DNA of 64,000 bases from Gammaproteobacteria bacterium. Its GTDB lineage: Bacteria > Pseudomonadota > Gammaproteobacteria > Steroidobacterales > Steroidobacteraceae. The stretch lies in contig JABCZO010000016.1 of assembly GCA_013289615.1 (NCBI GenBank), positions 1 to 64,000 of the forward strand, given 5' to 3'. This document shows, one piece after another, positions 1-64,000 of the stretch (positions are counted from its first letter, which is position 1; each line of letters opens with the position of its first letter). The position numbers and the translations under genes were made by a program. The notes beneath the pieces are model-generated. The model ran no database searches and had not been told where the DNA came from. It saw nothing but the letters and a program-made list of their open reading frames with translations.

Positions 1-46
1 CACTGGCGCAGCTGGTCAAATCTGCCGCCGGCGCCGGCAAACCTTG

Positions 47-775
47 TTAGAACCCGGGGCGCGGATCCAGAAACAGCAGTTTGAGCGATTCCGGAACGAT
101 CGATTTGTGACCCGCCCGGTCCGAGCCGGCAGCCGCCGCGGCGGCGTCGAGCTCCGCTGCAACCAGGTAATTTCGTCCCGTGTCGGGATCGACGCTCATC
201 GTTCTGGCCGTAGGCGCGGTCACGACGCCGCCGAGCGAGACAAAGGTCTGCGCGTCCTTCCCCTGAATGATCGACAATGTACCGTATTGACCGTTGGAGC
301 TGAAAACGAGCTTGCGCTTGGAATCGAATGCCGCCGCGTCAGAGCCGCGGCCAATCGGCAGCGTCGCGACGATTGCGCCAGTGTCCGTACTGACGACGAC
401 CAGCGTGCTATTGACGCAGCTCGCGAACAGCCGGCCACTCGCCGTGTCGATCGCCAATCCATGAGGTTTGCTGCAATTGGGAATCGACCAGCGCGCATCG
501 ACCTGGTTGGTCCTGGTGTCGACGCGGACGATTTGCTGCCTTTCCGCGCCGTTGACGTACAGCTTACCGTCCCCGCCGTCGACCGCGGACTCGAGCTTGC
601 CCCCGACCTGCACCGTGGCCATGGCGCTGTCTGTCCTGGGGTCGATCACCGTGAGAGTGCCGGAGTCGCCATTGACAACGAAAACGTGTTTGCCGGCGGA
701 AGCGTAGACCATCGCATCGGCATCTTCGCCGCCCTTGATTCGATTTAGTGGCCGTAGGGTCTTGAGATCGAAAGA
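47..775 (-). pseudogene. YncE-like beta-propeller protein, 5'-truncated
   Basis: Minus ORF 47..850 contains YncE-type repeats (FDLKTLRPLNRIKGG...VYASAGKHVFVVNGDSGTLTVIDPRTD...). Homology-like sequence begins mid-repeat at FDLKTL; the first ~25 codons overlap integrase sequence on the other strand and look non-native. The N-terminal half of the propeller is absent. Confidence 0.7.
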
Positions 776-807
776 GCCGGCCTCGCCAGCGCGACGGCGC
801 TGAAACC

Positions 808-1161
808 TCGAGTGCCGACACATGACCACGTTGCGCGCGGTGTTACGCAAGTGGTGCCGAATGGGACCATCTGAGCACGATTCCCAAAGTTCCTATGTTC
901 GAAGTGCGAACGACTGAGAAGCGATGGCTCACACCTGAAGAGGTTGGTGAACTTCGAAAACACTTGCCAAAACATCTAAAACTGGCTGCTGACCTTGCCG
1001 TGTATACCGGCATGCGCATTTCGTCGATGCTCAATTTGACTTGGGATCGCATCAACCTGGACGAGGCTCACGCATGGGTGCCGGGTCAGGGTCAGCACAT
1101 GAAGTCCGGCAAGCCGTTGGGGATTCAGTTCATTGAAGGAGCGATCACAACGAGCCGCTGA
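808..1161 (+). pseudogene. Tyrosine recombinase/integrase remnant (frameshifted and C-terminally truncated)
   Basis: Plus frame gives CRHMTTLRAVLRKWC (core-binding helix) from ~808, then after a frameshift near 860 EWDHLSTIPKVPMFEVRTTEKRWLTPEEVGELRKHLPKHLKLAADLAVYTGMRISSMLNLTWDRINLDEAHAWVPG. Catalytic Arg (TGMR) is present; the H-x-x-R and Tyr motifs are missing. Confidence 0.75.
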
Positions 1162-1208
1162 CGCATCAAACGATGTGGATGTTCTTAAGTTTCTCAGTGA
1201 CTTGGGCC

Positions 1209-1281
1209 TGGGTCGGGTGGGGCTCGAACCCACGACCAACGCCTTAAAAGGGCGCTGCTCTACCGACTGAGCTACCGACCC
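1209..1281 (-). tRNA. tRNA-Lys (anticodon TTT)
   Basis: Reverse complement GGGTCGGTAGCTCAGTCGGTAGAGCAGCGCCCTTTTAAGGCGTTGGTCGTGGGTTCGAGCCCCACCCGACCCA folds as a cloverleaf: 7-bp acceptor GGGTCGG/CCGACCC, anticodon loop CTTTTAA, T-loop TTCGAGC. Confidence 0.95.
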
Positions 1282-1338
1282 GCTGAGCGGCCGCGCATGA
1301 TAGACGAAAAGCCATTATCGCGGCACGCTGGCCCGGCG

Positions 1339-2028
1339 TCACTGGTAGCGGGTCGGATCGGTGATGCCCGCTGCCTCGAAGCCTTGACGCCGCAGCCGGC
1401 ACGAATCGCACTGGCCGCAGGCCTGCCCCGCGGCATCGGCCTGGTAGCACGACACGGTCATGGCGTAGTCGACCCCAAGCCCGATACCGTTTCGAATGAT
1501 CTGTGCCTTGCTCATCGAGATCAGCGGTGCATGCACGCGAAAGCAAGCGCCTTCGACGCCCGCCTTGGTCGCGAGCCGCGCCAGCTGCTCGAAGCTGCGG
1601 ATGAATTCGGGCCGGCAGTCCGGGTAGCCCGAATAATCGATGGCGTTGACGCCGACCACCAGGTTGCGCGCTTCGAGCACTTCGGCCCAGGCCAGCGCCA
1701 GTGCCAGTAACAGGGTATTGCGTGCCGGCACGTAGCTGACAGGAATGCCGCTGCTCGGTTGGTCGGGCAGCGGCAGACTCCAGTCGGTCAACGCCGAGCC
1801 GCCAATACCGGCCAGATCCACCTGCATCACGCGATGCTCATGCGCCGACAGTGCGTGCGCGACGCGCGCGGCGGCCGCGAGCTCGGATTGGTGACGCTGG
1901 CCGTAGGCAACCGTCAAGGCGTAGCAATCGAAGCCCTGGGCACGCGCCCAGGCGAGCGCGGTGCTCGAGTCGAGGCCGCCGGAGAGCAACACGACCGCGC
2001 GCCCGACGCTGTCAGCGGCCGGGCTCAT
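1339..2028 (-). CDS. queC: 7-cyano-7-deazaguanine synthase QueC
   Basis: [19 protein letters not shown]-loop, [36 protein letters not shown] zinc motif. Confidence 0.96.
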
Positions 2029-2665
2029 TGCCCCACAGGTGCTTGTGCAACTGGATCTGGAAGCGCACCGGCAAACGGTCGGCCAGAATCCAGTCGGCGA
2101 GCTGTCGCGCCGCGAGCTGCTCGTGACTCGGCGAGAACAGCACCTGGCAGCGCTGTGCCAGCTGCAACGCTGCTACCTTGCCGCGACTCCATTCGTAATC
2201 GCTGCGGTCACAGAGCACGAACTTGATCTGCTCTTCCGGCCGCAGCAGCGCCAGTTGATCGTAGCGATTACGGTGCTCTTCGCCCGACCCCGGCGTCTTG
2301 ACGTCGACGATGCGGATCACGCGCGCATCGACCGTGTCGATCGGCAGCGCGCCGCTGGTCTCGAGCGATACCCGAAAGCCGGCCTCGGCCAGAGTTTTCA
2401 GCAGCGCCAGGCAGTGCGGTTGTGCCAGCGGCTCGCCGCCGGTGACGCAGACGTAGCGTGCTTCAAATTCGCGCACGCGCTCGACGATGGCGGGAAGCTG
2501 CCACCACTCGCCGCCGTGAAAGGCATAGGCGGTATCGCAATATTGGCAGCGCAGCGGGCAACCGGTCAGGCGAATGAACACCGTCGGGATTCCAACCGTA
2601 TCCGCTTCGCCTTGCAGCGAGTAGAAGATTTCCGTGAGCTTGAGCCGGACGCTCAAAGCGCGCAC
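2012..2665 (-). CDS. queE: 7-carboxy-7-deazaguanine synthase QueE (radical SAM)
   Basis: [38 protein letters not shown] with radical SAM CxxxCxxC-like motif; adjacent to queC. Confidence 0.96.
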
Positions 2666-3424
2666 CTAATGCTCGTCGGCGGGAATGTTCTGCAGTCTTG
2701 CAGCCGCGAGTTTTGCCGCATCGCTGTTCGGGAAACGCTGCATCACCTGTTTCAGAGTGGCGCGCGCGTCAGTCAGCTTCTTCTGATCGATCTGCGTCAG
2801 CCCGAGCTTCAGCAGCGCGTCGGGAACCTTGGGTGACTGCGGATATTGCTCGCCGACGGCACGAAACGTGGCGGCGGCATTGTCGTAGTCGTGGGTGACG
2901 TAGTAGGCCTCGCCCAGCCAGTACTGGGCGTTGCCGGCGAGCTGGCTCTGCGGATAGCTGCGCAGGAAGTCGCGAAAGCGCGTGATGGCGCTGGGGTAGT
3001 CGGTGGACTTGAGTGCATCGAACGCGCGCGTATAGGCGGCCTGCTCGCCGCCGCTATCCGCACCGGCGCCGCTGCCATCGCCAGGCCCGGCCGCGCTCTT
3101 CGCCCCCGGCTGCAGCGCCGACAGCCGCCGGTCGAGATCGGCATACAGGTCACGCTGCTGCTTGCGCAGCATGTCGTTGCTGTTTTGCAGCTCTTCGAGC
3201 TCGCCGCGCAGCTGGCGCATCTGCGCCTCGATCGCATCGAGGCGCTGCGACAGTTGCATCAGGCCCTGGTTGACGTGCTCGACGCGCCCGAGCCGCTCAT
3301 CGACGTCATTGAGCTTGACCACCGTCGGATCGGGCTGCGCCGGCGTCGACTCGCAGCCGGCCAGCGCCAGCGTCGATATCGCGAGGCACAGCCATCGGCG
3401 CAGCAACGGAGACATCATGGCCAC
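2666..3424 (-). CDS. cpoB: Cell division coordinator CpoB (YbgF), TPR protein
   Basis: N-terminal coiled coil and C-terminal TPRs (YTRAFDALKSTDYPSAITRFRDFLRSYPQSQLAGNAQYWLGEAYY); downstream of pal. Confidence 0.93.
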   Translation of the reverse strand: MAMMSPLLRRWLCLAISTLALAGCESTPAQPDPTVVKLNDVDERLGRVEHVNQGLMQLSQRLDAIEAQMRQLRGELEELQNSNDMLRKQQRDLYADLDRRLSALQPGAKSAAGPGDGSGAGADSGGEQAAYTRAFDALKSTDYPSAITRFRDFLRSYPQSQLAGNAQYWLGEAYYVTHDYDNAAATFRAVGEQYPQSPKVPDALLKLGLTQIDQKKLTDARATLKQVMQRFPNSDAAKLAAARLQNIPADEH

Positions 3425-3425
3425 T

Positions 3426-3971
3426 TCAGTTCAGATAGACGATGTCGACCCGTCGATTGCGTGCCCAGGCCTCTTCCGTGTGCCCGGTGACCGCCGGCCG
3501 CTCCTCGCCATAGCTCACGGTGGTGATCTGCGTGTCGATCACCCCCTGCAGCGTCAGCGCCCGACGCACCGACTGCGCGCGCCGCTCGCCGAGGCCAATG
3601 TTGTATTCGCGCGAGCCGCGCTCGTCGGTATTGCCCTCCAATCGCACCCGGATGTTCGGGTTCGCGGCCAGGTAGCGCGCATGGGCGGTGACCAGGCCGT
3701 TGTATTCGGACTTGACCTCGCTGCTGTCGAAGTCGAAATAAATCGTCCGATTCTGCAGCTGGGCGCCCGATGGGCCGGCCACACCCGCGCCGGTACCGCC
3801 GGCAACGCCGGCGCCGTAGGCGCTCGAAGCGTCCGCGCCCGCGGTCAGGGATTGATCGGCCGGCACCGCGGCATTGCTGCTGGTTGCGGTCGGGCGCGGC
3901 TTTTTGCTGCTGCAGCCGGCAGCCAGCGAGACGCCGAGCACAGCGATCAGGATGAGAACCGTCTTGTTCAT
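3426..3971 (-). CDS. pal: Peptidoglycan-associated lipoprotein Pal
   Basis: Lipobox LAAGC; OmpA-C domain IYFDFDSSEVKSEYNGLVTAHARYLAANPNIRVRLEGNTDERGSREYNIGLGERRAQSV. Confidence 0.97.
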   Translation of the reverse strand: MNKTVLILIAVLGVSLAAGCSSKKPRPTATSSNAAVPADQSLTAGADASSAYGAGVAGGTGAGVAGPSGAQLQNRTIYFDFDSSEVKSEYNGLVTAHARYLAANPNIRVRLEGNTDERGSREYNIGLGERRAQSVRRALTLQGVIDTQITTVSYGEERPAVTGHTEEAWARNRRVDIVYLN

Positions 3972-4066
3972 GTCGCTACTCCATTAGTCGCTGCCGGGTC
4001 GCGGCAGCCGCCTTATTACCACACTGTGCCTTCAGTCACACCTGCCGAGGCCTTAATCGGGCAGCG

Positions 4067-5422
4067 CTAGCGCGGAAAGGGTCCCCACACCGGCTCACGC
4101 ACCTCGCCCTGATCCGACTTCAGCCGTTGCGTGACCAGGCCGTCGACCGACACGGTCTGCAGTGTGCCGACCTCGCCGTCACGGCCGGCGTAAATGACGA
4201 CGGCACCGTTGGGTGCAAAACTCGGCGACTCATCCAGGGCGCCGTGCGAGAGCACGCTCACGGTGCCGGAGGCCAGATCCTGCACCGCGATCCGATAGTT
4301 GCCGCCCTCGCGCGTCACGAAGGCGATCTTCTTGCCATCCGGCGACAGGCGCGGGCGTGCGTTATATCCGGAACCGAAGGTGATGCGTTCAACGCGCTTG
4401 GGCTGGGCGATATCGACCTTATAGATCTGCGGGCCGCCGGCGCGATCCGACGTGAAATACACGCTCTTGCCGTCCGGACTCCAGGCCGGCTCGGTATCGA
4501 CCGCCGGATCATCCGTCAGCCGCGTGAGCCCCTGGGTGCTCAGATCGAGCAGCCAGACGTCGAGGTTGCCGCCGGCGCCCGACAGTGTCAGCGCCAGGCG
4601 TGTGCCGTCGGGCGAATAGGCCGGTGCCCCGTTGACACCCACCCGGGCCGACACCAGCTGGCGCTCACCGGTGCGCACTTTCTGCACGTACACGCCCGAC
4701 AGCCGGTTTTCAAATGACACGTAGGCCAGCCACTGCTCGTCGGGCGACCACGCCGGGGACATGATCGGCTGCGACGACTCGAGAATCACCTTGGGATTCT
4801 CGCCGTCGGCGTCGGCAACGATGAGCTGGAAGCGCTGGCTGGGCGGCTTTCCCTGCACCGCCACGTAGGCGATGCGCGTGGCGAAGGCGCCACGCACGCC
4901 GAGCACCTTCCCATAGATGAAATCGCTCACCAGATGCGCAGCGTTACGCAGGCTGCCGGCGTTGGCGATGAACTTCTGGCTGGCGACGCGCGTGCCAGTC
5001 TGAATATTGATCAGATCGCAGTCGATGTCGAGCTCGCCGGCGGAGGGCGCGGTGACGCGGCCGACGACCACGTAGTCGTTGCCCGCCGCCTTCCAGTCGG
5101 CCGCCTGCACATCATTAGCGCTGGTCGGGGTGGTCAGCATGTCGCGCCGCTGCATGGCGCGAAAGCGTGCGCTGCTCTCCAGGTCGTGTTGAACCACCGC
5201 GGCGACGTCAAAGCCGCCGTCCGCCGGCACCGCGCGGCCGAACGGAACGATAGCGATCGGTATCGGATCGGTGACGCCCTTGGTGATCAGGATCTGCAGC
5301 TCGGCGTGCGCTGGCGCGACGCCCAGGCCGAAGGCCGCCAGCGCCAGCAGGGCGCAGCCACGAACTTGGCGCGCGCGCTGTCGCAACGGTCCCGCCACCC
5401 TATCGGTCATTAGGTTATTCAT
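4067..5422 (-). CDS. tolB: Tol-Pal system translocation protein TolB
   Basis: AELQILITKGVTDPIPIAIVPFG N-terminal domain followed by WD-like propeller (SPAWSPDEQWLAYVSFE...). Start set at MNNLM; 5410 or 5455 are alternatives. Confidence 0.96.
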   Translation of the reverse strand: MNNLMTDRVAGPLRQRARQVRGCALLALAAFGLGVAPAHAELQILITKGVTDPIPIAIVPFGRAVPADGGFDVAAVVQHDLESSARFRAMQRRDMLTTPTSANDVQAADWKAAGNDYVVVGRVTAPSAGELDIDCDLINIQTGTRVASQKFIANAGSLRNAAHLVSDFIYGKVLGVRGAFATRIAYVAVQGKPPSQRFQLIVADADGENPKVILESSQPIMSPAWSPDEQWLAYVSFENRLSGVYVQKVRTGERQLVSARVGVNGAPAYSPDGTRLALTLSGAGGNLDVWLLDLSTQGLTRLTDDPAVDTEPAWSPDGKSVYFTSDRAGGPQIYKVDIAQPKRVERITFGSGYNARPRLSPDGKKIAFVTREGGNYRIAVQDLASGTVSVLSHGALDESPSFAPNGAVVIYAGRDGEVGTLQTVSVDGLVTQRLKSDQGEVREPVWGPFPR

Positions 5423-6275
5423 CGGGCGCGAACGTAACATCGATGTTTGGATCAAACAATGCCGGATCCGAGGGCGCGGGCAGCGGCGAGGCCCGGTAGG
5501 CGGCGGTTTCCACCGACTGTCTTACCGCCTCATCGCCATTGCAGCCCGCCACCACCACATGCGTGATCTCACCGCCCGGGATCTGCGTGATGTGCAGGCT
5601 GCACTTCACGCCCGCCCGCGCACTCGAGGGGCGAATCCACGCGCGGTTGATCCGCGCTGTGATCAACGCCAGATACTCGGCCTTGGCCGGACTGGATTGC
5701 ACTGCATTGAGATGTTCTTCACTGGCCAGCTGTGAGCGCAGATCCGCCTCGCGCTGCGCACGTTCCTGTTCGAGTTTGCGCTGCTGGGCGAGCTGCTGCG
5801 CCTTGCGGTCGGCCTCGGCCTTGGCGGCAGCGGCGCGCTCGGCGTCCGCCTTTGCGGCAGCGGCACGCTCGGCCTCCGCCCTGGCCGCCTGGGCTTTTTC
5901 GGCGGCGGCCCGCTCGGCCTGCTCCTCGGCAGCGCGCTTCTCCTGCGCCGCGCGCTCCTGTTCCTGGGCTTTTTGCCGCGCCTCCTGTTCCGCATGCGCC
6001 CGCTCCTCACGTGCCTGCTGTTCCGCATGCTCATCGTGCGCGGGCGGTGGTGGTGGCGGATTTTCGGGTGGCGCTGGGTTCGGCGCGGGCGGCGCGGATG
6101 GCGCAGCCTGCGGCGGCGCATCGCGCACCACCGTTGCCTCGATGGCCAGGCTCGGCGCGGTCACCGTGGGCTGCCGGTACTGCCACCATCCCCAGAGCAG
6201 TGCGCCGACGATCGCTGCATGGATCAGTATCGACAGCACGATCGACAGGATGCGATCGCTCCGGCGTTCACTCAT
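5415..6275 (-). CDS. tolA: Cell envelope integrity protein TolA
   Basis: N-terminal TM helix, long Ala/Glu/Lys-rich helical domain, C-terminal TolA/TonB-like domain; in tolQRAB order. Confidence 0.93.
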   Translation of the reverse strand: MSERRSDRILSIVLSILIHAAIVGALLWGWWQYRQPTVTAPSLAIEATVVRDAPPQAAPSAPPAPNPAPPENPPPPPPAHDEHAEQQAREERAHAEQEARQKAQEQERAAQEKRAAEEQAERAAAEKAQAARAEAERAAAAKADAERAAAAKAEADRKAQQLAQQRKLEQERAQREADLRSQLASEEHLNAVQSSPAKAEYLALITARINRAWIRPSSARAGVKCSLHITQIPGGEITHVVVAGCNGDEAVRQSVETAAYRASPLPAPSDPALFDPNIDVTFAPDE

Positions 6276-6718
6276 GGCCGGGTCGGTGCCTTGGGCAGCG
6301 GGTCGGTCTGGAAGCCGACCTTATGGGCGCCGGCCTGCTGCAGAATGACCATGGCCTGCACCACGCGGCCGTAATTGACTGCCTTATCGCCATTGACCAG
6401 CACCGCGCGTTCCGGCGCGCGTCGTAGTGCCGCGGTCGCGCGCACCAGCGCGGTCTGATCGTCGATCGGCTGGCGCGGATTGGCGCCCAGATTGAGGTAC
6501 AGCTGGCCCTGGGCGTCGATCGACAGCACCAGCGGGGTCAGGTTCGCCTGGGCGGGGATCGGTTCGGCAGCCGCCTTCGGCAGGTCGACCTTGATCCCCT
6601 GGGTCAACAGCGGCGCCGTGATCATGAAAATGATCAGCAGCACCAGCATCACATCGATGTACGGCACGACGTTGATGTCGCCCATCAGCCGGCGCTTGCC
6701 TTTGGTGAGAGCGGGCAT
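6272..6718 (-). CDS. tolR: Tol-Pal system protein TolR (ExbD family)
   Basis: MGDINVVPYIDVMLVLLIIFMITAPLLTQGIKVDLPKA. Confidence 0.96.
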   Translation of the reverse strand: MPALTKGKRRLMGDINVVPYIDVMLVLLIIFMITAPLLTQGIKVDLPKAAAEPIPAQANLTPLVLSIDAQGQLYLNLGANPRQPIDDQTALVRATAALRRAPERAVLVNGDKAVNYGRVVQAMVILQQAGAHKVGFQTDPLPKAPTRP

Positions 6719-6719
6719 A

Positions 6720-7454
6720 TCAGCTCCTTATTCCGGCCGACGGTGCCGCCGGCGCGCTCGAGCCGACCGAGGCCCCGGCCGGGCCGCGCCCGGCATAGCG
6801 CTGCAGAATGGTCGACAGCTCCTCCATGAACGCGTCGTAGCGCAACTCCAGGCGGCTCGCCTGATCGGCGTAGCGGTTGTAGGCCACCACCGCCGGAATA
6901 GCGGCAAACAGACCGATCGCGGTGGTCACCAGCGCCTCGGATATCCCGGGGGCGACCATTGCCAGTGTTGCCTGCTGCACGTTTCCGAGCGAGCTGAATG
7001 CATTCATGATGCCCCAGACGGTGCCGAACAGCCCGACGTAGGGACTGGTGGAACCGACCGTGGCCAGCGTCGCCAGGCTGTGCTCGAGCCGCTCGATCTC
7101 CTTGAGCTGCGCGACGCGCATCGCGCGGCGCGAGCCTTCCAACAACATGTCCGCCGCGACCCCGCCCTGCGCCCGCAGCCGCGCGAATTCGCGAAAGCCG
7201 AACTCGAAGATGCTCTCCATGCCGGTGGCGCTGCCACGCGACTCGATGGCGCGATACAGCGAACTCAGGTCGCCACCGGACCAGAAACTGTTCTCGAAGC
7301 GATCGGCGTCGCGCTGCGCGCGCCCTACCACCAGGCGCTTGCGAAAGATGATGGCCCAGGACATCAGCGAGGCGGCCAGCAGAATGCCGATGACAATCTG
7401 CACCACCAGGCTGGACTGCACGATCATACGAAGAATCGACATCTCGCCGCCCAT
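6720..7454 (-). CDS. tolQ: Tol-Pal system protein TolQ (ExbB family)
   Basis: LATLATVGSTSPYVGLFGTVWGIMNAF...GISEALVTTAIGLFAAIPAVVAYN. Confidence 0.97.
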   Translation of the reverse strand: MGGEMSILRMIVQSSLVVQIVIGILLAASLMSWAIIFRKRLVVGRAQRDADRFENSFWSGGDLSSLYRAIESRGSATGMESIFEFGFREFARLRAQGGVAADMLLEGSRRAMRVAQLKEIERLEHSLATLATVGSTSPYVGLFGTVWGIMNAFSSLGNVQQATLAMVAPGISEALVTTAIGLFAAIPAVVAYNRYADQASRLELRYDAFMEELSTILQRYAGRGPAGASVGSSAPAAPSAGIRS

Positions 7455-7488
7455 CAGCTACTCCTTGGGTTGCCGGCGCACGGCATGC

Positions 7489-7892
7489 TCATGCCGGCAA
7501 CTCTCTGACTATGACTGGCGGCAGGCGCCGTGGTTTCAGCGTCGCGGCGTCGAGGCAGGCGACGCGTACCGCGGCGCTCAGGAGCAACTCGCCCTCGAGC
7601 GGCTCGCGCCAGATGCGCTGCGAAAATAGGATGCTTGCGCCGCCTTCGCGCGCTGGCTCGCAGCTGATCGACAGCAGATCATCGAGCCGCGCCGGACGCC
7701 GGAACTGCGCCTCGAGCGCCACCACCGAGAACACCACTCCGGGGTCGCTCGCCAGCGCCAGCTGCGACACGCCGTGCGCGCGCAGCCACTCGGTACGCGA
7801 GCGCTCCAGGAACCGAAGATAATTCGCATAGTAAACAATACCTCCGGCATCGGTGTCTTCCCAGTAGACGCGCGCCTGCCAGACGAAGGGGA

Positions 7893-7896
<4 letters not shown>
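7489..7896 (-). CDS. ybgC: Acyl-CoA thioesterase YbgC
   Basis: [31 protein letters not shown] hotdog-fold active-site motif; upstream of tolQ. Confidence 0.95.
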
Positions 7897-8938
<1,042 letters not shown>

Positions 8939-8942
<4 letters not shown>

Positions 8943-9553
8943 GCGCGCACCGCGGCCTGCAGCGCACGCCGGATCAGCTCTTCGGTGGACAAGGTGGCGA
9001 TCTCGGCACCGACTGCCTTGAGCAGCTTTGTCGCCTCCACCGGTTTGTAGCCGAGTGACACCAGCGCACCATATGCCTCGGCTTCGGCGCCCTGTTGCGC
9101 GTCGCCGGAGCCGCGGCCGGCGCCGGCCGGTCCAACGCCGGGCTGATCGAGTCGATCGCGCATCTCGACGATCAGTCGTTCGGCGATCTTGCGGCCGACC
9201 CCGGGAATACGGGTCAGCGCGGCCGCGTCGTGCTCGCGCACAGCATGCGCAAACGTGGCCGCAGTCCCGCCCGAGAGTATCGCCAGGGCGATTCGCGGCC
9301 CGACACCCGACACCTTCAGCAGGTTGCGAAACAGCGTGCGCTCCTCGAGGCTGGCAAATCCATACAGGATGTGCGCGTCCTCGCGCACCAGCAGGTGCGT
9401 CAACAGCCGGGTGCGCTCGCCGACCGGCGGCAGGCTGTAAAAGGTAGACATCGGCGCCTCGACTTCATAGCCGATGCCGCCGACTTCGAGCAGCAGATGC
9501 GGCGGTGACTTATAGGCGAGCACGCCGGCGAGCGTTCCGATCATGGCCCGCAA
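8939..9553 (-). CDS. ruvA: Holliday junction branch migration protein RuvA
   Basis: [28 protein letters not shown]...[15 protein letters not shown]...[16 protein letters not shown]. Confidence 0.97.
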
Positions 9554-9562
9554 GCCCGCCGC

Positions 9563-10153
9563 TCAGGCAACATCGACCGCATCGAGCGCGCCCAGACGAC
9601 GCGTCTGCGCATGACACAGCGCCACCGCGAGCGCATCGGCGGCATCGGCCGCGAGCCTGATCTCCAGCAGCAACAGCGTGCGCACCATCTGCGCGACCTG
9701 CGGCTTGGCCGCCGCACCATAGCCGGTAACCGCCATCTTGATGGCCCGGGGGGCATATTCGTGCACACTGGCACCAAGCGACGCGGCGGCGCACAAGGCC
9801 ACGCCGCGCGCCTGGCCGAGCTTCAGGGCGCTGTCGGGATTGCGATGCACGAACACGCGCTCGATCGCCACCGTGTCGGGCCTATGTTCGGCCACCAGCG
9901 CGCTGATCGCGGCATAGATGCGCTGCAGCCGCACCACCATGTCGTGCCCGATCACGTCGACGCAGCCGCTGGCGACATGGCGCTCGCCGCTGCCGCGACA
10001 ATCGATGATTCCATAGCCGGTGCGCTGCGAGCCCGGGTCCAGACCGAGTACGCGGCAGTCGCGCGCGACCAGCCTGATCGACGCCGCAGCCGCCGGCGCG
10101 GCAGCGGTGCGCGGCCGGAATGTGCGCCAGGACCTGCTCGGGTATCGCGTCAT
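9563..10153 (-). CDS. ruvC: Crossover junction endodeoxyribonuclease RuvC
   Basis: VLGLDPGSQRTGYGII...VAIERVFVHRNPDSALKLGQARGVALCAA...DAADALAVALCHA. Native start probably ~25-30 codons inside the ORF. Confidence 0.96.
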   Translation of the reverse strand: MTRYPSRSWRTFRPRTAAAPAAAASIRLVARDCRVLGLDPGSQRTGYGIIDCRGSGERHVASGCVDVIGHDMVVRLQRIYAAISALVAEHRPDTVAIERVFVHRNPDSALKLGQARGVALCAAASLGASVHEYAPRAIKMAVTGYGAAAKPQVAQMVRTLLLLEIRLAADAADALAVALCHAQTRRLGALDAVDVA

Positions 10154-10198
10154 CTATCCATTCCTCAAACGCACTTGCTGTAGCCGGCCATACCTTGA

Positions 10199-12364
10199 AT
10201 GATAGCCGGAAGACACCCCACACACAGCATGGAAACCGCGACCCCCGCACCGCCCGAGATCGCCGCACCGCTCGATACCGCGCGCGCGGCGCTCGCCGAG
10301 TGCGGCGCGGATCAGGCCGTGCTGGCGGCAGGTTTCGAGGCCGCGCAAGTCGTGGCCGCCCTGACGCTCGACGCGGACCTGGCGGCGGGCACCATGCTGC
10401 ATCGGGTGCGTATGGCAGGAATGGCGCGCGCGAGCCCGCAGCTCGAGCGGCGCCTTGGCAGCGCTAGCACGCGCGTCGCCGACCAGCTCGAGCGGCTCGG
10501 TGAGCTGCACCTGCCCGCCGGCTGGTCGGCGGGCCAGGGACTGAACACTCAGCAGGCCGAGATCCTGCGCAACATGTTGCTGGCGGTGGCGGCCGACCCG
10601 CGCCTGGTGGTGGCGCACCTGGCCGCGCAGCTGGTGCAGCTGCGCGAGGCGCGCCAACTGCCGGCAGCGCAGCGGCGCCGACTGGCCCTCGAGACGCGCG
10701 AGATCCTGGCCCCGCTGGCCAATCGCCTCGGCGTCTGGAGCCTCAAGTGGGAACTCGAGGATCTGTCGTTCCGTTACCTGGAGCCGGAGGACTACCACCG
10801 CATCGCACGCGCGCTGGCCGAGCGGCGCGTGGATCGCGAGCGCTACATCGAGCAGCTGTGCGCGCTGCTGCAGCGGGAACTGCGCCAGGCCGGCATCGTC
10901 GCGGCCGCGGTCTATGGCCGGCCGAAGCACATCTACAGCATCTGGCGCAAAATGCAGCGCAAACAGCTCGCCTTCGAGCAGCTGTTCGATGTGCGTGCGG
11001 TGCGCATTGTGGTCGAATCGATCGAGAACTGCTACGCCGCCTTAGGGCTGGTGCACGCACTCTGGCCCTACATTCCGGACGAATTCGACGACTACATCGC
11101 AACGCCAAAGGATAATGAGTACCGCTCGATCCACACCGCGGTGATCGGCCCGGACGATAAATCGCTCGAAGTGCAGATACGCTCGCGCGACATGGACCAG
11201 TATGCCGAGCTCGGGGTCGCGGCGCACTGGCGCTACAAGGAGGGCGGCGCGCGCGATTCTGGCTATGAGCGCAAGATCGAATGGATCCGGCGCGTGCTCG
11301 ATCCGTCGCAATCGTCGCAGTTCGAAGGCGACCTGATCGAGCGCGTCAAGAGCGAGCTGTTTGCCGATCGCATCTACGCGATGACGCCGCGCGGCGAGGT
11401 GGTCGACCTGCCGCGCGGCGCCACGGCATTGGATTTTGCCTACCAGGTACACACCGGCTTGGGCCATCGCTGCCGCGGCGCGAAGGTCGACGGCCGCATC
11501 GTGCCGCTCAATCAGCCGCTCAGCAACGGCGGCGTGGTCGAGATCATCACCGGCAAGCAGCCCGCGCCGAGCCGCGACTGGCTGTCGCCGGAGCTCGGCT
11601 TCCTGGCGTCGCCCAAGAGCCGCGCCAAGGTGCGGGCCTGGTTCCGTCGCACCGACGAGTCGCAGCACCGCGCGCTCGGACGCGAGACGCTCGAGCGCGA
11701 ACTTGCACGGGTCGGCGCCAGCCCCGAGCTGCTCGCAACGCTGGTGCGCGAGTTGCATGCCGATAGCACCGAGGATCTGCAGCGCCGGATCGGCGAGGGC
11801 GATATCAGCGCCACGGCACTTAGCCAGGCGCTGTCGCGACTGCAAGTGACGGCGACGCCAGCGCTGATGCCGACGCGCAAGCCAGTCGGCCGCGCGCCGG
11901 GTCGCTCCCCGGGTCGCTCGCCGGTCGAGGTCGAGGGGGTCGGCGACCTGCCGAGCACCATCGCCCGCTGCTGTGGGCCGGTGCCGCCCGAACCGATCGC
12001 CGGCTATGTCACCCTCGGCCGCGGCGTCACGATCCATCGTGAACGCTGCCCGAACCTGCTGCGCATGCAGGCGGTCAATCCCAGGCGCGTGCTGCGGGTG
12101 GAATGGAACCTCGACACCGATAGCCTGATGCCGGTGAGGATCCGCGTCGAAGCGCTCGACCGCCGCGGCCTGCTGCGCGACGTGTCCGACGTGATGGCGC
12201 TGGAGCGACTGAGCATCGACGGCGTCAATTCCGATACCGACCCGGACGATCGCATCGCCACCATCGTCATGCGCACCGCAGTGCGCGATAGTGAGCAGCT
12301 CGGACGCGTGCTGCAGCGTCTGAGCGCGGTGCCAAACGTATTGCGCGCACTGCGGCTTGCCTGA
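10199..12364 (+). CDS. relA: RelA/SpoT-family (p)ppGpp synthetase, RelA-type
   Basis: NRLGVWSLKWELEDLSFRYLEPE, DEFDDYIATPKDNEYRSIHTAVIGPDDKSLEVQIRSRDMDQYAELGVAAHWRYKEG, TGS domain, C-terminal ACT. Catalytic HD motif of the hydrolase domain is not apparent. Confidence 0.94.
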   Translation: MIAGRHPTHSMETATPAPPEIAAPLDTARAALAECGADQAVLAAGFEAAQVVAALTLDADLAAGTMLHRVRMAGMARASPQLERRLGSASTRVADQLERLGELHLPAGWSAGQGLNTQQAEILRNMLLAVAADPRLVVAHLAAQLVQLREARQLPAAQRRRLALETREILAPLANRLGVWSLKWELEDLSFRYLEPEDYHRIARALAERRVDRERYIEQLCALLQRELRQAGIVAAAVYGRPKHIYSIWRKMQRKQLAFEQLFDVRAVRIVVESIENCYAALGLVHALWPYIPDEFDDYIATPKDNEYRSIHTAVIGPDDKSLEVQIRSRDMDQYAELGVAAHWRYKEGGARDSGYERKIEWIRRVLDPSQSSQFEGDLIERVKSELFADRIYAMTPRGEVVDLPRGATALDFAYQVHTGLGHRCRGAKVDGRIVPLNQPLSNGGVVEIITGKQPAPSRDWLSPELGFLASPKSRAKVRAWFRRTDESQHRALGRETLERELARVGASPELLATLVRELHADSTEDLQRRIGEGDISATALSQALSRLQVTATPALMPTRKPVGRAPGRSPGRSPVEVEGVGDLPSTIARCCGPVPPEPIAGYVTLGRGVTIHRERCPNLLRMQAVNPRRVLRVEWNLDTDSLMPVRIRVEALDRRGLLRDVSDVMALERLSIDGVNSDTDPDDRIATIVMRTAVRDSEQLGRVLQRLSAVPNVLRALRLA

Positions 12365-12496
12365 CTGCATCGATGCGTATGAAATCGATCAATGCGGGCA
12401 GCCGGGGCGCGGGCCGCGGCTAGCTGCAGGCCATTCTAGGCGTAATAAATACTTTAATATCATGGTATTAGATAACTTAAGCGATGTGGTTTATAG

Positions 12497-13495
12497 ATGA
12501 TGCCAGCGACGCCGGCGGGGCCCGACCCGAGCGCTGAGCCGCACCAGGCAACGCGCGTGAACTCGGGCAGTTGCCGCAATTGCAACGCGCCGCTGACCGG
12601 ACCCTTTTGCGCGCAGTGCGGCCAGCACACGCACGAAAGCGCGCGCGCGCTAGGGCTGGTACTGCACGACGGCTGGCACCTGCTGACACATCTCGACGGT
12701 CGATTCTGGTCCACGCTGCGCACGCTGCTGTCGCGGCCGGGGCAGCTTACGGTCGACTACTTCGCCGACCGTCGCGCCCGTTACGTGTCGCCGTTCCGGC
12801 TGTACCTGGTGCTCAGCATCGCGTTCTTCGCGCTCGCCGCAGCCAACTCGAATCTGGTGTCGAAAGCCGCGGCCAGCGGCCCGCAGCCGCTGACACCGGC
12901 CGAGCTCACCGATTTGCAGAAAGAACTGCAGCAGGCAGCTCCTTCGATCGCGGAGCATGTCACGGCAACCGACGCCGGCATGGATGTGAATCTGGACGCG
13001 AACCAGTGCGCCAGGATCGAGCTGCACTGGCCGTGGCTGCAAGGGCGCCTGCGCAGCGCCTGCCGGCGTGCGATCGCCGACAACGGCAAGTCGGCAGCAC
13101 ACGCATTCGGCTCCTACGTCCCGAAGATGATGTTCGTGTTCCTGCCGCTCGTGGCCCTGATCATGGTGCCGCTGTACCGTACTCAACACCGGTACTATGT
13201 GGAGCACCTGGTGTTCTTCCTGCATACGCATGCCGCGCTGTTCCTGGTCATGGTCGGCGACATGCTGCTCGGCATGGCGGCGCGCAGCCTGCCGTACCTG
13301 AGCGCCGTGGTGACCGTCGGCGACTTTGCCGCGGCCTGCTATGCGGTCTGGTACGTGTACCGGGCGATGCGCCGATACTACGGCGATACGCGCGCGCTGA
13401 CGTTGGCCAAGCTCGCGGTGGTCGGCATTGCCTACCAGATCTTCCTGGCGATCATGGTCGCTGCGACTTTGCTGCTCAGCGCGCTGACGGCCTGA
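12497..13495 (+). CDS. DUF3667-like membrane protein with N-terminal zinc ribbon
   Basis: CRNCNAPLTGPFCAQCGQ zinc ribbon, HLLTHLDGRFWSTLRTLLSRPGQLTVDYFADRRARYVSPFRLYLVLSIAFFAL, several C-terminal TM helices. Confidence 0.8.
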   Translation: MMPATPAGPDPSAEPHQATRVNSGSCRNCNAPLTGPFCAQCGQHTHESARALGLVLHDGWHLLTHLDGRFWSTLRTLLSRPGQLTVDYFADRRARYVSPFRLYLVLSIAFFALAAANSNLVSKAAASGPQPLTPAELTDLQKELQQAAPSIAEHVTATDAGMDVNLDANQCARIELHWPWLQGRLRSACRRAIADNGKSAAHAFGSYVPKMMFVFLPLVALIMVPLYRTQHRYYVEHLVFFLHTHAALFLVMVGDMLLGMAARSLPYLSAVVTVGDFAAACYAVWYVYRAMRRYYGDTRALTLAKLAVVGIAYQIFLAIMVAATLLLSALTA

Positions 13496-13571
13496 AGGGT
13501 GCCGCCTGGCTTGAATCGGCCGCGGCCGCTCGATGGTCAACGCTCAGCCTCGCCAGTACGCGTGGGTCAGC

Positions 13572-14999
13572 TCACCGGTTAATGCTGTCGATGGCGCGCT
13601 TGTCCACCGCCAGCGCCGCTTCGTGTAGCGCTTCCGCCAGCGTCGGATGCGCGTGGATGGTGCGCTGCAGGTCCTCGGCGCTGGCCTGGAATTCCATCGC
13701 CAGGGTGGCCTCGGCGATCAGCTCGCCGGCCATGGGCCCGATGATGTGCGCACCGAGGATGGTGTCGGTGTCGCTCGACGCCAGGATCTTCACGAAGCCG
13801 GCGGCTGCTTCCATGGCACGCGCGCGACCGCTGGCCGCGAACGGGAATACGCCGCTCTTGAACGCGGTCCCGGCCGCCTTGAGCTGCTCCTCAGTCTGGC
13901 CAACCCATGCAATCTCGGGCGCGGTGTAGATCACCGACGGAATGACGTCGTAATTCACGTGCGCATAGCGGCCGGCGATGCGGTCGGCAACGGCGATGCC
14001 CTCCTCCTTGCCCTTGTGCGCCAGCATCGGCCCGCGCACGCAGTCGCCGATCGCCCAGACCCCTTCGGCTCCAGTCCGGCACTGCACGTCAACCTGGATG
14101 AATCCGCGCTGGTCGAGCCCGACGCCGCAATCGGGCGCCAGCAGATTCGCGGCATACGGGCGACGGCCGACGGCGACGATCAGCTTGTCGGCACTGAGGC
14201 TGTGCGCGCCCGCCTTGTCGTTGTAGGCGACGGTGACGCTGCCGTTGACGACCTGGGCGCCGGTCACCGTGGCGCCGAGCCGGATGTCGAGCCCCTGCTT
14301 CCTGAAGTGGCGCGCGGCCTCGCCGGCGAGCTGCTGATCGGCAATGGCGAGAAAGCTATCGAGCGCCTCGAGTACCACCACCTCGGAGCCGAGGCGGCGC
14401 CAGACGCTGCCCAGTTCCAGGCCGATGACGCCGGCACCAATCACGCAAAGCGTCCTGGGCACCGCGGCGAATTCGAGTGCATCCCAGGAATCAACGATGT
14501 ACTCATGGTCGAAGCGAGCCGATTCGAGCTCGGTGGGGACCGAACCGGTGGCGAGCACCACGTTACGCGCGTCGATCTCGGTGCTGGTGCCATCGTGCCT
14601 GGTCACCTGCACGCGTCGGCCCGCCAGCAGGCGAGCGCGGCCGAACATGGCGGTCACGCCGGCCGCCTTGAACAGCGAGCCAATGCCGCTGGTCATGTTG
14701 CGCACGATGGTCGCGCGGCGCTTTTGCATCACGGCCAGATCGAGCCCAATGCCGCTGACCGCAATGCCGTGCGCAGCGAATTCGCTCTGCGCACGATGCA
14801 GCAGCTCGGACGATTCGAGCAGGGCTTTTGATGGTATGCAGCCGGCGTTCAGGCAGGTGCCGCCGAGTGCGGTCCCGCCATCGCGGTTCACCCAGCCGTC
14901 GACGCAGATCACCTTGAGAGCGTTCTGCGCGGCACGGATCGCCGCCGGATAGCCAGCCGGTCCGGCGCCGATAACGACGACGTCGACCGGCTCAGCCAT
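13572..14999 (-). CDS. lpd: Dihydrolipoyl dehydrogenase
   Basis: VVVIGAGPAGYPAAIRAAQ, GGTCLNAGCIPSKALLESS redox-active disulfide, IHAHPTLAEALHEAAL; downstream of sucAB. Confidence 0.96.
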   Translation of the reverse strand: MAEPVDVVVIGAGPAGYPAAIRAAQNALKVICVDGWVNRDGGTALGGTCLNAGCIPSKALLESSELLHRAQSEFAAHGIAVSGIGLDLAVMQKRRATIVRNMTSGIGSLFKAAGVTAMFGRARLLAGRRVQVTRHDGTSTEIDARNVVLATGSVPTELESARFDHEYIVDSWDALEFAAVPRTLCVIGAGVIGLELGSVWRRLGSEVVVLEALDSFLAIADQQLAGEAARHFRKQGLDIRLGATVTGAQVVNGSVTVAYNDKAGAHSLSADKLIVAVGRRPYAANLLAPDCGVGLDQRGFIQVDVQCRTGAEGVWAIGDCVRGPMLAHKGKEEGIAVADRIAGRYAHVNYDVIPSVIYTAPEIAWVGQTEEQLKAAGTAFKSGVFPFAASGRARAMEAAAGFVKILASSDTDTILGAHIIGPMAGELIAEATLAMEFQASAEDLQRTIHAHPTLAEALHEAALAVDKRAIDSINR

Positions 15000-15023
15000 G
15001 GTCGCTAGCCTCGGCCATGATGA

Positions 15024-16298
15024 TCAGACGCCGAGCAGCAGACGGCCCGGATCCTCGAGGCAGTCCTTGATCGTGACCAGAAACTGCACCGCCTCGCGGC
15101 CATCGATGATGCGATGGTCGTAGGTGACTGCCAGATACATCATCGGCCGGATCGCGACCTGGCCGTTCATGGCAATCGGCCGCTCCTGAATCTTGTGCAT
15201 GCCCAGGATCGCGCTTTGCGGTGCGTTGACGATCGGGGTCGACATCAGCGAACCGAAGATGCCGCCGTTGGTAATGCTGAAGGTGCCCCCGGTCAGGTCC
15301 TCGAGCGTGATCGCACCGGTGCGCGCCCGCGCGGCGTAATTCGCGATGCCTTTCTCGACCTCGGCGAAGCTCATCGCGTCGGCATCGCGCAGCACCGGTA
15401 CCATCAGTCCACGCTCGGTGGACACCGCGACGCCGATGTCGAAATATTCGTGGTAGATGATGTCGTTGTTGTCGACCGAGGCGTTGACCATGGGAAAGCG
15501 CTTCAAGGCCTCGACCGAGGCCTTGATGAAGAACGACATGAAGCCGAGCTTCACGCCGTGCTTGTTCTCGAAACTGTCCTTGTAGCGCGCGCGCAGCTCC
15601 TGCACCGCGCTCAGGTCCACTTCATTGAAAGTCGTCAGCAGCGCCTGCGTCGACTGCGCCTGCAGCAGGCGTTCGGCGATGCGAGACCGCAGTCGTGTCA
15701 TCGGCACGCGCTGCTCGGCCCGGCCGGAACGCGCCAGCGCGGACAACGGACCCGGCGGCGCTGGCGGCGTTGCTGCCGGCACCGGCGGCGCTGCTGAGGC
15801 CGCGGTTGCGGCGGCACGCGCATCGGATTTGGTGACGCGGCCGCCGGGCCCGGAACCCGCTATCGAGCTCGGCGCGAGATTGTTTTCCTCGATCACGCGG
15901 CGCGCGGCCGGACTGGTCCTCGGCGTGGCGCTGCCCGCCGGGGGCGTAGCGGTGGAACTCGCCGCGGCGACTGCCGCTTTGCCGTTACCCGCCAGTGGCG
16001 CGGCCGCTGCCGGTGGCGCCTTGGCCGTCGGCGGCGGCGTGGCAGTGGCGGGCGCCGTGGCACCCTCCTCGATCACCGCCAGCAGTTCGCCGCTCTTGAC
16101 CGAAGCGCCGGTCTGCACCTTGATCTCCCGCAGCACGCCGCCGATCGGCGCCGGCACTTCCAGCACCACCTTGTCGGTTTCCAGGTCAGCGATGTTCTCG
16201 TCGCGGCTGACGGCCTCACCCGGCTGCTTGCGCCACGCCACCAGCGTCGCATCGGCCACGGACTCGGGCAATTGCGGCACGCGGATTTCGACGCTCAT
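15024..16298 (-). CDS. sucB: 2-oxoglutarate dehydrogenase E2, dihydrolipoamide succinyltransferase
   Basis: Lipoyl domain ([21 protein letters not shown]), PSBD, catalytic [30 protein letters not shown]. Confidence 0.97.
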
Positions 16299-19228
16299 GA
16301 ACTCTTCCTTATGGCAGAACTGATCGGCGTAGGCGCGCGCTCGGGTCCGCCCGCCACCGCGCCCTCGGGCGTCAGTGTCAGCCGCGGCGTGTTACGCATG
16401 GTGTGTTCGATCGAAACGGCATTCAGGGCGGTGTCGACCAGCCGCCGCTGCTCGAGTTCGTGATTTTTGCCCAGGCCGGTGGCAGGTGCTGCTGCAGCGG
16501 CACGGCCGGCGTAGTACACCGTGCGTGCTCCGGCAAGATCCTGCAGCCGATGACGGATTTGATACCAGGCACCCTGGTTCTGCGGCTCTTCCTGGCACCA
16601 CACCAGATCGCTCGCGCTGGCGTAGCGGTTCAACACCGCCTGGTATTGCTCGACCGGGAACGGATAGAGCTGTTCGATGCGTACCACGGCGACATTGCGC
16701 AGCGCACCGCTGCGGCGTGCCTTGAGCAGGTCGAAGTACACCTTGCCGCTGCAGAATACGACCCGCTCCACCTGTGCGGGCGCGATGTCGTCGATTTCGC
16801 CGATCACGTTGGCGAAGCTGCTGTTGCTCAGCTCGGCCAGCGCGGATACCGACAACTCGTGACGCAGCAGGCTCTTGGGCGTGAACACGATCAGCGGCCT
16901 GCGGAAGCTTTGCAGTACCTGGCGGCGCAGCAGGTGAAACATCTGCGCCGGGGTCGATGGAACCACCACCTGCATGTTCTCTTCGGCGCACAGCTGCAGG
17001 AAGCGCTCGAGGCGGGCCGATGAATGCTCAGGCCCCTGGCCCTCGTAACCGTGCGGCAGGAACAGGGTCAGACCGCATAGCCGGCCCCACTTGGCCTCGC
17101 CCGAGGAGATGAACTGGTCGATCACGACCTGCGCTCCGTTGACGAAATCGCCGAACTGCGCCTCCCAGATCACCAGGCAATCCGGGCTCGTGGTCGCATA
17201 GCCGTACTCGAAGCCGACCACGGCTTCCTCCGACAGTACCGAGTCGATCACCGTGAAGCGCGGCTGCCCGTCCCTGACGTGCTGCAAAGGAATGAAACGG
17301 CGGCCGGTATTCTGATCGTGCAGTACCGCGTGCCGATGGAAGAAGGTGCCGCGACCGCTATCCTGACCGGAGATGCGCACCGCAACCCCCTCATCGAGCA
17401 GCGAGGCATAGGCCAGGGATTCGGCCATGCCCCAGTCCAGCGGCAGCTCGCCGGCGGCCATCCTGGCGCGGTTGCTGATCACCTGCGCGACCCGCGGATG
17501 CAGCATCAATTCCTTCGGGTAGTGCACCAGGCGCCGGGCAAGCACCGACAGCCGTTCGGGTTCGACCCCGGTGGCGACGCGCTCGGACCAGTCGGCCTGT
17601 CCGTAGCGGGTCCAGTCGATCGTATATTTGTTGCCGATCAGGCCCAGCGCCGGGTGCAATTGCAGCTGGCCGGAGTCGAGCGCCTGGCGATATTGCGCGA
17701 CCAGCGCCTCGGCATCCGCCGCCGACAGCACGCCGTCGGCGATCAGCCGATCGGCGTACAGCTTGCGCACCGTCGGATGCTGGCGGATGAGCCGATACAT
17801 GATCGGCTGCGTCGCTGCCGGTTCGTCGGCTTCGTTGTGCCCAAGCCGTCGATAGCACACCAGATCGATAACGACGTCCTTGTGGAAGCGCTGGCGGTAG
17901 CGCAGCGCCAGGCGCGTCACGAACAGCACGTCCTCGGGATCATCGGCATTGACGTGAAAGATCGGGGCTTCAACGATCTTTGCGACGTCACTGCAATAGG
18001 TGGTGGAGCGGGCATCGCGCGGATCGGAAGTGGTGAAGCCGATCTGGTTGTTGATGATGATATGAACCGTGCCGCCGGTACGGTAGCCGCGCGCCTGCGA
18101 CAGCTGCAGGGTTTCCATGACCACACCCTGGCCGGCAAAGGCGGCATCGCCGTGCATCAGCACCGGCACCACCTTGTCGCCCTGGGCATCATCGCGCCGT
18201 TCCTGGCGCGCTCGCACCGAACCCTCGACCACCGGATCGACGATCTCCAGATGCGACGGATTGAAGGCCAGCGCGACATGCACGTTGCCGCCCGGCGTAC
18301 GCACGTCGGCGGAGAAGCCCTTGTGATACTTGACGTCGCCGGAGCCCTGGGCGTGATTGTCGTCGTACTTGCCCTCGAATTCCGAGAACAGCTGCCCCGG
18401 CGATTTTCCCAACACGTTGACCAGCACGTTGAGCCGGCCGCGGTGCGCCATGCCGAGCACGAACTCCTCGATACCCGCCTGGCCGCCGGCCTGGATGAGT
18501 TCGTTGAGCGAGGCGATCAGCGCATCCGCGCCCTCCAGTGAAAAGCGCTTCTGCCCGACGTACCTGGTGTGCAGGTAGCGCTCCAGGCCTTCGGTCGCGG
18601 TCAGCTGGCCGAGCAGGTTGCGCCGTTCTTCGACGCTGAAGCGTTGCTGTATACGGCCGAGCTGGAATTCGTCCTGCAGCCACAGGCGCTCGTCAGTGTT
18701 GGAGACATGGGCGAACTCGGCACCGATATGGCCGCAATAGACGAGCTCCAGGCGCGCAATGATCTCACGCAGGCTCGCTTGCCTGGGTAGCCAGTCGTTG
18801 CGGGTTGCGGTGAAGAACTCGGTATCGAGGTCGGCTTCGCTCAAACCGGCATAGTCCAGATCGAGCACGCGCGGGCGCGGTCGCTGCAGCAGACCGAGCG
18901 GATCGATGCGCGCAATCAGGTGGCCGCGATTGCTGTAGATCTGCATCAGTCGCGAGACGGCGGCCTGCTTCTCGCTGGCGACGGCGTCGGGCAGCGCGAC
19001 CGGGCAAGCGCGCGCGCTCGCCTGGGTGCGCGCCGCAACGCCCGCTATGACGGGCGCGTGCGCACGTTCGGGCGCCGCCGCCGGGCCCAGGGCATCGAAA
19101 TAGCCGCGCCAGACGGGATCGATGCTGTCGGGATCCTGCAGATACTGTTCGTACAGCGTCTCGACGTAAGTGGCGTTCGCACCCGAAAGCGGAGTGCTCG
19201 CCAGCAGCTCGGGCAAGGATGGGGGCAT
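16295..19228 (-). CDS. sucA: 2-oxoglutarate dehydrogenase E1
   Basis: [95 protein letters not shown]. Confidence 0.97.
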
Positions 19229-19379
19229 GGGTGACCTGGATGCAGCCTCGAAAAAAAACCTGTCAGCTCAATGATCTAGACGATGGCAACGCGACTTAAC
19301 ATTCTATAGGAATGAGCCTTTCAAGGAAACGGACGCAGCTCACGCCTGAGCGCAGATCATTGAATGCATTGGCTTGTGG

Positions 19380-21005
19380 CTAGGAGCCTGCGGCCGCCGT
19401 GGCACGTTCGGGCGCTGTGCGCTCGGGCAGCGCAGCGCTGCCTTCCTGCCAGCCGCCGCCGAGTGCTCGATACAAGCGCACCAGATCATCAGCCACCGCA
19501 GTGGTGCTGTCGGCCAGCGACAACTGGTTTTGCTGCAAAGTGCGTTCGGCGTCCAGCACGTCGATGAAATTCGCCAGCCCGCTCTGATAGCGCAGTCGGG
19601 ACAGTGTCAGCGTCTCGCGGTTCTGCGCCACCGTGGCATCGAGCCATGAGCGTCGTTCCTGATCGGCACCGAATGCGGCCGCTGCGTTCTCGACCTCGTG
19701 CAGCGCCTTGAGGACCGCCAGTTGATACGCAGCGGCGGCTTCCCGCGCCCGCACCTCGTACAGATGCACGGTCTTCCAGCGGCCGCGATCGAAGATCGGC
19801 AACTGCAGCGTGGGTCCGATCGAGCCGAACAGGCTCGACCATTCGAGCAGTCGGCTGGCGGTCTCGGACTGAAAGCCGCCCACGGCCGAGAGCGTCAGGC
19901 GCGGATACAAATCCGCCACCGCGACGCCGCTCTGGGCCGTCGCCGCGTGCAGGTTCGCCTCGGCTTCGCGGATATCGGGTCGGCGCCGGGCCAGATCCGC
20001 CGGCACGCCGATCGGCACTTCAGCCGGCAGCGGCGGCACCGGCGCAGCGCTGTCCAGTTCGGCGCGCAGCGCCTCGGGTTCGCGACCGAGCAGGCGGCTG
20101 AGCTGGTTGATACTTTGGGTAATCTGCAGTTCAAAGGCGGGCAATTCAGCGCGCGTCGCGCTGGCCTGCGCGCTCGCATTACTGACATCGATGTAAGTGG
20201 TCAGGCCCGCTGCCCGCCGCTGACCGGTCAGATCCAGCAGCTCATCGATGGTAGTGAGATTGTCGCGCGCGATCAGCAGGCGCGACTGCGCACCGCGAAG
20301 TTCGATGTAGTTCTGCGCGATGTCGGCGAGCACCGATACCAGCACCGCATGCTGATCTTCGACCGACACCTGGACGCTGGCGTCGGCAGCCTCCACCGCG
20401 CGGCGTATGCGTCCGAACAGATCGATCTCCCACGAGGCATCGGCGCTGAGCTGATACTGACTGTAGGGGTTGGGAATGCTGATGGCTGCGCCGCCGGGCA
20501 ACTTGATGTTCCCGATCGAATTGAACAGCGAACCGGTGGGCGTGGCTTCACTGAGCCGCTGCCGGCTATAGGAGGCTTGTGCCGACAGCGCGGGCCAGTA
20601 GGCCGCCGCCGCGACGTCGCGCTGGGCGCGCGCCTCCTCGATGCGCAGCAGCGCGATGCGCAGGTCCAGATTGGAACTGCGGCCGCGCTCGAGCAACGAA
20701 GTCAGCTTCGGATCGTTGAACGACGCCCACCAGGCGGGCTGCTGTGCGGATTGCTCGCTCGCCACGCCCGCCGGCGCCGCGCTTGGCGCTGGCGTTACTT
20801 CCGCTTCGGTCGGCAGCGGCTGGGCGGCGGCCGACGGCGAGGTTGCCCGCGCCGACCAGTGCTCCGGCGCCTGCGGCGTGGGCGCGGTGAAACTCGGCCC
20901 GACAGCACAACCGGCGCACACCGCCAGCAGTGCGGCTGCGCCCAGCCGCGTCGCGCGATCGATGCGCCGGCAAGCGCGGCTGCGGCCGCGGCGCTCGCTG
21001 GTCAT
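19380..21005 (-). CDS. Outer membrane efflux lipoprotein, NodT/TolC family
   Basis: Start MTSERRGRS with lipobox LLAVCAGC; PEHWSARA, RRPDIREAEANLHAATAQSGVAVADLYPRLTLSA. ORF extends upstream to 21380 but ATG 21005 overlaps the preceding gene end (ATGCAATGA). Confidence 0.92.
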   Translation of the reverse strand: MTSERRGRSRACRRIDRATRLGAAALLAVCAGCAVGPSFTAPTPQAPEHWSARATSPSAAAQPLPTEAEVTPAPSAAPAGVASEQSAQQPAWWASFNDPKLTSLLERGRSSNLDLRIALLRIEEARAQRDVAAAAYWPALSAQASYSRQRLSEATPTGSLFNSIGNIKLPGGAAISIPNPYSQYQLSADASWEIDLFGRIRRAVEAADASVQVSVEDQHAVLVSVLADIAQNYIELRGAQSRLLIARDNLTTIDELLDLTGQRRAAGLTTYIDVSNASAQASATRAELPAFELQITQSINQLSRLLGREPEALRAELDSAAPVPPLPAEVPIGVPADLARRRPDIREAEANLHAATAQSGVAVADLYPRLTLSAVGGFQSETASRLLEWSSLFGSIGPTLQLPIFDRGRWKTVHLYEVRAREAAAAYQLAVLKALHEVENAAAAFGADQERRSWLDATVAQNRETLTLSRLRYQSGLANFIDVLDAERTLQQNQLSLADSTTAVADDLVRLYRALGGGWQEGSAALPERTAPERATAAAGS

Positions 21006-22120
21006 TGCATGCGGTGGCTGAACATCCATGAGGCCCCCCACAGGGTCAATGCCGCGAGCAGCGCCAGCGGCCACAAGTCGGAGATGAGCAAATAGAGGCC
21101 CGTTCCCTCCAGGTACACGCGCCGGGTGACGTCGATCGCGTAGCGCAGCGGGTTGATGGCAGTCAGGTACTGCAGCCATCCTGGCATGCTGCTGAGCGGC
21201 GTGGTCAGGCCCGAGAGCAGCGAGAACGGCATGATCAGCAGCATCGAGTACAGCATCGCCTGCTGCATGGTCGCCGCCACCGCCGACAGCAGCAGACCGA
21301 TCCCGACCGCGGCCAGTAGAAACAGCAGCAGGCCCGAGTACAGCGTGAGGTAGGAGCCGGCGAATGGGATCCGAAACCACAGCTGCGCCACCAGCAGCAC
21401 ACCGCTGGCCTGGACCGTGCCCACCAGCATCGACGGCAGCGCCTTGCCGGCCATGATCTCGAACGGCCGAAACGGCGTCACCAGCAATTGATCGAACGTG
21501 CCTTGCTCACGCTCGCGTGCTACTGACATCGCGGTCAGCATCATGGTCTGGATCAGCGTCAGCGTACCGATCAAGCCGGGGATCATGAACCAGCGGGTCT
21601 CGAGGTTGGGGTTGTACCAGGCGCGATCGACGACCTTGACCGGCGCCGCGCTCCAGCCGTGTTCACCGCCCCAAGTGCTGTTGAACTGCTCCACGATGCT
21701 GCTCACGTAGCCCATGGCGGTGCCGGCGGTATTGGAATTGCGCCCGTCGGCGATCAGCTGCACATCGGCACCGGTACCTGCGAGCAGCTGGCGCTCGAAG
21801 TTCTGGTTGATCTGCAGCACCAGCAGCGCGCGGCGCGTGTCGATATAGCTTGCGATATCGCCCGGGCGCTGCAGATCGGCGACGCGCTGGAACACGCCCG
21901 AGCCGTCCAGAGCGGCCAGAAGCTGGCGCGAAGCCGCGCTGTGGTCCTGGTCGAGCAGCGCGTAGCTGACGTGATTGAGGTCGTAAGTGGCCGCATAGCC
22001 AAAGATCAGCGCCTGCACCACCGGCGGAATCAGCAGACTGAGGCGGCTGCGCCTGTCCTTCAGCACGGCGAGCAGCTCCTTGCGAGTCAGGGCCACGATG
22101 CGCAGCAGCGAGTCGAGCAT
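21002..22120 (-). CDS. ABC-2 type transporter permease (YbhR/YbhS-like)
   Basis: MLDSLLRIVALTRKELLAVLKDRRSRLSLLIPPVVQALIFGYAATYDLNHVSYALLDQDHS; EREQGTFDQLLVTPFRPFEIMAGKALP. Confidence 0.93.
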   Translation of the reverse strand: MLDSLLRIVALTRKELLAVLKDRRSRLSLLIPPVVQALIFGYAATYDLNHVSYALLDQDHSAASRQLLAALDGSGVFQRVADLQRPGDIASYIDTRRALLVLQINQNFERQLLAGTGADVQLIADGRNSNTAGTAMGYVSSIVEQFNSTWGGEHGWSAAPVKVVDRAWYNPNLETRWFMIPGLIGTLTLIQTMMLTAMSVAREREQGTFDQLLVTPFRPFEIMAGKALPSMLVGTVQASGVLLVAQLWFRIPFAGSYLTLYSGLLLFLLAAVGIGLLLSAVAATMQQAMLYSMLLIMPFSLLSGLTTPLSSMPGWLQYLTAINPLRYAIDVTRRVYLEGTGLYLLISDLWPLALLAALTLWGASWMFSHRMQ

Positions 22121-22125
22121 GCGCG

Positions 22126-23253
22126 TCACTCCAGGGTCTTGCGCATGGCGACGCGGCTGCCCAGGGCCAGTGCCGCCGCCATCCCCGCCAGCGCCAGCGT
22201 ATTCGGTACGATCACCGACCAGACATCGCCGGCGAGAAACACGGTCTGCAGCAGGGCGACGTAATAGCGCGCCGGCAGCGCGTAGCTGATCAGCTGAACT
22301 ACCAGCGGGGTGCTGCGCAGATCGAACAGGAAACCGGACAGCATGAAGGCGGGCATGAACGTGACCAGCATCGTGAGCTGACTGGCCACCAGCTGATTCT
22401 TCACCCAGGCTGAGATCAGCAGGCCGATGCCGAGCGCCACCAGCACGTACAGCATCGATGCGCCGAGCAGCACCCACAGCGCGCCGCGCAACGGCACGTG
22501 AAACAGATACCTGGCGGACAACACGCACAGCGCAAAGCCGACCAGCGCCAGCAGGAAATACGGCAGCGTCTTGCCGAGCAGAATCTCATCGCTGCGCACC
22601 GGGGTCACCAGCAGTGCCTCGAGCGTACCTCGCTCCCATTCGCGTGCCATCACCATCGCCGTCAGCAACCCACCGATCAGCGTCATCACCAGCACCACCA
22701 GCCCGGGCACCAGGAAGTAGCTGCTGTCGTCGGCCTCGTTAAACCAAAGGCGCGTCTGCAGCTTGACCGGCGCGCTGGCGATGGCACGCCCCTGGGCCTG
22801 CTGGCGCGCCGACCAGGCGCCGACGGCTCCGCCGACGTAACCCTGGATGATCCGGGCCCGGTTGGCGTCACCGCCATGCACGATGAGCTGCAATTGTGCA
22901 TCCCCGGCACCCAGGTGGCGCGAGTAGTCGGCCGGAATGCGCACGATGCCGTCCACCGAGTGCTCGAGCAGCTGCTGCTGCGCCGCTGGCATCGAGCGCA
23001 GCACGCGCGGCTGAAAATACGGCGATAGCTGAAATCCGGCCACCAGTTCCATCGCCTCGGCCGACGGCTGCTCGATCACCAGCGCGATCGGTACATTCCT
23101 GACGTCGAGCGACAGCCCATAGCCGAACAGCAGAATCAGGATCAGCGGCAACACCACGCCAATGGCGATGCTCGAAGGATCTCGCACCACCTGGTGGGTC
23201 TCCTTCCACACCAGCGCGCGGATACGGCGCAGCTTTGAGCCCCACGCCTTCAC
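22126..23253 (-). CDS. ABC-2 type transporter permease (YbhS/YbhR-like)
   Basis: VWKETHQVVRDPSSIAIGVVLPLILILLFGYGLSLDVRNVPIALV; EWERGTLEALLVTPVRSDEILLGKTLPY. Confidence 0.94.
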   Translation of the reverse strand: MKAWGSKLRRIRALVWKETHQVVRDPSSIAIGVVLPLILILLFGYGLSLDVRNVPIALVIEQPSAEAMELVAGFQLSPYFQPRVLRSMPAAQQQLLEHSVDGIVRIPADYSRHLGAGDAQLQLIVHGGDANRARIIQGYVGGAVGAWSARQQAQGRAIASAPVKLQTRLWFNEADDSSYFLVPGLVVLVMTLIGGLLTAMVMAREWERGTLEALLVTPVRSDEILLGKTLPYFLLALVGFALCVLSARYLFHVPLRGALWVLLGASMLYVLVALGIGLLISAWVKNQLVASQLTMLVTFMPAFMLSGFLFDLRSTPLVVQLISYALPARYYVALLQTVFLAGDVWSVIVPNTLALAGMAAALALGSRVAMRKTLE

Positions 23254-25031
23254 GCCGCAACCGGCGGCGCCGTGCCAGACGCGTTGGCGCGCGAGCGCGC
23301 CTGCTCGACGACGGCAATAAAGGCATCCTCCATGCTCGGTTCGGGCCGCGCCAGGGTGCTGGCGCGTTGGCGCACTTCGGCCGGCGAACCCTGAGACAGC
23401 ACCTGGCCGGAATCCATGATCGCGACGCGATCACAGTATTCCGCCTCCTGCATGAAGTGCGTCGTGACGATGATCGTTACACCCTGGTCTGCCAGCGCGC
23501 TGATGCGGCGCCAGAACGCCCGTCGCGCCAGCGGATCGGCTCCGCTGGTGGGCTCGTCGAGAAACAGTATCTCCGGCTCGTGCAGCAGTGCGGCGGCCAT
23601 TGCCAGCCGCTGCTTGTAGCCGCCAGGCAGCTGGGCGCTCATGGCGCGCAGTTGATCTGCCAGCTCGAACTGCTGCGTCGCCCAGGCGATCCGCTCGCGC
23701 CGGCGCTGGCCGCGCAGCCCATAGGCACTGGCAAAGAATTCAAGATTCTCGATCACGCTCAGCGGACCGTAGAGTGCAAACTTCTGCGCCACGTAGCCCA
23801 GCCGGGAGCGGGCCGAGGCCGGGGCGCTGCGAACGTCGGCACCCGCGACACGCAGCTGGCCGGCGCTCGGGGTGAGCAGGCCGCAGAGCATGCGAAACGT
23901 GGTCGTCTTTCCGGCGCCATTGGGTCCGAGCAGCGCGAAGATCTCCCCGCGCCGCACTTCGAAGCTGATGCGATCGACCGCAGTAAAGGCACCGAATTTC
24001 TTCAGCAGCTGCTGCACCTGCACCACCGCATCATCGGGTCGGCCGGCAATCGGGCGGGTAACCAAGACCGCCTGCAACGGCTCACGATTGGCATGCGCTC
24101 GCAGCAGCATCATGAATCCGTCTTCAAAGCGCGGTGCTACCGCCTCGACCGCCAGGCCGCGCAGCACATCGTCGATTGCCCCGGCTGCAGCAGCGCCTGT
24201 GCCGCGAACGAAACGCACCCGTCCGCCATCGGGGACCGCGTCGATGATGTCCGCTTGATCCAGCAGCCGCGCTTGCAGCGCACGCGCTGACTGCTGCGCC
24301 GACGGCGTGGCGACGAAGCAGCGCCCGCTAGCCAGGCCGGCGACCTCAGGCGGCGCGGACTGCGACAGTACCTTGCCCTGATGCAGCAGGATCACGCGAC
24401 TGCAGCGCTCGGCTTCATCCAGATAGGCGGTACTGAGCAGCACCGTCAGTCCCTGATCGGCCACCAGCCCGCGCACGATCTCCCACAGCTCGCGCCGCGA
24501 GAGTGGATCGACGCCGACGGTCGGCTCATCGAGCAACAGCAACTCGGGCGATCGCACCAGCGTACAGGCGAGTCCCAGCTTTTGCTTCATGCCGCCCGAC
24601 AATTGACCGGCCAGACGTGTCCGGAACGGCCCGAGCGCGGTCATCTCCATCAGCGCCGGATAGCGTTTTGCACGCTCGGCCGCGCTCACCCCACGCAGGT
24701 CGGCGTAAAGCTCGAGGTTTTCTGCGACCGTGAGGTCCTCGTACAGGCCGAAGCGCTGCGGCATGTAGCCGATGCGATCCTGGACCTGTTGCGGATCGGA
24801 CCCGACATCGACACCGAGCACGGTAAGCGAGCCGTCGTCGGCGCGCAGCAGGCCTGCCGCCAGGCGCATCAGCGTGGTCTTGCCGGCGCCATCCGGACCC
24901 ACCAGCGCCGTCAGCTCGCCATGCCGCGCCTCGAGCGATATGCCGGCGAGCGCCTGCACCGCGGCTTCGTCTTTGCGCCTGAACTGCTTGCACAGCTGCT
25001 GCGCGATCAGGGCGGGCGCCGCGGCGTTCAT
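23250..25031 (-). CDS. Tandem-domain ABC transporter ATP-binding protein (YbhF-like)
   Basis: Two Walker A motifs (VGPDGAGKTTLMRL; LGPNGAGKTTTFRML), LSGGMKQKLGLACTLVRSPELLLLDEP and LPGGYKQRLAMAAALLHEPEILFLDEP. Confidence 0.95.
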   Translation of the reverse strand: MNAAAPALIAQQLCKQFRRKDEAAVQALAGISLEARHGELTALVGPDGAGKTTLMRLAAGLLRADDGSLTVLGVDVGSDPQQVQDRIGYMPQRFGLYEDLTVAENLELYADLRGVSAAERAKRYPALMEMTALGPFRTRLAGQLSGGMKQKLGLACTLVRSPELLLLDEPTVGVDPLSRRELWEIVRGLVADQGLTVLLSTAYLDEAERCSRVILLHQGKVLSQSAPPEVAGLASGRCFVATPSAQQSARALQARLLDQADIIDAVPDGGRVRFVRGTGAAAAGAIDDVLRGLAVEAVAPRFEDGFMMLLRAHANREPLQAVLVTRPIAGRPDDAVVQVQQLLKKFGAFTAVDRISFEVRRGEIFALLGPNGAGKTTTFRMLCGLLTPSAGQLRVAGADVRSAPASARSRLGYVAQKFALYGPLSVIENLEFFASAYGLRGQRRRERIAWATQQFELADQLRAMSAQLPGGYKQRLAMAAALLHEPEILFLDEPTSGADPLARRAFWRRISALADQGVTIIVTTHFMQEAEYCDRVAIMDSGQVLSQGSPAEVRQRASTLARPEPSMEDAFIAVVEQARSRANASGTAPPVAA

Positions 25032-26041
25032 TTGGTACCGGTCCGCAGCGCCACATGCACGGTTGCCGGCATCCCAAGACGCAGCTCGTCGCCAGGATCC
25101 TTCACGAACACGCGAATCTCGTAGACCAGGCTCGAGCGCAGTTCCGCGGTCTCGACCGACTTGGGCGTGAATTCGGCGACCGGCGAGATGAAGCCCACCC
25201 AGCCGGGAAAGCGCCGGTCGTTAAAGGCATCGACGCTCACCGTGGCCTGCATGCCTTCGCGTACCGAGCCCAGATCCGGCTCACCGACATAGGCGCGCAC
25301 CCATTTCGGGTCGGTGATCGCCAGCGTGAACGCGGACTTCTGCGGCGAGGCAATCTCGCCGGGCTCGACGATGCGCGAACGTACCACCGCATCGAGCGGC
25401 GCGAGCAGATCGGCGTCCTTGAATTGCTGCTGCAGCAGCGCGAGCTGCGCCTGGTCGGCTCGCAGCTGCGCCTCACCCTGCGCGACGTCCTCCCTGCGCG
25501 GACCGGCCAGCTGCAGTGCCAGCGCTTTCTGGTTTACCGCCAGCCTGGCATCGGCGTTGTCGAGCGCGGCTTTGGCCGCATCCATGTCCTGGCGGCTGAC
25601 CGCCTTGCCGGCAGAGCTGTCGGACAGCGATTGCAGGCGCTCGAATTGCGAGCGCGCATTGGCGGCATCGGCAGCGGCGGCCTGGACGTTGGCGCGCGCC
25701 TGCGCAATCTCCTCCGGCCGATTGCCGTGGTGCAGTCGCTCGACCACCTGCTGCTGTACGGCCACATCGGCTTCGGCCCGGGTCAGCTGCGGCGCCAAGC
25801 GCGCGGTGTCGAGCCGCGCCAGCGGCTGCCCCTGCCTCACCCGATCGCCTTCCTGCACCAGCACGGCGGCGATGCGCTCGCTGCCGTTGAATGGCAGCTC
25901 CACCTGGCGCAGATCCACATTGCCGTACAGGGCCAGCTCGGTACGCTGGTGCTGACGCCCCAGGGTCCACCACAGCGCCGCCCCAATCACAATCAGGATG
26001 ACGACGACGAATAGGACAGTGAGTCGCGTTATCTTTGGCAT
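25028..26041 (-). CDS. HlyD-family membrane fusion protein (YbhG-like)
   Basis: YGNVDLRQVELPFNGSERIAAVLVQEGDRVRQGQPLARLDTARL; coiled-coil hairpin; DLLAPLDAVVRSRIVEPGEIASPQK. Confidence 0.94.
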   Translation of the reverse strand: MPKITRLTVLFVVVILIVIGAALWWTLGRQHQRTELALYGNVDLRQVELPFNGSERIAAVLVQEGDRVRQGQPLARLDTARLAPQLTRAEADVAVQQQVVERLHHGNRPEEIAQARANVQAAAADAANARSQFERLQSLSDSSAGKAVSRQDMDAAKAALDNADARLAVNQKALALQLAGPRREDVAQGEAQLRADQAQLALLQQQFKDADLLAPLDAVVRSRIVEPGEIASPQKSAFTLAITDPKWVRAYVGEPDLGSVREGMQATVSVDAFNDRRFPGWVGFISPVAEFTPKSVETAELRSSLVYEIRVFVKDPGDELRLGMPATVHVALRTGTK

Positions 26042-26084
26042 GCGGGCACCTGCGTTCGGCGCAGTTAAGATCAGTCGGGTACTT

Positions 26085-26160
26085 CAGTCAAGTGAAATTC
26101 AAATTCAAATTTGAACTTAATTCAAAAGCTGAATTCATTTGAATTTGGGGTTCGAAAGTG
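26085..26160. promoter_or_regulatory. AT-rich palindromic putative operator of the TetR/CecR-like regulator and divergent efflux operon
   Basis: TTCAAATTTGAA perfect 12-bp palindrome at 26104-26115; ATTCAAA (26120-26126) / TTTGAAT (26138-26144) inverted repeat around GAATTC; lies between divergent genes. Confidence 0.65.
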
Positions 26161-26200
26161 CTTAAGTCCGCGTGCGCGGGGGAACCGCGGGCTACGGACC

Positions 26201-26986
26201 ATGAATCGGCAAACTATCGTGCGTCAACGCAAGGCGGCGGCAGGCACGGCGACGAAGCGCCGCCCGCGGCGCAGCGCGGCGCGCGGGCACGGCCAGCACA
26301 CCGGCGCGCAGCTGATCGAAGTCGCCGGGCGTATATTCGCCGACCAGGGTTTTGACGGCGCCACCGGCCAGGACATCTGCCGGCGGGCCGGCGTCAACAG
26401 CGCCGCGATCGTCTACCACTTCGGCGGCATGGCGGGCCTGCACCGTGCCGTGCTCGAGGAGGCGCAACGGCGGCTGGTCAGGACCGAGACACTGGTCGCT
26501 GCGGTCAGAGCCGAGCGCGATCCGCGGCGCCAGCTCGAGGCGTTCCTGGGCTTGATAGTCAGGGCTTTGACCAGCCCGGTGTCGCAGTCCTGGGCGGGCA
26601 GGCTGTTCAGCCGGGAATGGGTCACGCCGTCGACCGTCTATGGGCCGGCGCACGATCGAGCGCTCGCCGCCCGCTCCAGAACGCTCAAGTCGATCGTCGG
26701 TGCACTGACCGGACACCCGCCCAGCCACCCGCTGGTGGCACGCGGCTGCATCAGTGTGATGGCGCCGTGTGCGCTGCTGCTACTGGTCAATCGGCGCAAG
26801 CTGCGACGGCTGATGCCGCAGCTGCATATCGGCGCACCATCGGCGCCGGAGCTCACGCGCCACCTGGTCGATTTCGCACTGGCGGGGCTGGGCGCAATCT
26901 CCGGCCGTCGAATCGACCGGCAAGCCGTCCCTTTCAATAGGCCGAGGCGCCCGGCCGTACGTCGGCGTGCTGCCAGGCACGCTTGA
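26201..26986 (+). CDS. TetR-family regulator, CecR-like
   Basis: LIEVAGRIFADQGFDGATGQDICRRAGVNSAAIVYHFGGMAGLHRAVLEEAQRR HTH; divergent from the efflux operon. Start MNRQT preferred over ORF start 26111. Confidence 0.88.
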   Translation: MNRQTIVRQRKAAAGTATKRRPRRSAARGHGQHTGAQLIEVAGRIFADQGFDGATGQDICRRAGVNSAAIVYHFGGMAGLHRAVLEEAQRRLVRTETLVAAVRAERDPRRQLEAFLGLIVRALTSPVSQSWAGRLFSREWVTPSTVYGPAHDRALAARSRTLKSIVGALTGHPPSHPLVARGCISVMAPCALLLLVNRRKLRRLMPQLHIGAPSAPELTRHLVDFALAGLGAISGRRIDRQAVPFNRPRRPAVRRRAARHA

Positions 26987-28667
26987 ACTGCTGTTCTACC
27001 ATCGCCGCCTTGACGTTCTTGTGCTGCGCGGTCAGCGCCAGCTCCAATCCGTGCAACGACCAGCCGTTACCGGGATTGCGCTCGAGATCGGTCCGGTAGA
27101 CCGTCTCGGCCGCGGCCGGCTGCGCGGCCTTCAGCAGTTGCGCACCCAGCAGATGGCGAGCGGGAAAGAACCAGTCGCTCGGTTCATCGTAGGCGAGCGC
27201 ATCCTCGCTATCGGCAGCGCGTCGCAATAGCGCGATCGCGTCATCCGCCCGGTTCTCGGCGTCGGCGATGCGTGCCTGCACGATCAGCGCGGCAACGCGA
27301 AAAACGTCCGCGGCGCTGTTAAGTCCGGCGATCGCATCTGCCGGCAGAGTCTCGGTCAGCCGTTGCAGTTGTGCCAGGGTGGCGCGTGCCGCAGCGACCT
27401 GCCCGATGGCCGCCTGCGCGACGCCTTTGCCGTACAGGTACCCGGCCGTGAGCGCCGGCAATCTTGGATCCGGCGCCGACTCGCTCAGCATCTGATCCCA
27501 GACGCCAAAGCGCACCAGGGCGGCATACTTTTCCGCGACCTGCCAGTCGAAGCCCGGCATCGCCAGCAGCATTGAATCCGGGATCGTGTTGCGCAGGCTC
27601 TCGACCGCCTGCAGAGTTTCCGCACGGCGGCCCTCCATCGCAGCGGAATAGGCCAGGAACTGATAGTTGTGAGCGGTGTACATCGCGTAGTAGTCGGGCG
27701 GCGTGGTCCGGGCGAAGTAGGCCCGATCGGCGGCGGCGCCCTGGCGGTTGGCTTCTGCCGCATCCTCATAGCGCCCCAGAAGCTGCATGATGTGAGCCGG
27801 CATGTGATCCATATGCCCCGCTGCCGGCATCATGCCTGCCAGCCGCTGCGCGCTCAGCAGCGCTTTTTCCGGATGCCCGGATGCCTCCATCGCGTGCACG
27901 TAGTAGTGGTTCGCGCCCGGATGGTTCGGGTCGCGCGCTAGCACCGCCTCGAGTGTCCGGGTGATCTCAAGCGTACCGGGGGCAGGCTTGTGATCCGCGC
28001 TCCATAGCTTCCAGGCGTAGATGTTCATCAGCGCTTCGGCGTAAAGCGTCTGCACGTCGAGGTCGTCGGGAAATCGTTTCGCGACTCCGGCCATCGCCTG
28101 CGCGTAGGCATTCAGCACCGGCGCCCTGTTGGACGCATCCAGGGCCGCGGCGCTCGGGTAGCGCATCTGCAGCGCATCGATCAGCGCCTGTTCGACCGGT
28201 GAGGCCGCGGCCGCGTTTTGCTTTGCGCTCTGCAGCGCATCCCAGGCAACCCGGGCGCGTGTTTCTGCCATGAACGGCAGGTTGTAGTTTGGGCCGACGG
28301 TCAGCGCGACACCCCAGTAGCACGATGCACATTGCGGATCGAGCAGCGCGGCGCGGGCGAACGAGCGGGTCGATTCATCGTGATTGAATCCCCACAGGTA
28401 TCGCATGCCCTGGTCGAAATATTGCTGTGCCTCGCTCGAGTGGCTACTGATCGACCGATGGAAACTGCCCAGACCGTCGAACAGCATCGCACCTTGCGCC
28501 CATTCCTGCAGCGTCGCCGGCGCCTGCATCGGCGGCATCTGCCGCTCGGCGGCGGGCGCGGGCGCCCCAGGAATTGGTATGACCGGCGCGATCGGCGCAG
28601 CGGAATTGGAGCAGGCGGCCAGCGTGGCACCCGCCAGCAGCGACAGGATCGGATTTCGGTGAAGCAT
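26934..28667 (-). CDS. TPR-repeat lipoprotein
   Basis: Signal/lipobox MLHRNPILSLLAGATLAAC; TPR-like repeats (FDQGMRYLWGFNHDESTRSFARAALLDPQCASCYWGVALTVGPNYN; ANHYYVHAMEASGHPEKAL). Confidence 0.85.
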   Translation of the reverse strand: MLHRNPILSLLAGATLAACSNSAAPIAPVIPIPGAPAPAAERQMPPMQAPATLQEWAQGAMLFDGLGSFHRSISSHSSEAQQYFDQGMRYLWGFNHDESTRSFARAALLDPQCASCYWGVALTVGPNYNLPFMAETRARVAWDALQSAKQNAAAASPVEQALIDALQMRYPSAAALDASNRAPVLNAYAQAMAGVAKRFPDDLDVQTLYAEALMNIYAWKLWSADHKPAPGTLEITRTLEAVLARDPNHPGANHYYVHAMEASGHPEKALLSAQRLAGMMPAAGHMDHMPAHIMQLLGRYEDAAEANRQGAAADRAYFARTTPPDYYAMYTAHNYQFLAYSAAMEGRRAETLQAVESLRNTIPDSMLLAMPGFDWQVAEKYAALVRFGVWDQMLSESAPDPRLPALTAGYLYGKGVAQAAIGQVAAARATLAQLQRLTETLPADAIAGLNSAADVFRVAALIVQARIADAENRADDAIALLRRAADSEDALAYDEPSDWFFPARHLLGAQLLKAAQPAAAETVYRTDLERNPGNGWSLHGLELALTAQHKNVKAAMVEQQFKRAWQHADVRPGASAY

Positions 28668-29032
28668 CGGTCTGCCTGCCCTCGGCCGGCACGTCACGGC
28701 CCGCGCTTCGGTCGTATTCCGAAAATAGAAATCATCGGGCACCGTGGAAAAGTATCGACCGTCTGGTGTCGGCCTGGCTCAACGCGCACGCGGCAGCAGC
28801 ATGGCCGCGGCCAGCGCCAGGACCAGTGATTTAACAGTACCGATCCGCATCGCCGTGAGCTGTGCCCGCCACCTGTTGTCGGGATTCTATCGCGATCGCG
28901 CCAAAGTTTTTGAAAGCCAGCGAATCCACGGGACTTGCGGTAGAGTAAAAGCTCGAGCGCGCAGGGATACTCGAAGCGCTGACGGACCGGGGATGATCTC
29001 AAACGCAGCACACGGCGTGGCCCTCGTGTTGC

Positions 29033-30967
29033 ATGGCAGCAGGCATGATCAAGATCTGCAACTACCACGCGGTCGGGCTGCAACGGCACCGCAGCGGCGC
29101 GCCGCATCGCATCGGGCTGCTCGGCTGTGCGCTGCTGATGATTGCGCCGATCATTGTGATGGCTCAATCGAGCGCGCTGCCGCTGCCGCTGCTGTATAAG
29201 AAATTCGAGCAGGCCAGGGAGGCCAATGACTTCCCGGCGGCTGAAGCCTATGGCCGCAGCGCGCTGTTGGCGACTGAAAGCGCCCCGGGCGCCAACCACC
29301 ACGACGTCATCGATCTTTTGCTGCGCCTGGGTGAGGTGTCAGACAAGGCCGGTGACGATCAGCAGGCGGTGGATTTCTACCGGCGAGCGCAGAAGCTACA
29401 GGAGTCGGATCTGGGGGCCGATCATCCAGACCTCATTCCGGTGCTGACCGCACTTGCGGATCTGCTTATAAAGGACAAGCGCTACGCGGATGCGGAAGTG
29501 CTGCTGCAGCACATACTGAACATCGAGCGCGCCGCCTTTGGGGAACGGCACGAGAACGTACTGGCAACGCTCAAACAGCTGCGCGACACCTATCGCGCCG
29601 CCGCCGACTCCGAGGCGGCCGCCCGCACCGACCGGCAGATCGAGCAGTTCGGCGCGACCTCCAGAGCCTTCGGTCCCGGTGCGCCGCCGCAGGGCGTCCC
29701 AGGCAAGGATCGCCGCTACAAGATGAAACAGGACTACGCCACGGTGCGTGTGTTTTATGGAACCGATCGTAAGACCACCGGATCGCTGAAGCCTGCTGAG
29801 TTCTACGGCGCGGAGCGCGGCGATCTTCAATACGGCTACCTGGATGTCACCATTCCGGCCGCGCACCAGGAGGCCGAACTGGAAACGCGCTCGCCCTGGG
29901 ACATGTACACGCTGTTCATGGGCGAGGCCGGCCTGAGAGGCCGCTTTGTGCTGCTGGATGAGGTCACGCCGCTGGCAAAAGACAGCTTCATCGGCGCATT
30001 GCGCAAGCAGATCAAGGAAGCGCCTTCGAAAGACGTGTTCATATTCGTGCACGGCTACAATTCAACTTTTGAAGATGCCGCCCGACGCTGTGCGCAATTG
30101 GCCTATGACCTAGATTTCGACGGCACCCCAATGATGTACAGCTGGGCATCCGCGGGTAGCGCCACTGCTTATACAAAGGATGAAGCCACGGTCCAGTCCA
30201 GCGGCATGAAAATGGCGCAGATGCTGGACGACGTGGTCGCTCAATCGGGCGCCGAGCGCATACATCTGATAGCCCATAGCATGGGCAATCGCGCGCTCAT
30301 AGAGGCGCTGCAGAGCTATCTGGCGAATCGCGAAGCGGGCAAGCGCCAGCACATATTCGGCCAGATCGTCTTCACGGCACCCGACGTCGATCGCGACTAC
30401 TTTGTCGGAGCGATCAAATCGCTGTCCGGCGCCGCGGCGCGCGTCACGCTGTACGCTTCCGACACCGACCTGGCGCTTCAATCCTCGCAGGTCCTGCATG
30501 ACGCGCCGCGCGCCGGACTGGCGGGGGTCAACATCATTTCACTGCCCGGCATCGATACCATCGACATGTCCGCGGTGCCGGCCGACAGCCTCGGGCACAA
30601 TTATTTTGCCGCCAATGCCGGTGCCATCTACGACCTGTTCCGCCTGTTCTGGAGTGGCGATCCGCCGCCAATGCGCTGCGGCATGAACGGCCGCAATACC
30701 GGAGCCCTGCTGAGCGTCTGGCTGTTCAATGTCGACGTATGCAAGGGTGATGACCTGCTGGAAGCGGGCGTGATGTTGAAGCGATTCGGCGCCCAGGCGC
30801 GCGCGCAGGTGCAGGCCAATATTCTGGCATTGACCGATCCGACGCAGAAGCAGCAATGGTTGCTGATCCTGAAGCGGCTGGACGGCTTGCTGGCTCCTGA
30901 CGCTCAGGCAGCCCCGGCAGCTGCGGCAACGGCAGGAGCGGCGGCGACGGGAGCGGCAACGAAATGA
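29033..30967 (+). CDS. TPR-containing DUF900-type alpha/beta hydrolase, probably exported
   Basis: N-terminal hydrophobic segment, TPR repeats, then VRVFYGTDRK...FIFVHGYNSTFEDAARRCAQLAYDLDFDGTPMMYSWAS...IHLIAHSMGNRALIEAL nucleophile elbow. Start may be 29045. Confidence 0.88.
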   Translation: MAAGMIKICNYHAVGLQRHRSGAPHRIGLLGCALLMIAPIIVMAQSSALPLPLLYKKFEQAREANDFPAAEAYGRSALLATESAPGANHHDVIDLLLRLGEVSDKAGDDQQAVDFYRRAQKLQESDLGADHPDLIPVLTALADLLIKDKRYADAEVLLQHILNIERAAFGERHENVLATLKQLRDTYRAAADSEAAARTDRQIEQFGATSRAFGPGAPPQGVPGKDRRYKMKQDYATVRVFYGTDRKTTGSLKPAEFYGAERGDLQYGYLDVTIPAAHQEAELETRSPWDMYTLFMGEAGLRGRFVLLDEVTPLAKDSFIGALRKQIKEAPSKDVFIFVHGYNSTFEDAARRCAQLAYDLDFDGTPMMYSWASAGSATAYTKDEATVQSSGMKMAQMLDDVVAQSGAERIHLIAHSMGNRALIEALQSYLANREAGKRQHIFGQIVFTAPDVDRDYFVGAIKSLSGAAARVTLYASDTDLALQSSQVLHDAPRAGLAGVNIISLPGIDTIDMSAVPADSLGHNYFAANAGAIYDLFRLFWSGDPPPMRCGMNGRNTGALLSVWLFNVDVCKGDDLLEAGVMLKRFGAQARAQVQANILALTDPTQKQQWLLILKRLDGLLAPDAQAAPAAAATAGAAATGAATK

Positions 30968-32418
30968 GTCCCGCATTGTCACGCCCGCTCGCTTGCCTGC
31001 TGGCGCTGAGCCTGTGCCAGATCAATAGTGCGCAGGCGGCACCGGATGATCCGGAGATACGCGCCTTCGTCAACGACACCTGCATCGTGGCTGACGAACC
31101 CTACCTCCGGCCGCCGCCGGATCCCAGCGACTCGGCCGATCAGAGCAGCGCGAAGTTCTTTCCGCTGATCGGCCTGGTGGTCGGCAAGCTTACTGAAATG
31201 CTGATCAATCACATGGTCAGTGGCTCGAGCGCGCACATCAGGGCGGACGCCGCCCGCAAGGACACGCGCTATGCGATGTCCCGGGAGATGAACCTGTATC
31301 GGGCCGAGTTCCAGCCCGAGCCGGTCGTGCGCCTGAACACCAGGATCGGATGCATGACCATCGTTGCCGCCAGGTTCATGCCGGCGAGCACCGACTGCAC
31401 CGCGGCCTACGTGCCAAAGCAGCTGACACGCGAAACCATGAAGCTGCCGGAGAGCGCATGGAAGGCGTCGAGGAGCGACGACTCTGTCGAGAACCAGTTG
31501 CGACGCGCCAATGTGTGCGTAGACGGCAAGGCCCGCTCCGTGTACGAGGCGCGCTTCGAGTTCTCGCAGGATGGAACCGCCTACCGCCTCAGAAACGCGG
31601 GCTACCAGATCGAATCGCTGCTGACGACCCAGGACAAAGCGGCATCGCGCAGCGCGTTCTATACGCTGGAGATCTCCCAGCCCGGCAAGAGCGATCAACG
31701 CGAGACACTGTCGACGGCCGTGGTCAAACTTGGCACCGTGACCGCCGGCACGCGCTCTGCGGGTTCCGCGACCGACTCGCCGCCGTGGCTGAATGTACCG
31801 GCTCTGTCCACCGAGGCGCGACGTGCCTATGACGAGAAGACCAGGGTTCACCAGCAGGTCATGGGCGAGGTCGACGCGCTCAAGCGTGCACTGACAAGAA
31901 ACCAGCGCGTGCTGTCCGGATTGGATCAGCGCATCGCCGAGGCGAACGCCGACCTCGCCGCGGGCCTGCGCGAGCAGCGCACCAAGGTTGCGGTCCAGAT
32001 CCAGACGCAACAGGCCGAACTCGACGCCAGTAATGCCGAATACCAGGATCTGCCGCAGACGCCGCTGGAGTTCATGCCAGTGACGATCGTAGTTGCGGTG
32101 ACGGAAACGCAATCTGAAAAGGCGGCCATGCTCGCGCTCGCCAGCGTAATCGACGCCGGCGGCGCGCAGATCGCGTCGGCCGGCGGCACCGCGAGCTCGG
32201 CTCTCTTTGCAAGGTCACTGGATTTGACCGACAATCCCGCCAAGGCAAATCCGGCGGCTGAACTCGAGAGCGCGCGGGCACATTATTTCGATGCGCTGGT
32301 CGAGGCCAAGACCAACACGGCGGCTGCGCCGGGCGAGAACGCCGGCGGCAATCTCGCGCTGGCCAGGACCAGGTACAACGACGCCAGGCAAGCACTCGGA
32401 CTGGAGCCCATAAAATGA
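30964..32418 (+). CDS. Hypothetical exported protein with coiled-coil region
   Basis: Signal-like MSPALSRPLACLLALSLCQINSAQAA; coiled coil (RAYDEKTRVHQQVMGEVDALKRALTRNQRVLSGLDQRIAEANADLAAGLREQRTKVAVQIQTQQAELDA); ATGA overlaps on both sides; no family recognised. Confidence 0.85.
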   Translation: MSPALSRPLACLLALSLCQINSAQAAPDDPEIRAFVNDTCIVADEPYLRPPPDPSDSADQSSAKFFPLIGLVVGKLTEMLINHMVSGSSAHIRADAARKDTRYAMSREMNLYRAEFQPEPVVRLNTRIGCMTIVAARFMPASTDCTAAYVPKQLTRETMKLPESAWKASRSDDSVENQLRRANVCVDGKARSVYEARFEFSQDGTAYRLRNAGYQIESLLTTQDKAASRSAFYTLEISQPGKSDQRETLSTAVVKLGTVTAGTRSAGSATDSPPWLNVPALSTEARRAYDEKTRVHQQVMGEVDALKRALTRNQRVLSGLDQRIAEANADLAAGLREQRTKVAVQIQTQQAELDASNAEYQDLPQTPLEFMPVTIVVAVTETQSEKAAMLALASVIDAGGAQIASAGGTASSALFARSLDLTDNPAKANPAAELESARAHYFDALVEAKTNTAAAPGENAGGNLALARTRYNDARQALGLEPIK

Positions 32419-32963
32419 TCTCTACTACCAACCCGATCAATTCTCGTCGCGCCAGGATGCGCGCCCTGCAACGGCTTGTGGTCGCACTGGCGATCGGCTC
32501 GGTGCCGATACTCGCCGGCGGCGCCGACACAGTGATCTCAGATACGCAAATCGAGCAGGCGCTGCAGCCGCCTCCGAAGACCCGCGGCATACTGGTGCGG
32601 CCAAAGCCCGAGGCTCAGCAGATGATCAATCTGAATATTCCCTTCGAATACAATTCCAGCGAACTGCAGTCCCAGGCCACCGCTCAGCTCAAGCAACTGC
32701 GGTCGGCACTGAATTCGCAATCACTGAGCAAGGATCGATTCATGGTCGCCGGCCATACCGACGGCAAGGGCAGTGCGCAATACAACAAGCAGCTCTCGAT
32801 GCGTCGTGCCGAGGCGGTCAGGCGCTACCTGGTGGACAACGGCGTCGCGGCGGCCCGACTGCAGGCGGTCGGCTACGGCTCCGAGCATCTGGCATCGCCC
32901 GACCATCCGGAGGATCCGGCCAATCGCCGAGTAGAAATCCGCAATCTGGGCGAGAAGCCCTAG
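32415..32963 (+). CDS. OmpA-family (peptidoglycan-binding) protein
   Basis: NIPFEYNSSELQSQATAQLKQLRSALNSQSLSKDRFMVAGHTDGKGSAQYNKQLSMRRAEAVRRYLVDNGVAAARLQAVGYGSEHL...NRRVEIRNLG. Confidence 0.95.
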   Translation: MISTTNPINSRRARMRALQRLVVALAIGSVPILAGGADTVISDTQIEQALQPPPKTRGILVRPKPEAQQMINLNIPFEYNSSELQSQATAQLKQLRSALNSQSLSKDRFMVAGHTDGKGSAQYNKQLSMRRAEAVRRYLVDNGVAAARLQAVGYGSEHLASPDHPEDPANRRVEIRNLGEKP

Positions 32964-32968
32964 CAGCC

Positions 32969-34414
32969 ATGCACGAACGAGCCATGTGGCAGTGCATTGT
33001 ACTCATCCTGGGTGTTGCGCTCGGCTGCTGTGCGCCTCCAGCAGCGCTGGCCGAGCAGCGCGCGCTGCTGGTTGGAGTCGGCAAGCTCGACATTCCGGGC
33101 AACGACCTGCCGAGCATCGAACTGGATCTGGATCGGATGCATGAGATGCTCAATCTCATGGGTTTCGAGGACCGGCAGATACATACCCTGCAGGACGAGG
33201 CGGCGACTTCGACCAGCGTGATCGCGGAATTCAACGGCTGGCTCAAGCAGGGAGTGCAGCCGGAGGATCGCGTGGTGTTCTACTTCAGCGGTCACGGCAG
33301 CAACATTCCGGACGAGCACGGCGACCAGGACGATAACGTCAGTCAGGTCCTGGTCACGCACGATGTGAAACTGGTTCACGTCAAGGCCGGCCATTCGCTC
33401 GCCGGCGTGCTGCCGGATTTCCGGATATCGGAATTGCTGGCGGCGAACCCGAGCAGGCACGTGCTGTTCATCGTCGATTCATGTCACTCCGGCACCGTAA
33501 CGCGCTCGTTCACCCTGGACAACCACAGTCTCGGCTCTACGCCGGTGTTCGTTAAGTCGTTCAACTACCCTGGCATGCCGGCGTCGCCGCCGCGCACCGT
33601 TACGCGTGGCCTGGCCGGCCCGCAGGACCGCAAGGAACCGCAATGGGATCCTAAGGTCAACTACATCGCCGTAACCGCGGCTGCAGACAATCAGGAAGCC
33701 ATTGGCACCATGAATGGCGGCGTCTTTACACTCGGCCTGACGGACGCGGTCAAACGGCTCACCAGCGAGGGTAAGAGTCCCACGCCTAAGGAACTGCGCG
33801 ACGATGCCGACAGCTACATTCGCAGCAAGGTGGACAAGAACCAGATTCACACGCCGCAGATAATGGGTAATGAAACACTGGCCGATGCGCCGATCAGGGT
33901 CATTTCATTGAATGCTTCCAACGGCCCCAACCGCAAGCGGCTGCTCGAGCTGGTGGCACTGCAACCCCAGCATATCGACATTACGGCATCGAGCAGTCGC
34001 TATGCGGTTGACGAACCGGTCAAGCTGACGCTGAAGGTTCCGGCGGACGGATACCTGAACGTGGTGAGCGTCGATTCAAAGGACAATGCCACGGTACTGT
34101 TTCCGAATGGCATCCAGAAGACCAACGCGGTCAGCGCCGGAGCGTTTACCTTTCCGACCGCCCAGATGGCTTTTGATCTGCTGGCATCGGAGCCGATCGG
34201 GCCAACCCTGGTGGTGGCGTTCCTGAGTAGCGACCCGATCAATTTCTACCAGGAAACGGTGGAGGACCGCGACGAGGCTGGCCACATCAAGGTGGATTTC
34301 GCGTCGTTGTCGCACACTGCGACCCGCGCCATCCGCATCGCACCGCGCAACAAGGACATCTACGCGGCACAGCTCGAGTTACAGATCGTCGCGGCTCCGG
34401 CCGGCAAGCATTAA
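32969..34414 (+). CDS. Exported caspase-family (C14) protease with C-terminal DUF4384-like domain
   Basis: Signal peptide; RALLVGVGKLDIPGNDLPSIELDLDRMHEMLNLMGF; His motif VVFYFSGHGS; Cys motif VLFIVDSCHSGTVTR; C-terminal YAVDEPVKLTLKVPADGYLNVVSVDSKDNATVLFPN. Confidence 0.93.
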   Translation: MHERAMWQCIVLILGVALGCCAPPAALAEQRALLVGVGKLDIPGNDLPSIELDLDRMHEMLNLMGFEDRQIHTLQDEAATSTSVIAEFNGWLKQGVQPEDRVVFYFSGHGSNIPDEHGDQDDNVSQVLVTHDVKLVHVKAGHSLAGVLPDFRISELLAANPSRHVLFIVDSCHSGTVTRSFTLDNHSLGSTPVFVKSFNYPGMPASPPRTVTRGLAGPQDRKEPQWDPKVNYIAVTAAADNQEAIGTMNGGVFTLGLTDAVKRLTSEGKSPTPKELRDDADSYIRSKVDKNQIHTPQIMGNETLADAPIRVISLNASNGPNRKRLLELVALQPQHIDITASSSRYAVDEPVKLTLKVPADGYLNVVSVDSKDNATVLFPNGIQKTNAVSAGAFTFPTAQMAFDLLASEPIGPTLVVAFLSSDPINFYQETVEDRDEAGHIKVDFASLSHTATRAIRIAPRNKDIYAAQLELQIVAAPAGKH

Positions 34415-34429
34415 GGGCCGGCCCGAATA

Positions 34430-35104
34430 CTACTCGCCGCTCGGCGCCCTGCGCCTGAAACGCGTCAGGTCGATCGCGGCTACGCCTAACAGCACACGCC
34501 CGTCGTCGATCGGGCTACCTAGCCGCGTCTCCACCGGCACGACTCCGGCCCAGATCGGCAGCGCATAGTCGTCCTCATCGTCCACTGGCGGTCCGCGGCG
34601 GATCTTTGCGGACACTTCCTCCAGCGGCAACGCCAGCACGCTCGATTGTCGCAGCTCGAGCTCGCTGGGCATGCGCGCCTCTTCCCAGCGTGCCGGCACC
34701 ACGTGATTGGTGATGCGGGCCAGCGCCGTCATCTTTTCATTCCGGTCATCGACCAGGCGTGCGGTGCCGATCATCACGACAGAGCGGTAGTTGAGCGAAT
34801 GATGAAATGCCGAGCGCGCGAGCACCAGGCCATCGAGCAGCGTGACTGTGATGCACACCGGCACGCCTCGTGTCAGGGTGCGCAACGTGCGGCTTACGGC
34901 AGAGCCATGAATGTAGAGCGTAGCCTCGGCGCGCGCATACACGGTCGGAATGACATACGGCTGGCCGTCCACCGCAAAGCCGACGTGACAGACGAAGCCT
35001 TCATCGAGAATCGCATGCACGGCGAGCTTGTCGTAGCTGCCGCGCTTGGGCAGTCGCCGGACTTTGGTGCGCGCGGTCGGAGGGTAGTCATCCATGCGGA
35101 TCAA
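34430..35104 (-). CDS. Pyridoxamine 5'-phosphate oxidase-like FMN-binding protein
   Basis: RLPKRGSYDKLAVHAILDEGFVCHVGFAVDGQPYVIPTVYARAEATLYIHGSAVSRTLRTL. Confidence 0.9.
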   Translation of the reverse strand: MIRMDDYPPTARTKVRRLPKRGSYDKLAVHAILDEGFVCHVGFAVDGQPYVIPTVYARAEATLYIHGSAVSRTLRTLTRGVPVCITVTLLDGLVLARSAFHHSLNYRSVVMIGTARLVDDRNEKMTALARITNHVVPARWEEARMPSELELRQSSVLALPLEEVSAKIRRGPPVDDEDDYALPIWAGVVPVETRLGSPIDDGRVLLGVAAIDLTRFRRRAPSGE

Positions 35105-35116
35105 TGCCCGAAGCCA

Positions 35117-37192
35117 TCAAAACGGGTAATCGGTCAGGGCCGTTCCGAGTGCAGCCCGCAATTCTTCCAGCTGCGGCTCGAAGTTTCGCCAATGCTCAAC
35201 TGCATCGCGATAGATCGGTTGCCGCACCTGCTCGGAGCTGGCGGTTCGCACCGCGCGCTCGGTCTGGTAAAAACGCAGGCAACGATCCTCGAATGGCAGC
35301 TTGCAATAGTCGAGCAGGCGCCGCACCGCCGCTTCGGTGTCGCGCACCGTCTCTTCATAGAACACACGCAGCACGACGCCCGGGAGCACGCGGTCCCAGT
35401 GCGCCATCAATGCCACGTACTCGGCGTAGTAGCGACCCAGGTCGGTGAGGTCGTAACTGAAGTGCTGGCCGGAAGCGAACAGTTGCTTGAAGGCGCTGAA
35501 GCAGCTCGCCATGGGATGGCGGCGGGTGTCGATGATCCTGGCGTTCGGAAGAATGAGGTGAATCAGGCCGATGTGCGGAAAGTTGTTCGGCATCTTGTCG
35601 ATGAAGAATGGGGCGTCGCGGCGCTGGATGCGAGTGCGCTCTATGTATTCCTGTCCGAGTTCGCGCAACTGAGCCGCATCGAGCTCGAGCAGGATGTCCG
35701 GGTAGCGCGAGGCATCCGCTGGCGCTCGCTTGCCACTCAGGCGTCGCGCGATCTCGATGATCTCAGGCAGTTCGCCCGTGCCGTCGACCTGCGAGTGGCT
35801 CGCGAGGATCTGCTCTACCAGGGTGGACCCGGATCGCGGCAGGCCGACGATGAAGATCGGCGCCGGGTCGGGGCAGCCATGTCCCGCGTGTCGATCGAAC
35901 AGCTCCGGCGTGCAGGCGCGGATCAGATCCTCGGTGGCGGCGTGGTTTTCCCCGGCACTGTAGCGCACCTCGGTGCGACGCTGGGCATTGCCGCGCTGAT
36001 ACTGCGCGAATGCTTCAGCGTACCGGCCTCGATCTTCGTACGCCTTGCCCAGGGCAAAGCACAGTGCCGGGTTTTCGCGCGGCAGGCAGCGGCCCGATGC
36101 CGCGGCAGCGCTCATCGCGGCCACCTCCTGATCCGTGAAGTCGAAGGTTTTCAGGTTGGCGAGACTCCAGTAGGCATCGCCAAACAGCGGATCGAGCGCG
36201 ATCGCGCGATGGTAGGCGTCGATCGCCTCGGAGGTGCGGCCCACGGTCTTGAGCGCGTGGCCCAGGCTGGCCAGATCGAGCGCCGTATGGCCCGGACGGG
36301 CGACCACCCTCTGGTAGTTGTCGATGGCCTCCTGTTGCCGCCCGACGCGAACCAGCACCGAAGCGAGCAGGATCCGATAGCTGGTGTTGTCGGGATCGAC
36401 GGCCAGCAGCCGGTCGGTTTCCTCGAGCGACTGCTGAAACTTTCCCTGCTTCATCAGCACGTGAGCGTAGCCGGCGCGCGCAAAATGAAATTCCGGCGCC
36501 AGCGCCACACAACGGGCAAACAGTCGCTCGGCATCATCGAATACACCCAGTCGCGTGGCGATTTCCGCCAATAGCCTCAGGGCATCGACGTCGTCGGGGG
36601 AATGACGCAAATAGTCGCGACAGCCGGTCTCGGCCTCAGCAAGCTTTCCCTGCGCTACCAGTTCCGCAATTTTGACCAGCACTTCAGGCCGGGCCGCAGC
36701 CTTCAGATACTCGCGCATCGCCTCATCGGCACCGGTCTGATCACCCAGACTGGTGAGCATGTCGGCGATCAGTCCCCATGCCGCGGCTCGGTTCGGGTCC
36801 AGTGCCAGAAGCTGCCGAAGAGCGGCCACCGAGCCCTTCAGGTCACCGCACTGGCGCAGGATCAGCCCCTTTTCCTGATGCACCGATGGCCAGTCGCGAC
36901 GCCTGGCAATCAATCCGTCAAGCAATGCCAGTGCCTCCGAACTGGCGCCTTGCTGGTGGCGCGCCTTGGCCAGCAGGAACAGTGCATTCGGTTCCTGCGG
37001 CGCCGTCGCCAGGATCACGCGGATGTCTTGTTCGGCCTGCTGCGGCTGGCCCGACTTGAGCAGTCGGACGGCTCGCTCCAGGGCGGACTGTAGCGGGCCT
37101 GGCATCGCTCTGGCTCGCGGGTTCGATCGGGCAACACTACCGGCGGCAGGCTCCGCAGCGGGTTGCCCAAGCCCTCCGCTGCGCGTCGTCAT
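35117..37192 (-). CDS. TPR-repeat sulfotransferase family protein
   Basis: N-terminal TPR array; PIFIVGLPRSGSTLVEQILASHSQVDGTGELPEI PAPS-binding motif; FIDKMPNNFPHIGLIHLILPNARIIDTRRHPMASCFSAFKQLF. Confidence 0.94.
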   Translation of the reverse strand: MTTRSGGLGQPAAEPAAGSVARSNPRARAMPGPLQSALERAVRLLKSGQPQQAEQDIRVILATAPQEPNALFLLAKARHQQGASSEALALLDGLIARRRDWPSVHQEKGLILRQCGDLKGSVAALRQLLALDPNRAAAWGLIADMLTSLGDQTGADEAMREYLKAAARPEVLVKIAELVAQGKLAEAETGCRDYLRHSPDDVDALRLLAEIATRLGVFDDAERLFARCVALAPEFHFARAGYAHVLMKQGKFQQSLEETDRLLAVDPDNTSYRILLASVLVRVGRQQEAIDNYQRVVARPGHTALDLASLGHALKTVGRTSEAIDAYHRAIALDPLFGDAYWSLANLKTFDFTDQEVAAMSAAAASGRCLPRENPALCFALGKAYEDRGRYAEAFAQYQRGNAQRRTEVRYSAGENHAATEDLIRACTPELFDRHAGHGCPDPAPIFIVGLPRSGSTLVEQILASHSQVDGTGELPEIIEIARRLSGKRAPADASRYPDILLELDAAQLRELGQEYIERTRIQRRDAPFFIDKMPNNFPHIGLIHLILPNARIIDTRRHPMASCFSAFKQLFASGQHFSYDLTDLGRYYAEYVALMAHWDRVLPGVVLRVFYEETVRDTEAAVRRLLDYCKLPFEDRCLRFYQTERAVRTASSEQVRQPIYRDAVEHWRNFEPQLEELRAALGTALTDYPF

Positions 37193-37205
37193 GCGCCGCC
37201 GGAAA

Positions 37206-39647
37206 TCACTTGCGGTAACTCAGCGTGATGCCGACGGTGCGCGGCCTTGCCACCGTGTCGCGGCCATACTGTCCGCCCTGGTAGAAGTCATAGTCGGAGC
37301 GATTGATGAACAGCACCGCCTCCTTGTCGAACAGGTTCTCACAGTAGAGCTCGGAGACCCACTTGCCCCACGCGGCCCCGAGCCGGAAATTGGTGAGCGA
37401 ATAGCTGGGTTGCGGGCCGCGCGTTTCCAGAAACATCGTACTCCAGGAGCTGGCCGTGTACGTGGTGCTGAGCTGCGCATGGCCGCGCACTTCGGCCGAC
37501 CAGGGGAACTCGTAGCGGGCGATGAAGGCACCCTTCTCCTTCGGCACGAACGCCAGTTCCGTCCCCGAGGGCGCATGCCAGAAGACGCCCGCGGTGCCGC
37601 AAGGACCGCCGACGCAGAACGACTGGGTGAGATGCGCATCGATATAGGCGCCATTGAGACTGAGCGTGAGCCTATCGATCGGCCGAAAGCTCAAGTCGAA
37701 TTCGGCGCCGTTGTCGGTCGCGGTGCCGGCGTTGCCGCTGACGAAGAAGATGACGGTCGGCACCAGGGTGGTGAACTGGATGTTGGTCCACTTCATGTGA
37801 TAACCGGTGATGTTGAAGCGCAGCCGGTTATCGAGCCACTGGGATTTCAGGCCGACTTCGTAGTTACGCACGAAATCGGACTTGTAGCTCGCCGTGATAC
37901 CGTCCTGGGGTGCGGTGCCGCGGTTCACGCCATTGGGCCGGTAGCCCTCCGAATAGGTGCCGTAGACCAGGACTCCGGGTACGAGCTTATAAGAGGCGTT
38001 GAATTTCTTGATGTTGCCGACCTCGGCCGCGGTGACTCGCGGATCGAGCTCGAATACCCCTCCGAGGGGCTTGGCCAGGAACAGGCCGTTGATCGTGTTG
38101 CGCTCGTCAAACCAGCGGGCGCCGGCGAGCAGCGACAAACTGGAAGTCACATCCCAGGTGACCTCGCTGAATGCGGCGGTTTGCCGATCGGTCCGGTTAC
38201 CCTGAAAGGACAGATAGGTGTAGGGATCGGTACCGCTCACCGAGTCTCCCGTATTAAGGCCCGGGGTGTCGTAGGCCTCGGTATAGCGGTGCTCGATGTT
38301 CTCATTGAACACGCCGACGATCGCATGCACCGGGAAGCTCAACGGCGTCTGCAGCCGCAACTCGTTGTCCCAGCGTTTGATGTAGTTGGTGCCGAGGAAC
38401 TCCATGCGCGGGTCCTTGCAGCCGCTCAACACGCCGGTGCCGCTGTTGTCGCAATTGTAGAACGGCGCGATGAACCCGGAATACTGGGAGTACATCGAGT
38501 AGTCGTGCACGTACGTGACGTTGCGGTCGAAGTAGGAGCCGGCGTAGGTGACTTCGAAACCGCCGAACCTGCCGGTGGCCGTGAGCGAGCTCTGGCGAAA
38601 CACGTCGTCCAATGAATCATTGAAATAGCGCGCGACATTCAGGTCGCCGCCGTTGAGTCCCGGATCGACATCGAACACGCCCTGGCTGGTGAGGGTCTGG
38701 GTGACGAACTTGAGATCGACGGTCCAGTGCTCGTTCGGAATGGTACGCAGCGCCAGCCGGAAGCCTTCCTTGCCCGAGGTGTTGAAGTCATTCCTGGCGT
38801 ACAGGCTGTTATTGACCGTCGGAAAGTTGGTGACCGTGAGCCCGGTCGAGGTGACGTTCGGAAACGTGTAGGTGAAGTTCGACACGACGTTGTTGATATA
38901 ACCGCCGCGCTGATCCGACCAGCCCACGAATCGAAGCGCCGTGTTATCGCTCAACGGGATGTTGGCGAAGCCCTCCACCTTGTAGCTGGGATCGCCGTGG
39001 TCGGTCACGGAATAGCCGAAGTCGGCACCATAATCCTCGGCGGCCGGATTGGGCGCCTTGGTGATGATGCGCACCGTACCGGCCTCCGACCCCGAGCCGA
39101 ATAGCGTGCCCTGGGGACCTGACAGCGCTTCGATGCGCTCAATGTCGTAGGTCTCGATGTCCACTGAACGGCCGGCATTGGTCACCGGCTGCTCATCCAG
39201 GTAGATGGCCACCGAGGGCTGCACGCCGGAAGTCTCGACCAGGTTGACCGACCCGTCGGACAGCCCGCGGAAGTAGATCTGCGCCGAGCCCGGACCGGTG
39301 GAGGTGAACGACAGACTGGGAACCAGCAGCGCATAATCGTTGAAGCTGTTGACGCCCAGGTTCTCGAGCATCGCGGACGAGAGCACCTGGATGCTCGCCG
39401 CGACGTCCTGGGCATTCTCGGTGCGCTTCTCCGCCGAGACGACCACCTCTTCGAGCTGGCTCGACTCGGCACTGGTATCCGCGGCGCGCGCTGCACCTGC
39501 GTGACCGGCGATCGCAGCGATCACGGCGCAGGCGATAGGGGATAGGCGCTGTAGCGGCAGCGTCGGCGCACCGATCGGCGTGAATGGCGTGTTCGTACGC
39601 GGACGGCCGATACGCAAGGCCCTGCCGTGGTATTTTCGCGTCACCAT
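37206..39647 (-). CDS. TonB-dependent receptor
   Basis: Plug domain (EEVVVSAEKRTENAQDVAASIQVLSSAML...IERIEALSGPQGTLFGSGSEAGTVRIITKAPN), long beta-barrel, terminal aromatic-rich TLSYRK. Confidence 0.95.
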   Translation of the reverse strand: MVTRKYHGRALRIGRPRTNTPFTPIGAPTLPLQRLSPIACAVIAAIAGHAGAARAADTSAESSQLEEVVVSAEKRTENAQDVAASIQVLSSAMLENLGVNSFNDYALLVPSLSFTSTGPGSAQIYFRGLSDGSVNLVETSGVQPSVAIYLDEQPVTNAGRSVDIETYDIERIEALSGPQGTLFGSGSEAGTVRIITKAPNPAAEDYGADFGYSVTDHGDPSYKVEGFANIPLSDNTALRFVGWSDQRGGYINNVVSNFTYTFPNVTSTGLTVTNFPTVNNSLYARNDFNTSGKEGFRLALRTIPNEHWTVDLKFVTQTLTSQGVFDVDPGLNGGDLNVARYFNDSLDDVFRQSSLTATGRFGGFEVTYAGSYFDRNVTYVHDYSMYSQYSGFIAPFYNCDNSGTGVLSGCKDPRMEFLGTNYIKRWDNELRLQTPLSFPVHAIVGVFNENIEHRYTEAYDTPGLNTGDSVSGTDPYTYLSFQGNRTDRQTAAFSEVTWDVTSSLSLLAGARWFDERNTINGLFLAKPLGGVFELDPRVTAAEVGNIKKFNASYKLVPGVLVYGTYSEGYRPNGVNRGTAPQDGITASYKSDFVRNYEVGLKSQWLDNRLRFNITGYHMKWTNIQFTTLVPTVIFFVSGNAGTATDNGAEFDLSFRPIDRLTLSLNGAYIDAHLTQSFCVGGPCGTAGVFWHAPSGTELAFVPKEKGAFIARYEFPWSAEVRGHAQLSTTYTASSWSTMFLETRGPQPSYSLTNFRLGAAWGKWVSELYCENLFDKEAVLFINRSDYDFYQGGQYGRDTVARPRTVGITLSYRK

Positions 39648-39943
39648 AGCGTTCTCCCTGATTTCTTATCGCTGGATTCGTGCCGATGCAATCCCTGCCG
39701 AAGCTGTCTGGCACCAACATGGCGCATGAATCGCGCCGATGCATCACGCGAGTGCGCGGCGGCCACGTCGGACACGCCAAGGCTTTTCATTTGTTCGGAA
39801 ATTCTCCCTATTCCCTTGATCTTCCTGACCTTGAGTCGGGCCGTTGAGTGGCGCTCAATGCTCTACGCCAGGGAGTCGTAGGATAGTTGTTCCGAGACTA
39901 GCAGCCCGGTCGCAGGCTGACAAGACAGCGCTTGTAGCGAAAT

Positions 39944-39961
39944 TAGGACAGATGTCCTCGA
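39944..39961. promoter_or_regulatory. Candidate TetR operator (second copy), upstream of TonB receptor
   Basis: TTAGGACAGATGTCCTCG: arms AGGACA/TGTCCT (39946-39959), matching the perfect palindrome at 41691-41706. Confidence 0.6.
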
Positions 39962-40064
39962 GGCGGCGAGGCTTATCGAAGTCCGATCGCGGCGGCGCTG
40001 ATGCCGTGCTGCAGCACCTTGACAGTCAGTTGCCGGCCGACGGCCAGCCGCGTTCACCAGCTCC

Positions 40065-41657
40065 TCACTTCAGGCGCTTCCAGTCTGCAAGGATCTCACG
40101 CGCGGCATTGTGTCCGGGGATGCCGGAGACACCGCCGCCCGGATGTGTAGAGGAGCCGCATTGATACAGACCCCTGACCGGTGTGCGGTAGTCCGACCAA
40201 TGAGACGCCGGACGCTGCCAGTACAGTTGATCGGCGGTCAGTTCGCCGTGGAAGATATGGCCCTGCGGAAGACCGACGATGGCCTCGAGATCCGGCGGGA
40301 CCAGGGTCTCAAGGTCGATGATCTGCCCGGAAAAACCCGGCGCCACCTGATCGAGTACGTCAAGCGCCGCTTTCGTGAGGTTAGGTTTCTCATTGGCCCA
40401 GGAGGCGCCGCCCTTGAGCTCATAGGGAGCGTGACCGCCGAATACATTGACGACATGTTTGCCAGGCGGGGCCAGGGAATTGTCGACGATCGTCGGGACC
40501 ACCGGTGTGAGGAAAGGCCGGGTCGAGAACCAGCCGTATTTCGCATCGTCGTAGGCACGCTCCAGGTAGTCGATTCCCGGCGCGATGTGCACGTATGTCG
40601 GGTAGCCGAACCCGGTCTTGGCCGGATCGAACGCGCTATAGCGCGGTGGCTCGTGTGCCGCAATATTCATCTTGAAGGCGGTGGAGAATGTCCGGAACGA
40701 ATCGATCTCACGCAACAATTCCGCCGGCAGATGGGCCGGGGCGACCAGCCGCCGGAACAGCGTTTTTGCGTTCGCGTTCGATGCCACGATCCGGGCGTGG
40801 AATTCGCGCCCGTCGGCGGTGCGCACACCGGTAGCACGGCCGCCGGTCACCATGACTTCCGCCACCGGCGAATCCACCAGCACCTGCATGCCAAAGCGCG
40901 CTCCGGAGCGGGCAATCGACGTGCTGATGGCTCCCATGCCCCCGCGCACAAAGCCCCAGCCCCCCGCCCCCTGATGCTCACCCATCAGGTGGTGCATGAT
41001 GACGTATGCGGTTCCCGGTGATTTTGGCCCGGCAAAGGTACCGATCGAGGCGTAGTAGGCGAGCACCGAGCGGATGAGGTCGTGCTCGAACCAGACGGAA
41101 AGGTAGTCGTAGGCGCTCTGGGTCAGCAGGTCCACCATCCTATAGGCCCGGTCCCCGACGCTCCGATGCCGCCACAGCATCGAGGCGGTGTGCTTGAAGC
41201 TCTTCCAGCTACGCCTGACCGGATCGACCGGCGTTTCGAGCAGCAGCTTTCTCACCAGTGCCGCCGATTGCTCCAGTTGCCGTACGAATTCCGGGTAGAT
41301 TTCCGCGTCGTGCCGCGAGAAACGGCCAAACTCCGCCTGCGTCTTACGGATGTCGTCGCTATAGACAATGTAATCGTCGCCGCCGATGGGGCAGAACAGA
41401 TCATTGGCCGGCAATACCTCGAGACCCAGAGAATCGAGCTCGAGTTCGCGAATCACCCGCGGGTGCAGCAGGCTCATCACGTAGGAGAACCTGGATCCAC
41501 GAAAGCCCGGAGTGAATTCTTCAGTGACCGCCGCCCCGCCGATGATGTTGCGACGTTCCAGAACCAGAGTCTTGAGTCCGGCTTTGGAGAGGTAGGCGCC
41601 ACAAACCAGCCCGTTGTGGCCGGAACCGATGACGATGACATCGTAGGTGGTCGTCAT
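40065..41657 (-). CDS. FAD-dependent oxidoreductase, phytoene desaturase-like
   Basis: MTTTYDVIVIGSGHNGLVCGAYLSKAGLKTLVLERRNIIGGAAVTEEFTPGFRGS; C-terminal GLYQCGSSTHPGGGVSGIPGHNAA. Confidence 0.94.
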   Translation of the reverse strand: MTTTYDVIVIGSGHNGLVCGAYLSKAGLKTLVLERRNIIGGAAVTEEFTPGFRGSRFSYVMSLLHPRVIRELELDSLGLEVLPANDLFCPIGGDDYIVYSDDIRKTQAEFGRFSRHDAEIYPEFVRQLEQSAALVRKLLLETPVDPVRRSWKSFKHTASMLWRHRSVGDRAYRMVDLLTQSAYDYLSVWFEHDLIRSVLAYYASIGTFAGPKSPGTAYVIMHHLMGEHQGAGGWGFVRGGMGAISTSIARSGARFGMQVLVDSPVAEVMVTGGRATGVRTADGREFHARIVASNANAKTLFRRLVAPAHLPAELLREIDSFRTFSTAFKMNIAAHEPPRYSAFDPAKTGFGYPTYVHIAPGIDYLERAYDDAKYGWFSTRPFLTPVVPTIVDNSLAPPGKHVVNVFGGHAPYELKGGASWANEKPNLTKAALDVLDQVAPGFSGQIIDLETLVPPDLEAIVGLPQGHIFHGELTADQLYWQRPASHWSDYRTPVRGLYQCGSSTHPGGGVSGIPGHNAAREILADWKRLK

Positions 41658-41690
41658 GGCACGCACTACGCTGAAGTATCCAATCCAGTA

Positions 41691-41706
41691 TAGGACAGCT
41701 GTCCTA
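41691..41706. promoter_or_regulatory. Candidate TetR operator, perfect 16-bp palindrome
   Basis: TAGGACAGCTGTCCTA, between tetR-like gene and FAD oxidoreductase; overlaps the tetR stop codon. Confidence 0.7.
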
Positions 41707-42414
41707 CGGGCGACAACGCTGACTCGTCGGCAGCTGCCGCCGGCGACCGCTCGACGCGGCTCGCGTCGTGTTGCGCGCCGCAGATACCAGCAGCGCGCCC
41801 GCCAGCCGGGCGTAGCGCTCGAGCGAGCGCCTGGAAGCCTGGCCGGAAGTGGTGGCATAGAGCACGTTGGCGCCCTCGCTGATCGCGCCCATCAGTTGCA
41901 CGATATCCTGCGCGCGGCGCCGTCGCAGCGCCGGCTGGGTCAGCCGCAGCAGCAGCACCACGCGCTCATGCGCCTGAGCATAGAAGCGGTCCATCGCCTC
42001 GGCGATCACCTCATCGTGCAGTGCCATCACCCACAATTCCCGAAACAGGCGGCTCGTTTCGCTCGACACCGAATCCTCGACTAGCCAGCGCAGCAGCCCG
42101 GCAAAGCCACCGCGCCGTCGATGTCCGACGCTGCGCAGATACTCGTTCGATTTCGCCTGGTAATCCGCAACCAGCGACATGATCAGGGCACGCACCAGGC
42201 CGCGCTTGGACGGGAAGTGATAGGCAAGATTGCCAACCGTCAGGCCGGCCCGATTGGCTACCGCCCGCATCGTCAGCCGGGCGTAGCCAACGGATGCGAG
42301 CACCGTTCGTGCCGCGCGCAAAATTGCCGACGGCGTGTCGTGACGTCGCGTGCGAACACGGCGCCGCGCCCTGCTCGCGGGCTTGCGCACGGCACGATTA
42401 GCCGCAACGGGCAT
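41704..42414 (-). CDS. TetR-family transcriptional regulator
   Basis: ILRAARTVLASVGYARLTMRAVANRAGLTVGNLAYHFPSKRGLVRALI HTH. Confidence 0.92.
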   Translation of the reverse strand: MPVAANRAVRKPASRARRRVRTRRHDTPSAILRAARTVLASVGYARLTMRAVANRAGLTVGNLAYHFPSKRGLVRALIMSLVADYQAKSNEYLRSVGHRRRGGFAGLLRWLVEDSVSSETSRLFRELWVMALHDEVIAEAMDRFYAQAHERVVLLLRLTQPALRRRRAQDIVQLMGAISEGANVLYATTSGQASRRSLERYARLAGALLVSAARNTTRAASSGRRRQLPTSQRCRP

Positions 42415-42569
42415 GATGGTTCATCGAAACGGTTAGCACTGATCGAACCTGATACAGTTTACAGATTGCCGGCGCTGGCTTCCCGTTCCGATCATGCCGC
42501 AGCAGCAGCTTGCGCACGCAGAAAGTGCGGCGCATCCTCGCCCTATCGCGCAACAGGGAGGCCAATAGC

Positions 42570-43205
42570 TTGTACGTTCCGGAACACTTTCGCGAGACGC
42601 GAATCGAGGTGCTGCGGGCGTTGGTCGAGCGGTATTCGTTGGGCACGCTGGTAGCGGTCACCTCCGAAGGCATCACCGCCAACCATATCCCGATGCAGTG
42701 GCTCGCCGCACCCGACGATGGCCCCGGCCTGCTACGCGGTCATGTCGCGCGCGCCAATCCGCTGTGGCGGTTGCTGCCGGACGGCTCGCCCGCGCTGGCA
42801 GTTTTCATCGGCCCCGATCATTACGTCTCGCCCGGCTGGTACCCGAGCAAGCACGAGCACGGCAAGGCCGTGCCGACCTGGAACTATGCCACCGTGCATG
42901 TGCACGGGCACATTCGCTTCATCGACGATGCCAGCTGGCTGCGCCAGTTGGTCGAATCGCTGACCGATGAGCACGAGCGGGCCAGTGCCAGGCGCTGGAG
43001 AATCACCGACGCACCAGCCGATTACATCGCGGGCATGGTGCGTGCCATCGTTGGTTTCGAAATACGGGTGACGGCGATCGAAGGCAAGTTCAAGGCCAGT
43101 CAGAACCGCTCAGCTGCGGATCGCGCCGGAGTGGCCGAGGCGCTGCGCGCGGCCGGACTGCCAGCCGATGAGGTGAGTCAACTTGCGCCTGAAGGCGGGA
43201 CCTGA
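42570..43205 (+). CDS. FMN-binding protein of PaiB family
   Basis: (M)YVPEHFRETRIEVLRALVERYSLGTLVAVTSEGITANHIPM...YVSPGWYPSKHEHGKAVPTWNYATVHVHG...GKFKASQNRS. TTG start with upstream AGGGAGG. Confidence 0.9.
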   Translation: MYVPEHFRETRIEVLRALVERYSLGTLVAVTSEGITANHIPMQWLAAPDDGPGLLRGHVARANPLWRLLPDGSPALAVFIGPDHYVSPGWYPSKHEHGKAVPTWNYATVHVHGHIRFIDDASWLRQLVESLTDEHERASARRWRITDAPADYIAGMVRAIVGFEIRVTAIEGKFKASQNRSAADRAGVAEALRAAGLPADEVSQLAPEGGT

Positions 43206-43299
43206 GCGCTCATAGCAACACCGCGCGCCCGGCGTCGTCGTGGCCGGTGACCAACCGGCGAAACGGTTTGTGCATCGAGACCGAGCCGCGCTCTGCGCT

Positions 43300-44847
43300 C
43301 TACGCGAAGTAATCTGCCGCCGCGGTCTGGTCCGCCGGCACGCGCCGCGTGCTGAGCGCGTTGAACGCCAGCGTCAGCACGATGACCACCACCAGGTTGA
43401 GGATCACGGTATACACGGCAATATAGCCCGGGAAGGTATAGCCCCCGAACGCTAGCGGATAGGCCGGCTTGAGGTTCACTGCCACGGCCATTGCCGTACC
43501 CGCGAAAGTTCCCGCGGCCCAACCCAGCAACAGCGCCCAGTCATTGAACCAGCGGGTATAGACTCCGAGCAGCACGGCCGGAAGCGTCTGAATGATCCAG
43601 ATACCGCCCAGCAGTTGCAGCTGAATGGCGTATTGGGTCGGCACGAACAGGATGAATACCAGCGCACCGACCTTGACGATCAGTGACACCCACTTTGCCA
43701 TCTGCGATTCCTGCCGGTCGGTCGGATTCGTGTTGATGAACTCACGGTGGATATTACGGGTGTAGAGATTCGCAGCGGCGATCGACATGATCGCCGCCGG
43801 CACCAGCGCGCCGATGCCAATCGCAGCAAACGCGATTCCCACGAACCAGGACGGGAAGCTGTGCAGCAGCAACGCCGGCACGGCAAAATTGTTGCCGAAC
43901 TGCTTGAAGCCACTGGCGTATTCGGGAAGGCTGGCGACCCCGGCGGCGATCGCAAAGAAGCCGAACAGCGCGAGCAGGCCAAGCATGAAGGAATAGCCCG
44001 GTAGCATCGCGGCATTGCGGCGTATCGCGTGGCTGCTGCTGGCGCTGAGAATTCCAGTCAGAGAGTGAGGATAGAGGAACAGCGCCAGCGCCGAGCCCAG
44101 GGCCAATGTCGCATAGCTGCCGTAGGCGCCGGTGGTGTTGGGTCCGGGCACCGCCAGCAACAGCTTCTGCGGCGGCACGGCCGCGAAGATCTTGCCGAAG
44201 CCGCCCAGCTCGATCGGAATGACGATAATGGCCGTGAAGGCCGTGATGTAGATCAGTATGTCTTTGACGATCGCGATCGATGCGGGCGCGCGCAGGCCGC
44301 TCGAATAGGTGAATGCAGCCAGCACCGCAAATGCGATGATCAGCGGCAGATCGGCCGCGAATCCGGTGCCGGAGATGCCGAGCGCACCCACCACGACCTG
44401 GATGCCGACCAGCTGCAATGCGATGTATGGCATGGTCGCGACGATGCCGGTAATGGCGATCGCCAGCGCCAGCCAGCGATTGCCAAAGCGGCCGCGCACG
44501 AAATCGCCCGAGGTGATGTAGCCGTGCTTGCGGCAGACGTTCCACAGCCGCGGAAACACCAGGAACAGGATCGGATAGATCACGATCGTGTATGGCACGG
44601 CGAAGAACGCCACCGCGCCGGCACCGAAGGCGAGCGCGGGTACGGCGATGAAGGTATAGGCGGTATAGACGTCGCCACCGACCAGGAACCAGGTGACGAG
44701 GGTGCCGAATCGCCTGCCGCCGAGACCCCATTCGTGCAGCAATTCCAGATCACCCTTTCGCCAATGGGCGGCGGCGAATCCCAACCAGGTAATCATGCCG
44801 AACAGCAGCGCGAAAATGATGAGTGCAATCCAGTTCACATCCTGCAC
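43300..44847 (-). CDS. Sodium:solute symporter family transporter
   Basis: Multi-TM SSS pattern; WGLGGRRFGTLVTWFLVGGDVYTAYTFIAVPALAFG; GTG start (VQDVNWIALI) inferred within longer ORF. Confidence 0.92.
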   Translation of the reverse strand: MQDVNWIALIIFALLFGMITWLGFAAAHWRKGDLELLHEWGLGGRRFGTLVTWFLVGGDVYTAYTFIAVPALAFGAGAVAFFAVPYTIVIYPILFLVFPRLWNVCRKHGYITSGDFVRGRFGNRWLALAIAITGIVATMPYIALQLVGIQVVVGALGISGTGFAADLPLIIAFAVLAAFTYSSGLRAPASIAIVKDILIYITAFTAIIVIPIELGGFGKIFAAVPPQKLLLAVPGPNTTGAYGSYATLALGSALALFLYPHSLTGILSASSSHAIRRNAAMLPGYSFMLGLLALFGFFAIAAGVASLPEYASGFKQFGNNFAVPALLLHSFPSWFVGIAFAAIGIGALVPAAIMSIAAANLYTRNIHREFINTNPTDRQESQMAKWVSLIVKVGALVFILFVPTQYAIQLQLLGGIWIIQTLPAVLLGVYTRWFNDWALLLGWAAGTFAGTAMAVAVNLKPAYPLAFGGYTFPGYIAVYTVILNLVVVIVLTLAFNALSTRRVPADQTAAADYFA

Positions 44848-44908
44848 GATTCCCCCTGTGGATACGTCTGGTTTTTCTTGGTTGAGGACCCGGCGAGATG
44901 CCGATTGG

Positions 44909-45115
44909 TTACTCTGCGGTGACCAGATAGATGACCGCCGTGATGACGGCACTGATGACCACCCACAGCAGCTGGTACCAGTAGAAGAACGGGATTCCGA
45001 TCCAGCGCGGTTCGACGCTGTTGTAGAACGGTGGCCACAGGACGGCAACGAATTGAACAACAAACAGCAGATACCACCAGCTCCAGCCGCCGCGTTTTGT
45101 GTGTGAAGCATTCAT
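44909..45115 (-). CDS. DUF3311-like small membrane protein
   Basis: MNASHTKRGGWSWWYLLFVVQFVAVLWPPFYNSVEPRWIGIPFFYWYQLLWVVISAVITAVIYLVTAE; directly upstream of an SSS symporter. Confidence 0.87.
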   Translation of the reverse strand: MNASHTKRGGWSWWYLLFVVQFVAVLWPPFYNSVEPRWIGIPFFYWYQLLWVVISAVITAVIYLVTAE

Positions 45116-45210
45116 GGCCAGGCCCCCCCGATCATGCGTCCGCCGAACCCCCACAGGCTACCGGATGGGCCCAGGGAATTGAAGGGGTCGGGCGCGCCGA
45201 GCGTCAACGT

Positions 45211-46323
45211 TCAGCGTTGCCCGGGCGCGCCATCGGCGAACAGATTCTTCAGCCCCTGCGGCTGCGAACGCCAGTATTGCGCAGGGGCTTCAACCGTTGC
45301 ATGGAGCTGCGCGGCGGCGTGCCATGGCCAGCGCGGATCGTAGAGCATCGCGCGCGCCAGCGCGACCAACTGCGCCTTGCCGCTGGCGATGATCTCCTCG
45401 GCCTGCTGCGCATCGGTGATCAGGCCGACCGCCATGGTATTGACGCCGACCGCGTCTTTCACAGCCTGCGCGAACGGCACCTGATAACCGGGCTCGGTCG
45501 GGATTTTCTGCAACGGCGACAGGCCGCCCGAGGACGCCGCGACCCAGTCGGCGCCGCGCTTGTGCAACTGTCTGGAATATTCGATGGTCTGCGCCAGGTC
45601 CCAGCCGCCATCGACCCAATCGGTCGCCGACACTTTCACGCCGACCGGCTTGCCGGCCGGGAAGGCGGCACGCACAGCGTCGAAGACCTGCAGCGGAAAG
45701 CGCAGGCGATTCTCGAGTGATCCGCCATAGTTGTCGCCGCGCAGATTCGAGATCGGCGACAGGAATTCATGCAACAGATACCCGTGAGCCGAATGGATTT
45801 CGATCGCATCCATTCCCAGGCGCGCCGCCCGCATTGCGGCGTTGACGAATGCATTGCGCACCCGCTCGAGTCCCGCGGAATCGAGCGCCAGCGGTGCCGT
45901 CTCGCCTGCCTTATAAGGCAACGCGGACGGTGCGTGCGGCAACCAGCCTCCTTGCGACAACTCGATGAACTGGCCGCCTTGCCAGGGCAGTCGGCACGAC
46001 CCCTTGCGGCCTGCGTGCGCAAGCTGCATCGCCACGGCAATGTTCGAATACCGGCGTATTGCAGCCAGTACCGGCTTGAGCGCCGCTTCGGTGCGCTGGT
46101 CCCAGAGACCCAGGCAGGCCGGTGTGATTCGGCCGTCGGGTTCCACCGCGGTCGCCTCGATGCACAACATGCCGGCACCGGACAACGCCAGATGGCCCAG
46201 GTGTATCAGGTGCCATGCGTTGGCCTCACCCTGTTCGGCCGAGTACTGACACATCGGCGATACCACGATCCGATTGGGGACGTTCACGCCGCGCAGCGTA
46301 AACGGGGTGAACAATGCACTCAT
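45211..46323 (-). CDS. NADH:flavin oxidoreductase / old yellow enzyme family (YqjM-like)
   Basis: LFTPFTLRGVNVPNRIVVSPMCQYSAEQGEANAWHLIHLGHLALSGAGMLCIEATAVEPDGRI; LAHAGRKGS; EIHSAHGYLLHEFLSPISNLR. Confidence 0.95.
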   Translation of the reverse strand: MSALFTPFTLRGVNVPNRIVVSPMCQYSAEQGEANAWHLIHLGHLALSGAGMLCIEATAVEPDGRITPACLGLWDQRTEAALKPVLAAIRRYSNIAVAMQLAHAGRKGSCRLPWQGGQFIELSQGGWLPHAPSALPYKAGETAPLALDSAGLERVRNAFVNAAMRAARLGMDAIEIHSAHGYLLHEFLSPISNLRGDNYGGSLENRLRFPLQVFDAVRAAFPAGKPVGVKVSATDWVDGGWDLAQTIEYSRQLHKRGADWVAASSGGLSPLQKIPTEPGYQVPFAQAVKDAVGVNTMAVGLITDAQQAEEIIASGKAQLVALARAMLYDPRWPWHAAAQLHATVEAPAQYWRSQPQGLKNLFADGAPGQR

Positions 46324-46484
46324 GAGGACTTCCAGTGATCTGCGGGAACGTCCGGCCAGTAGAGCATTGCACGCCGGACGGCTGCGCCTGTGCGCCGAGG
46401 GCTTATAACGAGCTGATTATGAAGGCCTAATTATGGATAGATGACGGCCCGGATTGCCAGCGCTGAAACCGGTCTGCTCGGGTC

Positions 46485-48170
<1,686 letters not shown>

Positions 48171-48175
48171 GCGTT

Positions 48176-54481
<6,306 letters not shown>

Positions 54482-54772
54482 CAGGCGACTCCATGCAAAC
54501 GGGGGTAACAGGTTGAAAGTAAAAGTGAAATCCAGGCTGCGCGGCCCGGCTGCAGGCGGCCTGTAATTTTTACAACGAGGGCGGGGAAGACGCTCGCCGG
54601 ACGGAAATTTTCAAGACGCCCGTACCGCGTGCGTGGCGCGCACGATCTCATCGGCGGCGACATGACTGTCTGTTAATGGAATGTCATTCCGTGCCTGAGA
54701 TCGAGAATAGCAGAAGCGCGCGAGTGCGCCAAAGGTTAGCCGCTGCGATGGATCACCTGGGGGATCGGTCGC

Positions 54773-55054
54773 TCACCGCTGTCTGCCCGCTGCGACATTT
54801 GCATTTGTCGCGCCATTCGTTTCGACGTACGCACCGCCCGAGGCACTGTAGTCATCGCCGTGTACGATCGTGGACGCAATCACCAGGACCAGCACCGCGA
54901 TGGCAACGGCCAGCTGTCGGGTCAGATGCGCCGGGCCGCCGCGCACGCCCACCGCATGCGTGTGCTGCTGAAGGCTGCGTTCGGCGAGTCTCCGGGGCGC
55001 TTTGCCCTCGCGTATCTCCCTTTGCGAGCGGCGCCGTTTCTGGACATCCGGCAT
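54773..55054 (-). CDS. Hypothetical small single-TM protein
   Basis: MPDVQKRRRSQREIREGKAPRRLAERSLQQHTHAVGVRGGPAHLTRQLAVAIAVLVLVIASTIVHGDDYSA; RBS-like AGGAG upstream of the ATG. No homology recognised. Confidence 0.4.
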   Translation of the reverse strand: MPDVQKRRRSQREIREGKAPRRLAERSLQQHTHAVGVRGGPAHLTRQLAVAIAVLVLVIASTIVHGDDYSASGGAYVETNGATNANVAAGRQR

Positions 55055-55236
55055 GGAACTGCTCCTGCTGAATGAACCACCCAAGGCTAATGTGGCGCTG
55101 AACATTGCCAAGTCAGCGCATACCTGGTGGCCGCGACAGCGGAGGATTACGGGCTGCGAGAATTCCCCTACATGGGCTATCAGCCGCTGCATGGCGCGAT
55201 GGCTCGCGGCGATCCTGCCGGCGGCAAGCCGATGCT

Positions 55237-55884
55237 TTATGTGAAGTTCACTGCGCCGGTTGCTGCCGGCGCAGAAACGGCGGCCGGCGCGAAAAATCGT
55301 TGCAGCAGCCGCCGGTAGTCCTCGGGTGTGTCCAAATCAGCCGTAAAGCGGTCGTGATCCGCCTCGTATCGATACACGTCGTCCGGGTACTCGTTGGCGA
55401 GTTTCTTGCAACCGATGTGCCGCTCGCCGATGGCCACTTCGTGTACGTAGCTCGAGGCAAACAGGATTGGATTACCTCGTTGACCCTGAAAATAAGGAAT
55501 CACGATCGATCGGTCGGTGTGCTCGAGATATATCCTCACCAGCTCGGTGTAGTCGCTCGAGCCCAACAGAACCATGTCACCCAGGCACATCATCACCGCG
55601 TCTGTCGCCATGCTCAGCGCACCGACGCCGACCGCCGCTGAAGTCATCTGGCCTTCCTGGTAGCGCGCATTGACCTGGTTCCTAACGGGCAGGTCCGCCA
55701 GCGCAGCGCTGATTTCCGGCGCGCGATGTCCCGTGACGACGACGATTTCCTGTGGACCGGCGGCGCAAAGACGTTCCACCGTGTGGCGGATGACCGGCTT
55801 GTCACCGAGCGGCATCAGCAACTTGTGCGGCCCGCACATGCGCGAAGACGTCCCCGCGGCCAATACCACTGCCGACCATCTCAT
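55237..55884 (-). CDS. MobA/MocA-like nucleotidyltransferase (molybdenum cofactor)
   Basis: VVLAAGTSSRMCGPHKLLMPLGDKPVIRHTVERL; MMCLGDMVLL; QRGNPILFASSY; DLDTPEDYRRL; 4-bp overlap with upstream cox gene. Confidence 0.92.
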   Translation of the reverse strand: MRWSAVVLAAGTSSRMCGPHKLLMPLGDKPVIRHTVERLCAAGPQEIVVVTGHRAPEISAALADLPVRNQVNARYQEGQMTSAAVGVGALSMATDAVMMCLGDMVLLGSSDYTELVRIYLEHTDRSIVIPYFQGQRGNPILFASSYVHEVAIGERHIGCKKLANEYPDDVYRYEADHDRFTADLDTPEDYRRLLQRFFAPAAVSAPAATGAVNFT

Positions 55885-56867
55885 CGGGAGGCAACCGATG
55901 CGGCGGCGCGACGAATGGCTGCATACCTTGCCGGCTCCTGCCGGAACGTCTTCAAACAGCCGTCGCAGCAGAAATAATAGTCCTCGCCATCATATCGCTC
56001 CACGTGCAGTGCCGCGGCGGTCGACACAGCCATGCCGCACACTGGATTGATGAAAGTGCCGCTCTGCCCGCCGTGCGGCGCAGCGCCGGTCGCGGCCGGC
56101 GCCGGCGGTACGCCGCGCGTGGCCGCTTGGGCGCCTGGTCGCTCAATGGGTTCGATCAGGCTCGCGCCCTTGCCGCGCAGTAGCGCCAGCACGCCCGCGA
56201 TCGCCACCAGTGCGATTTCGCTCGGGGTTCTGGCACCAGCGTCCTGACCGGCCGGCGCCTGCAGCTGTGCCAGGCGCTCTTCAGTAACGCCCCGCATGCG
56301 CATTAGCTCGCGCAGGCGTCCGGCCTTGCGCTGACTGGCGATCATCAGCACGTGCTGCGCCGGACTTGAAAGCGCCGCTTCCAGGGCCTGGGCGTCATCT
56401 GCCCCTTGCGTCGCCACCAGCGCAACCGCCGCCTCGTCGACGCTGCCGACCAGCCGGATTCCCAGGCGCCGGGCAAAGAAACGCGCTTCGTCGGCTGCCG
56501 GCGTATCGCCCAAGACGCACAACGATGTACCTGAGCCGTAGGGCTGGACAAACAGCTCGATCATGCCATCACTGGAACAGGCCATCGCGCGCTGCAGTAC
56601 GTCCGCTTCAGCCTGGCGCGCGTCGTTGGCGATGCGCACCAGTGTGGACTTACCGGTCGCGATCGCCTCCACGGCCGCGGCAATCACGATCTGGCTGGCG
56701 CAGGCACCGCCGATCCAACCGCACAGCGTCCCGTCACGCAGAATGATCGCGTGCGCACCGACATAGGCGGAGGTCGGAGCCCCGACCCGCACCACGGTGA
56801 CCATCGCGTACGGCTCGTCACGCTCGTTGAGCGACTGTGCCAGCTGCATCAGTTCCTGCTCGCTCAT
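55881..56867 (-). CDS. XdhC/CoxF-family protein with C-terminal YHS domain
   Basis: MVTVVRVGAPTSAYVGAHAIILRDGTLCGWIGGACAS...GDTPAADEARFFARRLGIRL; C-terminal INPVCGMAVSTAAALHVERYDGEDYYFCCDGCLKTFRQEPARYAAI. Confidence 0.92.
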   Translation of the reverse strand: MSEQELMQLAQSLNERDEPYAMVTVVRVGAPTSAYVGAHAIILRDGTLCGWIGGACASQIVIAAAVEAIATGKSTLVRIANDARQAEADVLQRAMACSSDGMIELFVQPYGSGTSLCVLGDTPAADEARFFARRLGIRLVGSVDEAAVALVATQGADDAQALEAALSSPAQHVLMIASQRKAGRLRELMRMRGVTEERLAQLQAPAGQDAGARTPSEIALVAIAGVLALLRGKGASLIEPIERPGAQAATRGVPPAPAATGAAPHGGQSGTFINPVCGMAVSTAAALHVERYDGEDYYFCCDGCLKTFRQEPARYAAIRRAAASVASR

Positions 56868-58039
56868 CGCAACGATTCAAGGATGCGCGGAAGCACGCGT
56901 TTGATGGTTGCCAGGTCGGCGCCGGGTGCCAGCAGGTCGATGTGAGGCAGCGCCGCCCGCATGCCGGCACTGGCCGGGCTCCATCCAGGTTGAGTTGAGA
57001 TTGGATTGATCCAGACAATGCGACGCGCGCGCCGTCGCAGCGCGCACAGTGCATCTGCCAGGATCTTCGGCTCGCCGGTGTCATAGCCGTCGCTGACGAT
57101 GATGACCGCGGTGCGCGAATGCACCCGGCGAGCCAGGTGATCGCGGTTGAAATCGCGCAGGCAATCGCCGATCCGGGTGCCACCGCCCCAGCCGGCGGCC
57201 AACAGGTGCATTTTTTCCTGGGCGCGCCATGGATCGGCATCGCGCAGCGCCTCGGAAATCGCGGTCAGGCGCGTGTGGAAAATAAAGCCGTATACGTCCG
57301 ATAGCTCGGCGGATAAAGCTCGGGCGAGTCGCAGGTAGAAAAAACTGTAGGCACTCATCGAGCGGCTCACGTCGAGCAGCAGCACGATTCTTGGCCTGAT
57401 CCTGCGCCGATTGCGCCACATCACCGACAGCGGCACGCCGCCGTGCTCGATGCTGCGGCGGATGGTGCCCGGCAGGTCGAATCGGCGCCCGCGCTGGGCG
57501 CGCGCCTCGCGTCGCACCCGCAGCCGCTTCATCTGGCGAGCAAGCCGTCGCATCAGCTCCTCGATGTCGCGCACCTCCTCGGCCCGAGCCAGATTGCGAA
57601 AGTCCGCGTTCTCAATCGACTCCTGCCGACTCGCCGCATAGCGTTCGGGCCGCTGCGGGTGATCGCCGGCGCCATCACGCGCCGGTCCCGCTAGCAGCGT
57701 TTTGTCCTGGTTTTCGTCCGACCAAGGTTTGCAAAAGAGTGCCGGGTCGCGCGACCCCTCGACAAATGCCTTTTTATTGGGGCGCAGGAAATAGGCGTCG
57801 AACAGTGCGTCAAAGCGGTGCCACTCGCTCGGCCGGCCGCATAGCAGCGCCTTGAGACTCCAGCGCAACATCTGCGGATGAAGGATTCCAACCCGGGATG
57901 CAGCGGCCAGCACCAGGCAGGCGTCACCGCCGCCGACGCCAAAACCATTGGCCTGCAGGAAGCCGCTGAATCCGGCCAGTCGGGACTGCAGCGCATCGGC
58001 CAGATCGAGGCTGACCGGCGTGTCGGCGATGCTCAGCAT
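56864..58039 (-). CDS. coxE: VWA-domain CoxE-like protein
   Basis: RIRPRIVLLLDVSRSMSAYSFFYLRLARALSAELSDVYGFIFHTRL MIDAS-type motif; VIIVSDGYDTGEP; in cox order. Confidence 0.92.
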   Translation of the reverse strand: MLSIADTPVSLDLADALQSRLAGFSGFLQANGFGVGGGDACLVLAAASRVGILHPQMLRWSLKALLCGRPSEWHRFDALFDAYFLRPNKKAFVEGSRDPALFCKPWSDENQDKTLLAGPARDGAGDHPQRPERYAASRQESIENADFRNLARAEEVRDIEELMRRLARQMKRLRVRREARAQRGRRFDLPGTIRRSIEHGGVPLSVMWRNRRRIRPRIVLLLDVSRSMSAYSFFYLRLARALSAELSDVYGFIFHTRLTAISEALRDADPWRAQEKMHLLAAGWGGGTRIGDCLRDFNRDHLARRVHSRTAVIIVSDGYDTGEPKILADALCALRRRARRIVWINPISTQPGWSPASAGMRAALPHIDLLAPGADLATIKRVLPRILESLR

Positions 58040-58932
58040 GCCGCCGCCATCCGACCCACGACTTCGGGCGTAAACGCGGTGCGGTCATCACGCGTCTTGA
58101 TGAGCGCCGCCAGGGATTCCAATATGGCATCGGTGGCATCCGGCCCGATGGCCGTGACGCCAAGGCGCAGCAGCGCCGCGGTCCAGTCGAGCGTCTCGGC
58201 AATGCCCGGCCTTTTCTGCAGATCCATGCGGCGCGTGTCCTGGACGAACTGCACCACCTGTCGCGCCAATTCGCCGGCCGCTTCGGGGGCGCGGATTTCG
58301 ACGATGGCGAGCTCCTTCTCGAACGAGGGGTATTCGACAAACTGGTACAGGCAGCGGCGTCGCAAGGCATCCGACAGCTCACGCGTGCCATTGGACGTCA
58401 CCACCACGAACGGAACGGATACCGCCGTCACGGTGCCTAGTTCCGGGATCGACATCTGGAAATCAGACAGCAGCTCGAGCAGGTAGGCCTCGAATGCCTC
58501 ATCTGCCCGATCGACTTCGTCGATCAGCAGCACCGGCGCATGCGTACAGCTGATCGCCTCGAGCAGCGGCCGCTTCAGCAGATATTGCTCCGAAAAGATA
58601 TCCTGCTCCTTGGCCGCGAGGCTGCGATCGTCCTGCTCGAGCAATTTGATCGCCAGCAGCTGACGCTGATAGTTCCATTCGTACATCGCCGAATGTGCAT
58701 CCAGCCCCTCATAGCACTGCAGGCGAATGAGCTGCGTGCCACGCACCGCGGCGAGCGCCTTTGCCACCTCGGTCTTGCCGACGCCGGCGTCGCCTTCGAG
58801 CAGCAGCGGGCGCTTCAACTGCGTCATCAGCAGCAGGGCCGCGGCAAAGCTGCGTTCGGCGATGTAGCCAACAGCCGCCAGCTGCTGCTGCAGCGCGGCC
58901 ACGTCCGCTACCCGTTGGGCGCCGGTACTCAC
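58033..58932 (-). CDS. coxD: MoxR/CoxD-like AAA+ ATPase
   Basis: KRPLLLEGDAGVGKTEVAKALAAVRGTQLIRLQCYEGLDAHSAMYEWNYQRQLLAI; APVLLIDEVDRADEAFEAYLLELLSDFQMSIPELG. GTG start at 58932 overlaps coxG stop (GTGA). Confidence 0.94.
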   Translation of the reverse strand: MSTGAQRVADVAALQQQLAAVGYIAERSFAAALLLMTQLKRPLLLEGDAGVGKTEVAKALAAVRGTQLIRLQCYEGLDAHSAMYEWNYQRQLLAIKLLEQDDRSLAAKEQDIFSEQYLLKRPLLEAISCTHAPVLLIDEVDRADEAFEAYLLELLSDFQMSIPELGTVTAVSVPFVVVTSNGTRELSDALRRRCLYQFVEYPSFEKELAIVEIRAPEAAGELARQVVQFVQDTRRMDLQKRPGIAETLDWTAALLRLGVTAIGPDATDAILESLAALIKTRDDRTAFTPEVVGRMAAAC

Positions 58933-59552
58933 GCCGTCTTCCTTGAAAATACGCCGCGAAACCACTGCTTGGCGACCACCCACAGCAGGGCCACGGCATT
59001 GAGCGCTGCGGCGGGTGGCGCCTCAGAGGCCGGACTGGTAGCGGGCGGCGACTGCGCCGCCGGCACCTGCGGGCCGCTCGCGGGCGGCGGCGGCTGGCGC
59101 GCCTGGACGCGTGCGGCAAAGTTGGCAGCAAACTGTCGCAGGATCTGGTCGGCGACGGTATCGATCATGCGGCCACCGAAAGTCGCCGCCCGACCGCTCA
59201 CCGACGCCTGGCAGCTGCCGGTCAAGGCACTGCTACCATCCTCGGTCGCACGGACAACCGCCGTCAGCTCGAGTGATGCTGCCGAGGATCCGGATCCGTC
59301 GGTGCCTTTGGCGGCCATGCTCAGCAAACGATTGGCCGCATCCAGCTGCTTCACCTCGACATCGCCCCGGAAAGACAGCGTCGCCGGCCCCAGCTTGACG
59401 GTCACCGTGCCTTTGTAATGCCGTTCATCGATTCGCTCGGTGATCTTCGCGCCCGGCATGCATGCCGCAACCAACTCAACGTCGGCGAGCACTTCCCAGG
59501 CAGCGGCTGGGCCGGCCGGCATCGGGAAGGTCCGCTCGAGCTGAACCTTCAC
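58929..59552 (-). CDS. coxG: CoxG-like SRPBCC-domain protein
   Basis: FPMPAGPAAAWEVLADVELVAACMPGAKITERIDERHYKGTVTVKLGPATLSFRGDVEV; C-terminal Pro/Ala linker and hydrophobic tail. Confidence 0.93.
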   Translation of the reverse strand: MKVQLERTFPMPAGPAAAWEVLADVELVAACMPGAKITERIDERHYKGTVTVKLGPATLSFRGDVEVKQLDAANRLLSMAAKGTDGSGSSAASLELTAVVRATEDGSSALTGSCQASVSGRAATFGGRMIDTVADQILRQFAANFAARVQARQPPPPASGPQVPAAQSPPATSPASEAPPAAALNAVALLWVVAKQWFRGVFSRKTA

Positions 59553-59558
59553 TGCACG

Positions 59559-61958
59559 CTACCGTTTGTTGACGCCAAGCGACTTGCAGTGCTGCCAGAC
59601 TCGAAACGACGTATGCGGCATGTCCATATGCGTGACACCCAGATGGGCGAAGGCGTCCACGACTGCATTGGTGAAACACGGGATGCCGCCCACGTGTGGC
59701 GATTCGGCGACGCCCTTGGCCCCAATCGGATGGTGCGGCGATGGCGTCACGGTGAAGTCGGTTTCCCACTTTGGCGTCTCTACCGAAGTCGGCAGGAAGT
59801 AGTCCATCAGGCTGTTGCCCAGATGGTTGCCGTTGTCGTCGAACGGTACTGCCTGGCCCATCGCCACTGCAAAGGCTTCCGTCAAGCCGCCGTGGATCTG
59901 CCCCTCGATAATCATCGGATTGATTCGGGTGCCACAGTCATCCAGCGCGTAGAAGCGCCGCACCTTGGTTTCACCGGTGTATTTGTCAATATCGACGACG
60001 CACACGTAGGCGCCAAATGGAAAGGTCATGTTAGGGGGATCGTAGTATTCGGTGGCGTCGAGTCCCTTCTCCATCCCGTCCGGCAGATTGCTGGTATGCG
60101 CAGCCATGGCAATTTCCTTCATCGTCTTGGCCGCCGCCGGATTGCCTTTCACACGGAAGCGATCCACGTCCCATTCCAGGTCGCGCTCGCCGACTTCGAG
60201 CAGGTGCGCTGCAATCTTCTTCGCCTTGTCCTTGATTTTGCGCGCGGCGCGGGCCGCCGCCGCGCCGCCCACGGGCGTCGAGCGCGAGCCCCAGGTCCCG
60301 GCTCCATACGGCGCCTTGTCGGTATCGCCCTCTTCGATCTGGATCTCCTCGGACGGCAACCCGAGTTCGGTGGCGATGATCTGCGCGTAAGTGGTCGCGT
60401 GCCCTTGTCCCTGGCTCATCGTACCCAGGCGCGCAATCGCGCTACCGGTCGGATTGACCCTGATATCGCAGCTGTCGAACAGGCCGATGCCGAGGATGTC
60501 GCACACTTTGGTGGGTCCGGCGCCCACGATTTCCGTAAAGGTGGAGATGCCTATGCCCATCAGCTGGCCGCTGGCACGCTTTGCCGCCTGCTCGGCGCGC
60601 AGGCCGTCGTAGTCCACCGCCTTCAACACCTTGTCGAGCGCCACGTGGTAATTGCCGCTGTCGAGCGTCCAGCCCAACGCGGTGGTGTAGGGGAATTGCT
60701 CTGGCTTGACAAAATTTCGCCTGCGGATCTCGGCCTTGTCCACACCCACTTTCTGCGCCAGCACGTCGATCATCCGCTCGATCAGGTACACCGCCTCGGT
60801 AACTCGCAGCGAGCAGCGATAAGCCACCCCGCCCGGCGCCTTGTTGGTGTAGACCGCGTCAACCCGGCAATAGGCCTTCGGAATATCGTAGGAGCCGGTA
60901 CAGATGCTGAACAATCCCGCCGGCAGCTTGGTTGCCGATACATGCGCATTGAAGGCACCGTGATCAGCGAGCGCACTGAAGCGCAGGGCCTTGATGCGGC
61001 CGTTGCTGTCGGCCGCCAGTTCGCCAATGCCATGGTAGTCGCGCGCGAATCCGGTGGTCGAAATGTTGTCGATACGCGACTCGATCCATTTGACCGGCAC
61101 CCCGGTGACTATCGATGCCACGATAGCCGCCACATAGCCCGGGTACACCGGTACCTTGTTGCCGAAGCCGCCGCCGATGTCGCCCCCCACAATCCGGATC
61201 TTGCTTTCAGGGATCCCCGAGAGCATGGCCACCACGGTACGCACCAGGTGCGGGGCCTGCGAGGTCATGTAAACCGTCAGCTGGCCGCGCACCTTGTCGA
61301 ACGAGGCTACGCAGCCACAGGTCTCGAGTGGGCACGGGTGAACCCGCGGATTCAGGATCTCCTCGCGTACCGTCACCGCCGCGCTGGCGAAAACCGCATC
61401 GGTGCCTGCCTTGTCGCCGGCCTCCCAGGTGAAGATATGATTCGGATGTGTGCGCGGACCGTGGCCGACGTTGTCCTTGTCGGCGATGTCTTCGCGAATC
61501 ACCGGCGCGTCCGCCGCCAGCGCCTTCCTGGGATCGACGACTGCCGGCAATTCCTCGTAATCAACCTCCACGGCCTCGGCTCCATCCGCGGCGGTGTAGC
61601 GATCGGTCGCAAGCACAAAGGCCACCTCCTGCAACTGGAACCAGACCTTCTTGTCGGCGAGCACCGCCTGCACGTCGCTGCCGAGCGTGGGCATCCAGTG
61701 CAAATTGACCGGCTTCAGGTCATCAGCGGTGAGCACCGCGACCACACCCGGGACCTTGAGGGCCTTGCTCTTGTCGATGGATTTTATCCGGGCGTGGGCG
61801 TAGGGACTGCGCACAATGGCGCCAAACAGCATTCCGGGCAGCTTGATGTCGTCCACGTAACTGCCCTGTCCGCGGATGAAGCGTGCGTCCTCCTTGCGCT
61901 TGCGCGAGGCGCCGACCCCCTCAAGCTTGTTTTCGCGTTGCAGCGTTTCCTCGGACAT
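59559..61958 (-). CDS. coxL: Aerobic CO dehydrogenase large subunit homologue (form I-like), molybdenum hydroxylase
   Basis: RFIRGQGSYVDDIKLPGMLFGAIVRSPYAHARIKSID; HPCPLETCGCVASFDKVRGQLTVYMTSQAPH; GGVAYRCSLRVTEAVYLIERMIDVLAQ; TPKWETDFTVTPSPHHPIGAKGVAESPHVGGIPC. Confidence 0.93.
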   Translation of the reverse strand: MSEETLQRENKLEGVGASRKRKEDARFIRGQGSYVDDIKLPGMLFGAIVRSPYAHARIKSIDKSKALKVPGVVAVLTADDLKPVNLHWMPTLGSDVQAVLADKKVWFQLQEVAFVLATDRYTAADGAEAVEVDYEELPAVVDPRKALAADAPVIREDIADKDNVGHGPRTHPNHIFTWEAGDKAGTDAVFASAAVTVREEILNPRVHPCPLETCGCVASFDKVRGQLTVYMTSQAPHLVRTVVAMLSGIPESKIRIVGGDIGGGFGNKVPVYPGYVAAIVASIVTGVPVKWIESRIDNISTTGFARDYHGIGELAADSNGRIKALRFSALADHGAFNAHVSATKLPAGLFSICTGSYDIPKAYCRVDAVYTNKAPGGVAYRCSLRVTEAVYLIERMIDVLAQKVGVDKAEIRRRNFVKPEQFPYTTALGWTLDSGNYHVALDKVLKAVDYDGLRAEQAAKRASGQLMGIGISTFTEIVGAGPTKVCDILGIGLFDSCDIRVNPTGSAIARLGTMSQGQGHATTYAQIIATELGLPSEEIQIEEGDTDKAPYGAGTWGSRSTPVGGAAAARAARKIKDKAKKIAAHLLEVGERDLEWDVDRFRVKGNPAAAKTMKEIAMAAHTSNLPDGMEKGLDATEYYDPPNMTFPFGAYVCVVDIDKYTGETKVRRFYALDDCGTRINPMIIEGQIHGGLTEAFAVAMGQAVPFDDNGNHLGNSLMDYFLPTSVETPKWETDFTVTPSPHHPIGAKGVAESPHVGGIPCFTNAVVDAFAHLGVTHMDMPHTSFRVWQHCKSLGVNKR

Positions 61959-61979
61959 GGCGATGTGCTCCTCTGAGCG

Positions 61980-62468
61980 TCACGCGGCAGCGGCCGACGA
62001 CAGCTTCCGTGCCGCCGACTGCACAGCCTTGACAATGTTCTGGTATCCCGTACAGCGGCAAAGATTCCCCGCCATCCAGTAGCGGATCTCCTCCTCGGTC
62101 GGATTGGGGTTTTCCTTAAGCAACCGGTAGGCGCGCGTGATCATTCCGGGCGTGCAGTAACCGCACTGCAGGGCGTGGTCGAGGTGAAAGGATTCCTGTA
62201 GCGCGTGCAATTCGCCGCTTTGGGCGAATCCCTCGATCGTCAGGACGCAGGCACCCTCACACTGTACCGTCAGCACGGTGCAGGACTTGACCGACATGGC
62301 ATTCAGATCCACGGTACAGGCGCCGCAATGGCTCGTCTCACAGCCGATGTGCGGGCCGGTATGCTGCAATTTCTCTCGCAGCGTGTGGATTAGCAGCTCA
62401 CGCGGCTCTACCACCACGTCGACGTCCTTGCCGTTCAGCTTGAACGATACCGCCTGCTTCTTGGCCAT
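61980..62468 (-). CDS. coxS: Aerobic CO dehydrogenase-type small subunit, 2x[2Fe-2S]
   Basis: [44 protein letters not shown]...[18 protein letters not shown]. Confidence 0.96.
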
Positions 62469-62495
62469 GATTCGCTCCTCGATCGGCAACAACGC

Positions 62496-63359
62496 CTAGG
62501 CCGCGCGCTGGCGCGCCGTGGTCAACGCCCGTATGGTCATCTCGCCGGCCATCGCGGTCTTGTATTCGGCATCGCCGCGCTGGTCGGCGCTCGGCGCACA
62601 GACGCTCATTGCCAGGCGTGCGGCCTGCAGGATAATCGCGTCATCGGGTCTGTTTCCGCGCAGCAGCGCTTCGGCTTCTGTGGCCCGCAGCGGCGTGGGG
62701 CCGACATTGGTCAAGGCGATCCGCACTTCCTGCACCCTACCGCCTTTCAAATGCAACACCACGGCTGCGGCCGCGGCGGCAAAGTCTCCGGTCTTGCGCT
62801 TCAATTTGGCGTAGCAGTAGCCGGCTCCCTGCGCCGGCACGGGGATTCGGACCTGCGTCATGATCTCGTCCGGCTTCATCGCCGTTTCATAGGTACCGAT
62901 GAAGAAGCCGTCAGCAGGCACGACACGCTCCCCACCGGCGCCGCGCAGGGCGAACGACGCAGCCAGTGCCAACATCAGCGCCGGATGGTCGTTGCCGGGG
63001 TCGCCGTGCGCGATGTCGCCGCCGATAGTGCCCTTGTAGCGCACCTGCGGGTCGGAGATCTGCCGGGCGCCTTCGACTAACAGCGGACATTTGGTCTGCA
63101 GCAGCTGCGACCAGATAATTTCGTTCTCCGTGGTCATCGCACCGATGAGCAGCGAATTGCCGTCCTGGCGGATGCCCTTTAATTCCGCAATCCCGCCCAG
63201 GTCGATCAGATGCCCAGGCTGCGCAAAGCGCAGCTTCATCATCGGCAGCAGGCTGTGGCCGCCGGCAAGCAGTTTTGCCTCGTCACCGAATTGCCTCAAT
63301 AGTCCGAGCGCATCCGGCAGGGTCTGCGGGGCATGGTACTCAAATGGGCGTGGGATCAT
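62496..63359 (-). CDS. coxM: Aerobic CO dehydrogenase-type medium subunit, FAD-binding
   Basis: LLAGGHSLLPMMKLRFAQPGHLIDL; VRYKGTIGGDIAHGDPGNDHPALMLAL; KLKRKTGDFAAAAAAVVL. Confidence 0.96.
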   Translation of the reverse strand: MIPRPFEYHAPQTLPDALGLLRQFGDEAKLLAGGHSLLPMMKLRFAQPGHLIDLGGIAELKGIRQDGNSLLIGAMTTENEIIWSQLLQTKCPLLVEGARQISDPQVRYKGTIGGDIAHGDPGNDHPALMLALAASFALRGAGGERVVPADGFFIGTYETAMKPDEIMTQVRIPVPAQGAGYCYAKLKRKTGDFAAAAAAVVLHLKGGRVQEVRIALTNVGPTPLRATEAEALLRGNRPDDAIILQAARLAMSVCAPSADQRGDAEYKTAMAGEMTIRALTTARQRAA

Positions 63360-63593
63360 CGGCTATTCCCCTATCCAGTTCGAGTCAGTTTTAGTATTGA
63401 TGGCAGCCGCCAAGCGGGCACGCGCTTCGCATCGACACGATCGTGGCTCGGTTATAATCGACCCGCCTGTGAAACGCGTCAAGCGCCGTTGGCGCGCCCA
63501 ACCGGCACGATGGCTCAGCACACAAATCGACGAAAGCCGCAGATGTAAAATGCATGGCCAGCTAGCAATCGCATCGCACCGGGCGCACGGTCG

Positions 63594-64000
63594 ATGAGTT
63601 CTTCACTGCAGCGCCTGTTGCCCCTGTTCGAGCGCGACCGGCAGCGCCATCAGCCGTTGGTACTTGCGACGCTGGTGCGCACCGACGGCTCTACCTACAC
63701 CAAACCCGGCGCACACATGCTCATCGCGGGCAGCGGCGAATACGCCGGACTGATTTCGGGCGGCTGCCTGGAGGGCGATCTGGCCGAGCACGGTCGCGCG
63801 GTGCTGGCCACCGGCATTGCCAAGCTGGCGCGGTACGACTCCCGCGGTCCTGAGGATCTGGTCTTTGGCCTGGGATCGGGCTGCGAAGGATCCATGGACA
63901 TACTGCTGCAGCGCCTGGACGATGCAAACGACTGGCAACCCCTCGAACGCCTGGCACTGGCCTGGCGCGAGCAGCGCGCACAGGCCCTGGTGCTGGTGGT
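63594..64000 (+). CDS. XdhC/CoxI-family protein (partial, runs off right edge)
   Basis: Plus frame from ATG 63594: MSSSLQRLLPLFERDRQRHQPLVLATLVRTDGSTYTKPGAHMLIAGSGEYAGLISGGCLEGDLAEHGRAVLATGIAKLARYDSRGPEDLVFGLGSGCEGSMDILLQRL. Open to window end, so missing from the ORF track. Confidence 0.93.
   Translation, partial: MSSSLQRLLPLFERDRQRHQPLVLATLVRTDGSTYTKPGAHMLIAGSGEYAGLISGGCLEGDLAEHGRAVLATGIAKLARYDSRGPEDLVFGLGSGCEGSMDILLQRLDDANDWQPLERLALAWREQRAQALVLV

Follow-up and report, generated by a model that had tools for sequence, protein, structure and literature searches.

Several bacterial defence systems include caspases, and the caspases of bacteria have mostly been discussed as cytoplasmic effectors of death or defence. 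The closest described relatives of the locus reported here are the prokaryotic metacaspase operons surveyed by Asplund-Samuelsson et al. in 2012, who counted OmpA in 14 of them; that survey also assigns a possible N-terminal signal peptide to many prokaryotic metacaspases and discusses metacaspase-amidase fusions as lysis systems (PMC3501461). The locus that we analysed, within a stretch of 64,000 nucleotides (the window) from an uncultured bacterium, likewise combines genes for a caspase domain and an OmpA domain in one operon, and since such operons were already counted in 2012 the general association is not new. The further components found here, namely a TPR-DUF900 hydrolase, a protein family that we call B and a DUF4384 tail on the caspase, are not described in this arrangement in the part of the survey available to us. 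A literature search found no paper joining DUF900 with a caspase, or DUF4384 with OmpA, and the sources that we found give no explanation of the caspase-OmpA pairing. Two clusters on unrelated plasmids are partly alike: on plasmid p2 of Azospirillum sp. TSA2s, caspase/DUF4384 genes adjoin an OmpA wall-binding gene, as genes C and D do here, and on a plasmid of Deinococcus sp. NW-56 they adjoin an S-layer wall-binding gene. However, neither cluster has a B family member or an annotated DUF900 hydrolase, and identity to our caspase is only 28-30%. The conserved operon described below offers a small, tractable system for the role of envelope caspases, with an undescribed partner family.

The operon comprises four plus-strand genes at 29033-34414 of the window: A (29033-30967), B (30964-32418), C (32415-32963) and D (32969-34414). 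Genes A and B share an ATGA stop/start overlap at 30964-30967, B and C share a second at 32415-32418, and C and D are separated by 5 bases. A first-pass annotation, made from the letters of the sequence, had proposed precisely these genes, junctions and active-site motifs, and we recovered all of them at its coordinates. The start of A is the one point that we would amend; the reading frame does open at 29033 as claimed, but the ATG at 29045 may be the real start, being preceded by an AGCAGG-like ribosome site and marking where the alignable sequence of relatives begins. Scans around the operon detected no promoter-like site on the plus strand, and terminator-like hits were about as numerous as the mean for shuffled sequence. 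The GC content of the operon is close to that of its surroundings and gives no sign of recent acquisition. The junctions and their conservation support the prediction that A-B-C-D is one translationally coupled operon.

Gene D encodes a C14 caspase (Peptidase_C14, 1.1e-14) with a C-terminal DUF4384 domain at residues 345-423 (6e-15). Its catalytic dyad, H109 in SGHGS and C172 in DSCHSG, is intact and invariant in all ten D proteins compared, as are S107 and D170, which lie two residues before the His and the Cys, respectively, and form an acidic-type S1 pocket. Because of these acidic S1 residues a basic P1 preference is expected, and we predict cleavage after Arg or Lys. The closest solved relatives of D by sequence are metacaspases, and D has the p20 region, the His/Cys dyad and the acidic S1 pocket in common with type I metacaspases such as Candida glabrata MCA-I (7qp0) and yeast Mca1 (4f6o). 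It differs from them in its predicted export, in its DUF4384 tail and in lacking an acidic residue at the position of D245, which together with D198 and D214 ligates calcium in CgMCA-I (PMC9622860). An acidic loop in the alignment with solved structures had suggested calcium activation, but the D245 position is occupied by Arg (R179 in the window) in 10 of 10 D proteins and the D198 position by Ser in the window; as no D protein has an acidic D245 equivalent, calcium activation is not to be assumed. Among the NCBIfam models, none of which reaches its cut-off for A, B, C or D, the EACC1-associated caspase (NF047832) scores D at 37.4 bits against a cut-off of 140. Three further C14 genes lie elsewhere in the window's genome.

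Gene A combines a predicted Sec-type signal sequence (~23-44), TPR repeats (~60-205; TPR_12, 8e-16) and a DUF900 alpha/beta hydrolase domain (318-529; 7.3e-43). Its Ser-His hydrolase site is intact: the nucleophile elbow AHSMG places the serine at S416, and S416 and H522 are invariant in six of six A proteins. Also invariant is R228, at the boundary between the TPR and hydrolase parts, which may have a structural role only. By sequence, the closest solved relatives of the N-terminal part are kinesin light chain TPRs. DUF900 is a family without known function, although a lipoprotein signal has been predicted in at least one Rhizobium member (PMC11878206). A shares its catalytic domain with the DUF900 hydrolases (PF05990) and differs from them in its fusion to TPRs and in its caspase partner. 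No second DUF900 gene was detected in the window's own genome.

The product of gene C (182 aa) is a putatively exported OmpA C-terminal domain (8.2e-23) and nothing else, with no N-terminal outer-membrane beta-barrel of the kind that defines an OmpA porin. In OmpA/Pal structures an Asp/Arg pair binds diaminopimelate, and the corresponding D116 and R131 are invariant in 5 of 5 C proteins. Its closest solved relative by sequence is Pal. C has the full domain and the conserved Asp and Arg in common with OmpA-C/Pal proteins (4g4v and others), and it is set apart from them by the missing barrel, by the lack of a visible lipobox and by being the operon partner of a caspase.

Pfam bore out the domain calls of the first-pass annotation for A, C and D, and also its view of B as an unrecognised coiled-coil protein, for B matched no Pfam family consistently and had no solved relative by sequence. 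AlphaFold2 models of B built from eight sequences reached a mean pLDDT of 63 (42 with three sequences); a coiled-coil hairpin at 283-362 is predicted confidently and a beta region at ~102-260 moderately, with much of the remainder modelled poorly. Compared with PDB and viral structures, the model gave no match at E below 0.001. With a profile of B, family members were detected in 7 of 396 genomes of the order, and the bog_1223 genome supplied an eighth; a weak match in genome G028, within an exopolysaccharide-type cluster, was treated as a false positive and left out. A single-sequence search of 369 genomes of the class and a profile search of 398 genomes of the phylum detected B in no genome other than the window's own, and plasmids did not yield it either. 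We regard B as an undescribed, probably exported family whose members have to date been seen only next to genes for DUF900 proteins and caspases.

All four proteins were claimed to have signal-like N-termini, and hydropathy and inspection by eye agree: in the window proteins and most relatives a hydrophobic stretch is followed by an AxA-like site, and there is no consistent second transmembrane segment. The D homologues L031-L034 are trimmed at the N-terminus and uninformative on this point. In addition, B has four invariant cysteines (40, 130, 145 and 185), A has two (Cys549 and Cys570, in its C-terminal region) and D only the catalytic one, a pattern that fits folding in an oxidising periplasm. 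All four products thus appear to be Sec-exported and periplasmic. The proposal of a periplasmic, wall-tethered protease-lipase module accordingly stands in part; an exported, wall-linked location is well supported by sequence for both protease and hydrolase. Lipase activity is a candidate role suggested by the fold of A, and the sensing or execution of envelope damage or death that the annotation raised is conjectural.

We next consider how far the arrangement is conserved. In a metagenome-assembled genome of the same genus (palsa_1209), A-B-C-D occur in the same order with the same ATGA, ATGA and 5-base junctions, at 66-83% identity, with ABC exporter genes upstream and a pyridoxamine-oxidase-like gene downstream as in the window. 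Since both flanks and junctions match in this sister species, the cluster sits at one inherited site. In the sister locus (L003) the oxidase-like gene, at 13487-14142 on the minus strand, is split over two frames; a search for an empty site in the genus by means of this gene found too few orthologues. The same genome carries on contig 15 (L035, 6628-8019) a second D-type caspase, 40% identical and broken across frames, through decay or assembly error.

Two other families of the order keep part of the operon, as A-B-D, B-C-D, B-D or C-D, at 36-55% identity. L057 has A-B-D; L056 has B-C-D on a contig that starts inside B; L055 has A, then two opposite-strand genes including one for CHASE2, then B-D; L054 has B-D with A ~6 kb away; and in a genome of a third family (G038), C-D lies where the contig ends. 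In L038 and L058, ABC is retained and D is replaced by two other exported C14-DUF4384 caspases, divergent and within ~2 kb of A. All five adjacent A-B pairs keep the A/B overlap, and four of the five B-C pairs keep the B/C overlap; ATGA junctions are still present at an identity of only 57%, and the A/B and B/C overlaps persist in homologues down to 36-60%. C is absent at three of the eight B loci, so it is not a fixed part of the module and wall tethering is not essential.

It had been allowed that homologues of the four genes might rarely co-occur, and they do co-occur. Across 396 genomes of the order, B and a strong D homologue were both present in 6, B only in 1, D only in 4 and neither in 385 (Fisher p 2.8e-10, a value that overstates certainty because the test counts genomes and not independent events). 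These counts assume that the B and D searches drew on the same 396 genomes, with which the set size and listing agree. In a tree, the six D proteins encoded beside B, from two families, form one clade (support 99/98); its sister clade consists of four D proteins that are not accompanied by B and come from the window's own family. The operon arrangement is thus conserved, and B and D are co-inherited. Three of the four D loci without B have a DUF900 hydrolase gene that faces D from within ~2.5 kb, and a CHASE2-type gene divergent from D (Pfam was run on L031 only). The caspase thus appears to have been linked to DUF900 for longer, or more widely, than to B.

CHASE2 genes lie near L031, L054, L055 and L058, and none was detected in the window's own genome, which is 83% complete. 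The CHASE2 gene is always followed by one for an exported protein of ~290-300 aa that matches no Pfam family (L054, 10926-11834; L055, 5401-6276). A protein of 1112-1117 aa with a signal-like start, a Sel1 repeat, a long coiled coil and a C-terminal caspase is encoded at 13277-16615 of L055 and 370-3723 of L054. In bog_1223 (L038, 234-19027), ABC lies within an island of exported caspases; upstream are genes for an ECF sigma factor and for two Ser/Thr kinases, one with TPR and one with Calx-beta, and the island also includes two C14-DUF4384 genes and a C14-FGE-sulfatase gene. The presence of CHASE2 receptors and of additional exported caspases close to the relatives hints at a role in signalling or processing at the envelope.

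The reading that we tentatively favour is that the operon encodes an envelope-located processing module, performing limited, regulated proteolysis and ester or lipid hydrolysis on an extracytoplasmic cue. All four products would be exported by Sec, and C would hold peptidoglycan, tying the module to the wall where C is present. A would act as a TPR-scaffolded serine hydrolase and D as a caspase-type protease cutting after Arg or Lys, with DUF4384 as a docking part. B, probably disulphide-bonded through its cysteines, would be their coiled-coil partner, bridging or restraining the enzymes in what may be a physical complex. So organised, caspase and hydrolase would act on envelope or surface substrates, and in relatives the cue could arrive via the CHASE2 receptors or Ser/Thr kinases whose genes adjoin the module. 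One conserved operon would then send out of the cytoplasm a caspase with its active site intact, together with a serine hydrolase and a protein that binds the wall. It is doubtful that D goes further and cuts A at the TPR-hydrolase boundary, next to R228, or cuts B as an inhibitor or scaffold, thereby switching on the second enzyme in an extracytoplasmic caspase cascade that CHASE2 would govern in relatives.

Other readings draw on the same observations. The enzymes might mature secreted or surface proteins, D trimming at basic sites and A removing or adding an acyl or ester group; the basic P1 expected from D170 and S107 is consistent with this, as are the conserved exporter genes upstream in the window and in L003 and an autotransporter beta-domain gene near the module in L055, yet the candidate substrates nearby differ between genomes, and we consider this unlikely. 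A caspase and a lipase-like enzyme in the envelope could form a self-destruction device, in which envelope damage activates D, D activates A and the envelope is breached, and metacaspase-amidase fusions have been discussed as lysis systems (PMC3501461). The operon, however, lacks an immunity gene, a pore former and a peptidoglycan hydrolase; the genes scanned included no gasdermin, death-fold protein or other effector, and PADLOC did not connect the operon with known components of defence or death systems. We consider a lysis device unlikely. An anti-phage operon is a highly improbable reading, for all that bacterial caspases are familiar from defence: PADLOC-DB held no complete defence system, only generic caspase and MotB/ZorB-like domain matches, the flanks are ordinary genes, the cluster occupies a fixed, inherited site in two species, and no phage sensor was recognised. 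Finally, the four exported proteins could serve separate functions from one transcript, given that DUF900 and OmpA genes often occur alone and that C, and sometimes D, is lost or replaced. We think this improbable, as the ATGA overlaps are conserved, B and D co-occur, the D clade follows B across families and a DUF900 gene lies near D even where B is absent.

Within the window the operon is flanked at 26934-28742 and 35117-39647, on the minus strand, by genes for a TPR protein, a TPR-sulfotransferase and a TonB receptor; these are absent from that place in the sister species, and the genes beyond them are syntenic. Further along, at 48176-54481 on the minus strand, lies a gene for a hybrid histidine kinase of 2101 aa with a very long HAMP array, a GAF domain and three receiver domains.
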